Part shown: positions 1-64,000 of the stretch, in pieces
Layout of the letters: the number at the start of each line of letters is the position of its first letter
Numbering within the stretch: position 1 is the first letter of the stretch
Origin: Paramylibacter ulvae
Lineage (GTDB): Bacteria; Pseudomonadota; Alphaproteobacteria; Rhodobacterales; Rhodobacteraceae
Assembly: GCF_014652655.1 (NCBI RefSeq)
Contig: NZ_BMZF01000001.1
Span: 372,001 to 436,000 of the forward strand
DNA: 64,000 nt
Reading direction: 5' to 3'
The notes under the pieces: generated by a model
Database searches by the model: none
What the model was told of the DNA's origin: nothing
The model's input: only the letters and a program-made list of their open reading frames with translations
Made by a program: the position numbers and the translations under genes

Positions 1-19
1 CTGCCTTTTTATGTGCCAT
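1..19 (-). CDS. rpmA: 50S ribosomal protein L27, first six codons only
   Basis: The last bases on the minus strand before the window edge read ATG GCA CAT AAA AAG GCA, giving MAHKKA, the near-invariant start of bacterial L27. The gene lies just downstream of rplU in the same direction, which is the classic rplU-rpmA order. An SD-like GGAC precedes it in the short spacer. Only the start is in the window, so the call rests on this signature plus context. Confidence 0.85.
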
Positions 20-31
20 TTCGCGTGTCCT

Positions 32-550
32 TTACTTGTCTTCAGCTTTTTTAGCGGCCTTTTTAGGGGCTGCTTTTTTTGCTGCTGGTTTCTTTTCTGC
101 TGCTGCTTTTTTAGCAGGAGCGGCTTTTTTCGCGGCTGGCTTTTTCGCCGCTACTTTTTTCGCTGGTTTTGCTTCTACGGCACCAGGTGTGAAACCTGCG
201 CCATTTTCGGCAACAGCAACGCCTGATTTGTCAGCGCCTTTGGCCAGAATGTCAGTTACGCGCAAAACAGTGATCTGTTGGCGGTGACCTTTTTTACGTT
301 GGCTAGAGTGCTTACGACGACGTTTAACGTAGTTGATCAACTTAGGGCCTTTGCCCTGCTCCAGAATTTCGGCCTGAACGGCTGCGCCTGCAACTGTTGG
401 AACACCGATTACTGGCTTGTCGCCACCAACCATCAAAATTTCGTTGAATTGAACAGTTTCACCAGCATTGCCAGTTACTTTTTCAACACGCAGGATATCC
501 CCGCTTGCAACTTTATACTGCTTGCCACCAGTTTTTAGAACCGCAAACAT
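32..550 (-). CDS. rplU: 50S ribosomal protein L21 with long basic C-terminal tail
   Basis: This large-subunit ribosomal protein binds 23S rRNA. Residues 1-103 are the normal L21 domain, beginning MFAVLKTGGKQYKV and including the KRRRKHSSQRKKGHRQ rRNA-binding stretch. L21 is usually about 100 residues, but this protein has 172. The extra 70 are mostly lysine, alanine and proline in repeated AAKKPAAKKAA-type units, a low-complexity, histone-H1-like tail. It is followed closely by rpmA. An AAGGAAAG SD sits before the ATG. The identity is certain; the role of the tail is not known from the sequence. Confidence 0.97.
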   Translation of the reverse strand: MFAVLKTGGKQYKVASGDILRVEKVTGNAGETVQFNEILMVGGDKPVIGVPTVAGAAVQAEILEQGKGPKLINYVKRRRKHSSQRKKGHRQQITVLRVTDILAKGADKSGVAVAENGAGFTPGAVEAKPAKKVAAKKPAAKKAAPAKKAAAEKKPAAKKAAPKKAAKKAEDK

Positions 551-700
551 ATGCGTCTTTCCTTTAACTTCCGCGTCCTGTGGCCCGATGGTTTTATGTT
601 TAAAACCAACTGTTTAGCGAATAAATCGCGCCTCGAACAGCGCGCACCGTTTAGTGCGATATGAACATTTCTCTGCACACATTTGCGCAACAGATGGCGG

Positions 701-729
701 CTTATCGTCAAAAGCGTTTGCAGAGTCAA
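701..729 (-). promoter_or_regulatory. Predicted sigma-70-type promoter for rplU-rpmA
   Basis: On the minus strand TTGACT (724-729) is followed after exactly 17 bases by GATAAG (701-706). The -35 element matches 5 of 6 consensus positions and the -10 matches 4 of 6. It lies about 150 bases upstream of the rplU start, leaving a long 5' leader. This is prediction only. Confidence 0.5.
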
Positions 730-774
730 GCATTTAACCCTGTTTTTCTGGGTGAAATTCCATAACATCACCAC

Positions 775-1125
775 ATGCGTTGGCTCGTTTTATATCTTAT
801 GCTTGCAGGATGCGCCAGTGATGCGCCCAATCATTTGGGCAATCCGCTCACTTGGCCTGTTCAAGCGATCACAACTGGTGCGCAAAACGGTGCGTATAAT
901 CATCGCCGCGCGTTGGTGAAAACTTTTGTCATCGACAATCACAATACTATACAGACCGACGTGCAAAATGGTGGTGGTGATGCAATAAACACCGCAATGG
1001 ATTTTGCGCGGGTCAAAACGCAAAATCGCGCCGCCCTGATAAAAGAGCTGCGCGATCAACACGATTTATATTTTGGAACCGATCCCGAACCACTGGTCGT
1101 GGCGTTAATGGTTCATGGGAATTGA
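775..1125 (+). CDS. Small predicted lipoprotein of unknown function
   Basis: A 116-residue protein starts MRWLVLYLMLAGCASDAP. A short hydrophobic segment ends in the lipobox LAGC, so cleavage and lipidation at Cys13 are expected. The residue after Cys is Ala, which suggests outer-membrane sorting by the usual +2 rule. The rest is soluble, mixed charge, and ends VALMVHGN. I recognise no domain. It converges with the cytochrome gene that ends one base away. No strong SD is visible, so translation may be weak, but the codon pattern and lipobox support a real gene. Confidence 0.6.
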   Translation: MRWLVLYLMLAGCASDAPNHLGNPLTWPVQAITTGAQNGAYNHRRALVKTFVIDNHNTIQTDVQNGGGDAINTAMDFARVKTQNRAALIKELRDQHDLYFGTDPEPLVVALMVHGN

Positions 1126-1602
1126 TTATTCAGCGAACGTCGAAAGATAGGCAATAATCGCAGTGACATCTTTTTCTTTGCGCAATCCTGCGAATGACAT
1201 TTTCGTGCCTTTGACAAAACCCTTTGGTGATTGCAAATACGCTGTCAGGTTTTCTGCGTTCCAAACGACCCCCTCTTCGCCTGCCTTTTTCATCGCGCCA
1301 GAATAGCTAAACCCATCAACGGTTGCTGCCGCGCGATCAACGATGCCGTTTAACTGTGGGCCAACTCCGTTTTTCGCCTTTTCACCAACCTTGTGACAGG
1401 CCTTGCATTTGCGAAATACCTTTTCGCCCGCTTTGATCAATTCTGGATCGACAGCGGCGGTTTCTGCTGTTTCTGTGTCTGTTGGCGGATCGAGGGTTTC
1501 TTGAATATCGGCGGTGGCCTCTTCTGGTGCGCTTGAATCTTGCGCCAAGGCTGGCGTTACGGCCAAGAAAACGGCACTGGCGATAAGGGCTGGTTTAAAC
1601 AT
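1126..1602 (-). CDS. Secreted class I cytochrome c (c2-like)
   Basis: This periplasmic mono-heme electron carrier has 158 residues. A signal peptide ends near ALA|QD at residue 20. An acidic, Pro/Thr/Glu-rich linker follows (about 21-52), then the cytochrome domain. The heme motif CKACH covers residues 66-70, and KGTKMSFAG supplies the probable axial methionine. The motif GVGPQLNGIV is typical of mitochondrial/c2-type cytochromes. A clear GAGGAA SD precedes the ATG. It is divergent from the NosR-like gene and could accept electrons from periplasmic dehydrogenases nearby, but that link is inferred. Confidence 0.85.
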   Translation of the reverse strand: MFKPALIASAVFLAVTPALAQDSSAPEEATADIQETLDPPTDTETAETAAVDPELIKAGEKVFRKCKACHKVGEKAKNGVGPQLNGIVDRAAATVDGFSYSGAMKKAGEEGVVWNAENLTAYLQSPKGFVKGTKMSFAGLRKEKDVTAIIAYLSTFAE

Positions 1603-1752
1603 TTGGTGTTCCTCTGGCTTTGTAGCGTCGCAAACAGATGCACAGAAAAACGTTCAAGGTTCAATAAATCTTTAGTCGAAGTTCATCGCATTTACGTGAA
1701 CTAATACCAACATCGTATTGCGTGGTGAATTGCGCGATGACTAGCATTCGAA

Positions 1753-3813
1753 ATGAATAAATTAATACACTACTTGTCGGTCCTCATGTCCGTCTGTATC
1801 ACACTGATCGCAAGCGCGGTATCGGCACAGGTGGATTATGAAACCTTGGCCGCCAAAATCGAACCTCCATTCGCGCTGGGTGATGAAATTGGTGATCGCA
1901 CTTATGAAATCATCAATCTTGATGGGCGCATTGGTGGTTATGCGTTTGAAACTATCCCTTATGCCGTGATCCCTGGGTTTTCGGGCGCACCGATTAATTT
2001 GTTTGTCACCATTGATTTGCAAGGCAAATTCATTGATGCCGAAATTTTGGAACATAACGAGCCGATATTTGTGTCTGGCTTGGACGGTGCGTTGTTCCAT
2101 AACTTTGTCGAACAATACAAAGGTAAATCAATTTTTGACACGCTGGTTGTTGGCGTACCATACGGCGGCAAAGACGGTGCATCGTCCCTGATTTATCTCG
2201 ACGGTGTGACCAAGGCCACGGCCAGTGTACGCATCGCGCATGAAACAATTTTGGCAGCAAGCTTTAAGGTTGCCAAAGAAATGTTGCAACAAATCCCCTC
2301 TGGTCCACCCGCAAAACCAAACGTGGAATATAATGAAAATTTAGATTGGCAAGCCTTGATCGACAAGGGTATCGCCACACGACGGCTGGTTAAAAATAGC
2401 GAGGTTCAAGCCGCATTCGACGATACATTATGGGAGGATGACGATCCCATCGCAGCGGATGAACCAGATGAACCCTATCTTGATTTGTGGCTGGTTGATG
2501 TTGGCCCACAATCCGTTGCCCGTGCGGTTTTGTCCGCGGATGCCTATGACGAATTACAAGGTTTTATGGAAATTTCAAACCATGATGAACCCCTGTTGGT
2601 GATCGATGCGGGGCGTCATGGTTTGGTTAGCGATACATTCATTCGTAACACCAGCCCAGATTTAATCGAAGCACACCAAGACGGGTTCCCTATCGCCCTG
2701 CGCGATTCTGATTTGGATGTGGAATTGGCGGATGGTGTTCCCGGTGAAACGGCCATGATATTTCGCACAGATCGCCGTTTGGGATTTGACCCAACACGTG
2801 ATTGGACCATCAGAATAAAGGCCGTGCGTGAACACGGATCATTTCGACCGGAACTGGGCAATGTATCATTTGATGCAAATCACAAAACCGATGAACGATT
2901 TTTCATTCGTGAAAAGGTTCATGTTCCAACACCGCCATGGGTAGAAGCCATTCAATCGCGGATTGTCGATCTTGTCATATTGGCGATCACGCTGTTTGCG
3001 CTTGTCTGGATTATGTTGGGTAAAATAAACTGGTTGGCCGGGCATAGATATTTTACCCCTATTCGCCTTTCTATTTTGGCGTTTGTGACCTGTTTCATTG
3101 GATGGTGGGGCCAAGGACAATTATCTATCGTCACACCATTGGGGGTGATGCGTTCGGTTTACGAAGGGCAAAGTTTGGCATTCCTGCTCTACGATCCGTT
3201 TTCATTGCTGATCTGGTTGGTGGTAATAGTATCATTCGTTTTGTGGGGGCGTGGGTTGTTTTGTGGCTGGCTCTGCCCGTTTGGCGCATTACAAGAATTT
3301 GCTCATCATTTGGGGCGTTTGTTACGCCTGCCTCAATTCACCGTGCCAGACCGCGTTGATGCGGTTCTGATTTATTTGAAATACCCCGTGCTATTCGGGT
3401 TGATTTTCATGGCGTTCTATAACCCGGATGTTGCGGATAAACTGGTAGAGGTAGAACCGTTCAAAACCGCAATCACGACCTATTTCATTCGCAACTGGTA
3501 TTACGTCGCATATGCTGCACTTTGGTTGGTGTTGGGCATGTTTGTTTTCAAAAGCTTTTGCAAATATCTCTGCCCATTGGGTGCGGTGATGGCCATTGGC
3601 GGGTTGATCCGTGGGCGCGATTGGATTGAACGTCGCAAGGAATGCGGATCGCCCTGTCAGCTTTGCAAAGTGAAATGCAATTACGGCGCGATTAAAAAAA
3701 CGGGCGAAATAAAATATAGCGAATGTTTTCAATGTCTTGATTGTGTCACCATTCATGACAACCCAAAACAATGTGTACCATTAATCCTAGCGCAAAAAGG
3801 CAAAACATTATGA
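1753..3813 (+). CDS. nosR: NosR/NirI-type membrane flavo-iron-sulfur protein
   Basis: The 686-residue protein has a signal peptide (to about residue 25), a periplasmic FMN-binding domain (about 30-190), an extended periplasmic region, several membrane helices (about 405-600) and a C-terminal ferredoxin-like part. The TKATAS motif at 153-158 resembles the ApbE flavinylation site, with Thr156 the likely FMN carrier. Two cytoplasmic CxxxCP motifs are visible (CGWLCPFGAL, CKYLCPLGAV). The end holds Cys clusters including CGSPCQLCKVKC and CFQCLDC. NosR proteins move electrons from quinol to the periplasm for nitrous oxide reduction. No nosZDFY follows here, so the partner may differ. The gene overlaps apbE by ATGA. 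Confidence 0.85.
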   Translation: MNKLIHYLSVLMSVCITLIASAVSAQVDYETLAAKIEPPFALGDEIGDRTYEIINLDGRIGGYAFETIPYAVIPGFSGAPINLFVTIDLQGKFIDAEILEHNEPIFVSGLDGALFHNFVEQYKGKSIFDTLVVGVPYGGKDGASSLIYLDGVTKATASVRIAHETILAASFKVAKEMLQQIPSGPPAKPNVEYNENLDWQALIDKGIATRRLVKNSEVQAAFDDTLWEDDDPIAADEPDEPYLDLWLVDVGPQSVARAVLSADAYDELQGFMEISNHDEPLLVIDAGRHGLVSDTFIRNTSPDLIEAHQDGFPIALRDSDLDVELADGVPGETAMIFRTDRRLGFDPTRDWTIRIKAVREHGSFRPELGNVSFDANHKTDERFFIREKVHVPTPPWVEAIQSRIVDLVILAITLFALVWIMLGKINWLAGHRYFTPIRLSILAFVTCFIGWWGQGQLSIVTPLGVMRSVYEGQSLAFLLYDPFSLLIWLVVIVSFVLWGRGLFCGWLCPFGALQEFAHHLGRLLRLPQFTVPDRVDAVLIYLKYPVLFGLIFMAFYNPDVADKLVEVEPFKTAITTYFIRNWYYVAYAALWLVLGMFVFKSFCKYLCPLGAVMAIGGLIRGRDWIERRKECGSPCQLCKVKCNYGAIKKTGEIKYSECFQCLDCVTIHDNPKQCVPLILAQKGKTL

Positions 3814-4709
3814 CAATTTCGCGCCGCCGTTTTATCGCCATCAGCGCCGCCGCCATGGGCGTTGGTATGCGCGCGCAGGCCAGCACGTGGCGGGGTGTTG
3901 CAATGGGTGCGGATGTATCAATTACGCTGCACGCAAATGAGGCTGATGCGGATCATATCCTCGCGCTCGCGATTTCGCGTATCCGTCAATTGGAAAATGA
4001 ATTTTCACTCTATCTGACACAGTCGCGAATTTCCGCACTAAACGATACAGGTAAATCTGTAAATACACTTGATTTTAATGCGTTATTGAACGAAGCGAAT
4101 GAGATATACAATTATACGAATGGCTTGTTTGATCCAACGATTCAACCCCTGTGGCGTGCATATGCAGATGATCCGAATTTGCCCGCAGACGCACAGCAAC
4201 AAGCGTTGCTACGCGTGGGTTGGCAGCATGTCGAGAATACAGCTAAACACGTGCGATTTGCGCGTGCCGGTATGGCGATGACGCTAAATGGCATTGCCCA
4301 GGGATTTATCACGGATCAAATATCCGCCCTGCTCGCGACACACGGATATGATGATGCAATCGTTAATATCGGTGAATATCGCGCAGGTGCGCGTGCGGCG
4401 CAGATTGCGGTTGCTGGAACCGATGATATCGTCACGTTGAAAAACGCTGCACTTGCCACATCTACGCCGACTGCCTTGATGTTAAACGGGGATACAACGC
4501 ACATTTTACATCCCCGATACGGCGCTATTCCCAGCGTTTGGAAAACTGTCACCGTGGCGGCGAAACGCGCAAGTATCGCGGATGGGGTGTCAACCGCGCT
4601 ATGCCTTACGCCTGATCTGCGACTTGCGCAAAAATTGATTGAAAACGGCGTGATCCAGCGTTGTTTGTTGGTGGATAATAATGGGAAACTCACCACTCTG
4701 GCGGGTTAA
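3810..4709 (+). CDS. apbE: FAD:protein FMN transferase, ApbE/NosX type
   Basis: The enzyme covalently attaches FMN from FAD to a threonine of a partner flavoprotein in the periplasm. I chose the ATG at 3810, which overlaps the upstream stop as ATGA and implies coupled translation; the protein is then 299 residues. It starts MTISRRRFIAISAAA, a twin-arginine-type signal. Family features are RGVAMGADVSITLH, the ENEFSLYLTQSRISALND stretch, the LNGIAQGFITDQ loop and the IADGVSTAL metal-site region. The upstream NosR-like FMN domain is the obvious substrate. It converges with the next gene, with a 20-base overlap of the 3' ends. Confidence 0.88.
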   Translation: MTISRRRFIAISAAAMGVGMRAQASTWRGVAMGADVSITLHANEADADHILALAISRIRQLENEFSLYLTQSRISALNDTGKSVNTLDFNALLNEANEIYNYTNGLFDPTIQPLWRAYADDPNLPADAQQQALLRVGWQHVENTAKHVRFARAGMAMTLNGIAQGFITDQISALLATHGYDDAIVNIGEYRAGARAAQIAVAGTDDIVTLKNAALATSTPTALMLNGDTTHILHPRYGAIPSVWKTVTVAAKRASIADGVSTALCLTPDLRLAQKLIENGVIQRCLLVDNNGKLTTLAG

Positions 4710-5586
4710 ACTGTAACCCATAGCTGGCAAATATATCTGCCATGCGCCCGTCATTGACCGCCGCGCGTATTGCATCATCAACAGTATATCCCAATGGCCG
4801 CCAATTGTGGCGCACGGCAACGCCCAATGTCCATTGAGATTTTGCCAACCCAACTAATGGTGGTTGATGAACCGAAAGCCCATCAACCAGCCCGTGTTCC
4901 AACTGGCCAATTGGCCCTGTCACGGCGGCAACTTGTTTGTCGCGCAGCGCCGCCATTGCATCATCAATATGATCAAAGCGCACCATATTTGGCACCATCA
5001 GACCATTTGCAATGGACGCAAGATAGAAATCCGCGAGCGTATCGTTTTCAACGCCAACCTTATCATATCGAAAATACGCAGGCGTGGGGCCGCCATCAGG
5101 GTAAACATCGTCACGATACGCAATGGCGATTTTTTCGTTGAAATATTGCCCTGTCAAAACAACCTGTTCATTGCGACAACCCAGTTCGTGATCATATGGA
5201 ACATGCATCATCACATTGGCAATCTGCCCGCTGATCAGTTTTCCACGCCATACATTGTTGCGTAAATCAGCATCGACATTTTCGTCTGCTGCCGTTTGGA
5301 AAAATCGTGCCTCAACACCCAAATCCTGTGCGATTAATCGGCCAAGGTCGACATCAATGCCGACCAATGAACCATCCTTCATCCATGAATATGGTGCGTA
5401 ATCCTCGTAAACGGCAAACATCATCCAGCCACGTTCGATGATATCGTCAAGGCTCTGCCCGACGATATCACGCGCGGTGTTTTGCGGCTTGCCATATGCC
5501 TCTAACCCTGATTTCACCCCTTCGCAGTTTTGCGCAAATGTTGGGGGGGCGATCAGAAACGCAAGCGCTGCAAGACAGCAGCGCAT
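4690..5586 (-). CDS. XoxJ/MoxJ-like periplasmic binding protein of a quinoprotein dehydrogenase
   Basis: The 298-residue protein has a short signal peptide (ends near TFAQ) and a family 3 solute-binding fold. It carries MFAVYEDYAPYSWMKDGSLVGIDVDLGRLIAQDLGV, the usual ligand-domain opening. It matches the subgroup found beside PQQ dehydrogenases (MoxJ/XoxJ) rather than amino-acid importers: there is no permease next to it, and its ATG overlaps the stop of a PedF-like cytochrome gene as TAATG. Such proteins are thought to help mature or activate the quinoprotein. The family assignment is good; the precise partner (the dehydrogenase at 13656) is inferred. Confidence 0.75.
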   Translation of the reverse strand: MRCCLAALAFLIAPPTFAQNCEGVKSGLEAYGKPQNTARDIVGQSLDDIIERGWMMFAVYEDYAPYSWMKDGSLVGIDVDLGRLIAQDLGVEARFFQTAADENVDADLRNNVWRGKLISGQIANVMMHVPYDHELGCRNEQVVLTGQYFNEKIAIAYRDDVYPDGGPTPAYFRYDKVGVENDTLADFYLASIANGLMVPNMVRFDHIDDAMAALRDKQVAAVTGPIGQLEHGLVDGLSVHQPPLVGLAKSQWTLGVAVRHNWRPLGYTVDDAIRAAVNDGRMADIFASYGLQFNPPEW

Positions 5587-6317
5587 TATTGCGCGACAGA
5601 CAGGCCGACGGATAAAATATCAACGGCCTTTTTCAAGCTGCCATCGCTGTTATCCAATACGGCCACAGCGCGTGATGCAACGGAATCTGCCAGTGGTGCA
5701 CCCGATCCGGTTTCAACAGTTTGTGCAATATCTGTAAGCTGTTGTTTAATCGCACCAATATCATCTGCGTAATCCGCCACGGTTTTATCACCTGCGTTTA
5801 TCGATGCTGATTTTGATTCCAGATCGGTTTTGATCGTTTGCAATGCATCGGTGTGATCATCCAGCGCGCCATCATCGGGGCGTGTTTCAAGATATGTACG
5901 AATGGCCCATGCCGCCTCTTGTGATAACAATTCGCCAAAGGCAGGCATTTTGGTAATACCGTTTTGCGTGAACCCGCCATTAAAGCGTTCCATATACCAT
6001 TCATCGCCATCGATGTCGGCCTCTAGATAGCGCAAATCAGGGGCAAGCCCACCAGACACTGCGCCCAAACCATGGCAACGGGCACAGTTTTGATTGTACC
6101 CAGAATCGCCAATAGCCACAGCTGCGGACCACGCATCGCCTGTTGGATCGCGCCATGGGTTTTCCTCTAACTGTTCATCACCCAAATTGGGCAAACCAGC
6201 GGTATCCACCGCTTGTGGCGCCACATCGCCGTGTGCGTTTACTGATGCAGTTGGTGCCAAAAATAAAACGGCAACGCCACATGACATCGCGGTAAGAAAA
6301 CCAAAACCCTTGTTCAT
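5586..6317 (-). CDS. pedF: Periplasmic cytochrome c550, PedF-like
   Basis: This probable electron acceptor of the PQQ alcohol dehydrogenase has 243 residues. I start it at 6317 because a GGGAGG SD lies just upstream; longer in-frame starts have none. A signal peptide runs to about NAHG. The heme-binding CARCH follows YNQN, and ITKMPAF gives the probable axial methionine. The GGLAPDLRYLEADIDGDEW segment is typical of the c550 associated with quinoprotein ethanol dehydrogenases. A helical C-terminal extension of about 90 residues follows the heme domain. It is translated together with the XoxJ-like gene and is divergent from the PedA1-like gene. Confidence 0.8.
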   Translation of the reverse strand: MNKGFGFLTAMSCGVAVLFLAPTASVNAHGDVAPQAVDTAGLPNLGDEQLEENPWRDPTGDAWSAAVAIGDSGYNQNCARCHGLGAVSGGLAPDLRYLEADIDGDEWYMERFNGGFTQNGITKMPAFGELLSQEAAWAIRTYLETRPDDGALDDHTDALQTIKTDLESKSASINAGDKTVADYADDIGAIKQQLTDIAQTVETGSGAPLADSVASRAVAVLDNSDGSLKKAVDILSVGLSVAQ

Positions 6318-6372
6318 TACGAACCTCCCAAAGCTTGTTTGTGACCTTTTGCCAAACTCCGACAAATCCTTC

Positions 6373-6390
6373 TATTAGACCTTTGGAGCA
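6373..6390. promoter_or_regulatory. Possible half-site of the quinoprotein regulon
   Basis: The intergenic region between the divergent pedF-like and pedA1-like genes contains TATTAGACCTTTGGAGCA. The palindrome upstream of the PQQ dehydrogenase contains TATTAGCCTTTGGTCGTA, the same pattern apart from one inserted base and a diverged end. The position suits joint control of both divergent units. It is a weak site on its own. Confidence 0.35.
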
Positions 6391-6449
6391 TTTTGCAATT
6401 TTGACAGAGCCGATAGCGTTATTCGTGAGGAACAGCGTTGAGGGACATA

Positions 6450-7625
6450 ATGAAATTATTAGGACTGGCATGTGCGATCATCATCGCAATGCTTGCAAAT
6501 ACTACGTTTGCGTCTGATTTACGCGTGTCGATTACCTATGTGATGCGTGAACAAAACCAGGCGCCGACACTTTCAAATCTTGATCCGATTCCAGAAAACT
6601 TAGGGCTGATCGGTGCCGAACTCGGGTTGGTAGACAATCAAACCACGGGCAAGTTTTTGGGGCATGATTACACATTGAACATTATAACCTTATCGCCCGA
6701 CCAAGACATATCAACGTTGAAAGACCAGATAGATTTCAGCCAAACAATTGTGGTTGCAAACGCGCCTACGCCAGATCTGATTGCCATATCACAAATGGGG
6801 GCGAATGCCCCTGCGGTTTTGTTCAACGCCAGCGCGATGGACAATACATTGCGCGATGATGCCTGTTTGCCCAACATGTTTCACACCGCGCCATCACATG
6901 CGATGTTAACAGATGCGCTTGCCCAATTTGGGTTTGCGAAAAAATGGCAACGCTGGGCGATGATTGTGGGACCACAAGTGCATGATCGAGCCCTCGCCGC
7001 ATCGTTTGAAAAATCAATCAACAAATTTGGCATTGATCTGGTTGCACGCAAAGAATGGACATTTGACACCGATATGCGCCGCAGTGCCAGCAATGAAATC
7101 CCACTGTTCACACAGGATTTTGCAGATCACCAAATGCTTGTTGTCACTGATGCCACAAACGATTTTGCGCGATATGTGGTTTATAATACATGGGCACCCC
7201 GCCCCGTTGCGGGTTCGGTTGGGCTGATCACTTCGGGTTGGGCGCGATCCGTGGAACAATTTGGTGCTGTACAATTGCAAAATCGTTTTCGTGAACTGGC
7301 AAAGCGTGACATGCAACAAACCGATTACGCAAGTTGGGCCGCAATACGGGCAATCGGCGAGGCTGTGACGCGCACCGACAGCAACGATTTGCAAACGTTA
7401 AAATCATACCTTTTATCGGATGAATTCGCGCTCGCTGGATTCAAGGGGCGCAAATTATCGTTTCGATCATGGAACGGACAAATGCGACAGCCTATCGTTT
7501 TGGCACATCACGACGCCATGGTTGCGATGGCACCGCTCGCTGGGTTTTTACATCAATTTAACGAATTGGATACGTTGGGGTTGGATCAACCTGAATCCAA
7601 TTGCACGGCTTTTCAGGAGGACTAA
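6450..7625 (+). CDS. pedA1: PedA1-like substrate-binding protein of a PQQ-linked ABC transporter
   Basis: The 391-residue secreted protein starts at ATG 6450 behind GAGGGA; an in-frame TTG at 6438 is less likely. The signal peptide ends near TFAS. The remainder has a Leu/Ile/Val-binding-type fold with the opening DLRVSITYVMREQ. It resembles the subgroup encoded with PQQ alcohol-dehydrogenase systems. In Pseudomonas putida the PedA1A2BC system is needed for lanthanide-dependent growth, and LutA of Methylorubrum is of this kind. The stop is followed directly by pedA2. The substrate here is not shown by the sequence; lanthanide is the leading guess. Confidence 0.72.
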   Translation: MKLLGLACAIIIAMLANTTFASDLRVSITYVMREQNQAPTLSNLDPIPENLGLIGAELGLVDNQTTGKFLGHDYTLNIITLSPDQDISTLKDQIDFSQTIVVANAPTPDLIAISQMGANAPAVLFNASAMDNTLRDDACLPNMFHTAPSHAMLTDALAQFGFAKKWQRWAMIVGPQVHDRALAASFEKSINKFGIDLVARKEWTFDTDMRRSASNEIPLFTQDFADHQMLVVTDATNDFARYVVYNTWAPRPVAGSVGLITSGWARSVEQFGAVQLQNRFRELAKRDMQQTDYASWAAIRAIGEAVTRTDSNDLQTLKSYLLSDEFALAGFKGRKLSFRSWNGQMRQPIVLAHHDAMVAMAPLAGFLHQFNELDTLGLDQPESNCTAFQED

Positions 7626-8582
7626 ATGCGATTTACACTGTTGTTCGCCCTGTTATGTTCACCCGCCTTTGCGGATGAAATTTGGGTGACGAACGAAAAA
7701 GACGACACCATTTCGGTGATCGATATTGAAACCCAAACTGTCACGCGCACCATCGAAACAGGGCAACGCCCGCGCGGCATTACATTTTCCAAAGATTTTT
7801 CCGTGCTTTACGTTTGTGCATCTGACAGCGATGCAGTGCAGGTGATTGATCCCGAAACGGGAAAGGTTCTTCATGAATTGCCATCGGGCGAAGATCCTGA
7901 GCAATTCGTTTTGCACCCCAACGACAAACATCTTTATATCGCGAACGAAGATGATGCGATTACAACGGTTGTTGACACAGAAACACACCGTGTCATTGCC
8001 CAGATTGATGTTGGCATCGAACCCGAGGGCATGGCCGTTTCGCCCGATGGAAAGGTTGCGATAACCACATCTGAAACCACGAATATGGCGCATTGGATTG
8101 ACACGGAAAATCAAACCATTTTCGCCAACTCACTGGTTGATCAACGTCCCCGCCATGCAGAATTCACCAAAGATGGTTCCGAATTATGGGTCAGCTCTGA
8201 AATCGGTGGCACGATCAGCGTGTTTAACACCGCCGATCAATCTGAAAAGGCCAAGATCAATTTTGAAATTCAAGGTGTGCACCGCGATCGGATCCAACCC
8301 GTTGGGTTCGAGCTTACCAATGATGGGAAATATGCGTTCGTGGCACTTGGGCCATCGAATTATATCGCGGTGGTCGATCCCACATCATATCAGGTTTTGG
8401 ATTACATCCTCGTCGGGCGGCGTGTTTGGCATATGGCATTCAACGCCGATGAAACTCAGCTTTATACGACTAACGGAATATCAGGCGACGTCAGCGTCAT
8501 TGATATCCCATCACTCAAAGCAATCAACACAATCAAGGTCGGGCGGTTCCCATGGGGCGCTGCATTTCGACCAACAAAATAA
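7626..8582 (+). CDS. pedA2: PedA2-like secreted YVTN beta-propeller protein
   Basis: This 318-residue protein has a 16-residue signal peptide (ends PAFA). The mature part is built from repeats of about 40 residues with patterns such as VTNEKDDTISVIDIETQTV, LYVCASDSDAVQVIDPETGKV and LYIANEDDAITTVVDTETHRV, typical of YVTN seven-bladed propellers. Many acidic loop residues are present. Proteins of this subgroup are encoded with PQQ-linked ABC transporters. A GGAGG SD overlaps the end of pedA1, giving zero-base spacing and an operon. A binding or chaperone role for a metal or cofactor is possible, but it is not shown by sequence alone. Confidence 0.8.
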   Translation: MRFTLLFALLCSPAFADEIWVTNEKDDTISVIDIETQTVTRTIETGQRPRGITFSKDFSVLYVCASDSDAVQVIDPETGKVLHELPSGEDPEQFVLHPNDKHLYIANEDDAITTVVDTETHRVIAQIDVGIEPEGMAVSPDGKVAITTSETTNMAHWIDTENQTIFANSLVDQRPRHAEFTKDGSELWVSSEIGGTISVFNTADQSEKAKINFEIQGVHRDRIQPVGFELTNDGKYAFVALGPSNYIAVVDPTSYQVLDYILVGRRVWHMAFNADETQLYTTNGISGDVSVIDIPSLKAINTIKVGRFPWGAAFRPTK

Positions 8583-8593
8583 CGGAGATTATA

Positions 8594-9055
8594 ATGAAAG
8601 ACACATTAATTAAACTTGGCTGCATCCCATTGATCATGGCCGCGGGGATCGCGTTTGCAGACGATGATGATGATGATGACGATAACGGATTTGGGCAGGC
8701 GGGTATTTTATCCAAAACCAACCGTGGTGATATTCCTGAAATTTCACTATCATCTGGTATGCCGTTACTAGAGGATGGTGATACCATCACACTTAAATCT
8801 GGCATGTATTACGAGTTGGAAATCAACGCGGATGGCAGCCAGGAATTGGCACTTGGTGGCGCTGATTTTTTCCGTGCTATTTGGGTTGATGAATTCGTGG
8901 TCGAGGGGATCGAGCTTCGCCCCTATGGAATCGATAGTATGGAATTTGACGAAGCAGGTGAAGCAGAGCTATCATTTGTGGCAATAAAACCAGGGAGCTA
9001 TCGCTTTGGTGTCCCGGGAAGTGATTTACAGACTGTGACCATAAACATTGAGTAA
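8594..9055 (+). CDS. Small secreted protein with N-terminal octa-aspartate, function unknown
   Basis: A 153-residue protein starts at ATG 8594 behind GGAG. The signal peptide ends GIAFA and is followed at once by eight Asp and one Asn, so the mature N-terminus is predicted to be a naked poly-acidic tail. The remaining 120 residues look like an all-beta domain (LKSGMYYELEINADG, ADFFRAIWVDEF, IKPGSYRFGVPG). That is cupredoxin-like in rhythm but has no His or Cys in the mature chain, so it cannot form a normal copper site. It lies between pedA2 and pedB in one operon. A periplasmic calcium or lanthanide binder is a reasonable inference. I cannot name a family. Confidence 0.85.
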   Translation: MKDTLIKLGCIPLIMAAGIAFADDDDDDDDNGFGQAGILSKTNRGDIPEISLSSGMPLLEDGDTITLKSGMYYELEINADGSQELALGGADFFRAIWVDEFVVEGIELRPYGIDSMEFDEAGEAELSFVAIKPGSYRFGVPGSDLQTVTINIE

Positions 9056-9767
9056 ATATGCCCTGTCGGTATGCGATCTAAGCTATGCGTATGCCACAAA
9101 AAATGCGCTAAAAAATGTGTCTTTTGATATTCCAAAGGGCAACTTTTGTGCATTGCTCGGTCCCAATGGCGCGGGCAAATCGACATTGTTTTCGGTGTTA
9201 ACGGGATTGGTGCAATCACCCGATGGCGCGGTTTCGGTTTTGGGGCATGATTTGGCCAGTTTTGGACGATTGGCACGGCGCGATATTGGCGTTGTCTTTC
9301 AACAACCGACCCTTGATCTGGACGTGAGTGTAACCGAAAACCTTTTGTATTTTGCAGCACTTCACGGAATTTCTCGTCGCCGCGCAAAACCACGCGTGAT
9401 GGATGCGCTTGATCGATTATCAATGGGTGAACGCGCAGGCGAAAAGGTGCGAAACCTGAATGGTGGGCATCGTCGCCGCATGGAAATTGCGCGTGCATTG
9501 ATCCATGAACCATCGGTTTTGTTGCTGGATGAACCAACCGTTGGGTTGGATCACGAAACGCGCATATCGATCACGCAATATGTGCATCAACTTTGCGATG
9601 ATGGCATCACCATTTTATGGGCCACGCATTTGGTTGATGAAATCAAACCAACCGATCATTTGGTTTTGCTGCACCATGGCCAAGTGTTGGAAACGGGCCG
9701 CGTATCCGATGTGGTTGGCACGAAAGATTTGGCGCGCTGGTTTTCTGATCAAACGGTGGATGCATGA
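9048..9767 (+). CDS. pedB: PedB-like ABC transporter ATPase (PQQ-linked system)
   Basis: This cytoplasmic ATPase has 239 residues. Walker A is GPNGAGKST. The signature is LNGGH instead of the usual LSGGQ. Walker B is VLLLDEPTVGLD, and the switch histidine is in WATHLVDE. The subgroup is the DrrA/NodI-like one that works with ABC-2 permeases. The start is a TTG at 9048 inside the last codons of the preceding gene (8-base overlap); no in-frame ATG fits the conserved N-terminus. Weak initiation or coupling to the upstream gene is therefore likely. It overlaps pedC by ATGA. Confidence 0.85.
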   Translation: MSKYALSVCDLSYAYATKNALKNVSFDIPKGNFCALLGPNGAGKSTLFSVLTGLVQSPDGAVSVLGHDLASFGRLARRDIGVVFQQPTLDLDVSVTENLLYFAALHGISRRRAKPRVMDALDRLSMGERAGEKVRNLNGGHRRRMEIARALIHEPSVLLLDEPTVGLDHETRISITQYVHQLCDDGITILWATHLVDEIKPTDHLVLLHHGQVLETGRVSDVVGTKDLARWFSDQTVDA

Positions 9768-10555
9768 TATATCTTACCGCATTAACTGCGATTATACGGC
9801 GCGAATTGCTCCGCTTTGTTGGGCAACGCTCACGATTTTTATCCGCACTTGTGCGCCCATTAATTTGGTTGGTGGTGTTTGCCGCTGGCTTTCGCGCGGC
9901 ATTGGGGTTATCAATCATGCCCCCCTATCAAACCTATATCACCTACGAGGTTTATATCGTGCCTGGCCTGTGTGGGATGATCCAATTATTCAACGGCATG
10001 CAATCATCGTTAAGCCTTGTTTATGATCGCGAAATGGGATCGATGCGGTTGCTGTTAACCAGCCCTTTGCCGCGATGGTGGCTATTGCTATGTAAAATAT
10101 TCGCAGGCGTTTTTGTGTCATTGCTGCAAGTTTACGCATTCCTTGGTATCGCCGCACTGTTTGGCATTACGTTCCCGCCAATGGGGTATATCCTCGCCCT
10201 ACCCGCCTTGGTTTGTAGCGGTCTGATGCTGGGTGCGCTCGGCTTGTTATTGTCTTCAACCATCAAACAGTTGGAAAATTTCGCGGGGGTTATGAATTTT
10301 GTGATCTTCCCAATGTTTTTCCTGTCCACGGCATTGTACCCATTGTGGAAAATGGCCGAAGGGTCGCCGTTGTTACGCGATGTCTGTGCCTATAACCCAT
10401 TTACCCATGCGATAGAGCTCATCCGTTTTGCACTCTATATGCAATTTAATGGCGCGGCGCTGATCTGGGTTGTTACATCCTTCGTCGTATTTATGATTGC
10501 GAGCCTTTGGGGATACAATCCGGCCAAGACCATGACAAACCGTAAAATGGGCTAG
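9764..10555 (+). CDS. pedC: PedC-like ABC-2 type permease
   Basis: The inner-membrane protein has 263 residues and about six hydrophobic helices. It carries the ABC-2 signature region around FFLSTALYPLWKMAE and YNPFTHAIELIRFALY near the C-terminus. The ATG overlaps the PedB stop as ATGA, so the two are made together. ABC-2 permeases usually export, yet the operon includes a classical periplasmic binding protein, so the direction of transport is not settled by sequence. In P. putida the related set supports lanthanide-dependent growth. Confidence 0.82.
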   Translation: MIYLTALTAIIRRELLRFVGQRSRFLSALVRPLIWLVVFAAGFRAALGLSIMPPYQTYITYEVYIVPGLCGMIQLFNGMQSSLSLVYDREMGSMRLLLTSPLPRWWLLLCKIFAGVFVSLLQVYAFLGIAALFGITFPPMGYILALPALVCSGLMLGALGLLLSSTIKQLENFAGVMNFVIFPMFFLSTALYPLWKMAEGSPLLRDVCAYNPFTHAIELIRFALYMQFNGAALIWVVTSFVVFMIASLWGYNPAKTMTNRKMG

Positions 10556-10585
10556 CCTATTTCAGCCGCATCAAAGGGAATGCAC

Positions 10586-11137
10586 ATGAAATATTTATTA
10601 ACCGCCGCAATAATATCACTCTCGCTTTCAAGCGCAGCGTACGCAGCCAACGAAGAAGACGTTGATGGCGGCACGCTTAACCCCGAAGAAATGACATTAC
10701 GAAAATCCGTAAAACGCGCCAAAGACGGCGATGTAAACATGGTAATTTGTTCGCAAGGGTATTTATTGACCAAGGGCGGATCACACGCAGATGCCCGCGC
10801 CATTTTTCGCGAATGCGCCAACCAAGGATACACCAGCGCGATGACATGGATGTCATATATGGATGACAACGGGTTTGGTGGTGAATACGATCCAGACTCT
10901 GCCGCAGATTGGGATCGCCGCGCCGCTGATGCAGGTGATGAAATGGGCATGTATAATTATGGGCTTGATCTGATGCGCGGGCATGGGAAAACGCAAAATA
11001 TCGAGCTGGGCCGTCAATATGTGGATCAGGCCGCCAATATCGGGCTGGGTATCGCCAAACAATTACAGATGGATGATTACGACGTTGAAACAGTTACGCC
11101 CGATGCGGATAACTGGAAATACGCACCCAATTATTGA
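10586..11137 (+). CDS. Secreted Sel1-repeat-like protein
   Basis: The 183-residue protein has a signal peptide (ends AYAAN). I chose ATG 10586 because AAAGGG lies seven bases before it and only one base before the alternative ATG at 10580. The mature part contains helical repeats such as HADARAIFRECANQGYTSAMTWMSYM, DSAADWDRRAADAGDEMGMYNYGLDLM and ELGRQYVDQAANIGLGIAK, which fit Sel1/TPR-like units. Such proteins act as scaffolds for periplasmic complexes. It follows pedC by 30 bases and may belong to that operon. Its stop overlaps the stop of the convergent ATPase gene. Confidence 0.75.
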   Translation: MKYLLTAAIISLSLSSAAYAANEEDVDGGTLNPEEMTLRKSVKRAKDGDVNMVICSQGYLLTKGGSHADARAIFRECANQGYTSAMTWMSYMDDNGFGGEYDPDSAADWDRRAADAGDEMGMYNYGLDLMRGHGKTQNIELGRQYVDQAANIGLGIAKQLQMDDYDVETVTPDADNWKYAPNY

Positions 11138-11721
11138 ATAATCGTCGCAGGATTACCGCCCAACGTGAGGCGACGATCGGTTAAAAACGCGGCTTCTTTT
11201 TGTGAATGTGTGACCAACAGCAATGCCATATCGCGCGCATCGACCACCTGTTTTGTCAGCGACAACATTTCATCGACCATATCACCGTCAAGGGATGCGA
11301 ATGGTTCATCAAGGATCAATAATTCTGGTTCCATCGCCAATGCACGGGCCAATGATACACGGCGCTGCTGACCAAGCGAGAGCTGCAATGGAAACATCTG
11401 TGCCTTTTCGCCCAACCCAACCTCTGATAAAATGGTTGTTAATGTCGCGTCATCTTTGCGTGTTGTGATACGCAAATTATCCATCACATCGCGCCAGTTT
11501 AATAATGTGGGTTCTTGGAACACCACGGCGCTGTTTTTAACTGATGATACCTGCCCGTCATAATCGGTATCCAACCCCGCGATCACGCGCAGCAATGTGG
11601 ATTTTCCAACGCCAGATGGCCCAACAATCGACACCCGTTCGTTGGTATCAATGTTAAAATTCACATCGACCAGCACCAATTGTTCGCCGAATGATTTGCG
11701 TTTAATTGCAACCGAAATCAT
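11131..11721 (-). CDS. ABC importer ATPase, SsuB/TauB-like
   Basis: This 196-residue ATPase is short for the family (usually about 250). Walker A is GPSGVGKST, the Q-loop is VFQEPTLLNWRDV, the signature LSLGQQRRVSLARAL and Walker B LLILDEPFASLD. I start it at ATG 11721, which has GGAG six bases upstream and overlaps the permease stop as ATGA; a TTG at 11733 is less likely. It energises the permease at 11718 and the binding protein at 12466. The substrate of this importer is unknown. Its place beside a PQQ dehydrogenase suggests a cofactor, metal complex or alcohol-derived substrate. Confidence 0.82.
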   Translation of the reverse strand: MISVAIKRKSFGEQLVLVDVNFNIDTNERVSIVGPSGVGKSTLLRVIAGLDTDYDGQVSSVKNSAVVFQEPTLLNWRDVMDNLRITTRKDDATLTTILSEVGLGEKAQMFPLQLSLGQQRRVSLARALAMEPELLILDEPFASLDGDMVDEMLSLTKQVVDARDMALLLVTHSQKEAAFLTDRRLTLGGNPATIIQ

Positions 11722-12491
11722 CTGTGTCTCCAACGGTTAGCATGGTTTTCGATGGGTTGCAGGATCAGATATTCCACCACAAGCATGACCAGCATGAATG
11801 AAATTGCATAGGCCAAAACACGCCCCACATCAAACAGTTGGAAATACAAATGGATTTGAAACCCTACCCCGTTTGATCGCCCCAGAAACTCCACCACCAA
11901 CACGATTTTCCAAATCAATGCCAACCCCGTGCGTGCGGACGCGGCCAATTGTGGTGCCAATTGGGGGATAACCACATGGCGCAACCGTTCGGTGCGTGAC
12001 ATCTGAAATACCTGTGCCATATCAAACAATTTGGGATCCAACGCACGCGCGCCTTCGCGGATCATTACGGTCACCATCGGAATTTTGTTCAAGGACACCG
12101 CAACAATTGCCGCGGTTTCCGTGAGCCCAATCCACAAATAACACAACACAATTGTGACCAGCGCCGGCAGGTTTAAAAAAATCAAAAGCCAGCTATCAAA
12201 CCAACGGTTCACAGTGCGGTTTCGCCCCATGATCAGGCCAAATATAACACCCAAAGACATGGCAATAACGAATGCAAACGCAACACGGCGCAATGTGATT
12301 GCAATGTGAAATAACAATTCGCCCGATTGCAATTCCGCAATCATCAATCGCCAAACAGCAAGCGGCCCTGGCAATGTTTCGCGATCTTGCAAAACAATGG
12401 CCAAGCACGCCCAGATTGCGACAAATGCCGCAATCGAAATTATCCGCGAAAGCGTTTTAATCTGTTTAACTTTCTGGTTGTAAAAACACAC
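11718..12491 (-). CDS. ABC importer permease, SsuC/TauC-like
   Basis: The 257-residue membrane protein has about six helices and a binding-protein-dependent transport EAA-like loop around REGARALDPKLFDMAQVFQMSRTERLRHVVIP. It belongs to the aromatic-sulfonate/taurine/nitrate permease group by layout. The apparent start is GTG at 12491, lying inside the 3' end of the binding-protein gene (26-base overlap), with AAGG almost adjacent; no ATG is available near the N-terminus. The start is therefore less certain than the gene. It is the second gene of a three-gene importer operon. Confidence 0.8.
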   Translation of the reverse strand: MCFYNQKVKQIKTLSRIISIAAFVAIWACLAIVLQDRETLPGPLAVWRLMIAELQSGELLFHIAITLRRVAFAFVIAMSLGVIFGLIMGRNRTVNRWFDSWLLIFLNLPALVTIVLCYLWIGLTETAAIVAVSLNKIPMVTVMIREGARALDPKLFDMAQVFQMSRTERLRHVVIPQLAPQLAASARTGLALIWKIVLVVEFLGRSNGVGFQIHLYFQLFDVGRVLAYAISFMLVMLVVEYLILQPIENHANRWRHR

Positions 12492-13440
12492 CTTGTGGCA
12501 AGGTTACAGCCTTGCCAACCAGTTTTTCACCCCCAAATTTTGCCATCACTTGCAACAATGTTGCAGCGTCTTTTTCATTCACGGAATAGCTTGTTGGGAT
12601 ACCTGCGCGAAATCCATCCTTTAGCGCATTAAATGCACTGTCTTTTTCGGCACGCATCATTGGGCGCAAACGATCCCATGCGGTATCATCTGTTGCCAAA
12701 ATTTCCTTGGCTTGGCGTGATGCCATTGCCAATCCGTTCACCAGTTCAGGATGTTCGCGTACCAATTCGCCCCGCACCACATATCCCAGCAATGGTGTTT
12801 CGCTGCTTAGTCCCAATTCATTTGCTGCATCAGCAACGGAAACAACTTGGCGCATACCCGCCGCTTGCATTTTTGCGTTGAAATGCCAGAAATTTATTGC
12901 GGCATCTACCTCTCCGCTGAGTGCTGATTTAAACACAAGGGGTGGTGCGCCGAAAACCTGTTCGGTTTCCCCCGCCAAATCAAAGCCGCCTTTTTGTTCC
13001 GCTAATGCGCGAAGCAACAACCAGCTTTTGTCCACTGGTCCACCAGCAATACCGATTTTTTTACCCTTTAAATCGGACAGTGATTGAACTGGGCTATCTT
13101 TTTTCACCAACAAACCACCAACAGCCTTGGAATATGGAATGAATACAAAATCTTTGCCATCGGCACGTTGGCGTGCAACCCAGATCCAATCGGCAACCAT
13201 GACATCTGCCTCGCCGCCTTGGAATGCGATGCGGGTTGCGGGATTGCCAGCCATGCCCACAATTTGCAAATCAAAACCGTTTTTTTGATCAAGACCGTTG
13301 TGTTTAATCGTGTCCAATTCCCAATTGACCGTACCCACCTTTAACACAGCAGCGCGCAGCACTGGAGTTTCGGCATTACCAAGACTGGCAAATAAAATCG
13401 TTGCGATGAACGCCGTTATGATCAAACGAAGCTGGTTCAT
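12466..13440 (-). CDS. Periplasmic binding protein of the importer, SsuA/NMT1-like (PqqT candidate)
   Basis: The 324-residue protein has a signal peptide ending GNAE. Its core has the family features GMAGNPATRIAFQGGEADVMVADW, SLSDLKGKKIGIAGGPVDKSW and AAINFWHFNAKMQAAG. These proteins bind small anionic ligands such as sulfonates or nitrate. A periplasmic binding protein of this general kind, PqqT of Methylorubrum, binds PQQ and lies near xox genes, so cofactor uptake is one option here. That is an inference from location only. The gene is divergent from the PQQ dehydrogenase and shares its regulatory region. Confidence 0.75.
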   Translation of the reverse strand: MNQLRLIITAFIATILFASLGNAETPVLRAAVLKVGTVNWELDTIKHNGLDQKNGFDLQIVGMAGNPATRIAFQGGEADVMVADWIWVARQRADGKDFVFIPYSKAVGGLLVKKDSPVQSLSDLKGKKIGIAGGPVDKSWLLLRALAEQKGGFDLAGETEQVFGAPPLVFKSALSGEVDAAINFWHFNAKMQAAGMRQVVSVADAANELGLSSETPLLGYVVRGELVREHPELVNGLAMASRQAKEILATDDTAWDRLRPMMRAEKDSAFNALKDGFRAGIPTSYSVNEKDAATLLQVMAKFGGEKLVGKAVTLPQGVFLQPES

Positions 13441-13496
13441 ATCTCTCTCCCGTAGATGTTTCCTATATGTCTAAATGGCAGGGTTTTGATGGGATA

Positions 13497-13572
13497 TACG
13501 ACCAAATGATTAGCGCCTGCATTTTCATCCATTTTCATATTAGCCTTTGGTCGTATCGACCTATGGCTAATA
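13497..13572. promoter_or_regulatory. Palindromic operator region upstream of the PQQ dehydrogenase
   Basis: The region between the divergent importer and dehydrogenase genes contains a 35-base interrupted palindrome centred on 13555: TATTAGCC (13538-13545), GGTCG (13549-13553), CGACC (13557-13561) and GGCTAATA (13565-13572). A further upstream half-site TACGACCAA (13497-13505) faces its left arm, giving an 11-base inverted repeat (13496-13506 against 13546-13556). It lies 84 to 159 bases before the dehydrogenase ATG, a suitable place for an activator. The binding factor is not known; the LuxR-type regulator at 24641 is the leading candidate. Confidence 0.65.
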
Positions 13573-13655
13573 CCCCGTTTTTGCCGCCTGTTCCATAATT
13601 CCCCCACCATAAGGGCGACTCTTTGGGTCGTGACCTTGCACTAAGGGAGGATTGT

Positions 13656-15425
13656 ATGAGAAATTTTGTAGCGGGGGCAGTCGCATGCCTGATCGCGGCT
13701 TCACCAGTGTCCGCAGGACCAGTAACAGAAGCTGACATTGCCAATGATACCGCAAACACCAGCAGCGTGTTAACAAACGGCATGGGGCGTCATTTGCAAC
13801 GCTTTTCACCGTTGGAAATCTTAAACAAAGACAACGTCAAAAATTTGGTGCCAGCATGGGCATTTTCGCTTGGCGGTGAAAAACAGCGCGGCCAAGAAAC
13901 ACAGCCTTTGGTACATGATGGCGTGATGTATATCACCGGTTCATATTCACGCATGTATGCGATTGATATCAAAACTGGCAAAGAGATCTGGCAATACGAT
14001 GCCCGCCTGCCCGAAGGTATCTTGCCATGTTGTGACGTGGTGAACCGCGGCGCAGCAATTTACGGCGACACCGTATTTTTTGGCACATTGGATGCGCGTA
14101 TTGTTGCGTTGAACGCAAAAACAGGTGACGTAATCTGGCGCAAAAAAATCGCTGATTACAAGGCAGGGTATTCATACACTGCGGCACCTTTGATCGTGAA
14201 CGGTCTGGTCATCACGGGTAACTCTGGCGGTGAATTTGGTGTGGTTGGCGAAGTCCAAGCACGCAGCGCCGAAACAGGTGATCTGGTTTGGACACGCCCC
14301 GTGATCGAAGGTCACATGGGCACGTTGAACGGCGAAGAATCCACCATGACGGGTACACTAAACGCGACATGGCCTGGTGACATGTGGAAAACAGGTGGCG
14401 GTGCAACGTGGCTGGGTGGCAGTTATGATGCCGATACCGACACGTTGATTTTCGGCACAGGCAACCCTGCCCCATGGAACAGCCACCTGCGTGGTGCGGG
14501 TAAACCCACCGATGGCAACACCGGCGATAACCTTTATGCCGCAAGCCGTCTGGGCATTGATCCCGCCACTGGCGAAATCAAGTGGCATTTCCAAACAACC
14601 CCACGTGAAGGTTGGGATTTTGACGGCGTGAACGAGGTCGTCGCCTATACCGATCGTGAGGGCAACAAGCGTTACGCCACGGCGGATCGCAATGGCTATT
14701 TCTATGTCTTGAACCGCGAAGATGGTGAATTCGTTTCGGCATCACCGTTCGTTCAAAACATCACATGGGCCGAAGGCATTGATGAAAACGGTCGCCCGAT
14801 TTTCGTTGAAGATAATCGCCCTGGTGATCCAACTGCCGCCGCTGATGGGAAAAAGGGTGAAACAACATTCTCCGTTCCTGGATTTTTGGGTGGCAAAAAC
14901 TGGATGCCAATGGCGCACAGCCCCAAAACAGGTCTGTTCTATGTTCCGTCAAACGAATGGGGCATGGATATTTGGAATGAACCTGTGACCTATAAAAAAG
15001 GTGCGGCGTATCTTGGCTCTGGCTTTACCATCAAACCATTGTTCGAAGATTACATTGGTTCGCTCAAGGCCGTTGACCCAGATACAGGCGACATCAAGTG
15101 GGAATACAAAAACAACGCGCCTCTTTGGGGTGGCGTAATGTCCACCGCTGGCGGGCTTGTATTCACGGGCACACCAGAGGGTGATTTCAAAGCGTTCGAT
15201 GATGAAACCGGCGAAGAGCTTTGGTCATTCCAAACGGGTTCTGGCATCGTTGGTCAGCCAATCACATGGGACATGGACGGCGAACAATATGTTGCTGTGG
15301 CCTCTGGTTGGGGTGGCGCGGTTCCATTGTGGGGCGGCGAAGTTGCCAAAAAGGTAAACTACCTGAACCAAGGTGGCCTGATGTGGGTATTCAAATTACC
15401 CAAACAAATGGCATCAGCCAACTAA
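13656..15425 (+). CDS. PQQ-dependent alcohol dehydrogenase, lanthanide-type (ExaF/PedH/XoxF-like)
   Basis: This periplasmic type I quinoprotein has 589 residues and no heme domain. It oxidises primary alcohols with PQQ and passes electrons to cytochrome c. The start at 13656 follows GGGAGG; the signal peptide ends PVSA. The adjacent Cys pair is at 125-126 ([10 protein letters not shown]). Expected metal ligands are Glu193 (GGEFG) and Asn270 ([10 protein letters not shown]), with the catalytic Asp321 and Asp323 in WDFDG. The second Asp is the residue that separates lanthanide enzymes from calcium MxaF, which has WDFAG. The [10 protein letters not shown] and [13 protein letters not shown] segments look closer to ExaF/PedH ethanol enzymes than to XoxF. 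A terminator follows. Confidence 0.9.
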
Positions 15426-15449
15426 TACAATAATTCTCCCCCTTGAAAG

Positions 15450-15474
15450 GGCACCCTTCGGGGTGTCTTTTTTT
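15450..15474 (+). terminator. Rho-independent terminator after the PQQ dehydrogenase
   Basis: A seven-pair stem, GGCACCC with GGGTGTC (one G-U pair), closes a TTCG tetraloop and is followed by seven T. It ends just before the convergent molybdenum-cofactor gene, so it isolates the dehydrogenase transcript. Confidence 0.9.
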
Positions 15475-15479
15475 ATGGG

Positions 15480-17078
15480 TTAGTTGTTTTTGGATTCCCA
15501 GATTTTCCACGCCTCTGGCGTATCAAGATCGATTGCCACTGCATCGTCCATATCGATTTCATGGATAAACTCTGGAACCGCACGCAGAACATCACGTGCG
15601 CCTTTGTCCCCGCTGATATCTTTTAAATTTTCGCTAAACCGTGCGTCAAACAAAACGGGATTCCCGCGTGTGCCCGCGCTGGTTTTTGGACAGATAATCA
15701 GCCGATCTTGATTTGGATCATGCGCTGACAACAGCGCATTAAAATGATCAACGCGAATATCTGGCATATCTGCAAGCGCAAACGTGATGGTTTTCGCCTT
15801 GCCATTTGCACAACCCACTGCGGCGCGTATGGACGCGGACATGCCCTGTTCTGCATCCATCACATCTTGAATTTCAACGTCCAAGCCCGCGAGCGCGGCA
15901 CGATGTGCATCTGCACCTGTACGCAATGTTACCACGCATTTATCAAAACCCGCGGCCAACATTGTTTCCACCGAACGGCGCAGCAATGGCACACCATCAA
16001 TTTCGCGCAGCAGCTTATCCTGATCGCCCATACGGCGCGAAGCACCCGCCGCGAGCATAACGCCGTAATTCAGCGTCGGCACTTTGGCACGTTTTGCGCG
16101 GGGTTGGATACGGTTTGGAATTTCCTTGAGCAATCCTCCAACACCCATTGCGGCGATATCGTTTGATTGCACATCAATCCCTGCTGCCAAGCGTTCCAAC
16201 ACCCAATCCACCCCGTTTAACGCGGGCGCACGTGCGCATCCAGGCAGGCCAACAACTGGCCGCCCATCAATATGTCCCAAAACCAACAGGTTCCCAGGAT
16301 CAACTGGCATGCCATATCGTAAAATTTGCCCGCCTGCCCGTTCGATGGCCCCAGGTATTACATCGCGTCGATCCGATGTCGCCGATGCACCCAACAGTAG
16401 AATAATATCCGAGCGACAATTTTTTATCCCGGCTTTAATCGCATCCTCTGCATGTAAAACCGTTTCGCAATGATTAAGCGACATATTCAACGGTGCAACA
16501 CGCGATGCTATGATCTTTTCGCCCTTGGCCAGTACGCTGTCTTTAAACCCAGCGGTTTTGGTGAGGATCAAATCTACCGATTTGGGTTTAAACGCAAACA
16601 ATTGCGCCGCGCTGTCAGAAATTACAGAAATGGCATTATTTAAGTCATTTTTATCAACGGCGTATGGGATGATCTTTATCGTCGCGACCAAGGCACCTTT
16701 GGCCACTCTGGAGTGATTTGGAAGTGTCGCAATTGTAATTGATTCATCAATATTGTTCATCGCGTTGATCTGATCGATATCAAACGTCACAACACCGTCG
16801 CACCCCGCCAACAGGTTAACGCGCCCTGCTACGGGTTTGGTGCAACCGATATTTGCATTTTGCAGCGCCTCACCAATTTTTTGCGCGGCGATATCTTCGC
16901 CAATATCCGTGGCGGATAATATCGCCGCGTTAATTTCAAAAATGCCCGCCTGCTCCAGCGCTGCTATTTGTGCCCCATCCAACACCTGCCCTTTTTTCAG
17001 ATGAAGATCACCCGCACGCAATGAATGCGCCAAAATCACGCCATGCGCATTAGATGTGGCAATGGTTCCAAATTTCAT
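15480..17078 (-). CDS. MoeA-like/MocA fusion for molybdenum cofactor of the Cox enzyme
   Basis: The 532-residue protein joins two parts. Residues 1 to about 335 are a molybdopterin-binding, MoeA-like domain (LILTKTAGFKDS, LLLGASATSDRRDVIPGAI, GLPGCARAPALNG). Residues about 340-532 are a nucleotidyltransferase domain with MLAAGASRRMGDQDKL and FALADMPDI, as in MocA, which makes molybdopterin cytosine dinucleotide. That is the cofactor form used by CO dehydrogenase-type enzymes. It is the last gene of the cox operon and overlaps the XdhC-like gene by ATGA. The cytidylyl specificity is inferred from context. Confidence 0.85.
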   Translation of the reverse strand: MKFGTIATSNAHGVILAHSLRAGDLHLKKGQVLDGAQIAALEQAGIFEINAAILSATDIGEDIAAQKIGEALQNANIGCTKPVAGRVNLLAGCDGVVTFDIDQINAMNNIDESITIATLPNHSRVAKGALVATIKIIPYAVDKNDLNNAISVISDSAAQLFAFKPKSVDLILTKTAGFKDSVLAKGEKIIASRVAPLNMSLNHCETVLHAEDAIKAGIKNCRSDIILLLGASATSDRRDVIPGAIERAGGQILRYGMPVDPGNLLVLGHIDGRPVVGLPGCARAPALNGVDWVLERLAAGIDVQSNDIAAMGVGGLLKEIPNRIQPRAKRAKVPTLNYGVMLAAGASRRMGDQDKLLREIDGVPLLRRSVETMLAAGFDKCVVTLRTGADAHRAALAGLDVEIQDVMDAEQGMSASIRAAVGCANGKAKTITFALADMPDIRVDHFNALLSAHDPNQDRLIICPKTSAGTRGNPVLFDARFSENLKDISGDKGARDVLRAVPEFIHEIDMDDAVAIDLDTPEAWKIWESKNN

Positions 17079-18055
17079 CGCCGTGTCTCTGGTCGGCGCA
17101 AACGTTCGGTGATTTCTGCCATGATAGATATGGCAATTTCTGCGGGCGATTTTGACCCGATATCTGCACCAATTGGCGCATGTATTTTGGCTATTTCTGC
17201 ATCTGAAAATCCAGCCGATTGTAAATGTGCAACCCGTTTGGCATGGGTTTTGCGCGACCCAAGTGCGCCAATATAAAACGCATCACTTTTTAATGCGCGT
17301 TCCAACGCGGGGTTATCCATTTTTGGATCATGGGTTAATGTCACCACCGCCGTGCGTGGATCAAGCCCGATTACATCCATCGCATCATCGGGCCATTCAT
17401 CAACGAATTGATCGTCTGGAAAACGTTCCGTGGTGGCAAAACTGTCGCGCGGATCAACCAAAAACACTGCATATCCAGCCATGCGCGCCATCGCCGCCAA
17501 TGATTGTGTAATATGCACCGCCCCGACAATAGCCATGCGCAGCGGTGGATTGAACACGCCCGAATATGTTTGACCATCAAGGATGGATTTATCAGCTGCA
17601 AAAGCATCAGGTGCATCATCGGACGCAAGCAATTTGCGCGACCAGTTTGACAGGTTCACCTGATATCCAATCGCGCGGCGTGCATCCGCGGCGTTCACCA
17701 AATCCGCAATCATATCAACGCTTGGCCCATCACCCACACCAATAGGTTCGACCAAGATTTTAATGTTACCCCCACAGGCAAGACCAACGGCGAATGCCTC
17801 TTCATCTGCGACACCATATTCCAGCACGCGGCATTGCCCGTCGGCGATGGCCGATTGTGCCTCAAGGATCACTGCACCCTCGACACAGCCACCAGATACT
17901 GATCCGAAAAACGTGCCATCCTCGCTGATTGCCAATTGTGATCCTGCGGGGCGCGGGGCGGATCCCCACGTAGCGATCACGGTGGCCAATGCGGCACCCT
18001 TCCCGTTTGAAATGAATTCCATTGCCACACTTGGCATATGTTCTATCTGCGTCAT
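17075..18055 (-). CDS. coxF: CoxF, XdhC-like molybdenum enzyme maturation factor
   Basis: The 326-residue cytosolic protein has the XdhC/CoxI N-terminal pattern (ATVIATWGSAPRPAGSQLAI, GSVSGGCVEGAV) and a C-terminal Rossmann-like part (MAIVGAVHITQSLAAMARMAGY, FYIGALGSRKTHAKR). XdhC-type proteins bind the molybdenum cofactor, protect it and pass it to the target enzyme. ATGA overlaps with both coxE upstream and the MoeA/MocA fusion downstream show tight coupling. The name coxF follows the order in known cox clusters; the family is also called coxI-like. Confidence 0.85.
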   Translation of the reverse strand: MTQIEHMPSVAMEFISNGKGAALATVIATWGSAPRPAGSQLAISEDGTFFGSVSGGCVEGAVILEAQSAIADGQCRVLEYGVADEEAFAVGLACGGNIKILVEPIGVGDGPSVDMIADLVNAADARRAIGYQVNLSNWSRKLLASDDAPDAFAADKSILDGQTYSGVFNPPLRMAIVGAVHITQSLAAMARMAGYAVFLVDPRDSFATTERFPDDQFVDEWPDDAMDVIGLDPRTAVVTLTHDPKMDNPALERALKSDAFYIGALGSRKTHAKRVAHLQSAGFSDAEIAKIHAPIGADIGSKSPAEIAISIMAEITERLRRPETRR

Positions 18056-19281
18056 AACATGGCCTTCATGCGGTTCTTTTCACCGGTATTATGTGCATTG
18101 CTCAGCAGTTCGGCAAGTTCTTGCAATGATGCAAGGTTATGGCACGCACTGAAACTATCGACATGGGGCAGAATTGCGCGGATCCCCATCGCTTGGGGTT
18201 CAAACCCATCCCAACGTAGCAACGGATTTAACCATAATATGTGTTTCGCCGACAACGACAATCGCTGCATTTGTTGCGACAGGTTTTCAACATTCTCTCG
18301 TTCCAATCCATCGGTGATCAACAACACCATTGCGTTGCTTCCCAGCACACGGCGCGACCAATCTTTGTTGAACCGCTCTAATGATGTGCCAATCAATGTG
18401 CCACCATCCCAGTCGTTTACCCGATTGCCGATCAGTTTTAGCGCGGCATCAGGTTCTTTTTCGTTCAACATCCGGGTGATATTGGTCAGACGTGTGCCAA
18501 AGGTGAACGCATGAACACGCGCCCAACCCGCACCACGTTTGAGCGACACGGAATGAATGAAATGCATCATCATTCGCGAATACGCCGACATCGACCCCGA
18601 TATATCGCAAAGCACCACCAAATTAGGCGGCTGTTTCACCGCACGTTTGCGTGGCAATGATAATACTTCACCACCCAAACGCCGTGCGGCGCGAAATGCG
18701 GCGCGTGCATCTATCATATGACCATGACTGGCTGTTTGGTATCGACGCGACGGTGTTTTCAAAACAGGCAATTCCATTTTTGCAATGGCCCGTTCTGCAT
18801 CGCGCATTTCCGCGTTGCTCATTGCTTCAAAATCCATGTTTTTTAGCAATTCATTTTGCGACACGGATAATTGTGCGTCCAGCTCCAATTCATCGCGCAC
18901 CTGTTCGGGCGCATCACGCGTGGCGCCATCGGCCATCGCATCAGCCGCACGGTTTTCTGCGGGTTTTGGTTTTTTCTCTACTGGTGGTGCATTGATTACA
19001 GGCAACAGGTTTGTGATCATCTTTTCCAAAAACTCTGGATCGCGCCAAAACATGCGAAACACTTGTTCAAACACTTGTAAATGTTCTGGTCGGGTGATCA
19101 GGCTTGCACGCAAGGTTATGAAAAAATCGCGTCGATTAGTAAACCCCACGGTTTCAACGGCGCGAATGGCGTCGATCACTTGGGCTGTGCCAACGGGCAC
19201 GCCTGCGCGGCGCAACGCTTTGCAAAAATAGGTAATGTTCTCGGGCAACCGCCCGTGGGGCGTTATGGGGATAACGCTCAT
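18052..19281 (-). CDS. coxE: CoxE, von Willebrand factor A domain protein
   Basis: The 409-residue cytosolic protein carries a C-terminal VWA domain with a MIDAS motif in CDISGSMSAYSR and a later DGLERENVENL stretch. CoxE works with the CoxD ATPase to finish the copper-sulfur or sulfido ligand of the molybdenum site in carbon monoxide dehydrogenase. The central linker is charged. It overlaps coxD and coxF by four bases each (ATGA). Confidence 0.9.
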   Translation of the reverse strand: MSVIPITPHGRLPENITYFCKALRRAGVPVGTAQVIDAIRAVETVGFTNRRDFFITLRASLITRPEHLQVFEQVFRMFWRDPEFLEKMITNLLPVINAPPVEKKPKPAENRAADAMADGATRDAPEQVRDELELDAQLSVSQNELLKNMDFEAMSNAEMRDAERAIAKMELPVLKTPSRRYQTASHGHMIDARAAFRAARRLGGEVLSLPRKRAVKQPPNLVVLCDISGSMSAYSRMMMHFIHSVSLKRGAGWARVHAFTFGTRLTNITRMLNEKEPDAALKLIGNRVNDWDGGTLIGTSLERFNKDWSRRVLGSNAMVLLITDGLERENVENLSQQMQRLSLSAKHILWLNPLLRWDGFEPQAMGIRAILPHVDSFSACHNLASLQELAELLSNAHNTGEKNRMKAML

Positions 19282-20165
19282 CCCGCCTCGCGCAGATCGG
19301 CGCGTACGGTTTCCAAAATACGGCCGACCTCTGACCCATGCAATTTTGCGATGTCGTCTTGGTATTTCAATACCGCACCAATGGTATCGGCAATCACATC
19401 AGGTGACAGGGCAACAACATCCAACGCTACCAAACATTTCGCCCAATCTAGCGTTTCAGCAAGACCAGGTTTTTTAAACAAATCCTCACCCCGCAATCGT
19501 TGAACAAAGGCAACGATTTCACCGCTAAGCTGAGCTTTGGCCTCTGGTACGCGCGATTGTAAAATTTCCAATTCGCGTTCGAAATCGGGGTAATCAACCC
19601 AGTGGTATAAACAGCGCCGTTTCAATGCATCATGCACCTCGCGGGTGCGGTTGGATGTCAGGATCACAATTGGCGGTTCGGGTGCCTTGATCGTACCAAT
19701 TTCGGGTACGCTGACCTGATAATCGGATAATGCTTCAAGCAAGAACGCCTCGAACGGGGCATCGGTGCGATCAATTTCGTCGATCAACAGGATGGGCGCA
19801 CCATTTGCATGGGGTTCCAATGCCTGTAACAACGGACGTTTGATCAAAAATTCGTCGGTATAAATATCGCGCGCATCATCCCCGCGCATCGCCAGCATTT
19901 GTTTGGCGAAATTCCATTCGTAAACGGCGGTGGATGCATCAAGACCTTCGTAACATTGCAAACGGATCAAATCGCGCCCCAATGCAGCGGCCAGCGTTTT
20001 GGCCAGTTCGGTTTTACCCACCCCTGCTTCGCCCTCCAAAAATATCGGGCGATCAAGCGAGAGCGACAGAAACGTCAAAGTGCCCAAGCGACGATCACAG
20101 ATGTAGCCTTGGCCGCGCAACAGGGTCAGCGTTTCGTCGATGGATTTGGGTATGTTATTCGTCAT
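19278..20165 (-). CDS. coxD: CoxD, MoxR-type AAA+ ATPase
   Basis: The 295-residue ATPase has Walker A GEAGVGKTEL, Walker B ILLIDEIDR and sensor 1 ILTSNRTREVHDALKRR. In Oligotropha CoxD is a membrane-attached chaperone that helps assemble the Mo-S-Cu centre. The operon order coxM, coxD, coxE matches known form II clusters. A strong hairpin lies in the 70-base gap between coxM and coxD. Confidence 0.9.
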   Translation of the reverse strand: MTNNIPKSIDETLTLLRGQGYICDRRLGTLTFLSLSLDRPIFLEGEAGVGKTELAKTLAAALGRDLIRLQCYEGLDASTAVYEWNFAKQMLAMRGDDARDIYTDEFLIKRPLLQALEPHANGAPILLIDEIDRTDAPFEAFLLEALSDYQVSVPEIGTIKAPEPPIVILTSNRTREVHDALKRRCLYHWVDYPDFERELEILQSRVPEAKAQLSGEIVAFVQRLRGEDLFKKPGLAETLDWAKCLVALDVVALSPDVIADTIGAVLKYQDDIAKLHGSEVGRILETVRADLREAG

Positions 20166-20185
20166 ATAGCCACACTAACAAACTT

Positions 20186-20209
20186 CACCAGCCCAACAAG
20201 GGGCTGGTG
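20186..20209. terminator. Intercistronic hairpin between coxM and coxD
   Basis: Nine perfect pairs (CACCAGCCC 20186-20194 with GGGCTGGTG 20201-20209) surround a six-base loop. On the coding strand no long T-run follows directly, so full termination is doubtful. It could be an attenuator or an RNA-stability element that lowers expression of maturation genes relative to the enzyme subunits. Confidence 0.7.
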
Positions 20210-20235
20210 GATTTCAGTTTTGATAACACTGCGAA

Positions 20236-21069
20236 TTAGGCAGCATCGACCGCGCGTTTTGCCATCACTCCAATCAGATTGGCACGATAGGCCGCATTGC
20301 CGTGAATGTCGGATAACAATCCTTCGGCACCGACATTCACACCTGCGGCCGATGCGGACGACCAATCGGATGAAAGCGCCGCTTCCAAACCAGCGTGGCG
20401 GAATACACCGTCATCGCCAGCACCTGTTACCGATACACGTACATCACCATCAATGGATTTGGCCACAAACACACCGACCATCGCGTAACGCGATGCGGGT
20501 ACGGGGAATTTCCCATAACCTGCATTCGCCGGGGCTTGGAAGGACACAGATTTGATAACCTCGCCCTCGTTCAGCGCCGTTGAAAACATTCCCGTGAAAA
20601 AATCATCGGCACTAATGTCACGCGATGTGGTGTGAATGGTTGCACCCAAGGCCAGCAAGGCCGCAGGATAATCCGCTGCTGGATCATTATTGGCAATCGA
20701 TCCACCAAGGGTGCCGCGATGGCGCACTGCTGGATCACCGATATTGGCGGCAAGCCCCGTGATTGCAGGACAAACAGCAGCCAAATCGGCGTTATTGGCC
20801 ACATCATAATGGGTGGTTGTGGCACCGATTGTGATGGTTTCACCGCCCTTTGCCTTTAACACACCCAGTTTTTTGCGCTGCTCAATCGTAACACCGCTCA
20901 GTTCTGCGATGCCACTGATATCAATCAGATCGGATGGTGCGGCAAGATGTTGCTTCATTGTGGGGATCAAGGTTTGACCACCCGCCAATATTTTCGCCTC
21001 TGGCGATGCCCCCAACAGGGATGCCGCGTTGGCCGCATCAGACGCTTTGTGATATTTTGTCGTATACAT
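20236..21069 (-). CDS. coxM: CoxM, FAD-binding medium subunit
   Basis: The 277-residue flavoprotein subunit starts MYTTKYHKAS at 21069 behind GGAGAG; a longer open frame reaches into coxL but has no supporting start. FAD-site motifs are AKILAGGQTLIPTMK and TIGATTTHYDV, followed by LGGSIANNDPAADYPAALLALGA. It moves electrons from the iron-sulfur subunit to the quinone pool or a carrier. It follows coxL by 11 bases. Order S-L-M is that of form II enzymes. Confidence 0.93.
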   Translation of the reverse strand: MYTTKYHKASDAANAASLLGASPEAKILAGGQTLIPTMKQHLAAPSDLIDISGIAELSGVTIEQRKKLGVLKAKGGETITIGATTTHYDVANNADLAAVCPAITGLAANIGDPAVRHRGTLGGSIANNDPAADYPAALLALGATIHTTSRDISADDFFTGMFSTALNEGEVIKSVSFQAPANAGYGKFPVPASRYAMVGVFVAKSIDGDVRVSVTGAGDDGVFRHAGLEAALSSDWSSASAAGVNVGAEGLLSDIHGNAAYRANLIGVMAKRAVDAA

Positions 21070-21080
21070 CTTTGCTCTCC

Positions 21081-23438
21081 TTATTCTGCGGCTTGTTTGG
21101 ATGCTTCTTGCAAAGCGGCCCAAACAGCACTTGGGGTTGCTGGCATGTTGAGGTTGTTGTTACCGATTGCATCTGTGATCGCGTTGATCACCGCTGGTGG
21201 CGATCCAATCGCACCAGCCTCGCCACAGCCTTTCATACCCAATGGATTGCCTGGGCATTCGGTTGATTGATGCATAACCTGATACATCGGCACATCATCC
21301 GCGCGTGGCATACAGTAATCCATGTATGATGCGGATAACTGTTGCCCATCGGGATCATATACCACGCCTTCGAACATGGCTTGACCAATACCTTGGGCAA
21401 GACCGCCGTGTACTTGGCCTTCGACGATCATCGGGTTGATGATTGTGCCAAAGTCATCGGATGCAGTGAATTGGATGATCTTGGTCACACCCGTTTCTGG
21501 ATCAACCTCGACCTCGCAAATGTAACAGCCCGCAGGAAAGGTAAAGTTGCTTGGATCATAAAACGCAGATTCTTTTAGACCTGGTTCCATGCCCTCTGGG
21601 ATATTATGCGCGGTATAGGCGGCAAGGCCAACCTCGTGCCACAACATCTGTTTATCCGTGCCCTTCACCTTGACCGCGCCATCCTCGATGATGATGTCAT
21701 CTTCGGATGCTTCCAGCACATGTGCGCCAATCTTTTTGACCTTGGCCTCAACCTTATCCATTGCCTTGACGATGGCGGACATGCCAACCGCGCCAGAGCG
21801 TGAACCATAGGTACCCATGCCAAATTGCACCTTGTCCGTGTCACCATGAACAATCGCCACATTTTCCGTGGGCAGACCAAAACGTTCCGCCACGATTTGT
21901 GCGAATGTTGTTTCATGTCCCTGTCCGTGGCTGTGTGAACCCGTCAGGATTTCAATTGTGCCAACGGGGTTTACCCGTACCTCGGCACTTTCCCACAGAC
22001 CAACACCAGCACCAAGGCTACCAACCGCTGCTGACGGAGCAATACCGCAGGCCTCGATGTAGTTTGAAAAACCAATACCGCGCAATTTGCCACGTTTTGC
22101 GGCCTCTGTTCGGCGTTTTTCGAACCCTTTGTAATCGGCAGCGTCCATTGCTTGTTTTTGGTTTGCTGCAAAATCACCACTGTCATAGGCCATGATTACA
22201 GGCGTTTGATGTGGGAATTCTTTGACAAAGTTTTTCAAACGCAATTCCGCAGGATCAACACCCAATTGGCGTGCAGCGGTTTCCATCATGCGTTCCATAA
22301 CGAAACTGGCCTCTGGTCGCCCTGCGCCGCGATATGCGTCAACTGGCACGGTGTTTGTGTAAACACCTTGCACATCAGCATACACATTTTCGATGTTATA
22401 TTGTCCTGACAAAAGTGTTGCATACAGGTAGGTCGGCGTGGCCGAACTAAACAACGACATATATGCGCCAAGGTTTGCCTTGGTATTCACGCGAAGCCCG
22501 ACAATTTTATGGTTCTTATCAAAACCCATCTTTGCATGGGTAACGTGGTCACGCCCATGTGCATCTGTTAAAAATGCCTCTGTGCGATCAGATGTCCATT
22601 TCACCGAACGATTGGTTTTCATGGATGCCCACAAACATGTGATTTCTTCGGGATAGATATAAATCTTGGACCCAAAACCACCACCAACATCGGGTGCAAT
22701 CACACGCAGTTTATGTTCTGGTGCCACGTTATAAAACGCAGACAGAACCAAACGTGCAACATGTGGATTTTGCGATGTGGTGTATAGGGTATAATGATCC
22801 TCGGATTCATTAAATGTGGCGATTGCGGAACGTGGCTCCATCGGATTTGGTGCCAAACGGTTGTTCACAATGTCCATCTCGACAATATGTTCCGCGCTTG
22901 CCAATGCCGCATCGGTTGGTTCCTTGTTACCAATTTCCCAGTCAAAGATTAGATTGCCCGGTGCGTTTTCGTGAATTTGCGGTGCACCATCTGCCAGAGC
23001 CTCGACAGAGCCAACAACAACGGGCAGCGTTTCATAATCAACGACCACGGATTCCGCCGCCAGTTTGGCAATTTCGGCACTGTCCGCGATGACAACAGCA
23101 ACCGCGTCACCCACATAACGCACCTTTTCGGTGGCCAGTGCGGACCAAGCACCCATATTCATTGGCGTGCCATCCTTGGATGTTACACCCCAACCGCAAA
23201 TGATGTTACCAATGCCATCGCCCGTTAATTGATGCCCGTTAAGAACGTCAACAACGCCCTCCATCGCCAATGCGGCGGATGCATCGATGCCTTTGACATT
23301 TGCATGGGCATGTGGTGATCGCACGAATGCGGCATAGGCTTGGTTTGGTTCGATGATATCATCGGTATATCGCCCCTTGCCTGTGATAAAACGTTTGTCC
23401 TCTTTGCGCAGGACTCTTGCGCCAATACCTTCAGTCAT
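21081..23438 (-). CDS. coxL: CoxL, molybdenum large subunit, form II
   Basis: This 785-residue xanthine-oxidase-family subunit binds molybdopterin cytosine dinucleotide. The active-site loop reads AYRGAGR, the form II signature; true form I carbon monoxide dehydrogenase has AYxCSFR. Other motifs are GGGFGSKIYIYPEE, HSHGQGHETTFAQ and GCGEAGAIGSPP with the catalytic Glu. Two nearby ATGs compete: GGAGG lies one base before 23444 but seven before 23438, so I prefer 23438. Form II enzymes oxidise CO poorly or not at all in several tested strains, so the physiological substrate is open. Confidence 0.93.
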   Translation of the reverse strand: MTEGIGARVLRKEDKRFITGKGRYTDDIIEPNQAYAAFVRSPHAHANVKGIDASAALAMEGVVDVLNGHQLTGDGIGNIICGWGVTSKDGTPMNMGAWSALATEKVRYVGDAVAVVIADSAEIAKLAAESVVVDYETLPVVVGSVEALADGAPQIHENAPGNLIFDWEIGNKEPTDAALASAEHIVEMDIVNNRLAPNPMEPRSAIATFNESEDHYTLYTTSQNPHVARLVLSAFYNVAPEHKLRVIAPDVGGGFGSKIYIYPEEITCLWASMKTNRSVKWTSDRTEAFLTDAHGRDHVTHAKMGFDKNHKIVGLRVNTKANLGAYMSLFSSATPTYLYATLLSGQYNIENVYADVQGVYTNTVPVDAYRGAGRPEASFVMERMMETAARQLGVDPAELRLKNFVKEFPHQTPVIMAYDSGDFAANQKQAMDAADYKGFEKRRTEAAKRGKLRGIGFSNYIEACGIAPSAAVGSLGAGVGLWESAEVRVNPVGTIEILTGSHSHGQGHETTFAQIVAERFGLPTENVAIVHGDTDKVQFGMGTYGSRSGAVGMSAIVKAMDKVEAKVKKIGAHVLEASEDDIIIEDGAVKVKGTDKQMLWHEVGLAAYTAHNIPEGMEPGLKESAFYDPSNFTFPAGCYICEVEVDPETGVTKIIQFTASDDFGTIINPMIVEGQVHGGLAQGIGQAMFEGVVYDPDGQQLSASYMDYCMPRADDVPMYQVMHQSTECPGNPLGMKGCGEAGAIGSPPAVINAITDAIGNNNLNMPATPSAVWAALQEASKQAAE

Positions 23439-23451
23439 GGTCATTCCTCCC

Positions 23452-23937
23452 TTACGCAGCTGTCATTTTGGACGCACCGTCCTGAATGGATTTCACGATG
23501 TTATGATACCCCGTGCAGCGGCAAATATTTCCCTCAAGCTCGTGGCGAATGGCGTCTTCTGTTAATTCTTTGCCCGCTTCCTGATATCGTTTCACCATAT
23601 CGGTAGCTGTCATAATCATGCCCGGTGTACAAAACCCACACTGAAGCCCGTGATTTTCCTTGAACGCCACCTGCATCGGGTGCAGATCATCCTTGGATGT
23701 CGCCAATCCCTCCACCGTGGTCACTGTCGCGCCTTCGGCGGCGGCGGCAAGCATGGTGCAAGATTTCATCGCTTGGCCGTTTACATGCACAACACATGCG
23801 CCACATTGGCTGGTATCGCACCCAACATGCGTGCCCGTCAGGCGTAGATGTTCACGAATATATTCCACCAGCAAGGTGTTATCGGAAACATCCTTACTGG
23901 CGGCCTTTCCGTTTACCGTCATTGTTATTTTTGTCAT
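23452..23937 (-). CDS. coxS: CoxS, small iron-sulfur subunit
   Basis: The 161-residue protein carries two [2Fe-2S] clusters. The plant-type ferredoxin half has CDTSQCGAC plus a later Cys in KSCTML, and the second half has CGFCTPGM and ICRCTGY. It shuttles electrons from the molybdenum centre to FAD. It has the normal length for the family and is followed 13 bases later by coxL. Confidence 0.95.
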
Positions 23938-23959
23938 TGTTTTCCTCCGCTATTGTAAT

Positions 23960-24484
23960 TTATGCGCCGCCAAATAAACGTTTAAGCCATGCCCAGAACC
24001 CACCCTGTTTTGCAGGTTGTGCTGTGCTGGCCGCGGGTGCGCCCCCACCTTCGACGATCTCTTGAAATTTTTGAAAAAACTGGTCTGCCATTTTGCTGGC
24101 AAAACTGTCGATGATACGTGATCCAAGCTGGGCAAGTTTACCCCCGACCTTGGCCTCTACGTTATATGCTAATTCTGTGCCGCTACCATTTGGTGTGAGG
24201 GTCACATCGGCACCACCTTTGGCAAAACCAGCAACGCCACCCTGCCCTTCGCCACTGATTGTCAGGCTATGTGGTGCGTTCAAATCGGACAAATTAACAA
24301 TGCCCTTAAACGTGGCCTTTACCGGCCCCACACGTTGCACAACGGTTGCTGTAAACCCAGTTTCAGCGTCCCCTGTCATTTCCTGACAACCTGGCACGCA
24401 TTGCTTTAACACTTCGGGATCAAGGATTGCTTTCCAAACGGTTGCTGGATCGGCCTTGATCACGCGGGTATCTTTTAATTCCAC
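23960..24484 (-). CDS. coxG: CoxG, SRPBCC-fold membrane-recruitment protein
   Basis: The 174-residue protein starts with GTG at 24484 behind GGGAG ([21 protein letters not shown]); longer frames lack a start. It has the START/SRPBCC fold common to CoxG and ends with a short tail [14 protein letters not shown], an amphipathic or membrane-inserting helix after an Ala/Pro-rich linker. CoxG proteins link the enzyme to the membrane, and recent work shows that a mycobacterial CoxG delivers quinone. It heads the cox operon and is divergent from the LuxR-type regulator. Confidence 0.87.
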
Positions 24485-24539
24485 GATTCTTGTCTCCCAA
24501 TAATGGGGTAACTCTATGCTTGAACTGCGAAACCCAAAA

Positions 24540-24594
24540 TACGACCAATGTCCAAGTCGCCATTCAGTTGAATACATCCCTTATTTTGGTTAGC
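24540..24594. promoter_or_regulatory. Putative operator in the coxG / LuxR-regulator intergenic region
   Basis: TACGACCAA (24540-24548) is identical to the half-site upstream of the PQQ dehydrogenase at 13497. After 35 bases comes TTTTGGTTAGC (24584-24594), a partial inverted partner. The spacing between arms (35 bases) is close to the 41 bases at the dehydrogenase. The site is 47 bases upstream of the regulator ATG and 56 upstream of coxG. It may mediate autoregulation or link cox to the same control. Confidence 0.45.
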
Positions 24595-24640
24595 TTAGGC
24601 CATTATCTGATGTGACCAATAAACTCTGTGAAAGTATTCA

Positions 24641-25354
24641 ATGAACGAGATCGCAACGGAACAGCATAAAATTGATCTGAACTCAGCATTAATTGTTGAT
24701 GATCATCCCCTATTTTGTGACGCGTTGTCATTGATCGTTCAGATGGTATCGGACATTGAAACACCCGACACTGCCGCTTCGCTACAAGGTGCATTGGACA
24801 AACTGGACGCAGGTTTAAACCCCGACATTGTATTGCTGGACCTCAGCCTGCCTGATGTTAACGGCTTGGATGGGTTGATGCGCATCCGTGCACGCAACGA
24901 CAAATTAATCATCGTCGTGGTGTCATCCATGTCAGACAATCAAATGATCCGATCAACGATTGCAGCCGGTGCAAATGGATTTATTCCAAAACACAGCGCC
25001 AAGGAAGTATTCAAACAAGCGTTTGAAACATTACAAAGTGGTAAAACATATTTGCCGCCAGAATTCATTGAATCGCCCAATCCCGAAACCGACGACGATT
25101 CACCACAAATAGTGATTGACAAACTGGCCACATTAACCCGCCAGCAGGGTCGTATTTTGCGCCTGATGAGCGATGGGAAATTAAACAAACAAATAGCCTA
25201 TGAATTGTCGATCGCAGAGGCTACGGTAAAGGCTCATATCACGGCTATTTTGCGCAAATTAAACGCACAAAATCGCACACAGGCGGTTTTGTTGTTACAA
25301 CAAGCAAAATTCCAAAACCTTGCCCAAATGCAGGCGGATGTGAATACACATTAA
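24641..25354 (+). CDS. LuxR/NarL-family response regulator, AgmR/ErbR/PedR1-like
   Basis: The 237-residue protein has an N-terminal receiver (about 15-135, phosphorylation site Asp67 in VLLDLSLPD) and a C-terminal LuxR helix-turn-helix (about 165-225: LTRQQGRILRLMSDGKLNKQIAYELSIAEATVKAHI). It resembles regulators of quinoprotein ethanol oxidation in Pseudomonas (AgmR/ErbR/PedR1). It is followed by a FIST gene and a hybrid kinase, the companions often seen with that system. The shared TACGACCAA motif upstream of this gene and of the PQQ dehydrogenase supports the link. The target is inferred. Confidence 0.75.
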   Translation: MNEIATEQHKIDLNSALIVDDHPLFCDALSLIVQMVSDIETPDTAASLQGALDKLDAGLNPDIVLLDLSLPDVNGLDGLMRIRARNDKLIIVVVSSMSDNQMIRSTIAAGANGFIPKHSAKEVFKQAFETLQSGKTYLPPEFIESPNPETDDDSPQIVIDKLATLTRQQGRILRLMSDGKLNKQIAYELSIAEATVKAHITAILRKLNAQNRTQAVLLLQQAKFQNLAQMQADVNTH

Positions 25355-25375
25355 CCACAACTTTGGGAGGGGTTT

Positions 25376-26512
25376 GTGGTGTCTCAGGAACACATTGTGC
25401 GCAGCGCATCAATCGCAGCGCACCACCCAAACGCAATAAAAACGCTTGCCGCCGATCTAGGCGAAGATTTGGCGCATGTCTTTTTATACGTTTCGCCAAG
25501 CGTTAATTTTGACGACATCGCAAAACAGGCACAACACCTGTTTCACGCCGACTGCATTGTTGCCTGCACCACCGCGGGTGAAATCATGTCTGGTTATACC
25601 GAGGATCAGATTGTGGCGGTAGGGTTGCCAAACAACCACTTTGCCACAAAATCCATTTTGATCAAGGATGTAACATCTGTAAATACCAATGATCTTATTG
25701 GTGAAATGATCCGTGCACGTACCGAACTTACCGATGCCAACCCGATGTTTTCGCACGAAGTTGCGTTTTTAATCGTTGATGGCCTGTCATTGTTCGAAGA
25801 TCAATTGGTCAGCAAAATATCATCTGGTCTTGGCCCTGTTCCATTGTTTGGCGGATCTGCTGGTGATGGCACACGGTTTGAAAAAACCTATGTCGCGTGC
25901 AACGGCGTCAGCCATCAAAACGCAGCCGTTTTAACATTCATGCGCAGCGATTGCGTGATTGAAAGCTTTAGCTTGGATCACCTGTCCGCTAGCAGTGAAA
26001 AAATGGTTGTAACCCGCGCCGATCCAGCACGCCGTATTGTGCATGAAATCAACGCCGAACCCGCCGCGCGCGAATATGCACGCATATTAGGACGCGATCC
26101 AAATCAGTTGTCGGAATTTACATTCGCATCCAACCCATTGGTCGTGCGCGTTGGCGGACGCCATCATGTGCGCGCCATTCAACAGGTAACCAAAGACGGC
26201 GATTTGGTGTTTTTCTCGGCCATAGACGAAGGGTTGGTTTTAACCCTTGCCGATGCCGAAGATATGGAAACCCATCTGGAACGAGAATTTTCAAAAATTG
26301 CGGATCAGGGATCACTGGATTGTATGTTGATTTGCGATTGTATTTTGCGCAGACTAGAAGCAGCCCAAAGCCAAAAAACAATTGCACTGTCCAATATCAT
26401 GGCCAAAAACCGCGCAATCGGTTTTAACACATATGGCGAACAATTTGGCGCAATGCATGTGAATCAAACCATGACAGGTGTTGCGATTTATCGCCCCGAA
26501 AACAAAGTTTAA
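25376..26512 (+). CDS. FIST-domain sensory protein
   Basis: The 378-residue protein has a FIST N domain (about 30-220) and FIST C domain (about 225-360). Typical stretches are HADCIVACTTAGEIMSGY, GLGPVPLFGGSAGDG and the C-terminal ALSNIMAKNRAIGFNTYGEQFGAMHVNQTMTGVAIY. FIST domains are predicted to sense small ligands, perhaps amino acids or related acids. The start is one of two tandem GTG codons (25376 or 25379), with GGGAGG five or eight bases upstream. It lies between a response regulator and a histidine kinase, four bases from the latter, so the three form one signalling unit. Confidence 0.85.
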   Translation: MVSQEHIVRSASIAAHHPNAIKTLAADLGEDLAHVFLYVSPSVNFDDIAKQAQHLFHADCIVACTTAGEIMSGYTEDQIVAVGLPNNHFATKSILIKDVTSVNTNDLIGEMIRARTELTDANPMFSHEVAFLIVDGLSLFEDQLVSKISSGLGPVPLFGGSAGDGTRFEKTYVACNGVSHQNAAVLTFMRSDCVIESFSLDHLSASSEKMVVTRADPARRIVHEINAEPAAREYARILGRDPNQLSEFTFASNPLVVRVGGRHHVRAIQQVTKDGDLVFFSAIDEGLVLTLADAEDMETHLEREFSKIADQGSLDCMLICDCILRRLEAAQSQKTIALSNIMAKNRAIGFNTYGEQFGAMHVNQTMTGVAIYRPENKV

Positions 26513-26515
26513 CGC

Positions 26516-28720
26516 ATGAATTCTCTGGTCGATACATCACAACCCATCACCAAACAAAACGAAAAACTGTTGAAAATCGTTGATGCGTTGATGCGCCGTG
26601 TTGAACAAGACACCAACAATAACGGCGATGCCTATGCGCAATTCGAACGCGCCGTATTGTTAGAAGACCAAGTGCGCAAACGCACCGCAGAATTGGAACA
26701 GGCATTGCGTCTGTTAAATCAATCCAACGAAAACCTTGCCAGTGCAATGGCCGAAACGGAATCCGCACGCGAAGACATGTTCAACGCCATCGAGGCCATC
26801 GAAGAAGGTTTCGCACTGTTTGATTCACATGATGTTTTGGTGATGAACAACAGCCGATTTTGCACCGCCCTGCCCGATATTCGCGCCAAACTCGCACCTG
26901 GGTTGCGGTTAAACCAATTCATCGATTTTGCCGCAAACAGCCCCCATTTGATTCCACCAGATGGCACCACGCGCGATAGTTGGGCGACTGATCGCAAGGC
27001 ATTGCACAAAAAACCCCATGCAGTATTCAATATCGCAATTAACGACGATCAATGGTTACAGGTCAGCACAGATCGCACATTGAACGGCAGCACGGTAATT
27101 ATGCAAACCGATGTGACCGACATCATCCGCACCGAACGCGAAGAACGTGATAAATTGCTGGACGATCAAGCGCGCATGATCAAGGCGACTTTGGATCACC
27201 TGAACCAAGCGGTTGCGATTTTTGATCAGCAATCACGCCTGATCGGTTGGAATCGCAGCCTCAACAGCCTGCTCAGCCTCAAATCAAAATCGCTACGTAT
27301 GGGGGTTAGTTTTTCAAAGGTTGTTGACAGTTTGCGCAACAGTTTTGGAAATGAAAACGCAAAAGCGGTACATGCCTTGAACACATGGGTTGAATCGCCA
27401 AATCTGCGCCGCCCGTTATCATTTGAAGTCACGTCCAAAAGCGGGCAAATATTGGATGCCTTTGTGCGCCGTATGCCCGATGGTGGGTTTGTGATCAGCC
27501 TCACAGATGTGTCCGCCGAACGATCCGCCACCCGCATGTTAGCGCGCGCCAATGAAACCTTAGAATTACGCGTCGAAGAACGCACCGATAACTTGCAACA
27601 GGCTTTGCAATCCGCAGAACGTGCGAACGCATCCAAAAACCGATTTGTAGCTGCCGCAAGCCATGATTTGTTACAGCCCCTTTCCGCGGCGAAACTTTAT
27701 CTTGCGGCGCTGTCTGATAAGGCAAACCAAGAAATATTGGGCAAGGCCGAACAGGCGCTCGTCAGTGTAGAAACCATTATCGAAGATTTGTTGGAAATCT
27801 CAAAGCTTGATTCAGGTTCGGCTACGATGGAGGTGGGTAATTTTCGCCTTGCCGATATCTTGACCACGTTGAAAAACGAATTCCAACCGATTGCAGCGTT
27901 GAAAAATTTAGAATTGGTCGTGGTAAATAGCAGCGTCACGGTGCGATCCGATCCGTCCTACCTGCGCCGTATTTTGCAAAACCTGATCAGCAACGCAATT
28001 CGATACACCGATCAGGGCCGCATTTTGGTCGGTGCGCGGCGCAATGGCGGATCACTACGGTTAGAGGTCTGGGACACAGGGCGCGGCATTAGCGAACCCG
28101 ATCAGGCCATTATTTTCGATGAATTTCAACGCCTTGAAACCCGCGCCAGCGCGTCCGAGGGCATGGGGCTTGGCCTTGCGATTGTTGAACGTGCCTGTGA
28201 ACAATTGCACCACCCGCTCCAGCTTTGGTCGGTGTTGGGCAAGGGTTCTGGTTTTTTTGTCAACGTTCCCATTTCTGACCAAGCACAAACCAATCCAACC
28301 ACTCAAAATTCAAAATATTCGCCACGAAACAGTCTCCAAAACCAAGGCTTGATCGTGTTGCTGGTTGAAAACGACCAAGAATTGCGCCGCGCCATGGTGT
28401 TATTGTTGAACAAATGGGACATTAACGTATTGGACGTAGCCAACGCACCAGAGGCGCTGGATCTCTTGGATGAAATCCAAATCATGCCCGATGCGATGGT
28501 AATAGATTACCAGCTGGATTTCGGCGATGACGGCATCCATTTGGCACAGACCATTTTACAAAAACATAGCGATATCCCCACCCGTATTATTTCGGCCAAT
28601 CGCACGGGTGATCTGCGCCGAAAATGCAAAGATGCTGGATTACAGCTTATGCTTAAACCCGTTGATGCAGATGTTTTAGAACAGTTTTTATTGACCGCAA
28701 TCAAACCACCTATAGCCTAA
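26516..28720 (+). CDS. PAS-containing hybrid histidine kinase, NahK/ErcS'-like
   Basis: The 734-residue kinase has no transmembrane segment. In order it has an N-terminal coiled coil (about 15-85), two PAS-like domains (about 85-200 and 215-330), a coiled linker, a dimerisation domain with His383 in AASHDLLQPLSAAK, an ATPase domain (NLISNAIRY, DTGRGI, GMGLGLAIV) and a receiver with Asp664 in VIDYQLD. Its nearest remembered relatives are NahK and ErcS', the latter tied to ethanol oxidation. It probably works with the FIST protein and the LuxR-type regulator immediately upstream. The phosphorelay direction is not shown. Confidence 0.85.
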   Translation: MNSLVDTSQPITKQNEKLLKIVDALMRRVEQDTNNNGDAYAQFERAVLLEDQVRKRTAELEQALRLLNQSNENLASAMAETESAREDMFNAIEAIEEGFALFDSHDVLVMNNSRFCTALPDIRAKLAPGLRLNQFIDFAANSPHLIPPDGTTRDSWATDRKALHKKPHAVFNIAINDDQWLQVSTDRTLNGSTVIMQTDVTDIIRTEREERDKLLDDQARMIKATLDHLNQAVAIFDQQSRLIGWNRSLNSLLSLKSKSLRMGVSFSKVVDSLRNSFGNENAKAVHALNTWVESPNLRRPLSFEVTSKSGQILDAFVRRMPDGGFVISLTDVSAERSATRMLARANETLELRVEERTDNLQQALQSAERANASKNRFVAAASHDLLQPLSAAKLYLAALSDKANQEILGKAEQALVSVETIIEDLLEISKLDSGSATMEVGNFRLADILTTLKNEFQPIAALKNLELVVVNSSVTVRSDPSYLRRILQNLISNAIRYTDQGRILVGARRNGGSLRLEVWDTGRGISEPDQAIIFDEFQRLETRASASEGMGLGLAIVERACEQLHHPLQLWSVLGKGSGFFVNVPISDQAQTNPTTQNSKYSPRNSLQNQGLIVLLVENDQELRRAMVLLLNKWDINVLDVANAPEALDLLDEIQIMPDAMVIDYQLDFGDDGIHLAQTILQKHSDIPTRIISANRTGDLRRKCKDAGLQLMLKPVDADVLEQFLLTAIKPPIA

Positions 28721-28728
28721 GTGAATAA

Positions 28729-29973
<1,245 letters not shown>

Positions 29974-29977
29974 ATAC

Positions 29978-30031
29978 TTGCACTTCATGCATATCTAAAT
30001 TATTAATATATTAATTAATTAGGATATGCAT
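29978..30031 (+). promoter_or_regulatory. Promoter and inverted-repeat operator of the MarR-type gene
   Basis: TTGCAC (29978-29983) and TATTAA (30001-30006) with 17 bases between form a plausible promoter. It is flanked by a perfect nine-base inverted repeat, ATGCATATC (29987-29995) and GATATGCAT (30023-30031), with an AT-rich centre. The right arm overlaps the first ATG, so a bound MarR dimer would block transcription of its own gene. Confidence 0.6.
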
Positions 30032-30497
30032 GATGCTCAACTTTCAACGATCATTACCGATGATGTTAAATTACACGCTCGATGCTGTAATGCCGGTTCA
30101 TCGCGAACTTTTTGCGCGATTTGATCTGACCGAACAACAATGGCGCGTGTTGCGCATGTTGTGGACATCGGAAAAAACCACAGCGGTTGAAATTTCAAAA
30201 CAAACATTGCTCCCCGCACCGAGCCTTGTCGGTATTCTTGATCGGTTGGAAAAAAAGGGACTGGTTGAACGCAAACGATCCGAATCCGATCGGCGCAAAA
30301 CCTATGTTCTCGTCACTGAACAAGGGCGTGCGTTACAACAACAAGTTTTGCCATTGGTGCAAGACATTCAAATCCATCTCACGCAATCAATCGGAACCGA
30401 TGACTGGGCGGCGCTGGAACGCATTTTAGATACGATCAAACAAAACATGGATGATGTCACACTCGCTGACATTCTCCGTAGTAAATCAAAGTCATAG
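30030..30497 (+). CDS. MarR-family regulator, HpaR-like
   Basis: The 155-residue winged-helix regulator has ARFDLTEQQWRVLRMLW, the recognition region ISKQTLLPAPSLVGILDRLEKKGLV and the wing RKRSESDRRKTYVLVTEQG. It is closest by pattern to HpaR, the repressor of 4-hydroxyphenylacetate/homoprotocatechuate genes, which fits the HpaB-type gene ten bases downstream. Two ATGs (30030 and 30033) are possible; AGGA precedes both. Operator-like repeats overlap the start, suggesting autorepression relieved by an aromatic acid. Confidence 0.8.
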   Translation: MMLNFQRSLPMMLNYTLDAVMPVHRELFARFDLTEQQWRVLRMLWTSEKTTAVEISKQTLLPAPSLVGILDRLEKKGLVERKRSESDRRKTYVLVTEQGRALQQQVLPLVQDIQIHLTQSIGTDDWAALERILDTIKQNMDDVTLADILRSKSKS

Positions 30498-30506
30498 GAG
30501 AAAAAC

Positions 30507-31970
30507 ATGACGTTGGGAAATGGCATTCGCACAGGTGCGCAATATATCAAAGGTTTACAAGATGACCGCGAGGTTTGGACGCGGGGAAATCGTGTTGCGG
30601 ATGTTACCACCGAACCGGGGATTATGCGCGGTGTAAATACTTTGGCGGGCTTTTTGGATCGCCAGCATGATGAAAAATATCGCGACACTGTCACCTATCA
30701 AGATGATGATGGCACCCGCTGTGCGATGTCATTCAAAATGCCAAAATCCAAGGATGACATTTTGGCCAAAGGGCGTGCATATTACGAATGGGCGAAATGG
30801 TCGAACGGGATGTTTGGGCGCACTCCTGATTACAAAAACGCATCGGTGATGTCATTTGCATCCGCCACATCATTTTTGGCACAAGGCACCAAAGGTCAGG
30901 CTGATTTTGCGCAAAACATGACTAATTTTTATGACCATGTCCGCACCAATGACAAGGTTTTAACCCATACATTGGTCAACCCACAGATTAGCCACGCCCA
31001 AGCCGCCGCAGGTAAATTTAGCAGCGAAGTCGCATTGCATGTGGTAAAAGAAACCGACGCGGGGATCATCGTAAATGGCGCGCGTTTGCTCGCAACGCTT
31101 GGCCCATCTGCCGATGAGATTGAGGTTTTCCCCTCAACCGTTTTACGTGCAGATCCCGCCAATGAACCATTTGCCTTTGCATTCGCAATTCCGATTGCAA
31201 CCAAGGGTTTGAAAATGATTTGTCGTGATACATATGATCACGGGAAATCCCATTTTGACGCCCCACTTGCATCGCGGTTTGAAGAAATGGATGCGGTCGT
31301 GATTTTCGACAATGTTTTGGTGCCATGGGAACGCGTGTTCATGTATGGCGAACCAGAATTATGTAACCAAGCGTTTGGTGCCACCAATGCCGTGGTACAT
31401 ATGGCGCATCAGGTGGCATGTGGCAAACTGGCAAAGGCCGAATTTTTAACGGGCATTTTGGTTTCCATCCTCAAGGCGACGGGCCGTGATCGCGATTTGG
31501 CGATGAAGGGCATGGTATCAGAGGTCATGTTAATGACCGAAACCATCCGTGCATTGCTGTACCAAGCAGAGGCCGAAGCACACGAAGATGAATATGGCAA
31601 TTTCATCCCATTGCGCAGCCCGCTTGATACATCGCGCAATCTGTTTCCGAAATATTACCCGCGCATGGTGGAAATTCTGCAAATGATGGGATCATCATCA
31701 TTGATGGCAACCCCTGCCGAGGCGGATTTTGCCAATGATCTGACACCAGATGTTTTGCAATATTTCCAAGTTGCAAATTTAGAAGCGAAAGATCGCGTGG
31801 CATTATACCGTTTGGCGCATGATGTGGCGGTATCGGGATTTGGCAATCGCCAAGCGCTTTACGAGCGGTTCTTTTTCGGACCACCACATTTGATGCACGC
31901 GGCCTATTTTGATCTGTATGACAAAGATCGCGTGACAGATCGCGTTGATGCATTGCTTGCTCAAAATTAA
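30507..31970 (+). CDS. 4-hydroxyphenylacetate 3-monooxygenase-type oxygenase (HpaB family)
   Basis: The 487-residue FADH2-dependent hydroxylase belongs to the HpaB family (acyl-CoA dehydrogenase-like fold). Family stretches are the YIKGLQDDREVW opening, THTLVNPQISHAQAA, FDNVLVPWERVFMYG, LFPKYYPRMVEILQMMG and RQALYERFFFGPP. It hydroxylates phenols ortho to the OH and needs a flavin reductase (HpaC) in trans, not found here. It is co-transcribed with the HpaR-like regulator. The substrate may be 4-hydroxyphenylacetate or a related phenol. AGGAG precedes the ATG. Confidence 0.85.
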   Translation: MTLGNGIRTGAQYIKGLQDDREVWTRGNRVADVTTEPGIMRGVNTLAGFLDRQHDEKYRDTVTYQDDDGTRCAMSFKMPKSKDDILAKGRAYYEWAKWSNGMFGRTPDYKNASVMSFASATSFLAQGTKGQADFAQNMTNFYDHVRTNDKVLTHTLVNPQISHAQAAAGKFSSEVALHVVKETDAGIIVNGARLLATLGPSADEIEVFPSTVLRADPANEPFAFAFAIPIATKGLKMICRDTYDHGKSHFDAPLASRFEEMDAVVIFDNVLVPWERVFMYGEPELCNQAFGATNAVVHMAHQVACGKLAKAEFLTGILVSILKATGRDRDLAMKGMVSEVMLMTETIRALLYQAEAEAHEDEYGNFIPLRSPLDTSRNLFPKYYPRMVEILQMMGSSSLMATPAEADFANDLTPDVLQYFQVANLEAKDRVALYRLAHDVAVSGFGNRQALYERFFFGPPHLMHAAYFDLYDKDRVTDRVDALLAQN

Positions 31971-31977
31971 ATACGAA

Positions 31978-32010
31978 AAAATCCCCCAAGATCAGAACCT
32001 TGGGGGATTT
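31978..32010. terminator. Bidirectional terminator between hpaB-type gene and acs
   Basis: ATCCCCCAAG (31981-31990) and CTTGGGGGAT (31999-32008) pair around an eight-base loop. A-run on the left and T-rich sequence on the right allow function on both strands, fitting the convergent genes on either side. Confidence 0.88.
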
Positions 32011-32025
32011 AATTCATCTATAAAT

Positions 32026-33969
32026 TTAACCGCGGTTCATGCGGTTTGCGATCAGATCATCCACGACCTCTGGCTCTGCCAATGTGGATGTGTCGCCCAG
32101 ACTTCCAAAATCATCTTCGGCAACTTTGCGCAAAATGCGGCGCATAATTTTGCCTGAACGGGTTTTCGGCAATCCTGGCGCCCATTGGATCAAGTCGGGC
32201 GATGCAACTGGGCCGATTTGTTTACGCACCCAATTGCGCAACTCAACGCGCAAATCATCTGATGGTTCCACACCAACATTGAGGGTGACATAACAATAAA
32301 TGCCCTGTCCCTTGACCGCATGTGGGTATCCCACCACGGCGGCCTCTGCCACATTTGGATGGGCGACCAGTGCGCTTTCGATTTCGGCGGTCCCCATACG
32401 GTGGCCTGATACGTTCAACACATCGTCCACACGCCCCGTGATCCAGTAATATCCATCCTTGTCACGACGACAGCCGTCTTCGGTGAAATAATACCCTTTG
32501 TAGGCGGCGAAATATGTGTTCACGAAACGCTCGTGATCACCATAAACCGTGCGCATTTGGCTGGGCCAACTGTCCTTGATCGCCAATACGCCTTCGGCCT
32601 CTTGCGTGGTGATTTCTTTGCCTGTTGTTGGGTCAAGAACGACGGGCTGCACACCAAAAAATGGCTTAGTCGCGGAACCCGGTTTCGTGGCGATCGCGCC
32701 CGGCAATGGAGTCATCATATGTGCGCCCGTTTCGGTTTGCCACCATGTGTCAACAATTGGGACTTTGCCCTTGCCAACCACATTGTGATACCAATTCCAC
32801 GCCTCAGGATTGATCGGCTCGCCCACGGTTCCCAGAACCTTGAGGGCCGATAGATCACATTTATTCACCGGAACATCCCCCAGCGCCATCAATGAACGGA
32901 TCGCCGTTGGTGCGGTGTAAAATTGATTAACCTTATGCTTTTCGCAAACCTGCCAAAAACGCGATGCGTCTGGATATGTTGGGGTTCCTTCAAACATCAA
33001 CGTGGTCGCGCCATTGGCCAGCGGGCCATAAACGATATAGCTGTGGCCAGTGATCCAGCCGACATCCGCCGTGCACCAATACACATCACCATCATGATAA
33101 TCGAACGTATATTGATGGGTCATGGATGCAGACACCAGATAACCGCCCGATGTATGGACAACGCCCTTTGGCTTGCCCGTTGAACCAGATGTGTAAAGAA
33201 CGAATAACGGATCCTCTGCGTTCATTTTTTCCGCGGGGCAATCTGGGGATGCGTCCGCCATCAAGGTTGCGTAATCATGATCGCGCCCCTCTTTGTTGCC
33301 AGGGCCACCGCCGGTGCGTGCCACAACAAGCGTTGTCACATCACCGCAAATATCCAATGCCGCATCAACATTTTTCTTAAGCCCAACAGCACGTCCACCG
33401 CGTGGACCTTCGTCTGCGGTTACAACCAATGCAGCCTCGCTATCGGCGATGCGTGATGCCAATGCATCGGGTGAAAACCCACCAAACACGATGGAATGGA
33501 TCGCACCAATGCGCGCACAGGCCAGCATGGCATATGCCGCCTCTGGGATCATTGGCATATAGAGAACAACGCGATCGCCCTTTTTAACACCCAGTGATTT
33601 ATAAACATTGGCGAGCTTTGACACTTCTTGGTGCAGCTTTTTGTAAGTGATCTTTTCGTCGCCACCTGGTTCATCGCTTTCCCAAATAATCGCAACCTGA
33701 TCGCCGCGTGTTTCCAAATGGCGATCAACGCAATTCACACAGACGTTTAATTCGCCATCCTCATACCATTTGATCGACACATCGGGATATTCAAACGTTG
33801 TGTTTTTCACCTTTGTATATGGTGTCATCCAATCCAGACGCTTGCCGTGCTCAGCCCAGAATGCTTCTGGGTCGTTCACGGATGCTGCATACATTTCGTC
33901 GTATTTTTTGGCGTCCGCATGCGCGTTCGCAGCGACTTCCGCGCTTGGTGGGAAAATCGGGTCGGTCAT
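32026..33969 (-). CDS. acs: Acetyl-CoA synthetase
   Basis: The 647-residue AMP-forming ligase makes acetyl-CoA from acetate, ATP and CoA. The adenylation core is [39 protein letters not shown] and [13 protein letters not shown] are the acetate-specific segments. The C-terminal [16 protein letters not shown] contains the lysine that is acetylated to switch the enzyme off. I choose ATG 33969 (AAAGG nine bases before) over a TTG two codons upstream. It is the last gene after the Liv-type transporter, an arrangement seen in Rhodobacterales. Nearby ScfR-like and SSS-kinase genes suggest acetate-responsive control. Confidence 0.97.
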
Positions 33970-33996
33970 ATTCAATACCTTTCGTCTGAATTGGCG

Positions 33997-34737
33997 CTAG
34001 ATGGCCAAATATTCGTGGCGCAGCTCTTCGTTATCCAACACCTCTTTTGCGGTGCCGTCAAAGACTACTTGCCCTGTGTCCAAGATCAAAGCGCGATCAG
34101 CCAAGTTCAAAGCGGCGACTGCGTTTTGTTCAACAATGATCGTTGTGATGCCCTGCTCGCGGATCAGATGCAACGTTTTTTCGATCTCTTGAACGATAAC
34201 GGGGGCTAGACCTTCGTAGGGTTCATCAAGCAGCAAAAGTTTGATATCACGCGACAATGCGCGTCCAATTGCCAGCATTTGTTGCTCGCCACCAGACAGG
34301 GTTGTACCCTCTTGTTTGCGCCGCTCGCCCAGACGTGGAAACAGATCGTAAATGCGTTCCAGCGACCAACCAATGGGTGGTTCAATCTGTGCCAGTTGAA
34401 TGTTTTCCTCAACGGTCAAACCTTGGATGATACGCCGATCCTCTGGCACCAATGCGATACCAGCCTGTGCCGCCTGATATGATTTCATCGTATGAAGCGG
34501 TTGATGGTCAAGCCAGATTTCGCCCGTGTGCACCGCAGGATCATCCAGACGCGCCAATGCGCGCAAGGTCGATGTTTTCCCTGCTCCATTACGCCCAAGC
34601 AGTGCCAGAATTTCACCCTCATGGACATTCATTGACACGCCTTGCACGATATAGCTTTCGCCGTAATATGCGTGGATGTCATGTACCGAAAAATACGCAG
34701 GTGCGTTTTGCGCGTGATTTGCGTTCATATTCGCCAT
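33997..34737 (-). CDS. livF: Liv-type ABC transporter ATPase 2
   Basis: The 246-residue ATPase has Walker A LGRNGAGKTST, signature LSGGEQQML and Walker B LLLLDEPYEGLAP, the LivF pattern. Its start codon overlaps the livG stop (TAATG). With LivG it powers uptake through LivH and LivM. It is 27 bases upstream of acs. Confidence 0.92.
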   Translation of the reverse strand: MANMNANHAQNAPAYFSVHDIHAYYGESYIVQGVSMNVHEGEILALLGRNGAGKTSTLRALARLDDPAVHTGEIWLDHQPLHTMKSYQAAQAGIALVPEDRRIIQGLTVEENIQLAQIEPPIGWSLERIYDLFPRLGERRKQEGTTLSGGEQQMLAIGRALSRDIKLLLLDEPYEGLAPVIVQEIEKTLHLIREQGITTIIVEQNAVAALNLADRALILDTGQVVFDGTAKEVLDNEELRHEYLAI

Positions 34738-35492
34738 TAGTGTGCCCCCCCAAGGTAAGCTTCTTGAACCTTTGGATGGCCCTTAATATTTTCTGGTAAG
34801 TCTTCAACGATAACAGTTCCTTGCGCCAACACGCTAATCTTTTGCGCCAGCGAAAACACAACATGCATATCGTGTTCAATCACAGCCATGGTGATATGGC
34901 GGCGATCCTGAATTTCGGATAACAAATCGATCGTGTTATTCGTATCCGCACGCGCCATGCCAGCCGTTGGTTCATCCAACAACAAAAGCTTGGGGTCTTG
35001 TGCCAGACACATCGCCATTTCAAGGCGGCGTTTATCACCGCGTGACATGGATGACGCAATCATATCGCGTTTGTCGATCATGTTGACGTCAATCAACATC
35101 TGTTCCGCTTTTTCCTGAATATCAACCTCGTTGCGCACACGGTTAAGCGCATTCATTTTGAATGAACCGTCGCGTTTGGCAAAACACGGGATCAACACGT
35201 TTTCAAACACGCTTAGATCGGTAAAAATCTCTGGCGTTTGGAACACACGTGAAACGCCTGCTTGGTTAATTTCGTGGGGTTTGATCCCCAACAATGATTG
35301 CCCATTAAACATCACCGTTCCAGTGTCAGGGACCAATTTGCCAACAAAACAGTTCAACAATGTTGATTTTCCTGCACCGTTTGGCCCGATAATTGCGTGA
35401 ATTGTACCCTCTTCGATATTAAGGTTCACGTTTTGCAATGCCTTTAACCCACCAAAGGATTTATTCACATTTTGGACTTCTAAAATACCCAT
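34737..35492 (-). CDS. livG: Liv-type ABC transporter ATPase 1
   Basis: The 251-residue ATPase has Walker A GPNGAGKSTLL, the GVSRVFQTPEIF Q-loop region, an altered signature MSRGDKRRLEMAM in place of LSGGQ, and Walker B LLLLDEPTAGM. The divergent signature is typical of a subset of urea/short-amide or aliphatic-acid Liv-type systems. It is the fourth gene of the operon. Confidence 0.92.
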   Translation of the reverse strand: MGILEVQNVNKSFGGLKALQNVNLNIEEGTIHAIIGPNGAGKSTLLNCFVGKLVPDTGTVMFNGQSLLGIKPHEINQAGVSRVFQTPEIFTDLSVFENVLIPCFAKRDGSFKMNALNRVRNEVDIQEKAEQMLIDVNMIDKRDMIASSMSRGDKRRLEMAMCLAQDPKLLLLDEPTAGMARADTNNTIDLLSEIQDRRHITMAVIEHDMHVVFSLAQKISVLAQGTVIVEDLPENIKGHPKVQEAYLGGAH

Positions 35493-35506
35493 TTGAAATC
35501 CGCTCC

Positions 35507-36706
35507 TTATTCTGCTGGGGTTGTGGCATTTGGCGTATCATCGCCATCGCCTTTGTTGCGGCCAAATCGTGCACGAATACGATCCGCACCTTCCATCAAA
35601 CCACCGGGAAGGAAGATCACCACCAGCATGAACAACATGCCAAGCGTTAAATGCCAGCCCTTACCGACAAAGAAATGAAGCACCCAAACAATCGCGTTTT
35701 CCAAACCATCAGGCATGAACGAAAACCAAGTGTGCAACACATTGTCGTTGATCTTTGAAAAGATGTTTTCGAAATATTTGATAAAGCCTGCACCCAATAC
35801 AGGGCCAAGCAATGTGCCCGCACCGCCAAGGATTGTCATCAAAACGATTTCACCAGATGCCGTCCATTGCATACGTTCCGCACCTGCCAATGGGTCCATT
35901 GATGCCATCAAACCACCCGCAAGCCCTGCGTACATGCCAGAGATCACGAACGCTGCCAATGTGTATGGACGCGAGTTTAGGCCCGTGTAGTTCAGACGTG
36001 TTTGATTGGTTTTGATCGCACGCAACATCAATCCAAATGGTGATCGAAAAATTCGCATCGACAAGTAAAACGCCAAGATCAAGAAGATCGCGCAAACATA
36101 ATATCCAACATTGAATTGAAATGCCCATGCACCGACATCAAGCGTGAATGTATTGCGCATTTCCATGCCAAACAAACCCGTCACGGGCAGGTTCCCCGCA
36201 CCCGTTCCACCATCCAAAATGCGCGGATCATTCAGTGTAATTTGCAAACCCGTTTCACCATTGGTGATCGGTGTCAAAACCGAATAAGCAAGCGAGAAGC
36301 TCATTTGTGCAAAGGCTAGCGTTAGGATTGAGAAGTAGATCCCAGATCGGCGCAGCGAGATAAACCCAATGACCAGCGCGAATACACCCGCGATAATCAC
36401 TGACAGGATCAATGCCGGAATGATATTCATCGATAACAGCTTGAACATCCAAACGGCGGAATATGAACCCACACCCAAAAATGCCGCGTGACCAAATGAC
36501 AGATACCCCGTCAGGCCAAACAGGATGTTAAATCCAACTGCCAAGATGCCAAAGATTGCGAAACGCTGCATCAAATCGGGATAGCCTGCGTTGAACTGTG
36601 CCATGGCCGACCCTTCTGGAAACGGGTTCAAGATGAACGGCGCGAGCATGGTGATGATAATGACAAATAACAGTGTGTTTTTGTCTGCTTTGCTAAAAGT
36701 ATTCAT
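35507..36706 (-). CDS. livM: Liv-type ABC transporter permease 2
   Basis: The 399-residue membrane protein has about ten hydrophobic segments and the LivM family motifs [25 protein letters not shown] and [23 protein letters not shown]. The C-terminus is a charged cytoplasmic tail. It is one base downstream of livH, so the two permeases are co-translated. Confidence 0.92.
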
Positions 36707-37753
36707 TTATTCCTCCATTACGCCAGCTTTGCCCATCAAACCGCGTGGTCGGGTCAGCAAAACGATAATGGCAACAAGATAGATTACGATTTGGTCAATC
36801 GATGGCAGATACAGCATTTCAAAGAAATCTTTGACTGCGTTCATTGACGCAAAGCTTTCCAAAATACCAAGCATAAAGCCCGCAAGCACAGCACCGGGCA
36901 AACTGCCCATGCCGCCAACAACAACCACAACGAATGACAACACAAGGAAATCCATCCCCATGTGATAATTGGGTGAATTGATCGGGGTGTACATCACACC
37001 CGCCAGCCCCGCCACCGCGGCAGCCGCGCCAAACATCAATGTAAAGCGACGATCAATATTGATGCCAAGCAAACCAACCGTTTCACGATCGGCCATGCCC
37101 GCACGCACCACCATCCCAAATGTGGTAAAGCGCAGGAATGCAAATACCGCACTGATGATTACAGCGGAAAATGCGAAATAAATCAAACGCCAGTAAGGAT
37201 AGATAACTGCGTTTGGATCCATGCCCAGCAATACACCAAAATCGAACGAGCCCACAAATTGGCTTGGTGCGGGTGTTGGGATTGGGTTCGCACCGTATGA
37301 CGCTTTTACAATTTCTTGGATCACAATCGCCAAACCGAATGTCACCAAAATCTGATCCGCATGGGGGCGTTTATAGAAATGTTTAATCAACCCGCGTTCC
37401 ATGATGTATCCAACCAATAACATCACTGGAATGGCCAATAACAACGCCAATGGAACCGACCAGTTGATCATCGCATTCCCTGCGGATTCACCAAACCATT
37501 CAATCACATATGGCGTTTTCACCTTTAACGGATTGCCCAAAAAATCGGTTTTGGTTGCATCAATTGTGACCTTTGAAATTTCAAAAATCTTTTGCATGGA
37601 AACCGCGCAAAACGCGCCAACCATGAACAGTGCGCCGTGGGCGAAATTCACCACACCCAGCGTACCAAAAATAAGTGTAAGCCCCAACGCAATCAACGCA
37701 TATGCGCTGCCTTTGTCCAGCCCGTTCAATACCTGTAAAAGGAACTGATCCAT
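36707..37753 (-). CDS. livH: Liv-type ABC transporter permease 1
   Basis: The 348-residue membrane protein starts MDQFLLQVLNGLDKGSAYALIALGLTLIFGTLGVVNFAHGALFM, a clear LivH opening. About 60 residues of extra loop lie between the first helices (KTDFLGNPLKVKTPYVIEWFGE), longer than E. coli LivH (308). The later EFAMRAGMADRETVGLLGIN-like segment is RAGMADRETVGLLGIN. It pairs with LivM. The operon order is K-H-M-G-F-acs. Confidence 0.92.
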   Translation of the reverse strand: MDQFLLQVLNGLDKGSAYALIALGLTLIFGTLGVVNFAHGALFMVGAFCAVSMQKIFEISKVTIDATKTDFLGNPLKVKTPYVIEWFGESAGNAMINWSVPLALLLAIPVMLLVGYIMERGLIKHFYKRPHADQILVTFGLAIVIQEIVKASYGANPIPTPAPSQFVGSFDFGVLLGMDPNAVIYPYWRLIYFAFSAVIISAVFAFLRFTTFGMVVRAGMADRETVGLLGINIDRRFTLMFGAAAAVAGLAGVMYTPINSPNYHMGMDFLVLSFVVVVVGGMGSLPGAVLAGFMLGILESFASMNAVKDFFEMLYLPSIDQIVIYLVAIIVLLTRPRGLMGKAGVMEE

Positions 37754-37801
37754 TGCTCTCTACCCTGTATAATCTGAAAACCGCGTTCCCCGCGGTGAGC
37801 A

Positions 37802-37831
37802 GATCACGCCAGCATTTACGCCAGCGTGATC
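37802..37831. terminator. Intercistronic hairpins between livK and livH
   Basis: GATCACGC (37802-37809) pairs with GCGTGATC (37824-37831), and a second small stem ACCGCG/CGCGGT lies at about 37780-37796. Hairpins at this position commonly make the binding-protein mRNA more abundant than the permease mRNA. Confidence 0.6.
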
Positions 37832-37850
37832 GTTAAGTTGTGCGATAAAA

Positions 37851-39188
37851 TTATGCGCCTGGGTTACATTGACCCAAATCGCCACCCGCAAACATTGGGT
37901 GATCTGGTGCATATTCAACCTGTGCACGTGGTGTGATTTCGACGATTTCCAACGCATCATATTCGTTTGTTGGATTTTCTTTGCCCTTCATCACAAGCAC
38001 ATCTTTGAAACACTGGTGGTCTTCTTTACGATACAGTGTTGGGCCATTGCCCAGACCGTCGAATTCAAAACCTTCTAGTGATTCAGCAATGCCACATGGG
38101 TTGAATGTGCCAGCGCGTTCACACGCATCCGCATACAACAATGTTTGTGCATAAACAGTTTGCGCCGCATTTGACGGTGGGAAACCATATTTTTCACCGA
38201 ATGCTTTTACAAACGCTTTGGTGCCGTCATCGCCAAGTGTCCAAGACCAGTTGGTTGAACCCAAGATACCTTTGATGTTTTCACCAGCACCTTTGGCCAT
38301 CAACTCTGAATACAATGGAACAACGATTTCAAAGTTTTTGCCGTTCACTTGTTTATCACGCAGACCAAATTGAACCGCGTTTGTCAACGAGTTCACCATG
38401 TTACCGCCGTAGTGGTTCAGAACCAACACATCCGCACCAGAGTTCAAAACAGGCGCGATATATGAAGAGAAGTCAGTTGTCGCCAATGGCGTCAGCACGT
38501 TGTTCACTGTGCTCCAACCCTTTGCTTCTGTCGCGGCTTGGATGGATTCTTGTTGTGTCCAACCCCAAGTGTAATCCGCCGTTAGGTGGTATGCACGACG
38601 ATCTGTGCCATATTCATTTGCCAACACAGGCGCCAAAGCAGCACCAGACATATAACCGTTAAAGAAGTGACGGAAACCGTTCGCTTTTTTGTCTTTACCA
38701 GTTGTGTCGTTTGAATGTGTCAAACCGGCCATAAAGATAACGCCAGCTTCTTGGCACAGACCTTGAACAGCAACAGCCACACCAGATGAAGAACCACCTG
38801 TGATCATGATTGCGCCGTCTTTTTCGATCATGGATTTCGCAGAAGCACGCGCCGCATCAGATTTGGTTTGCGTGTCACCTGTTACATATTCCACTTTCTT
38901 GCCAAGGATACCATTACCCTTAAGCGCCTTTGATGAAAACGTATTCATCATACCACCATCGCCACCACCATTCAGGTGCTCGACAGCAAGTTCATAAGCA
39001 CGAAGTTCATCCGCGCCCTCGTCCGCATATGGACCCGTTTGTGGTACGTTGAAACCCAATGTAACTGAACCACCAGTTGGTTCATTCGTATAGGCCGCAA
39101 GTGGGCTTGTGATTAATGTCGGCATTGCAAGACCGGCACCAGCAACGGCACCTGTTTTCAACAATCCACGACGTGTAAAGTTAGACAT
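37851..39188 (-). CDS. Liv-type periplasmic binding protein, twin-arginine exported
   Basis: The 445-residue protein starts at 39188 behind GGGAGG. The signal is FTRRGLLKTGAVAGAGLAMP, a twin-arginine leader, which is unusual for soluble-cofactor-free binding proteins. The fold is the type I Leu/Ile/Val group (VTLGFNVPQTGPYADEG, MITGGSSSGVAVAVQGLCQEAGVIFMAG, YTWGWTQQESIQAA). The ligand is not clear; relatives take up amides, urea or short organic acids. The location with acs and short-chain-acid regulators suggests a small carbon substrate. It is divergent from the ScfR-like gene. Confidence 0.85.
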   Translation of the reverse strand: MSNFTRRGLLKTGAVAGAGLAMPTLITSPLAAYTNEPTGGSVTLGFNVPQTGPYADEGADELRAYELAVEHLNGGGDGGMMNTFSSKALKGNGILGKKVEYVTGDTQTKSDAARASAKSMIEKDGAIMITGGSSSGVAVAVQGLCQEAGVIFMAGLTHSNDTTGKDKKANGFRHFFNGYMSGAALAPVLANEYGTDRRAYHLTADYTWGWTQQESIQAATEAKGWSTVNNVLTPLATTDFSSYIAPVLNSGADVLVLNHYGGNMVNSLTNAVQFGLRDKQVNGKNFEIVVPLYSELMAKGAGENIKGILGSTNWSWTLGDDGTKAFVKAFGEKYGFPPSNAAQTVYAQTLLYADACERAGTFNPCGIAESLEGFEFDGLGNGPTLYRKEDHQCFKDVLVMKGKENPTNEYDALEIVEITPRAQVEYAPDHPMFAGGDLGQCNPGA

Positions 39189-39311
39189 AGTTATCCTCCC
39201 TAAATCTGGCCGCATGATGCCTCCTCGCAGCATACGCCAGTGTCTGATTGACGCCTTCAGGCTAGCGTGATTAGAAAGTTTTTCAATAACTTATTGTTTA
39301 TGAACACTTTT

Positions 39312-39361
39312 TTTGTAAATATTTTATATTTGCATCTGCACAAAATGTAAATTAATTTACA
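39312..39361. promoter_or_regulatory. Palindromic operators between the Liv binding protein and ScfR-like genes
   Basis: A perfect 16-base palindrome TGTAAATTAATTTACA (39346-39361) lies 36 bases before the ScfR-like ATG. Upstream is TTTGTAAA (39312-39319) and TTTGCA (39329-39334), an imperfect inverted pair. Known RamB/ScfR-type sites contain TTTGCAAA, so these are good candidates for autoregulation and control of the divergent transporter operon. Confidence 0.6.
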
Positions 39362-39397
39362 AGAAAGGCTAAACCATCTGTTTTCAAAGGATAATTT

Positions 39398-40696
39398 ATG
39401 GCGCGAACACATTTGGGAACACGCATCCGTGAAAACCGCAAATCAAAAAACCTGTCGCAAAAGGACCTGGCGTCACTTGCGGGGATTTCTGCGTCCTATT
39501 TAAACCTGATTGAACACAACCGTCGATCCATTGCAGGCAAGACATTAATCGCGCTGGCAAAAGGGCTGGGAATTGATGCGCAAACCCTGTCCGAGGGCAT
39601 GGATACATCCCTGATTGATCGCGTGAAACGATCGGGGCTGAAAATGCGCGGGTTTGCCATTGAAACAGACCGAAGCGCGGAATTCGCCGCCCGTTTCCCA
39701 GGGTTCGCGCGCCTGATTGCACGCCTACAAGATCAGGTCGATCAACAGGAACAACAGTTGACCGCACTTGCCGATCAAATGCACCACGACCCGTTTTTTG
39801 CAGAAGCCATGCATTTGATGTTGTCCAACATCACCACAATCCGATCCACGGCGGAAATTTTGGCCAATGAAACCGATGTGCCAATTGATGTGGCCAAACG
39901 GTTCATGGATAACCTGCGCGACGAGGCAAACCGTTTATCAACCACGGTATCAGATGTGTTGGACCATTTTGAACCCAATTCAGATACCCAATCCTTGTCC
40001 CAAGGCACATCGGCGTTCGAAGCGTTGTTGGAACAAAACAATCATTTTTTGGCCGATCTTGAAAACCGCACCACCACGGCGGATGCGATTGTGCAAAATA
40101 CCGACGGTGAAGCCAGTGATCTGGAAAAACTGCGCGCGTCAATAAACAGCTACATAGATATGGCGCATCGCCTGCCCATTGATCCGTTCATGGCACAGGC
40201 CAAACAGGTGGGATATGATCCTTTGGTTTTGGCACAGATGCTAAACACCGATATATCATCTATCTGTTTTCGCCTTGCCCATATGCCAACCGCACCCGAT
40301 GTGCCCAAATTTGGGTTATTGCAATGCGACGGGTCTGGCGCGGTTTTGTATCGCAAACAATTGTCCACGTTTAACCTGCCCCGATTTGGCGGCGCATGTG
40401 CGCTCTGGCCTGTGTATCGATGCATGTCTCAAACAGGCCAACCTGTCAGCGCATTTTTAGATATGCCAACGGGCGAGCGGTTTTATACATTTAGTATTTC
40501 ATATCCCGTTGCCCCGCCCCAAATCGGAATGCCCGCCCAAAACGAAAGCATCATGTTATTCACCGCTAATTACGATTTGCTCGCAAACGCGAATTTCGCC
40601 GCCCTTCCCCAATTGGCAGTTGGGTTGCAATGCACGGTCTGTCCGCGCCCAAATTGTACCGCGCGGCGCGATGCTTATTTGCTCGGAAAATCCTAA
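39398..40696 (+). CDS. ScfR-like XRE-family short-chain acyl regulator
   Basis: The 432-residue protein has an XRE helix-turn-helix (about 5-65: NLSQKDLASLAGISASYLNLIEHNRR), a coiled segment (105-130), and a helical hairpin (136-192: MLSNITTIRSTAEIL...RLSTTVSDVLDHFE) that resembles a histidine-kinase dimerisation domain without the His. The C-terminal DUF2083-type domain ends in a Cys cluster CTVCPRPNC. RamB/ScfR/PccR/MccR proteins control acetate, propionate and acyl-CoA genes, sensing acyl-CoA. It begins an operon with a receiver protein and an SSS-kinase. Confidence 0.82.
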   Translation: MARTHLGTRIRENRKSKNLSQKDLASLAGISASYLNLIEHNRRSIAGKTLIALAKGLGIDAQTLSEGMDTSLIDRVKRSGLKMRGFAIETDRSAEFAARFPGFARLIARLQDQVDQQEQQLTALADQMHHDPFFAEAMHLMLSNITTIRSTAEILANETDVPIDVAKRFMDNLRDEANRLSTTVSDVLDHFEPNSDTQSLSQGTSAFEALLEQNNHFLADLENRTTTADAIVQNTDGEASDLEKLRASINSYIDMAHRLPIDPFMAQAKQVGYDPLVLAQMLNTDISSICFRLAHMPTAPDVPKFGLLQCDGSGAVLYRKQLSTFNLPRFGGACALWPVYRCMSQTGQPVSAFLDMPTGERFYTFSISYPVAPPQIGMPAQNESIMLFTANYDLLANANFAALPQLAVGLQCTVCPRPNCTARRDAYLLGKS

Positions 40697-40755
40697 CCCC
40701 TTGTTAGTTTCAAAAATCTCGCTAATTTGTCCCCGCTGCATCTTGGGAGGGACTG

Positions 40756-41124
40756 TTGGCAAAATCCGTTACAATCATCGAAGATGAACCATTCATTGTC
40801 GAGGCTTTGACATTCCTGTTGGAACGCGAGGGATTGCGCGTATCGTCATTCAACGATGGTGCAGGCTCTGTTGCGTTTATCCAAAAAACCAAACCCGATT
40901 TGGTTATACTGGATTTGATGTTACCCAATGTATCAGGCATGAAAATACTGGAGGATATTCGCGGCTCTGAAAACCTAGCGGATTTACCCGTATTGATGTT
41001 AACCGCCAAGGGACAGAAAAAGGATCGCGCAGCGGCAGAAACCGCAGGTGCCAGCCAATTTATGACCAAACCTTTCGCCAATAGTGAACTGGTCGAAAGT
41101 GTTCTTAACCTATTGAAATCATGA
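40756..41124 (+). CDS. Single-domain response regulator (CheY-like)
   Basis: This 122-residue receiver has no output domain. The acidic pair is EDE at 9-11, the phosphorylation site Asp53 (VILDLMLPN), and MLTAKG and MTKPF give the conserved Thr and Lys. The start is TTG at 40756 with GGGAGGG five bases upstream; no ATG fits. It overlaps the next gene by ATGA and shares the operon with the SSS-kinase, its likely phosphodonor. The target may be the ScfR-like protein. Confidence 0.85.
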   Translation: MAKSVTIIEDEPFIVEALTFLLEREGLRVSSFNDGAGSVAFIQKTKPDLVILDLMLPNVSGMKILEDIRGSENLADLPVLMLTAKGQKKDRAAAETAGASQFMTKPFANSELVESVLNLLKS

Positions 41125-41372
41125 ACAAAGTTAACGGACAGCGACAAATCGAAAAACGCCGCCGACGGCGCAAACTGTCCGAACTATCCTTGGGCATTTT
41201 GGCACTTGGCATTTGCCTGTTGCTCACCCCGATGATCAATGCATTCACGCTCACATCGGATGGCCCAAACAAGCTTGGTTTGTTGGCATATATCTTTGGC
41301 ACATGGGCGGCGTTGATCATTTGTGCGTTCATCTTGTCACGCTTTTTGGTCAGCGAAGTGGCGGATGAATAA
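41121..41372 (+). CDS. Small two-helix membrane protein, probable partner of the SSS-kinase
   Basis: The 83-residue protein has a basic start (NGQRQIEKRRRRRK), a first hydrophobic helix (LSLGILALGICLLLTPMINAF) and a second (GLLAYIFGTWAALIICAFIL). Its start overlaps the receiver stop (ATGA) and its stop overlaps the kinase ATG (TAATG). Small proteins of about this size and topology often precede sodium/solute symporter genes (DUF4212-like helpers). Function is inferred only from position. Confidence 0.8.
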   Translation: MNKVNGQRQIEKRRRRRKLSELSLGILALGICLLLTPMINAFTLTSDGPNKLGLLAYIFGTWAALIICAFILSRFLVSEVADE

Positions 41373-44032
41373 TGCTAAGCTTTAACCTAATTGTCACCAT
41401 ATCGTTGCTGTATGTCGCCTGTTTATTTGGCATCGCGGCATTGGCGGAAACGCGGGCGAAACAGGGTAAGATGGGGTTCATCGAATCCCCCTTCGTTTAT
41501 ACCTTGTCCATTTCTGTTTATTGCACGGCGTGGACATTTTATGGCGCGGTTGGGTCGGCTGCGCGCAACGGTTTGGAATTTTTAACCATCTATTTAGGCC
41601 CAACATTGGTGTTCATTGGCTGGTGGTGGTTTTTGCGAAAATTGGTGCGTATTGGGCGCACGCAACGCATTACATCCATCGCCGATTTGATTTCATCTCG
41701 CTATGGGAAAAGTAACCTTTTGGGTGTCTTGGTAACCATCTTGGCGGTGGTTGGCTCCACGCCGTATATCGCGTTGCAATTGCAATCGCTCACGCTCAGC
41801 TTTACCGTATTTACCCAAGGTTCCCCCGCAGACGTCAGCCCCGCAGTTACCGCATTGTTAATCGCGCTTGGCTTGGCCGCGTTTACTATCGTGTTTGGCA
41901 CGCGCAATCTGGATGCAAATGAACGCCACCACGGCGTTGTCACCGCCATCGCAATCGAGGCGATTGTCAAACTCGCCGCCCTGATTGCCGTGGGTGTGTT
42001 TGTGGTGTGGGGCGTGACTGGTGGACCATCGGAAACGCTGGCATTAATGGAACAGCGCCTGCCCCAGACAACGGGCATATTTTCACCGCGCTGGGTGACG
42101 CTTACATTTTTGTCGGCGACGGCAATCATCTGTTTGCCGCGCATGTTTCAAGTAGTCGTGGTTGAAAACGCAGCAGAACGCCACTTGGCCACCGCCAGCT
42201 GGGCATTCCCGATGTATTTGTTTTTAATGTGCATTTTCGTGGTGCCCATTGCTGTCACCGGGTTGAATATCCTGCCCGAAGGATCAAACCCTGATTTATT
42301 TGTTTTAACCATTCCGCTGTCCGAAAATCGCGCAGGCTTGGCCGCATTTGCATTTTTGGGCGGCTTTTCATCAGCCACATCAATGGTGATTGTTGCGGCG
42401 ATCGCACTATCCACAATGATATCAAACCATATCGTTCTACCGCTATGGCTCTACACATTTCGCCGTCGCATCCCCGAAAGCGATGACATTCGTATGGTAT
42501 TGTTACGATCGCGTCGGATCAGCATCGCCGTGATTTTAGGCTTGGGATATTTGTATTTCATCCTCACAGGTGGGCGATCCGCGTTGGCATCCATCGGATA
42601 TATCGCATTTTTGGGAGTGGCACAGGTATTACCAGCACTGGTTGGTGGCCTGTTCTGGCGCAACGCCACACGGATGGGCGCATTTTTTGGGATCAGCGTG
42701 GGATTTGCAGTTTGGGCATATACGCTATTTTTACCAAGCTTTGCGGGCGGTTTCGTCTTGACCGAGAGCACAATCATTCACGGCCCCTTTGGGATTTCCG
42801 CACTGCGTCCACAAGCACTGTTTGGCATTTCAATTTCGGATCCGTTGATCCACGCTGTGTTCTGGTCTATTTTTGCCAATACGCTTGCCTTTGTTGTGGT
42901 GTCATTGTCCACATCACCGCGACCATTGGAACGCGTACAGGCGCAACAATTTATCAATGTTTACGGACAACCAACCAACCCACGCCCCATTGAGTCCGCC
43001 GCCACACCAGAGGAATTATATATCCTCGCCCAACGTATTTTAGGGCGCCACGATGCAAAAAAATTGTTTGCAGAACACGCAAAACTACAAGGCAGAATGG
43101 AAGGCTTGCCCCACATCACAACCAAGTTCATGGAAACATTGGAACGCAATTTCGCAGGCTCTGTGGGGGCGGCCACGGCACATGCGATGATCGGCCAAGC
43201 CATCGCAAGCGAAGCAATTTCCGTAGAAGATTTGATCGCTGTCGCAGACGAAACTGCACAGGTATTGGAATATTCCGCACGCCTAGAAGACCAATCCAAA
43301 GTGTTAAAGAAAACCGCAGAAGAATTGCGCGCCGCCAATACAAAGCTGACGAAACTTGGCCGTCAAAAGGATGACTTTTTAAGCAAAGTCAGCCATGAAT
43401 TACGCACGCCAATGACATCCATCCGCTCGTTTTCGGAAATTTTGCACAACAGTGAAAACCTTGATCGTCAGACACTTAAACATTTTTCATCCGTTATTAA
43501 TGACGAAAGCCAGCGATTGACGCATCTGTTGGATGAAATTTTGGATCTCAGCTTTCTTGAAAGCGGGCGTTTGCAATTAACCAAGCGGCGGGTGCAGGTT
43601 TCCGGTGTGGTGGAACGCGTGCTGAAATCAACGCAGCAAATCGTAACACAGGCAGGCGCAAAAATTTCATATCATGGCGACGCGCTGAATGCTGTTATCG
43701 AAACTGACACAGATCGCTTGTCGCAGGTGTTTATCAATCTAATCACCAACTCTGTAAAATATTCGGACAAGGACACCCCTACGTTGACCATCGAATGTCG
43801 CCTAAATGACGGCGATGTCGACATCATTTTTTCCGACGATGGCCCCGGCATCCCAACACAAGATCACGCAATGATTTTTGAAAAGTTTATTCAACTGTCA
43901 TCAAACAGCCCATCTGGCAGCGTGGGATTGGGCTTGCCGATCAGCCAAGAAATTATGAAAAACCTTGGCGGATCGCTGCGTTGTGTTCCAAATGATGATG
44001 GTGCGGTTTTTGTGGTCACCTTGCCGCGCTAA
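41372..44032 (+). CDS. Sodium/solute-symporter-linked histidine kinase, CrbS/CbrA-like
   Basis: The 886-residue protein starts with an SLC5/SSS transporter-like domain of about 12-13 helices (residues 1 to about 520; SVYCTAWTFYGAVG, ISSRYGK, YIALQLQSL). A linker leads to a coiled coil and then a kinase core: His675 in SKVSHELRTPMTSIRSF, NLITNSVKYS, SDDGPGIP and GSVGLGLPIS. No receiver is attached. CrbS kinases of this layout switch on acs in Vibrio and Pseudomonas. The acs gene is 8 kb away and the operon carries a receiver and an ScfR-like regulator. Acetate sensing is an inference. Confidence 0.88.
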   Translation: MLSFNLIVTISLLYVACLFGIAALAETRAKQGKMGFIESPFVYTLSISVYCTAWTFYGAVGSAARNGLEFLTIYLGPTLVFIGWWWFLRKLVRIGRTQRITSIADLISSRYGKSNLLGVLVTILAVVGSTPYIALQLQSLTLSFTVFTQGSPADVSPAVTALLIALGLAAFTIVFGTRNLDANERHHGVVTAIAIEAIVKLAALIAVGVFVVWGVTGGPSETLALMEQRLPQTTGIFSPRWVTLTFLSATAIICLPRMFQVVVVENAAERHLATASWAFPMYLFLMCIFVVPIAVTGLNILPEGSNPDLFVLTIPLSENRAGLAAFAFLGGFSSATSMVIVAAIALSTMISNHIVLPLWLYTFRRRIPESDDIRMVLLRSRRISIAVILGLGYLYFILTGGRSALASIGYIAFLGVAQVLPALVGGLFWRNATRMGAFFGISVGFAVWAYTLFLPSFAGGFVLTESTIIHGPFGISALRPQALFGISISDPLIHAVFWSIFANTLAFVVVSLSTSPRPLERVQAQQFINVYGQPTNPRPIESAATPEELYILAQRILGRHDAKKLFAEHAKLQGRMEGLPHITTKFMETLERNFAGSVGAATAHAMIGQAIASEAISVEDLIAVADETAQVLEYSARLEDQSKVLKKTAEELRAANTKLTKLGRQKDDFLSKVSHELRTPMTSIRSFSEILHNSENLDRQTLKHFSSVINDESQRLTHLLDEILDLSFLESGRLQLTKRRVQVSGVVERVLKSTQQIVTQAGAKISYHGDALNAVIETDTDRLSQVFINLITNSVKYSDKDTPTLTIECRLNDGDVDIIFSDDGPGIPTQDHAMIFEKFIQLSSNSPSGSVGLGLPISQEIMKNLGGSLRCVPNDDGAVFVVTLPR

Positions 44033-44823
44033 AATATATGACGCGTCAGGCGTTTGTTTACTCGCCCAAATAGGAATATCAAACACAATGTCACGGCGAT
44101 GAAATATGCGGCCACAATGGGATATGCGACAAACGGGTTAAATGTTTTTTCCGCAAAATAATTGGCGTAATACAACGCATCCCCTTTTTGTTGCCATGCA
44201 GGGAAGGACGAAAAATACACCAGCGTTGTCGCGTGAAACAGAAATATTGCCTCGTTCGTATATGACGGCCATGCAAGGCGTAACATCGTTGGCCAGATGA
44301 TTAGACGAAACCGTTGCCAGCGCGACAGGCCAAGTGCGGCACCCGCCTCTACCTCTCCGCGTGGAATGGCACGCAACGCCCCGTAGAATATTTCGGCAGA
44401 ATATGCAGCGGTATTCAGGAACAATACAATTGCGGCCCCCAACCATGCGCGGGTAAACCAACGTGTTTCTGCGGTGATTGTGGTAAACCCAAGCGGGATA
44501 TCAATGGACAGACGTGGCAACAAAACGAACAGTTCATATGCGAAAAAGAACTGAATAAACAATGGTGTGCCACGGAAAAAATAGATAAAAAACGCGCAGA
44601 ATTTTTGGGTGTATTTACCACCGTCAAATTTCCCAAGCGCCAACGCAGTTGCCGCAAAAAATCCAAAGATTACCGCGAATAATGCGAAATATATATTCCA
44701 CATCACACCAGAACCGATCAAAATTACCTGTTCACAAATGCCAATGTCATTGCTTGGTAACAGGCGTTCGCCAACACCAATCGCGCGGAAAAGATAGGCT
44801 GATATCGCCTCGCCACAGGTCAT
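44029..44823 (-). CDS. Polar amino-acid ABC transporter permease, HisM-like
   Basis: The 264-residue membrane protein has about five helices and the GTPLFIQFFFAYE and EIFYGALRAIPRGEVEAGAALGLSRWQRFRLIIWP motifs of HisM/ArtM permeases. It follows the HisQ-like gene with no gap. It converges with the SSS-kinase by a four-base overlap. No ATPase is present, so it must borrow one encoded elsewhere. Confidence 0.87.
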   Translation of the reverse strand: MTCGEAISAYLFRAIGVGERLLPSNDIGICEQVILIGSGVMWNIYFALFAVIFGFFAATALALGKFDGGKYTQKFCAFFIYFFRGTPLFIQFFFAYELFVLLPRLSIDIPLGFTTITAETRWFTRAWLGAAIVLFLNTAAYSAEIFYGALRAIPRGEVEAGAALGLSRWQRFRLIIWPTMLRLAWPSYTNEAIFLFHATTLVYFSSFPAWQQKGDALYYANYFAEKTFNPFVAYPIVAAYFIAVTLCLIFLFGRVNKRLTRHIF

Positions 44824-45684
44824 TTAGGATGCTCCTGAAAAATTCTGGCCACGCGCCAAGCGTTTGCGCATACGTTCAAATCCACGTTGTGAAATCGACG
44901 TTACCAACAAGTAAAACAACAACAAAACGGTAAAATAAGCCAAGCGCCAATCAGCATGGCTATAGGCATATGCGCTGGTTTTTGATCCACCCAATTCGCG
45001 TGCCCAATAAACAAGGTCTTCGACACCAAGCAAGAATAACAACGGCGTTGATTTAATCAATAATTGCCATAGGTTGGACAGTCCCGGCAATGCATAGATC
45101 CACATTTGTGGTACTTCGATCAAGCGGCGAATTTGACGTTCACCAAGCCCCATTGATCGCCCTGCCTCGATTTGGCCACGCGGAACAGATTTGAGCGCAC
45201 CTGCCAATACATTTGAACAAAACGCACCAAATACAAATGCAAATGCCACCACTGCAAGCAGAAAGCCATATACGTCATGCGTCCAAACGGCAGCATCGCT
45301 CAGCGGCATTTTTGCGGCACGACAGACCACAAAATCATTGCCGCGCCAGATCGGTTCGGTCACATCCCAGCACAGCGTTTTATGGCGGATAAATTCGATT
45401 GCTTGGTCCAATGCGATCGGCACAAACAGGAAAAACACGATGTCAGGAACACCGCGCACAATGGATGTGTAACCCTTGCCCAAAATGCGGACGATCATGT
45501 TTTTGGATCGGCTCGCAAACGCCCCCATAAATCCAAACATCAAACCAAACGGCGCCGTCAGCAAAATCAATGCAACAACCGTAAACAGGCTGTAATACAT
45601 CGACATGTGCTTTGGCGTTGTCAGATAACAAGAAAACCACTGGAACGTTTCCAGTGATTTTGGGTCAGTACAATATTCAAACAT
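44824..45684 (-). CDS. Polar amino-acid ABC transporter permease, HisQ-like
   Basis: The 286-residue membrane protein has the family motifs YTSIVRGVPDIVFFLFVPIAL and NVLAGALKSVPRGQIEAGRSMGLGERQIRRLIEVPQM. A periplasmic insert with two Cys (CWDVTEPIWRGNDFVVC) is unusual for HisQ. It sits 39 bases after the binding-protein gene, with a strong hairpin in between. Confidence 0.87.
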   Translation of the reverse strand: MFEYCTDPKSLETFQWFSCYLTTPKHMSMYYSLFTVVALILLTAPFGLMFGFMGAFASRSKNMIVRILGKGYTSIVRGVPDIVFFLFVPIALDQAIEFIRHKTLCWDVTEPIWRGNDFVVCRAAKMPLSDAAVWTHDVYGFLLAVVAFAFVFGAFCSNVLAGALKSVPRGQIEAGRSMGLGERQIRRLIEVPQMWIYALPGLSNLWQLLIKSTPLLFLLGVEDLVYWARELGGSKTSAYAYSHADWRLAYFTVLLLFYLLVTSISQRGFERMRKRLARGQNFSGAS

Positions 45685-45695
45685 TATAAAATGAA

Positions 45696-45717
45696 TGGGG
45701 CGTTAAAAAACGCCCCA
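45696..45717. terminator. Intercistronic hairpin after the amino-acid binding protein
   Basis: TGGGGCGTT (45696-45704) and AACGCCCCA (45709-45717) form a nine-pair perfect stem with an AAAA loop. It lies between the binding-protein stop and the HisQ-like start. It probably allows partial termination or protects the upstream mRNA end. Confidence 0.75.
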
Positions 45718-45723
45718 GACCAA

Positions 45724-46458
45724 TTATTCAAACATAGCGGCGTCTTCACCGAACCATTTTTTGATCATTGCATTCAATGTGCCATCAGCCTTCATTGATG
45801 CGATCGCTGTGTTGAGCTTGCCTTTCAGCTCGCCATCGCTTTCGCGCACACCCACACCGATACCGTCACCCAGAACGATGTCTTCGCCGATGAATTCCAG
45901 CTCGCCACCGCTTTCAGCAACGATTGGTTCCCAGAATGCTTTGTCGGCCAATGCCGTGTCGGCCTGACCATTGCGAACCGCTGCAACGGTTTCGTCAGGA
46001 GATGCAAATTCCATCAATTGTGCACCGCTTGACGCAACATGGCTTGCTTGGATCGTGTTGATCTGTGCAGCAACCACACCATTGATCAACGCAGGATCGG
46101 CACCAGCCAAACCAACATATGCAGATGGATCAGATGGGAAATATGCATCAGAAAAATCGATCACGGCGTCACGCTCTTCGGTGATGCTCATACCAGCGAT
46201 GATTGTGTCATAGTTACCAGAAACAAGGTTTGGAATGATTGAATCCCACTCGTTTTTCACCCAGACACATTCCAATTCTGCGCGTGCGCACAGTTCGTCA
46301 CCAACTTCGCGTTCGAACCCGTCAATTTCGCCTTTGTCATTCACAAAGTTATAGGGAGGGTATGCGCCCTCTGTACCCATGCGAACGGTATCGGACATTG
46401 CCACTGTTGCAGTCAACGCCATTACACCAAGTGTGGTGCCAAGTGATTTCAAAATCAT
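45724..46458 (-). CDS. Periplasmic polar amino-acid binding protein (LAO/HisJ-like)
   Basis: The 244-residue protein has a signal peptide (ends AMSD) and the family 3 binding fold: RMGTEGAYPPYNFVNDKGEIDGFEREVGDELC, NEWDSIIPNLVSGNYDTIIAGMSITEERD. Two Cys near residues 57 and 64 (DELCARAELEC) match the disulfide of HisJ/ArgT-like proteins. It probably binds a basic or polar amino acid; the exact ligand cannot be read. It is the first gene of the operon. Confidence 0.88.
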   Translation of the reverse strand: MILKSLGTTLGVMALTATVAMSDTVRMGTEGAYPPYNFVNDKGEIDGFEREVGDELCARAELECVWVKNEWDSIIPNLVSGNYDTIIAGMSITEERDAVIDFSDAYFPSDPSAYVGLAGADPALINGVVAAQINTIQASHVASSGAQLMEFASPDETVAAVRNGQADTALADKAFWEPIVAESGGELEFIGEDIVLGDGIGVGVRESDGELKGKLNTAIASMKADGTLNAMIKKWFGEDAAMFE

Positions 46459-46596
46459 AATACTCTCCCTGTATTTCGAATCTAAAGAGAGAGATTAGAC
46501 GTTTCGCCAAAGGAATCAATCGAATTGAATCCCGCATGTCCCCTTGCGTTACGTAAACAAAGCCTGTTTCATTCCAATTCAACGAAAGGCGCTAAA

Positions 46597-47061
46597 ATGT
46601 CACCACAACAGCTGGATTTAGAGGCATATCAAACACTGATCGGAAAACCACTGGGGGTTTCTGATTGGTTTCAAATGGATCAATCAAGAATCAATGCCTT
46701 TGCCGATGTGACGCTGGATCATCAGTTTATCCACCTTGATGATGCACGCGCAAAATCGGAAACACCGTTTGGAGGAACGATTGCACATGGATACCTTACA
46801 CTCGCGCTATTGACCCATATGATAAATCAGGTTGCCCCCGTCCCCAAAGATGCACAAGCACAGATTAATTACGGTTTAAACCGCGTTCGTTTTTTACATC
46901 CCGTCACAGCGAACGCACGCATACGCGCAAACGTGGGGTTGGACAGCATCATCGAACGGCGCAAGGGCCAATATTTGTTTGAATTTGATGTGACAATGCA
47001 AATCGAAAACGTCAAAACCCCCGCCTTAATGGCGAAGTCTTTGGCGTTATACACGTTTTGA
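46597..47061 (+). CDS. MaoC-like (R)-specific enoyl-CoA hydratase family protein
   Basis: The 154-residue hot-dog-fold protein starts at ATG 46597 (AACGAAAGG before it). Motifs are DWFQMDQSRINAFADVTLDHQFIHLDDARAKS, with the catalytic Asp/His pair, and FGGTIAHGYLTLALL. This is the NodN/MaoC subgroup common in Roseobacters. It probably hydrates short-chain enoyl-CoA or acts as a related dehydratase. It stands alone. Confidence 0.85.
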   Translation: MSPQQLDLEAYQTLIGKPLGVSDWFQMDQSRINAFADVTLDHQFIHLDDARAKSETPFGGTIAHGYLTLALLTHMINQVAPVPKDAQAQINYGLNRVRFLHPVTANARIRANVGLDSIIERRKGQYLFEFDVTMQIENVKTPALMAKSLALYTF

Positions 47062-47073
47062 AATTTTGAAAAA

Positions 47074-47150
47074 TGGCGCGGTTGACGGGGCTCGAACCCG
47101 CGACCTCCGGCGTGACAGGCCGGCACTCTAACCAACTGAGCTACAACCGC
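47074..47150 (-). tRNA. tRNA-Asp (GTC), copy 1
   Basis: The minus strand folds into a complete cloverleaf: acceptor GCGGTTG/CAACCGC, D arm AGCTCAGTTGG, anticodon loop CTGTCAC (anticodon GTC), T arm GGTTCGAGC, discriminator G and encoded CCA. It is 77 bases including CCA. GTC anticodon is a substrate of the tgt enzyme encoded at 53912. Confidence 0.97.
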
Positions 47151-47176
47151 AATTGCGATGCAACCATTTTTCTTAG

Positions 47177-47253
47177 TGGCGCGGTTGACGGGGCTCGAAC
47201 CCGCGACCTCCGGCGTGACAGGCCGGCACTCTAACCAACTGAGCTACAACCGC
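47177..47253 (-). tRNA. tRNA-Asp (GTC), copy 2
   Basis: A second, identical 77-base tRNA-Asp with CCA lies 26 bases upstream of the first on the minus strand. The two are probably one transcript, with this copy first. Confidence 0.97.
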
Positions 47254-47405
47254 ACACTAAGTGGAGGCCTTGTAGGGCGCGTGGTAAGTGTCGTCAAGCG
47301 GTTCAAAGCACCTTTTTAAATTAAGTTTGTTTTCCAGCCATTTTCAAACCATATTTCCCCGATATTTTGACGCCAAAGCAGCGAAACAGAAGTGGAATTC
47401 GATTC

Positions 47406-49583
47406 ATGGCATTACCGCGCCCACATATTTCACAAATCGTTTTTATCCCTACTATATTCCTCTCCGCGGGATTGCTTTTCTTTGTTCAGCCATTGTTCGC
47501 AAAGCTCGTGTTGCCCTTTGTCGGCGGGTCATCATCTGTTTGGACAACGGCGATGTTATTTTTTCAAACGGTATTGTTGTTGGGCTATATTTACGCCCAT
47601 CTGAGCACGAAATACCTGTCTGTTTTTTGGCAAATCGCCTTGCATATTGGACTTTGGGCGGTGGCGCTTTTGTTTGTACCACTTAGCGTGAAATCAAACT
47701 GGATCGCCGATACCAGCACCATCAGCACAACAAACACATTGTTAATATTTGCAACTGGGGTCGGATTGCCCTTTGCGGTTCTTTCCGCAAACGCACCACT
47801 GATTCAAAAATGGTATTCACGCAGCGGCGGACCATCTGCCGATGACCCCTATTTTCTCTATAGCGCATCAAATCTTGGGTCATTGATAGCATTGCTTGCC
47901 TTTCCATTGATCGGCGAACCATTACTTGGGGCGCGTATGATCGGACTGATCTGGGCAGCGGGTTTTGTGATTCTGGGCGGGATGCTGTTTTGGTCGGGAC
48001 GTTTAGCCAGACAAAACAACATCGTTATCTCAAAATCAGTCGATGCGGCGCCGTTGGGGGCAGCGCCTAATAATTTACAACGATTATATTGGATAATTCT
48101 TGCCGCGATTCCATCGTCGTTAATGCTGGCCGTCACATCAAAAATCAGTGCAGATATCGGATCCTTCCCGCTGGTTTGGATTATTCCGCTCGCGCTTTAT
48201 CTGGTGTCGTTCATCATCGCGTTTTCAGGAAAACGATTTATTTCGCAACAACGCCAAGCGGTATTAATCCCCGCCTGTTTGATATTTTTGCTGTTTGCCA
48301 CACGTATCGAGGGTATCTCCGCCGTTGGCTGGACCAATTTTACAATTCTGATTGCTACGTTTTTTGTACTGGCAATCATTGCACACAAACGGCTGTATGA
48401 TGCGCGCCCAAGCGAAAACCATCTGACCCAATTTTATATTTTCATGTCACTTGGCGGGGCGATGGGTGGTTTTTTCAACTCGATCATCGCAACACACATG
48501 TTTAACGATATTCACGAGGTCCCCATCGTAATCGCCGCGGCCAGCATTTTGATCTGGACTGGAAAAACCAAACCCACACAAAACGATTTTATCCGTGCGA
48601 TCATTTTCGCGGTGATCGCAATTAGCGTGGCATTGTTGTTGCCATCCCTAATCAGGGGAACCTTGGCACAACCCAATCTGATTGCCGTTACATTTGTCGG
48701 CTTTCTTTTGATTTTCATCTTAAAAAACAAAGAGTGGCAAACGGCGATATCGTTGGCACTTTTTATCTTGGTGACTTACTTCGCCACTCAATCAAACCAT
48801 ATTTATCAAAGCAGAAGCGTCTTTGGCGTGCATCGCATTTTGGAAGAGGACGGTATTCGCAAATATCTAAATGGCACCACATTACACGGTGCAGAGCGTA
48901 TATCCGAACACGGGACGCGCCCCACCCCGCTCACATATTATCATCCCAACGGCCCCATGGGGCGGATTATGCAGGCAGCGCAAACGCCAGATACCACATC
49001 CATCGGAATTGTTGGATTGGGTGTTGGTTCGCTAACCTGTTATCGCCAAGATCATCAGAAATGGGATCTCTATGAAATTGACCCCGTGGTTGATGACATT
49101 GCGCGTGATCCAAAATTATTTAACTTTATGGATCAATGCGCACCCGACATTCCAACGCATATCGGTGATGCGCGTTTGGTTTTGGCCAAACAGGCCCCCA
49201 AGAATTTCGATATCTTGTTGATTGATGCGTTCAGCTCTGATGCCATCCCGGTGCATTTAATCACGAAAGAAGCGATCGAATTGTATCTGTCGCATATGAA
49301 CGACAACGGCGTATTGGTTATGCATATTTCCAACCGATATTTTGCATTACAAAAACCCTTGTCAAAAATTGCATCCGAATTGGGATTGATCGCGCTTGGA
49401 ACAAACCATATCCCAGAAACAAAGGACGACAACGCAGATCAAGCATCCGCCGTTACTGTATTTGCCCGCAATCAAATCGCCATTAATCGTTTTATCAAAG
49501 ACGACAAATGGCGCCCGTTAATTTCCAATTACAGACACCTGTGGACGGATGATTACAGCAATTTGTTATCCACTTTGCGCTAG
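47406..49583 (+). CDS. Fused multi-helix membrane / spermidine-synthase-like protein
   Basis: The 725-residue protein starts at ATG 47406. Residues 1 to about 485 hold a dozen or more membrane helices without clear transporter motifs. The C-terminal 230 residues have a spermidine-synthase-like Rossmann fold: IGIVGLGVGSLTCY for the SAM-type site, LYEIDPVVDDIA, and DILLIDAFSSDAIPVHL with the catalytic acid. Fusions of this type are widespread in bacteria. The N-terminus is described as a spermine/spermidine-synthase-associated membrane domain; the substrate is not known. Confidence 0.85.
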   Translation: MALPRPHISQIVFIPTIFLSAGLLFFVQPLFAKLVLPFVGGSSSVWTTAMLFFQTVLLLGYIYAHLSTKYLSVFWQIALHIGLWAVALLFVPLSVKSNWIADTSTISTTNTLLIFATGVGLPFAVLSANAPLIQKWYSRSGGPSADDPYFLYSASNLGSLIALLAFPLIGEPLLGARMIGLIWAAGFVILGGMLFWSGRLARQNNIVISKSVDAAPLGAAPNNLQRLYWIILAAIPSSLMLAVTSKISADIGSFPLVWIIPLALYLVSFIIAFSGKRFISQQRQAVLIPACLIFLLFATRIEGISAVGWTNFTILIATFFVLAIIAHKRLYDARPSENHLTQFYIFMSLGGAMGGFFNSIIATHMFNDIHEVPIVIAAASILIWTGKTKPTQNDFIRAIIFAVIAISVALLLPSLIRGTLAQPNLIAVTFVGFLLIFILKNKEWQTAISLALFILVTYFATQSNHIYQSRSVFGVHRILEEDGIRKYLNGTTLHGAERISEHGTRPTPLTYYHPNGPMGRIMQAAQTPDTTSIGIVGLGVGSLTCYRQDHQKWDLYEIDPVVDDIARDPKLFNFMDQCAPDIPTHIGDARLVLAKQAPKNFDILLIDAFSSDAIPVHLITKEAIELYLSHMNDNGVLVMHISNRYFALQKPLSKIASELGLIALGTNHIPETKDDNADQASAVTVFARNQIAINRFIKDDKWRPLISNYRHLWTDDYSNLLSTLR

Positions 49584-49694
49584 CGGTTCATACACCTGTT
49601 GGTATCGCGCAACGGCACCTGATTTTCGCAACCGAGGCGTGTTACCACGCCAAATCACCCGATAGGTTGCATGCATCAATATAAGGAATCAAGA

Positions 49695-50138
49695 ATGAGT
49701 ATTTTGAAAACAATCGCCCTATCATCTGCGGTTTTGGGTTTGGCGATTACGCCTGGGTTTGCGGCGAAACAAGGCCAAAAGGCGGGAAAAGTAACGGTCA
49801 GTGAATCATTTTCAGACTGGGGCATTAATTGGGGCAGTAGCGGCAATTACATCGCAAAGGTATTTGTAACGGAGCACAACGGCCAAATTATTTTATGCGG
49901 CGCGGGTTACCTCAAAGGCGCAATTACCGCTAACTTTAACAACCAAGCGCTTACCGGCACGTATCTAACCCTGAACGGCGAAAATATTCTGAACGGTTTG
50001 CGTTTTTTCTCAAACGCGCGTACGGCCAAAAATTTACCAAAAACCAAAGCAAACTGCGCCTATACCAAGGCGACGGGCCCCATCAAAGCTTCCGATCGTT
50101 TCAGATTTGAATCGCGCCGTAATAAATATTGGGACTAG
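49695..50138 (+). CDS. Secreted protein of unknown function
   Basis: The 147-residue protein starts at ATG 49695 behind AAGGAAT. The signal peptide ends PGFAAK. The mature part is basic with two Cys (IILCGAG, KANCAYT) that could form a disulfide. A mixed beta pattern (YIAKVFVTEHNGQIILCGAGYL) suggests a small compact domain. I recognise no family. It is monocistronic. Confidence 0.75.
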   Translation: MSILKTIALSSAVLGLAITPGFAAKQGQKAGKVTVSESFSDWGINWGSSGNYIAKVFVTEHNGQIILCGAGYLKGAITANFNNQALTGTYLTLNGENILNGLRFFSNARTAKNLPKTKANCAYTKATGPIKASDRFRFESRRNKYWD

Positions 50139-50324
50139 TTCCAACTTACGCCCAGATGCATCGGCGTCTGGACGGTTTTAGGATACATCTGACGTTCGAT
50201 CAGAAGGTGCAAATGCGACTAAGTAAATGCTTGATTGCACGAAAGTTTTCAAAATTTTTACACTCGATCAATGACTGCTCTGGGGACAAAGCGCCAATTC
50301 GCTGCGGCTGCGCCAAGGTCCGTT

Positions 50325-50609
50325 TTAAGAATCTTTGTTCATTTCAATTAGTCGTTCAAAACAGACCTCACAAAGAAGGCCAATCTTCGCAAATCCTTGC
50401 GTCTCGTCATTCCACTCTTCACCGTGGCTCATAAGAAATTTGTCGCACTCATCACACCACCCATTGTATTCCCCATCTTCGTCTCTATGGAATATTAGTC
50501 CGCGTTTGCTGCCCTCGCGCAATGAGACGATGGAATGACAACACGCATAAGCTGGTTTGGTTGGACCATGCTGATGGCAATGCACTCTTTGTTCTTCTGG
50601 TGACCCCAC
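50325..50609 (-). CDS. Small Cys-rich protein of unknown function
   Basis: The 94-residue protein starts with GTG at 50609; GGAGG lies six bases upstream, which supports it, and no ATG is available. It has seven Cys and several His, with pairs CxxC in WCDEC and LLCEVC and upstream VHCHQH and ACCH, so a zinc or iron site is likely. The acidic centre FHRDEDGEYNGWCDECDKFLMSHGEEW looks conserved in type. It lies in a loosely packed region with no partner genes. Confidence 0.72.
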   Translation of the reverse strand: MGSPEEQRVHCHQHGPTKPAYACCHSIVSLREGSKRGLIFHRDEDGEYNGWCDECDKFLMSHGEEWNDETQGFAKIGLLCEVCFERLIEMNKDS

Positions 50610-50806
50610 TTATCACCTCCGGGCGTTATTTTCTGTTCAAAGCCGACTTTAATAAAGGGTGCAGCATCAGTCCATATGGGCTCAAAGCTGCCTTTCAAAA
50701 TAGTCGAGATATCCCAAGAACAAACCTGCACGTTGTCAAATTGATCGCGACGAGATTTCACATGATGGCAGAGCCAAATTGAAACGGTCGATATAAAGAG
50801 AGGAAA

Positions 50807-50882
50807 TGGTGGGTGATAAGAGACTCGAACTCCTGACATCTTCGGTGTAAACGAAGCGCTCTACCAACTGAGCTAATCACCC
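50807..50882 (-). tRNA. tRNA-Val (TAC)
   Basis: The minus strand gives a full cloverleaf: acceptor GGGTGAT/ATCACCC, D arm AGCTCAGTTGG, anticodon loop GTTTACACC with anticodon TAC, T arm GAGTTCGAGTC, discriminator A and encoded CCA. It is 76 bases. HU lies just upstream on the same strand. Confidence 0.97.
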
Positions 50883-50917
50883 TGTGTCGCGGTGTTTAGA
50901 CGTTGTTTGCGCGGGCA

Positions 50918-51205
50918 TCAAGGGCTGTTTTGCGCTTTTTCACAGTTTTTTTGATTTTCTGTTTTCATCAAATGTAGTTTATAAATTACACGCGGCCCAT
51001 CGTCGGTTTCGCGCAGAATTGGTTTGATCCGTCCCAATGGCGGCACATGAATTTCGGCGTTGTTTTCAAGGGCGAGATGCAGTTTTTCAAGCATGGCTTC
51101 GATCACTTCGCGCACCTCGCCTTTGCGCACCCCTGTTTGCAATACCACGGCCTCGAACAAATCGCGTTTGCGAATGATGACTGGTTCTGGTGAATCAAGT
51201 GACAT
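50918..51205 (-). CDS. HU-family DNA-binding protein
   Basis: The 95-residue protein has the HU/IHF N-terminal helices (IIRKRDLFEAVVLQTGVRKGEVREVIEAMLEKLHLALENN) and VPPLGRIKP at the start of the beta arm, followed by a basic tail rather than a full arm. It binds and bends DNA without strong sequence preference. It is downstream of lon on the same strand behind a terminator, as is common in Rhodobacterales. Confidence 0.88.
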   Translation of the reverse strand: MSLDSPEPVIIRKRDLFEAVVLQTGVRKGEVREVIEAMLEKLHLALENNAEIHVPPLGRIKPILRETDDGPRVIYKLHLMKTENQKNCEKAQNSP

Positions 51206-51216
51206 GGATACTCCAT

Positions 51217-51245
51217 AAAAAAACGGGCACCCCTAGGAATGCCCG
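51217..51245 (-). terminator. Rho-independent terminator of lon
   Basis: On the minus strand CGGGCA and TGCCCG pair and are followed by a run of seven T before the HU start. It separates lon from the HU gene transcript. Confidence 0.8.
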
Positions 51246-51276
51246 CTTTGTTTTAGAATTTGGTTAATCGAGACGA

Positions 51277-53682
51277 TTAATGTGCCAATGAAGCGCGTTG
51301 TGCCTCTGCCAATTTGGATGCGGCGGCGGCTTCTTCTGCGGCCTCGTCCCAATCAATGGCTTCTGGTGCGCGGATCAATGCGTGTTTCAACACTTCTGAC
51401 ACGGATGATACAGGGATGATTTCCAGCCCCGCTTTCACATTGTCAGGAATGTCTGGCAGGTCTTTTTGATTGTCCTTTGGGATCAACACGGTTTTCACAC
51501 CACCGCGCAATGCCGCCAGCAATTTTTCCTTGAGCCCACCAATCGGCAAAACATTCCCGCGCAATGTCACCTCGCCCGTCATGGCGATATCTTTGCGAAC
51601 AGGAATGCCCGTCAACACCGACACGATTGATGTCACCATGCCAACGCCCGCTGATGGGCCGTCTTTTGGTGTTGCACCTTCGGGGACGTGTACGTGAATG
51701 TCGATCTTTTCAAACACGGGTGGTTTGACACCAATTTTCGGTGAGATCGAACGCACATATGATGATGCGGCCTCGATGCTTTCTTTCATCACATCGCCAA
51801 GCTTACCTGTGGTTTTCATCCGCCCTTTACCGGGCAGTTTCAATGCCTCGATCGACAATAATTCACCACCGACGCTGGTATAAGCCAAACCAGTGACCAC
51901 GCCCACCTGATCGGTTTCTTCGGCCAGACCGAATTTAAACCGTTTCACGCCCAAGAAATCTTCTAGGTTCTTGGCGGTGATTTTCACAGCTTTGTCCGTA
52001 CCTTTTACAATTTTCGTCACCGCCTTGCGGCAGAGTTTTGCAATTTCACGTTCCAAGTTCCGCACACCCGCCTCGCGGGTGTAACGGCGTACAACGTCCA
52101 GTAACGCACCATCGGTCAATTCAAATTCACCTTTGCGTAATCCATGGTTTTTCATCTGTTTTTCCAACAGGTGACGTTTCGCAATCTCTTGCTTTTCGTC
52201 CTCTGTGTAGCCAGACAATGCGATCACTTCCATCCGATCCAGCAATGGACCTGGGATGTTATAGCTGTTGGATGTGGTCAGGAACATCACGTTCGAGAGA
52301 TCATATTCAACCTCTAAATAGTGATCGACAAATGTGCCGTTTTGTTCTGGATCCAATACCTCGAGCAAGGCAGACGCGGGATCGCCGCGGTGATCTTGGC
52401 CCATCTTGTCGATTTCATCGAGCAAGATCAGCGGATTATTGGTTTTCGCCTTTTTCATCGCTTGGATGATTTTACCAGGCATGGAACCAATATATGTCCG
52501 ACGGTGACCACGGATTTCGGATTCATCACGCACCCCACCAAGGGAAATACGGATAAATTCACGCCCCGTTGCACGCGCAACCGATTTACCAAGCGATGTT
52601 TTACCAACACCGGGAGGGCCAACCAAACACATGATCGGACCTTTCAATTTGGTTGAGCGTTGTTGCACAGCCAAATATTCCACGATGCGCTCTTTGACCT
52701 TTTCCAGACCATAGTGATCTGTATCCAGCACTGTTTGCGCCTTGTTCAAATCCTTTTTCACGCGGGATTTTTTGTTCCACGGAATGGACAGCATCCAATC
52801 AAGGTAATTGCGCACAACTGTTGCCTCTGCGGACATGGGTGACATGTTGCGCAGCTTTTTCAATTCGGCTTCGGCCTTTTCTTTGGCCTCTTTGGACAGT
52901 TTGGTTTCGCTGATTTTCGCTTCCAGCTCGGCGGTTTCATCTTGGCCACCGCCCTCGCTATCGCCCAACTCTTTTTGAATGGCCTTCATTTGCTCATTCA
53001 AATAACATTCGCGCTGTGTGCGTTCCATCTGGTTTTTCACACGGCTTTTGATCTTTTTCTCGACCTTCAGGACAGACATTTCGCCCTGCATCAAACCATA
53101 AATGGTTTCCAGACGCTCGGCCAAATCCAGCGTTTCCAGCAATTCTTGTTTTTGATCCACACGGATGGACAAATGCCCAGCAACCGTATCGGCCAGAATT
53201 TCGGCGCTATCGCTTTCATCAACCGCTTTTAACGCTTCTTCAGGGACATTTTTGTTCAGCTTGGAATAGCGATCAAATTCAGCACTCACAGAACGTGACA
53301 ATGCTTCGATTGTGTCTTCATCGCCGCGGTGTTCTGTCAACACCTCTGCGTTGGCTTCGAAATAATCGTCATTATCCAGATATTCGGTAATGCGTACGCG
53401 TTCTTTACCCTCGACCAACACCTTTACGGTGCCATCGGGCAGTTTTAGCAATTGCAAAACGGTCGCGACCACGCCGATTTGATAAATGCTCTCGGATGTT
53501 GGTTCGTCTTCGGATGGGTCAATTTGTGACGACAACACGATTTCTTTGTTGTCTTCCATCACAGCTTCTAGTGCGCGTACAGATTTTTCGCGCCCAACGA
53601 ATAATGGCACGATCATATGTGGAAACACGACGATGTCGCGCAATGGCAATACGGGATAGGTTACGCTGCTCGCGTCAGTCAT
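51277..53682 (-). CDS. lon: ATP-dependent protease Lon
   Basis: The 801-residue protease has the N-terminal substrate domain (YPVLPLRDIVVFPHMIVPLFVGREKSVRALE), a coiled linker, an AAA+ domain with GPPGVGKTSLG and ILLDEIDKMGQDHRGD, and the protease domain with the catalytic Ser in PKDGPSAGVGM and Lys in GGLKEKLLAALRGG. Length is typical (784 in E. coli). It degrades misfolded and regulatory proteins. Upstream is a 229-base region without a gene; I saw no clear heat-shock promoter there. Confidence 0.98.
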   Translation of the reverse strand: MTDASSVTYPVLPLRDIVVFPHMIVPLFVGREKSVRALEAVMEDNKEIVLSSQIDPSEDEPTSESIYQIGVVATVLQLLKLPDGTVKVLVEGKERVRITEYLDNDDYFEANAEVLTEHRGDEDTIEALSRSVSAEFDRYSKLNKNVPEEALKAVDESDSAEILADTVAGHLSIRVDQKQELLETLDLAERLETIYGLMQGEMSVLKVEKKIKSRVKNQMERTQRECYLNEQMKAIQKELGDSEGGGQDETAELEAKISETKLSKEAKEKAEAELKKLRNMSPMSAEATVVRNYLDWMLSIPWNKKSRVKKDLNKAQTVLDTDHYGLEKVKERIVEYLAVQQRSTKLKGPIMCLVGPPGVGKTSLGKSVARATGREFIRISLGGVRDESEIRGHRRTYIGSMPGKIIQAMKKAKTNNPLILLDEIDKMGQDHRGDPASALLEVLDPEQNGTFVDHYLEVEYDLSNVMFLTTSNSYNIPGPLLDRMEVIALSGYTEDEKQEIAKRHLLEKQMKNHGLRKGEFELTDGALLDVVRRYTREAGVRNLEREIAKLCRKAVTKIVKGTDKAVKITAKNLEDFLGVKRFKFGLAEETDQVGVVTGLAYTSVGGELLSIEALKLPGKGRMKTTGKLGDVMKESIEAASSYVRSISPKIGVKPPVFEKIDIHVHVPEGATPKDGPSAGVGMVTSIVSVLTGIPVRKDIAMTGEVTLRGNVLPIGGLKEKLLAALRGGVKTVLIPKDNQKDLPDIPDNVKAGLEIIPVSSVSEVLKHALIRAPEAIDWDEAAEEAAAASKLAEAQRASLAH

Positions 53683-53911
53683 TTTAACGTCCTTTTATAT
53701 TAGCAAGAAATTCAGCGTCCCAGATTATCCGGCAACGTCATATTTCTCCTGTTAAGGTTCTTAGAAATTGGTCATCCAATCAAAAACTGTCAAGCGCACG
53801 GCACATCACAAAAAGATGAAAAACAAATTTCGCAATCACTATTACAGAAAACAAAACCGAGAACAATGCGCGTTTACGGGTTTTCCACAGCGTTTTTTGG
53901 CATCGCTCAAT

Positions 53912-55042
53912 TTAGAGTGGATCGATATCGCCCTGAGCGCGAGTTGCATGAAATTGTGCCACAAACGCATCCAATTGACCCGCGGCAATCGCATCGCGCA
54001 GCCCTTGCATCAATTCCTGATAATAATGCAGGTTGTGCCATGTTAATAACATCGACCCGATAATCTCTCCTGCCTTGTGCACATGGTGCAAATAAGCGCG
54101 GGAATAATTGGAACATGCGGGACATGTGCAATTTTCATCCAACGGGCGTAAGTCATCCTTGTGACGTGCATTGCGCAAATTGACCGCACCGTGACGGGTC
54201 AATGCCTGCCCTGTGCGCCCTGATCTGCTTGGCAATACGCAATCAAACATATCTACGCCGCGCTGTACCGCGCCAACGATGTCGTCTGGTTTGCCAACGC
54301 CCATCAAATAACGTGGTTTTTCAACGGGCAATTGGTTTGGGGCATAATCAAGCACGCCAAACATGGCATCCTGTCCTTCGCCCACGGCCAATCCACCAAT
54401 GGCATAACCATCAAAGCCGATTTTTTCCAAGGCTTCCGCGCTTTCTTCGCGAAAATCCTGTTCCAGCCCGCCCTGTTGAATCCCAAACAGCGCATAGCCT
54501 GGGCGATCACCAAATGCATCGCGCGAACGCTGCGCCCAACGCATCGACAATTGCATCGATTCATTTATCCGTGCGCGATCTGCGGGTAATGCGGGGCATT
54601 CATCGAAACACATGACAATGTCGGATCCCAACAAACGTTGAATCTCCATACTGCGCTCTGGCGTCAGGTTATATTCAGTGCCATCAATGTGGCTTCGGAA
54701 TTTTACGCCCTCTTCCGTCAATTTGCGCAAATCGGTCAGGCTCATCACCTGAAACCCGCCAGAATCCGTCAAAATCGGGCGATCCCAATTCATGAATTTG
54801 TGCAAACCACCCAGATTGTGAATGCGTTCGGCACCCGGGCGCAGCATTAAATGATATGTATTGCCCAACAAAATATCAGCACCTGTTGCGCGTACATTTT
54901 CAGGCATCATCGCCTTGACCGTCGCGGCAGTGCCCACAGGCATGAACGCAGGCGTGCGAATATCGCCCTTTGGGGTAGAAACGATTCCAGTCCTTGCGCG
55001 ACCATCATTTGCGGATATATGAAAAGAAAATGATTTTGACAT
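53912..55042 (-). CDS. tgt: Queuine tRNA-ribosyltransferase
   Basis: This 376-residue enzyme exchanges guanine 34 for a queuine precursor in tRNAs with GTN anticodons, including the tRNA-Asp encoded here. Motifs are [12 protein letters not shown] with the catalytic Asp, [15 protein letters not shown], and the zinc site [22 protein letters not shown]. Length is typical. No queA or other queuosine gene is adjacent. Confidence 0.97.
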
Positions 55043-55105
55043 GCTGCTTCCCTAGAGAACCAGTTGATGATTTCAAGCGAAAAACACCAAATTGGGGGAA
55101 ATACG

Positions 55106-56503
55106 ATGGCACATGGCGAAAATCAGCATGATGAATTGGCATTGGGCTGGGAAGAATGGCTTGCCCTGCCCGATTTGGGTTTGCCCGCGTTGAAGGCCAA
55201 GATTGATACAGGCGCACGTACATCCGCGCTTCATGCGTTTAATATCGAACCTTTTGGAACAGCGTCAAAGCCACGCGTTCGATTTGTTATTCAACCAATC
55301 CCGGGGCGCGATGATTTAGAGGTTATTTGTTCCGCCGATGTCATTGATCGACGCGATGTGACCAGTTCGAACGGTGAATCCGAACTACGCTATGTTGTGC
55401 GCACAAATATGCAGATCGGCGATCATAAACGCCCCATCGAAATCACTCTGACCGATCGCGCCAATATGGCGTATCGCATGTTGCTGGGTCGCCAAGCATT
55501 AGGCGATGATATCGTGGTGAACCCATCAGAGAGCTTTATTCAACCAAAGCTGAGCTATGATCTCTATAAATCGTCTCAACGCCCTGCGGCGGCCAAACGT
55601 CCGCTGCGAATTGCGATTTTAACGCGTGAGCCCGATAATTATTCCACAGGTCGTCTGATCGAAGAAGGCGAACGTCGCGATCACGTTGTGGAAACCATTG
55701 ATACATCGCGCTGTTATATGAATATCCGCACATTAGCGCCTGAAATTCATTATGATGGTAAAAAGTTACCCCATTACGATGCCGTGATTCCACGTATTGG
55801 CGCATCTATCACCGCATATGGCACCGCCGTGGTGCGCCAGTTTGAAACCATTGGAACCTATTGCGTGAATGGATCAGAGGCCATCACAGCATCGCGCGAC
55901 AAATTATATGCGCATCAACTGCTGGCACGTTACAAAATCGGCATGCCAACAACCGCATTTGCATCATCCCCCAAGGACACCAAAAATTTGGTGACATTGG
56001 CGGGGTCAACGCCATTGATCGTCAAATTGCTCGAAAGTACACAAGGCAAAGGCGTGGTTTTGGCCGAAACGCCCAAGGCCGCAGAATCGGTGATTTCCGC
56101 CTTTCGCGGGCTAAAGGCCGATTTTTTGGTCCAACATTTTGTAAAAGAGGCCGCAGGCGAAGATGTGCGTTGCATGGTGATCGGCGGCAAGGTGGTTTCA
56201 TCCATCAAACGCACCGCCGCCGCGGGTGAATTTCGATCTAACCTGCACCAAGGCGGCACCGCTGCGAAGGTGAAAATAACCAAAGAAGAACGCGAAACCG
56301 CCGTGCGTGCAGCCAAGGCAATGGGGCTAAATTTCGCGGGTGTTGATCTGTTACGCTCGCACGATGGCCCCAAGGTATTAGAGGTAAATTCATCCCCGGG
56401 TCTTGAAGGAATGGAAAAAGCATCCAAATTAAATGTAGCGGGTAAAGTTTACGATCACATCGAAAAATCCGTCCGCCCCGCCGCTCCGCGCCGCAAAAGT
56501 TGA
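55106..56503 (+). CDS. Retropepsin-like domain / RimK ATP-grasp fusion
   Basis: The 465-residue protein starts at ATG 55106 behind GGGGGAA. Residues 1 to about 150 form a retropepsin-like RimB/zinc-protease domain ([28 protein letters not shown]). Residues about 175-450 are a RimK ATP-grasp ligase ([79 protein letters not shown]). RimK adds glutamates to ribosomal protein S6. The two parts are often separate genes. It may begin the sufT-sufA-tpiA transcript. Confidence 0.87.
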
Positions 56504-56585
56504 TCGGAATTGATATGTCCCGCTTATGGACAGTGCCAGCACCAATCCATATAAGAAGAGTCAGGAATTCAAGAAAGACGTTGAT

Positions 56586-56951
56586 ATGACCAGTGAAACA
56601 GCCCCCCTGATGGAAGGTACCCCGTTGATAAAGCCATCAACGACGGATCACCCATTGTATGATGCGATTTGCGAGGCATGCCGAACAGTGCATGACCCTG
56701 AAATCCCTGTGAATATCTTTGATTTGGGATTGATTTACACCATTGAAATCAACGCCGATGGTGCGGTAGATATATTGATGTCCCTCACCGCGCCCGGTTG
56801 CCCAGTTGCAGGCGAAATGCCCGGCTGGGTTGAAGAGGCCGTTGAACCGATTCCTGGTGTGCAATCGGTCAGCGTGTCACTGGTTTGGGAACCTCAATGG
56901 GGCATGGATATGATGTCCGACGAGGCCCGATTAGAGCTAGGATTTATGTAA
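56586..56951 (+). CDS. sufT: SufT-like / PaaD-like iron-sulfur assembly protein
   Basis: The 121-residue MIP18-fold protein has HPLYDAICEACRTVHDPEIPVNIFDLGLIYTIEI, with the DPE signature, and MSLTAPGCPVAGEMP with the conserved Cys. I prefer ATG 56586; a longer frame from 56526 has no better ribosome site. Such proteins help deliver iron-sulfur clusters. Its stop overlaps the next ATG (TAATG). Confidence 0.85.
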   Translation: MTSETAPLMEGTPLIKPSTTDHPLYDAICEACRTVHDPEIPVNIFDLGLIYTIEINADGAVDILMSLTAPGCPVAGEMPGWVEEAVEPIPGVQSVSVSLVWEPQWGMDMMSDEARLELGFM

Positions 56952-57301
56952 TGTTTGGTATCCCCGGAAAACAAGCCATCAGCATCACAGACCGCGCCGC
57001 CAATCAGATTGTAAAACTGATGGGTGATGGCGACAAAAAAGGCCTGCGCGTTGGCGTGAAAAAAGGCGGCTGTGCTGGCATGGAATACACCATGGAATAT
57101 GTCGATGCCGTTGATCCAAACGATGAAATGGTTGAACATAATGGGGCCAAGGTGATGATCGCCCCCATGGCACAAATGTTCCTGTTTGGCACCGAAATCG
57201 ATTACGAAGTGTCATTGTTGGAATCTGGTTTCAAATTCAACAACCCCAACGTAACCGAGGCCTGTGGCTGTGGTGAATCAATCAAATTCGAAGGTATGTA
57301 A
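56951..57301 (+). CDS. sufA: A-type iron-sulfur carrier (SufA/IscA)
   Basis: The 116-residue protein has the three conserved Cys of A-type carriers: VKKGGCAGMEY and EACGCGES. It receives and transfers iron-sulfur clusters to target enzymes. Its start overlaps the SufT-like stop and its stop overlaps the tpiA start (both TAATG), giving a compact operon. Confidence 0.93.
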   Translation: MFGIPGKQAISITDRAANQIVKLMGDGDKKGLRVGVKKGGCAGMEYTMEYVDAVDPNDEMVEHNGAKVMIAPMAQMFLFGTEIDYEVSLLESGFKFNNPNVTEACGCGESIKFEGM

Positions 57302-58050
57302 TGCGCAAAAAACTGGCCGCTGGCAATTGGAAGATGAACGGATTGCAATCGAGCCTTGGTGAAATTGCAGCCCTTGCAGAATTGATCGGCCAACCCAATT
57401 GCGATGTGTTACTATGCACACCTGCAACGTTAATTAACTCTGCTGCGCAAGTCGCTGATAAATCAGCAATTAATATCGGCGCACAGGATTGTCATGCCAA
57501 TGAAACTGGTGCGCATACGGGTGAAATTTCCGCTGATATGATCGTTGATGCGGGTGGAAAATATGTGATCCTTGGCCATTCAGAACGCCGTGCAGATCAC
57601 CGTGAATCGGATGCTTGTGTACGTGATAAAACCCGTGCTGCATGGGCTGCAGGATTAACAGCGATTGTGTGTGTTGGTGAAACACTGGAACAACGCGAAG
57701 CATCCAACACACTTGATATTATCGGTGGTCAGCTGGCCACATCCATTCCAGACAAGGCCACGGCGGAAACATTGGTTGTGGCCTATGAACCCGTATGGGC
57801 GATTGGCACGGGATTAACGCCAACCCTTGATCAAATTGGCGAAGTGCATGATTTCATTCGCGCGCGTCTTGAGCGCCGCTTTGGCGAAGGTGTCGGGCGT
57901 TCGGTGCGTGTTTTATATGGTGGTTCGATGAACCCCAAAAATGCCGCCGAAATTGCAACTGTGTCCAATGTCGACGGCGGTTTGGTGGGCGGCGCATCCC
58001 TAAAGGCAGCAGATTTTGCACAAATCGTGGATGCGCTGAGCAACGCTTAA
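57301..58050 (+). CDS. tpiA: Triosephosphate isomerase
   Basis: The 249-residue TIM-barrel enzyme interconverts glyceraldehyde 3-phosphate and dihydroxyacetone phosphate. Active-site motifs are AGNWKMNG (Lys), ILGHSERR (His) and AYEPVWAIGTG (Glu), with LYGGSMNPKN for phosphate binding. The start overlaps the sufA stop. The 3' end overlaps the convergent DUF6456-type gene by four bases. Confidence 0.97.
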   Translation: MRKKLAAGNWKMNGLQSSLGEIAALAELIGQPNCDVLLCTPATLINSAAQVADKSAINIGAQDCHANETGAHTGEISADMIVDAGGKYVILGHSERRADHRESDACVRDKTRAAWAAGLTAIVCVGETLEQREASNTLDIIGGQLATSIPDKATAETLVVAYEPVWAIGTGLTPTLDQIGEVHDFIRARLERRFGEGVGRSVRVLYGGSMNPKNAAEIATVSNVDGGLVGGASLKAADFAQIVDALSNA

Positions 58051-59171
58051 CCGATTTTGCGGTTCATTTCACCGTATTCTTCTTCGTAATGGCGGCGCAA
58101 TCGTTGCAAGGCGATGCGCAGCACGATTTTACCTGATCGCGCCGACCACCCCATGCGTTTTTCCGCCACTTCCAACCCTTCCAGATAACAACAACAGCGC
58201 AATGCAATATCGCCAAGCCCTGTGCCAAGTGCCGACAACGCGTCGCGCAAGCGTTTCGCGGCGGCGTCCGATCCACCAACCCCCGCACTGTTAAACGCGC
58301 CGCGATCACTTCCGGTTAAAAACCGATCCCAATTTTGTGCGATCCGCGGCCCCATTTGCGATAATTCGAAATCTTCGCGTAAACGTTCACCCGCTTGTAA
58401 CAATTCGGCGGATAAAAACCGTTCCCCATTTGAATCCTTTTTACGCGCAAGCATCGTAAGCGGGCTTTCACGTAAATTAACACGCTTTTTGGTAATGCGT
58501 CCCGTGGCAGTGTCAAAAATGTTTTTGTCACCAAATTCGCGGTGTTGGGCGGCAAATGGTGTTTGTGCCTCGGCAAAACCATCACCTGAATGTGGCTTTT
58601 CAGACAGTGCACGGCGCAGCGCCCCACGGCCAGATTCGGTCACATGATAAACATGCACAGCCCCGTTTTTCGTGCATTTAATCCAATCACAAACCGTCAT
58701 TTTTTGGGCCAAGTCACGCGAAACGACAGCGGTTTTTGTGGGCTGCCCTGTGCCAGATTTGCGCAAGATCGCACCATTTTCCAATTTTGGTGAAATCGCC
58801 ATAAATGCGCCCGCTTCGCACATGCGGCGCAATACACGAATGTCTTCGGCTGATACTTTTTTATTCGCAATTGTATTTGTCGTGGTTGTCATAGTTTTCC
58901 CAAGTCTTTCCTTCAGGAAATCAACCATTTGTGGTGTTTCAGCATGTTCAAGATATTCATCAACCAATGGATCATCGCGCAATTCTTCTATGCGGCGCAC
59001 ACGACGCATAACTGTTGATGGATGCACGCCCATTTCTTGGGCAAGGCTTCGCAGACTACGCCCCAGTACAGTATGCGCAAGATACAGGTTCGTGGACAAA
59101 CAATCTGCTTGTTCACCCAGTATTTTATTCGCAGTGACATGCACCCTTGATCCGTTCACAATTTTCCCCAA
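58047..59171 (-). CDS. Helix-turn-helix protein with DUF6456-type C-terminus
   Basis: The 374-residue protein has an N-terminal helix-turn-helix (LGRSLRSLAQEMGVHPSTVMRRVRRIEELRDDP) and a C-terminal helical domain (SAELLQAGERLREDFELSQMGPRIAQNWDRF, ALGDIALRCCCYLEGLEVAEKRMGWSARSGKIVLRIALQRLRRHY-type) found in DUF6456 proteins of alphaproteobacteria. A regulatory role is likely. I know of no established target. It is divergent from the DUF6477-type gene, with a 187-base AT-rich spacer. Confidence 0.72.
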   Translation of the reverse strand: MGKIVNGSRVHVTANKILGEQADCLSTNLYLAHTVLGRSLRSLAQEMGVHPSTVMRRVRRIEELRDDPLVDEYLEHAETPQMVDFLKERLGKTMTTTTNTIANKKVSAEDIRVLRRMCEAGAFMAISPKLENGAILRKSGTGQPTKTAVVSRDLAQKMTVCDWIKCTKNGAVHVYHVTESGRGALRRALSEKPHSGDGFAEAQTPFAAQHREFGDKNIFDTATGRITKKRVNLRESPLTMLARKKDSNGERFLSAELLQAGERLREDFELSQMGPRIAQNWDRFLTGSDRGAFNSAGVGGSDAAAKRLRDALSALGTGLGDIALRCCCYLEGLEVAEKRMGWSARSGKIVLRIALQRLRRHYEEEYGEMNRKIG

Positions 59172-59358
59172 CGGTGGTTAATCATTTATTACTGAAACAA
59201 CCTTTGATTGAAATCTAAAGATTGTGTTAACATTTTTGATTAGTTAATTTTTGCCTAAACATTTAAATAAATTGAATATTCTGCGTTCGCTGAATCTCGA
59301 ATTCCCGCAACGGTTGTAAATTCCGTGCAACAGTAGTGGCACGAACAAGGAGACAATC

Positions 59359-59655
59359 GTGACTATTCAACAAGTATATCAACACATCTTTCGCCCAAAA
59401 ATATTGGTTCGCGCCGCACGTATCGGAATGCAGAAATACGTACGTGACAAGGATTTGAAACGCCTGCTCAAGGTGAACCGCCTGCCAGTGGAGGGCGGCG
59501 CAAAAGAGGATCTGATGATACGGGAATCGGCGCTAGAGGCCGCGCGCATTTCTGGCGCAGCCTCTTACAGCATTATTGAGCATATTTCGGTTCTGACCGC
59601 ATTATTGGCGGAAATGAACCTGTTGCCAAAACAGCAACACAATGCGGCCGTATAG
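59359..59655 (+). CDS. Small DUF6477-type protein
   Basis: The 98-residue protein starts with GTG at 59359 behind AAGGAG. It is helical and basic at the start (PKILVRAARIGMQKYVRDKDLKRLL). The family is common in Rhodobacterales, but its function is unknown to me. It is divergent from the helix-turn-helix gene, and the two may be functionally linked, though that is only a positional guess. Confidence 0.75.
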   Translation: MTIQQVYQHIFRPKILVRAARIGMQKYVRDKDLKRLLKVNRLPVEGGAKEDLMIRESALEAARISGAASYSIIEHISVLTALLAEMNLLPKQQHNAAV

Positions 59656-59661
59656 TATTGA

Positions 59662-61206
59662 TCAGCCAAAGGCGTCTTTTTCAGATGCCTTTCGCGTTTC
59701 GATATAATCAACCAATGCGGCATCAATCGCGGGATCAAGCGGTGGTTGCTGGTAATCGGCCAGCAACTGTTTCACTCGCGCATTGGCGAGCGTGAACGTA
59801 TCCTTTTCACCATCCTCGGCCCATGTTTCATAGGGGCGATAATCCAACACGTTTGAACGCCAAAAAGCGTTTTTGAAATTGGCTTGGGTATGTGCACAGC
59901 CCAGATAATGCCCACCTGGTCCAACTTCTTCGATTGCACCCATGGCTTGGGCTTCTTCGGACATATCAATGCCTTTGGCGATCGAATGTAAAACGCCCAA
60001 TTGATCCGCGTCCATCACCAGTTTTTCTGGCGATGCGACAAGTCCACCTTCCAACCAGCCCGCTGCGTGCAAACAAAAATTAACCCCACCCAGCAAAGCC
60101 GCGTTCAACGTATTGGCCGTTTCATATGCCGCCTGCGCATCGGGTAGCTTTGATCCACACAAACCACCGCCAGAGCGGAAAGGTAAGCCCAACTTACGGG
60201 CCAATTGCCCTGCACCGTATAGAATTTTAGATGCCTCTGGTGTGCCAAATGTTGGCGCGCCTGAATTCATATCGATTGATGTTACAAATGCACCCATAAT
60301 AACAGGTGCCCCTGCACGGCAAAGCTGATTATAGGCAACGCCCGCCAATGCCTCTGCCATCACCTGTGTCAATGTCCCAGCAACGGAAACTGGAGCCATC
60401 GCACCGCCCACGATAAACGGGGACAGGATACAGGCCTGATTATTTTCGGCGTAAACCTCCATTGCGCCCATCATGATATCGTCAAACACCATCGGGGAAT
60501 TGACGTTGATCAATGATGTCATCACCGTATTGTTTTGCACAAATTCTTCACCAAACAGGATGTTGCACATATTAACCGAATCTTGTGCACGTTCGGGCGC
60601 AGTGACCGATCCCATAAATGGCTTATCGGAATATTTCATATGCGCATAAAGCATATCCAAATGGCGTTTATTCACCGCAATATCGGTGGGTTCGCACACC
60701 GTACCACCCGAGTGGTGCAACCATTTGGACATATAGGTCAGTTTGACCAGCTTTTGAAAATCATCAATCGTGGCGTAACGACGTCCGCCGTCTTGGTCGC
60801 GAATAAAGGGCGGGCCATAAACAGGTGCGAGCACCATTGTATTGCCGCCAATTTCAACAGATTTTTCAGGGTTGCGCGCATGTTGTGTGAATTTTGCTGG
60901 TGCGGTTGAAATTAACTTGCGTGCCAAACCACGTGGAATGCGGACACGATCACCGTCGATATTCGCACCTGCTGCAGCCCATTTTTCCAACGCTGATGGA
61001 TTATCGGGGAAATTCACTCCGATTTCTTCCAACACTTTTTCGGCGTTATTGAGGATGATGTCCAATGCATCATCATTCAACACTTCGAAATTTGGAATAT
61101 TGCGTTCGATGAAACGTGCGGTTTCAATCACAACGGCGCTACGTTCTGCGCGCCGTGCGGCGCCGCCACCGCGTGCGCGGCGTCTTGGGGATGCTGTTTC
61201 GGTCAT
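59662..61206 (-). CDS. MttB-family methyltransferase without pyrrolysine
   Basis: The 514-residue TIM-barrel protein belongs to the trimethylamine methyltransferase (MttB) family. It reads through without an internal TAG, so no pyrrolysine is used; such members include glycine betaine methyltransferases. Conserved parts are VLAPVYGPPFIRDQDGGRRY, HSGGTVCEPTDIAVNKRHLDM and EEVGPGGHYLGCAHTQANF. The N-terminus is Arg-rich. No cognate corrinoid protein is near. The substrate is probably a quaternary amine, but that is inferred. Confidence 0.85.
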   Translation of the reverse strand: MTETASPRRRARGGGAARRAERSAVVIETARFIERNIPNFEVLNDDALDIILNNAEKVLEEIGVNFPDNPSALEKWAAAGANIDGDRVRIPRGLARKLISTAPAKFTQHARNPEKSVEIGGNTMVLAPVYGPPFIRDQDGGRRYATIDDFQKLVKLTYMSKWLHHSGGTVCEPTDIAVNKRHLDMLYAHMKYSDKPFMGSVTAPERAQDSVNMCNILFGEEFVQNNTVMTSLINVNSPMVFDDIMMGAMEVYAENNQACILSPFIVGGAMAPVSVAGTLTQVMAEALAGVAYNQLCRAGAPVIMGAFVTSIDMNSGAPTFGTPEASKILYGAGQLARKLGLPFRSGGGLCGSKLPDAQAAYETANTLNAALLGGVNFCLHAAGWLEGGLVASPEKLVMDADQLGVLHSIAKGIDMSEEAQAMGAIEEVGPGGHYLGCAHTQANFKNAFWRSNVLDYRPYETWAEDGEKDTFTLANARVKQLLADYQQPPLDPAIDAALVDYIETRKASEKDAFG

Positions 61207-61396
61207 CTTTGGAACCTTTTGGAATTATCTGGCACAGTCATAGCCTTTATAATAGGGATTTGGGACATGCAAATTCGGCAACTATATTCCACTTGCGACA
61301 TTTGATCTGTCGCGATGTCGATTTCTGTGCGGTTGTTTTACGCATGGCCGCGATTGCACTTGCGCGAATCCACCCCCTCGCCTAAACCCTGCGGGC

Positions 61397-62956
61397 ATGA
61401 GCACACAATCACATGAACGCCTTCTTATCATCGATTTTGGCAGCCAAGTAACGCAGCTTATTGCGCGGCGCTTGCGCGAATTAAACGTTTATTGCGAAAT
61501 TCATCCGTTCAACAATGTTGACGAAAAATTTCTGCGTGAATTTGACCCAAAGGCCGTCATCCTGTCGGGTGGTCCATCCTCCGTCATCGACAAGGACAGC
61601 CCACGCGCGCCTGATGTGCTGTTTGAACTGGGTTTACCAATCTTGGGCATTTGTTATGGCCAACAGGTGATGATGCATCAATTGGGTGGTACAGTTGAAC
61701 GTGGCCACGGCACCGCCGAATTTGGCCGCGCCTATGTAACTCCAACCGCTGATAAGTTGGACATTTTACAAGGTTGGTTTGCCACAGACAAAGAACAAGT
61801 CTGGATGAGCCACGGCGATCACGTTTCCAAAATTGCAGATGGGTTTGCGGTTTATGGCACATCGCCAAATGCACCGTTTGCGGTTACTGCCGATTTGAAA
61901 CGCAAATTTTACGCCGTGCAATTCCACCCAGAGGTTCACCACACCCCCAACGGCGCAATGTTATACGAAAATTTCGTTCGCATCGCGGGTTTCACCGGTG
62001 ATTGGACGATGGGTGCATATCGCGAACAAGCGATTGCCGCCATTCGCGAACAGGTTGGCGATGAACAGGTGATTTGTGGCCTGTCAGGTGGCGTGGACAG
62101 TTCGGTCGCTGCTGTGTTGTTACACGAGGCAATTGGCGATCAATTGACATGTGTGTTTGTGGATCACGGATTGCTGCGCATGGGCGAAGCCGAAGAAGTG
62201 GTCACGATGTTCCGCGACCATTACAATATGAAATTGATTCACGCAGAGGAACAAGAATTGTTCCTTGGCGAATTGGATGGTCAATCAGATCCTGAAACCA
62301 AACGCAAAATCATTGGCAAACTGTTCATTGATGTCTTTGATAAACATGCCCGCCCGATCAATGCAAAATTCCTTGCCCAAGGCACATTGTACCCAGATGT
62401 CATTGAAAGCGTTAGCTTTTCTGGTGGACCATCGGTGACAATCAAAAGCCATCATAATGTTGGCGGCCTGCCTGAAAAAATGGATATGAAGCTGGTTGAA
62501 CCGCTTCGTGAATTGTTCAAAGACGAGGTTCGCGCATTGGGTGTTGAACTTGGCCTGCCGCCCAGTTTCGTTGGTCGCCACCCGTTCCCAGGGCCAGGGC
62601 TTGCCATTCGTTGTCCCGGTGAAATTACCCGTGACAAATTGGAAATCCTGCGCCGTACCGATGCTGTATATATCGACCAAATCCGCAAACACGGGCTTTA
62701 TGACGATATTTGGCAAGCGTTCGTTGCCATTCTGCCTGTGCGCACAGTTGGCGTCATGGGCGATGGGCGCACATATGATTTTGCCTGTGCATTGCGTGCG
62801 GTTACATCCGTGGATGGTATGACAGCGGATTATTATCCGTTTAGTCATGAATTCTTGGGCGAAACCGCAACACGTATCATTAACGAGGTCGAAGGCATCA
62901 ATCGCGTCACCTATGATATCACATCAAAACCTCCGGGCACGATTGAATGGGAATAA
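61397..62956 (+). CDS. guaA: GMP synthase (glutamine-hydrolysing)
   Basis: The 519-residue enzyme converts XMP to GMP. The glutaminase part has the nucleophile in GICYGQQ and [10 protein letters not shown]; the synthetase part has [12 protein letters not shown] (pyrophosphate loop) and ends with the dimerisation domain [15 protein letters not shown]. Length is typical. No purine riboswitch was seen upstream. It stands alone. Confidence 0.98.
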
Positions 62957-63022
62957 TGCATTGATTGATGGGTTGTAAATTCATCGATCACCGCTAATCT
63001 GGCGCAAATAATTTTCTAAAGA

Positions 63023-63910
63023 ATGCGTCAAATGCCCCTTTCCGATACACTCAAGGCCGCCCTGTGGATGATGGGGTCTGTTGTTTCATTTAGCGCGATG
63101 GCGGTGGCTGGTCGCGAAATGAGCCTTGATCTGGATACATTTGAAATCATGATGTATCGCTCACTGATTGGTGTGGTGATCGTTTTGATCTGTGCCCGCT
63201 ACTTTGGAACACTGGGTCAAATCAAACATGATCGGCTGGGCCTGCATTTTACCCGCAATATTTGCCATTTCACCGGACAAAACCTGTGGTTTTTTGCAAT
63301 CACTTTAATTCCATTTGCACAGCTTTTCGCATTTGAATTTTCGGTCCCAATTTGGGTTACTCTGGCCGCACCGTTGTTGTTAGCGGAAAGATTAACTTCG
63401 ATGCGTATCCTATCTGTTTTTACAGGATTTATTGGTATATTAATCGTCACACGCCCATGGGCGGCAGGCATATCACCGGGGATTATTGCCGCTGCTCTTT
63501 GTGCTCTTGGCTTTGCTGGATCTGCGATTTTTACGAAAATTTTAACCCGCACCCAAACCATCACCTGTATTTTATTTTGGCTCACCGTGATGCAATTGGC
63601 GTTTGGTGTGATTTGCGCAGGCTATGACGGTGATATCGCCCTGCCCGCCGCGCGTAGCATTCTGTGGGTTTTCATTGTCGGATTTGGTGGATTGTTTGCG
63701 CATTTCTGTTTGACCACGGCATTGCGCCTTGCGCCCGCAACTGTGGTGATGCCCGTTGATTTTACCCGTCTGCCGTTAATCGCGGTGGTCGGTGCGGTGT
63801 TTTACAATGAAGCGCTTGAAATCTGGGTTGTGATCGGTGCGATTATCATATTTGCATCCAATTATATCAATATCTGGGATGAAAACCGCAAAAAACGCGC
63901 CGTGGCATAA
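63023..63910 (+). CDS. EamA/DMT-family transporter
   Basis: The 295-residue membrane protein has ten predicted helices in two EamA repeats, with MMGSVVSFSAMAVAGREM and FAFEFSVPIWVTLAAPLLLAERL in the first, and TVVMPVDFTRLPLIAVVGAVFYNEALEIWVVIGAIIIFASNYI in the second. Substrates of this family are diverse metabolites or drugs and cannot be predicted. A second ATG at 63032 is possible as start. Confidence 0.87.
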   Translation: MRQMPLSDTLKAALWMMGSVVSFSAMAVAGREMSLDLDTFEIMMYRSLIGVVIVLICARYFGTLGQIKHDRLGLHFTRNICHFTGQNLWFFAITLIPFAQLFAFEFSVPIWVTLAAPLLLAERLTSMRILSVFTGFIGILIVTRPWAAGISPGIIAAALCALGFAGSAIFTKILTRTQTITCILFWLTVMQLAFGVICAGYDGDIALPAARSILWVFIVGFGGLFAHFCLTTALRLAPATVVMPVDFTRLPLIAVVGAVFYNEALEIWVVIGAIIIFASNYINIWDENRKKRAVA

Positions 63911-64000
63911 AGGCGGCTGTTTTTTAACATCTGCGCAATCCGTTTGAATTGCCCCACAAAAATTGGTTATTGAGTAAAAAACAAACGAGACTCGTGATGA

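Follow-up and report, generated by a model that had tools for sequence, protein, structure and literature searches.

The window analyzed here, a stretch of 64,000 nucleotides from the Paramylibacter ulvae genome, carries at 8594..9055 (+) a gene for a periplasmic protein of 153 aa plus stop, assigned to the LutC family by reading of the sequence, homologs, and gene order. Its start codon ATG (8594) and stop codon (9053–9055) were read directly from the DNA. Upstream lie the genes for a PedA1/LutA-type substrate-binding protein (6450..7625, +; TIGR03863) and a PedA2/LutB-type YVTN beta-propeller (7626..8582, +; TIGR03866), the latter being the most constant neighbor of the family. Downstream are those for a PedB/LutE-type ABC ATPase (9048..9767, +; TIGR03864) and a PedC/LutF-type ABC permease (9764..10555, +; TIGR03861), and all four matches exceed the NCBIfam cut-offs of the PQQ-dependent alcohol dehydrogenase ABC system. 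An initial sequence-only reading had placed the gene between pedA2-like and pedB-like genes with an 8-base overlap into pedB, and these TIGR03866 and TIGR03864 neighbors confirm it. The TTG start of pedB at 9048 was taken from a mechanical ORF list; a sister locus (L002) looks alike, with the homolog match at 10001–10450 plus stop and the PedB match from 10446. Further members of the neighborhood are the cytochrome c-550 PedF (5586..6365, -; TIGR04494), an SBP_bac_3 protein (4690..5586, -; Pfam match) that is presumably PedG/XoxJ-like by position, and a PQQ alcohol dehydrogenase with a WDFDG (DxD) motif (13653..15425, +; TIGR03075). An inspection by eye of the ORFs listed for positions 1–22,000 revealed no gene for LutD, LutG, LutH, or LanM. 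A promoter consensus scan returned 13 sites against 7.8 expected, one of which, found by consensus alone, lies at 8567–8595, just before the ATG of the LutC-family gene.

The encoded protein comprises three parts. A putative signal peptide with an AFA cleavage site spans residues 1–22 (8594..8659, +), the site being placed on the sequence by eye and with a home-made rule rather than by a dedicated predictor. Directly after the residues GIAFA follows a tract of eight aspartates, residues 23–30 (8660..8683, +), encoded by GAC-GAT-GAT-GAT-GAT-GAT-GAC-GAT; the AlphaFold pLDDT is below 50 for residues 21–29. Residues 43–153 (8720..9052, +) form a predicted cupredoxin-fold domain without copper ligands, according to AlphaFold, Foldseek, and alignment. 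The octa-aspartate after the predicted cleavage site and the domain free of His and Cys had both been noted from the sequence, and both were verified: the mature protein (after residue 22) contains no His and no Cys, and the sole Cys lies in the signal peptide. The protein has no Pfam match up to E 1 and no NCBIfam match up to E 0.1. Runs of at least six GAY codons occur at two sites in the whole genome (3,169,477 bases, 25 contigs), and only the run in the 8594–9055 gene reaches eight; the other, of six codons, lies on contig C1 at 889966–889983.

The LutC-family gene is tightly linked to the ped transporter genes. Among the 295 genomes of the home family, the gene was found in 81 (91 homologs) and PedC above the cut-off in 91; 80 genomes have both, one (G078) has the gene only, and 11 have PedC only (Fisher p about 1e-58, kinship ignored). 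All 91 matches were inspected in context, 30 of them with flanks of about 1.5 kb and the other 61 with up to 9 kb. A PedA2 gene on the same strand and no more than 400 bases away accompanies 78 of them, upstream in 75 cases and downstream in three. Of the remaining 13, twelve share their stretch with genes for PedA1, A2, B, or C, which brings the matches with ped genes nearby to 90, and L087 has no ped gene beyond a weak ATPase match. In a larger set of 152 distinct proteins, derived from 192 ORFs after profile matches under 60 bits had been dropped, PedA2 lies within 400 bases upstream in 106 and within 600 bases downstream in 11; these counts are biased because part of the loci were chosen via PedC, and the unbiased figure is that of the 91 matches.

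Genomes were also sampled at higher ranks, some of them being common to more than one sample. At the order level, 40 loci were selected for PedC, from 39 of the 91 PedC genomes of the order sample, and 20 of these loci also carry the gene, which in one case runs off the end of the stretch. In the class sample (385 genomes), the gene was matched in 28 genomes and PedC in 57, with both in 25. All 22 genomes matching at E<=1e-20 also have PedC, as do three (G310, G603, G622) of the six with weak matches, the others being G302, G520, and G561. None of eight weak class-level loci inspected has ped genes beside the match, and three of the weak matches are copper-type cupredoxins. One strong class homolog (L161) lies in a stretch without ped genes. 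In the phylum sample (188 genomes), the gene was matched in 27 genomes and PedC in 28; all 14 strong matches (E<=1e-31) are in genomes with PedC, and none of the 13 weak ones (E 5e-20 to 8e-8) is. These 13 may include a branch of the family away from ped genes, and if they are true homologs, the strict link would be weakened. Upstream of PedB, a look at 14 selected loci, the majority lacking the gene, revealed nothing LutC-like, and no LutC-like match was found downstream of PedC in loci L180–L219 among the matches listed.

The identity of the gene is suggested by gene order. In Methylorubrum extorquens AM1, Roszczenko-Jasinska et al. (PMC7391723) named META1p1778 to 1785 lutA to lutH, and lutB and lutE are separated there by lutC and lutD. 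Four loci of one bacterial family, f70 (L168, L269, L270, and L271), show the order substrate-binding protein, YVTN protein, homolog, an exported two-Cys protein of ~80–96 aa, ATPase, permease, and an exported WPC..WTGP protein, except that no substrate-binding protein was detected in L271. This order equals lutA-B-C-D-E-F-G of M. extorquens AM1, and the homolog occupies the lutC place. In sequence, the f70 homolog of G574 was matched significantly, with 116 bits (E 3.7e-33), by a profile built without any f70 sequence, and the window protein is about 35% identical to the f70 homolog over 110 residues. In L270, a LanM above the NCBIfam cut-off (NF053806) follows the lut-type genes. The window gene itself lies in the LutC place, between the TIGR03866 and TIGR03864 genes. 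A second published arrangement is the TMED127 cluster, written as lutABEFCG in PMC12542740 and taken here as gene order; in seven class loci from genomes of 1.2–2.5 Mb, the homolog likewise comes directly after the permease, and a LutG-like motif was not found in these seven. With the homolog in the lutC place of the f70 clusters and after the permease as in lutABEFCG, the window gene is very probably LutC, the name resting on gene order in f70 relatives and one published order. An assignment as LutG was rejected because another exported protein follows the permease in f70, and one as LutD because LutD is the small two-Cys neighbor. The LutD-place and LutG-place proteins of the f70 cluster (L168:9358-9597 and L168:11451-12074) have no Pfam or NCBIfam match.

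LutC of M. extorquens AM1 (META1p1780) and the window protein are alike in gene-order place, signal peptide, and kind of transporter partners, and in lut-order genomes the lutC place is held by a homolog of the window protein; the Asp8 tail of the window protein is absent from the f70 homologs. In M. extorquens AM1, the loss of lutC resulted in a small growth defect with La and the loss of lutD in no significant defect, and LutD and LanM bind lanthanides (PMC7391723). As a very probable LutC by gene order, with a small growth defect published for AM1 only, the gene is not entirely without a description. A literature search on LutC with lanthanide, thin on subscription journals, found LutC treated in PMC7391723 only and named within "lutABEFCG" in PMC12542740. 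Until now, LutC has amounted to hardly more than an entry in the list of lanthanide uptake genes. S. meliloti grows La-dependently on methanol, and the lut homologs listed in PMC12628762 are lutA, B, E, F, and G, without lutC. On pSymB, a homolog annotated as "hypothetical protein" lies in the xoxF region, right after the propeller, which was located by profile. Plasmid homologs are "hypothetical protein" or unannotated among the matches listed, and Phaeobacter also carries a homolog. LutC is not universal even in f70, because the stretches L183, L272, and L273 contain PedB and PedC and lack the homolog. In L272, a LanM-like EF-hand protein, recognized by motif, lies beside a lutA-B-E-F set without a lutC-type gene.

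The AlphaFold2 model, computed with 22 sequences, reaches a pLDDT of at least 90 at residue 41 and beyond, and its tail is disordered. In a Foldseek search, the best 50 of 1519 matches are all cupredoxin-fold proteins by title, with E from 1.9e-6, including copper nitrite reductases, AcoP, laccases and other multicopper oxidases, nitrous oxide reductase, and SufI. The TM-scores are modest, about 0.42–0.53 by query, with AcoP chains at 0.48–0.58 by target length. The fold of the LutC family is thus predicted to be a cupredoxin beta-barrel, a structural prediction with TM-scores near 0.5. A sequence profile searched against the PDB found no cupredoxin and two chance matches to filamin, and a Pfam scan of 40 family members gave chance matches only, with Cupredoxin_1 in one at E 0.17. 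The predicted fold is shared with SufI, which is copper-free, and with cupredoxins such as AcoP and the nitrite reductase domains, but the copper ligands of the latter (His, Cys, His, and Met) are absent from the mature window protein. The Cys-His-Met loop is kept in none of the 152 family proteins. A mature part free of both His and Cys is seen in 55 of the 152 and is therefore not a family rule. Three distant relatives (L179, L206, and L207) keep a His and a Cys-His-Met loop, and they possibly represent a copper-binding ancestor type of the LutC domain. In two alignments, their first His lines up beside Leu85, the residue that follows Glu84 in the window protein; the idea that Glu84 replaced the first copper His was accordingly rejected.

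Conservation in the family points to acidic residues, with the columns of Glu84, Glu107, Glu117, and Asp119 being acidic in 97–100% of the 152 homologs. Lanmodulin, LutD, landiscernin, and lanpepsy, a PepSY-domain protein, are also small periplasmic proteins of lanthanide-using bacteria, but the window protein differs from them in having no EF-hand or other Pfam match and in not being the two-Cys protein of the LutD place. EF-hands, the lanmodulin trait, gave no Pfam or NCBIfam match in the window protein, with LanM of L270 matched as a positive control; the PepSY domain, the lanpepsy trait, gave no Pfam match up to E 1.

The dehydrogenase of the window has its best PDB matches in 6zcw and 6zcv, which we take to be P. 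putida PedH, and shares the motif GWDFDGVNE with both. The DxD motif marks lanthanide use. Among the 82 dehydrogenase matches of at least 1,200 bases in the loci, which were not deduplicated and include loci chosen via PedC, 79 have DxD at the motif, one has DFS, and two lack the motif; shorter matches were left out, among them three of the distant group L107, L110, and L112, in which the motif was not found. The co-occurrence of homologs with PedA1A2BC and WDFDG dehydrogenases, proposed as a check by the sequence-only reading, is strongly positive.

With the mature start set by the home-made cleavage rule, four or more acids occur in the first 12 mature residues of 41 of the 152 proteins, and a run of at least four Asp occurs in 33; two proteins have eight or more, and the longest run ranges from 0 to 9. 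A tree of 148 rows, with four near-identical rows left out and the tail columns excluded, has few columns and many open forks; on it, the acidic-tail trait (39 rows) requires at least 19 changes, whereas 200 shuffles gave 34.7 on average and never fewer than 30. A single 69-row group holds 34 of the 39 acidic-tail rows, yet the six-row clade of the window protein itself includes only two such rows. A Rhizobium homolog (L223) carries a DNDDDD tail of its own. Biased toward one clade and variable in length, the tail is an addition that probably owes something both to selection for acidity and to slippage of the codon repeat. The acidic tail is labile and found mostly in one clade, and the octa-Asp tract is not the heart of the family; as a mark of the whole family the tail was rejected, and a family-wide metal role cannot be founded upon it. 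Grouped by dehydrogenase context, and with kinship ignored, proteins with four or more tail acids make up 16 of the 36 whose stretch holds a PedH-like dehydrogenase, 4 of the 39 whose stretch holds only another type, and 21 of the 77 without any in the stretch.

LutC is probably an accessory periplasmic subunit of the PedA1A2BC/LutABEF lanthanide uptake system. In P. putida, PedA1A2BC is needed at nanomolar La and was described as four genes (PMC6839425). LutC in the periplasm may dock with the PedA2/LutB beta-propeller and the PedA1/LutA binding protein, and the docked protein would help a lanthanide or lanthanide chelate to reach PedBC. The Asp tail, where present, may serve as a flexible antenna that attracts lanthanide (or calcium) ions electrostatically and so increases their local concentration, as an add-on rather than the core function. 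Against this proposal, 11 of the 91 home-family genomes with PedC are without the gene, so that some PedA1A2BC operons lack LutC. Also against it stand the f70 stretches without the homolog, the loci L087 and L161, the weak phylum matches in genomes without PedC, the small size of the AM1 phenotype, and the rarity of the tail among relatives. The tightest link of the family is that to PedA2 and not to the dehydrogenase, and a role in serving the transporter therefore fits better than one in feeding the dehydrogenase. The functional part of the sequence-only reading thus survives in its link to the lanthanide machinery (the 80 of 81 genomes), but loses the tail as a family-wide basis (the 41 of 152) and the dehydrogenase as the closest partner.

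That reading, in which a periplasmic lanthanide or calcium buffer or chaperone delivers metal to the PQQ dehydrogenase and the Asp tail is the putative binding site, is plausible but unlikely. It draws on the Asp8 at the mature N-terminus, on the DxD-type dehydrogenases of the loci, and on the enrichment of acidic tails beside PedH-like enzymes (16/36 vs 4/39 and 21/77, kinship ignored), whereas the absence of the tail from most of the family, its changes on the tree (at least 19), and the constancy of PedA2 as the neighbor argue against it. A partner that serves only the structure or assembly of the PedA2 propeller or of the ABC transporter, without any part in metal handling and with an Asp tract arising mostly from codon-repeat slippage, would also account for the tight PedA2 link, for the GAY repeat with its variable length among relatives, and for the absence of the gene from some intact-looking PedA1A2BC operons. 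This explanation is rather unlikely, as acidic tails cluster on the tree beyond all shuffles and recur in the Rhizobium homolog, and the four core carboxylate columns are almost invariably acidic. A cupredoxin-type copper or electron-transfer protein working with PedF and the dehydrogenase, as the predicted fold and the three distant relatives with intact loops might suggest, is extremely improbable and was rejected, since the mature window protein has neither His nor Cys and the loop is absent throughout the 152.

Direct lanthanide binding by the core or the tail is conceivable but doubtful. If the tail or the core does bind lanthanides, the beta-barrel would join the few known lanthanide-binding proteins. 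In a more speculative proposal drawn from the model, LutC may represent a new structural class of lanthanide handler, namely a cupredoxin barrel that has lost its copper and would use the conserved carboxylate set Glu84, Glu107, Glu117, and Asp119, plus a disordered poly-Asp arm in one mainly Rhodobacterales clade, to capture the lanthanide or its chelate and hand it to the LutB propeller and LutA for import. The recognition of a wide family tied to PedA1 and PedA2, without a Pfam or NCBIfam model and predicted to be a copper-less cupredoxin, makes the role of the small periplasmic lut proteins directly testable.

In addition, several features were observed around the ped genes. Near pedF, at 1753–4709, are genes for a NosR-like membrane protein (464 bits, where NCBIfam sets its NosR cut-off at 1000) and for an ApbE flavin transferase. 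The pair is found again near ped genes in relatives such as L004, L006, L020, and L021, which hints at an electron path via flavin. A second ABC system (binding protein, permease, and ATPase) adjoins the ped genes on the minus strand at 11131–13440; similar sets lie between the homolog and PedB in S. meliloti and L278, and after PedC in R. leguminosarum. An unrelated exported protein of ~195 aa stands between PedA2 and PedB in L267 and L283. Two loci, L165:8998-10105 and L172:8690-9766, carry two adjacent homolog copies beside PedA2, PedA1, and PedC.
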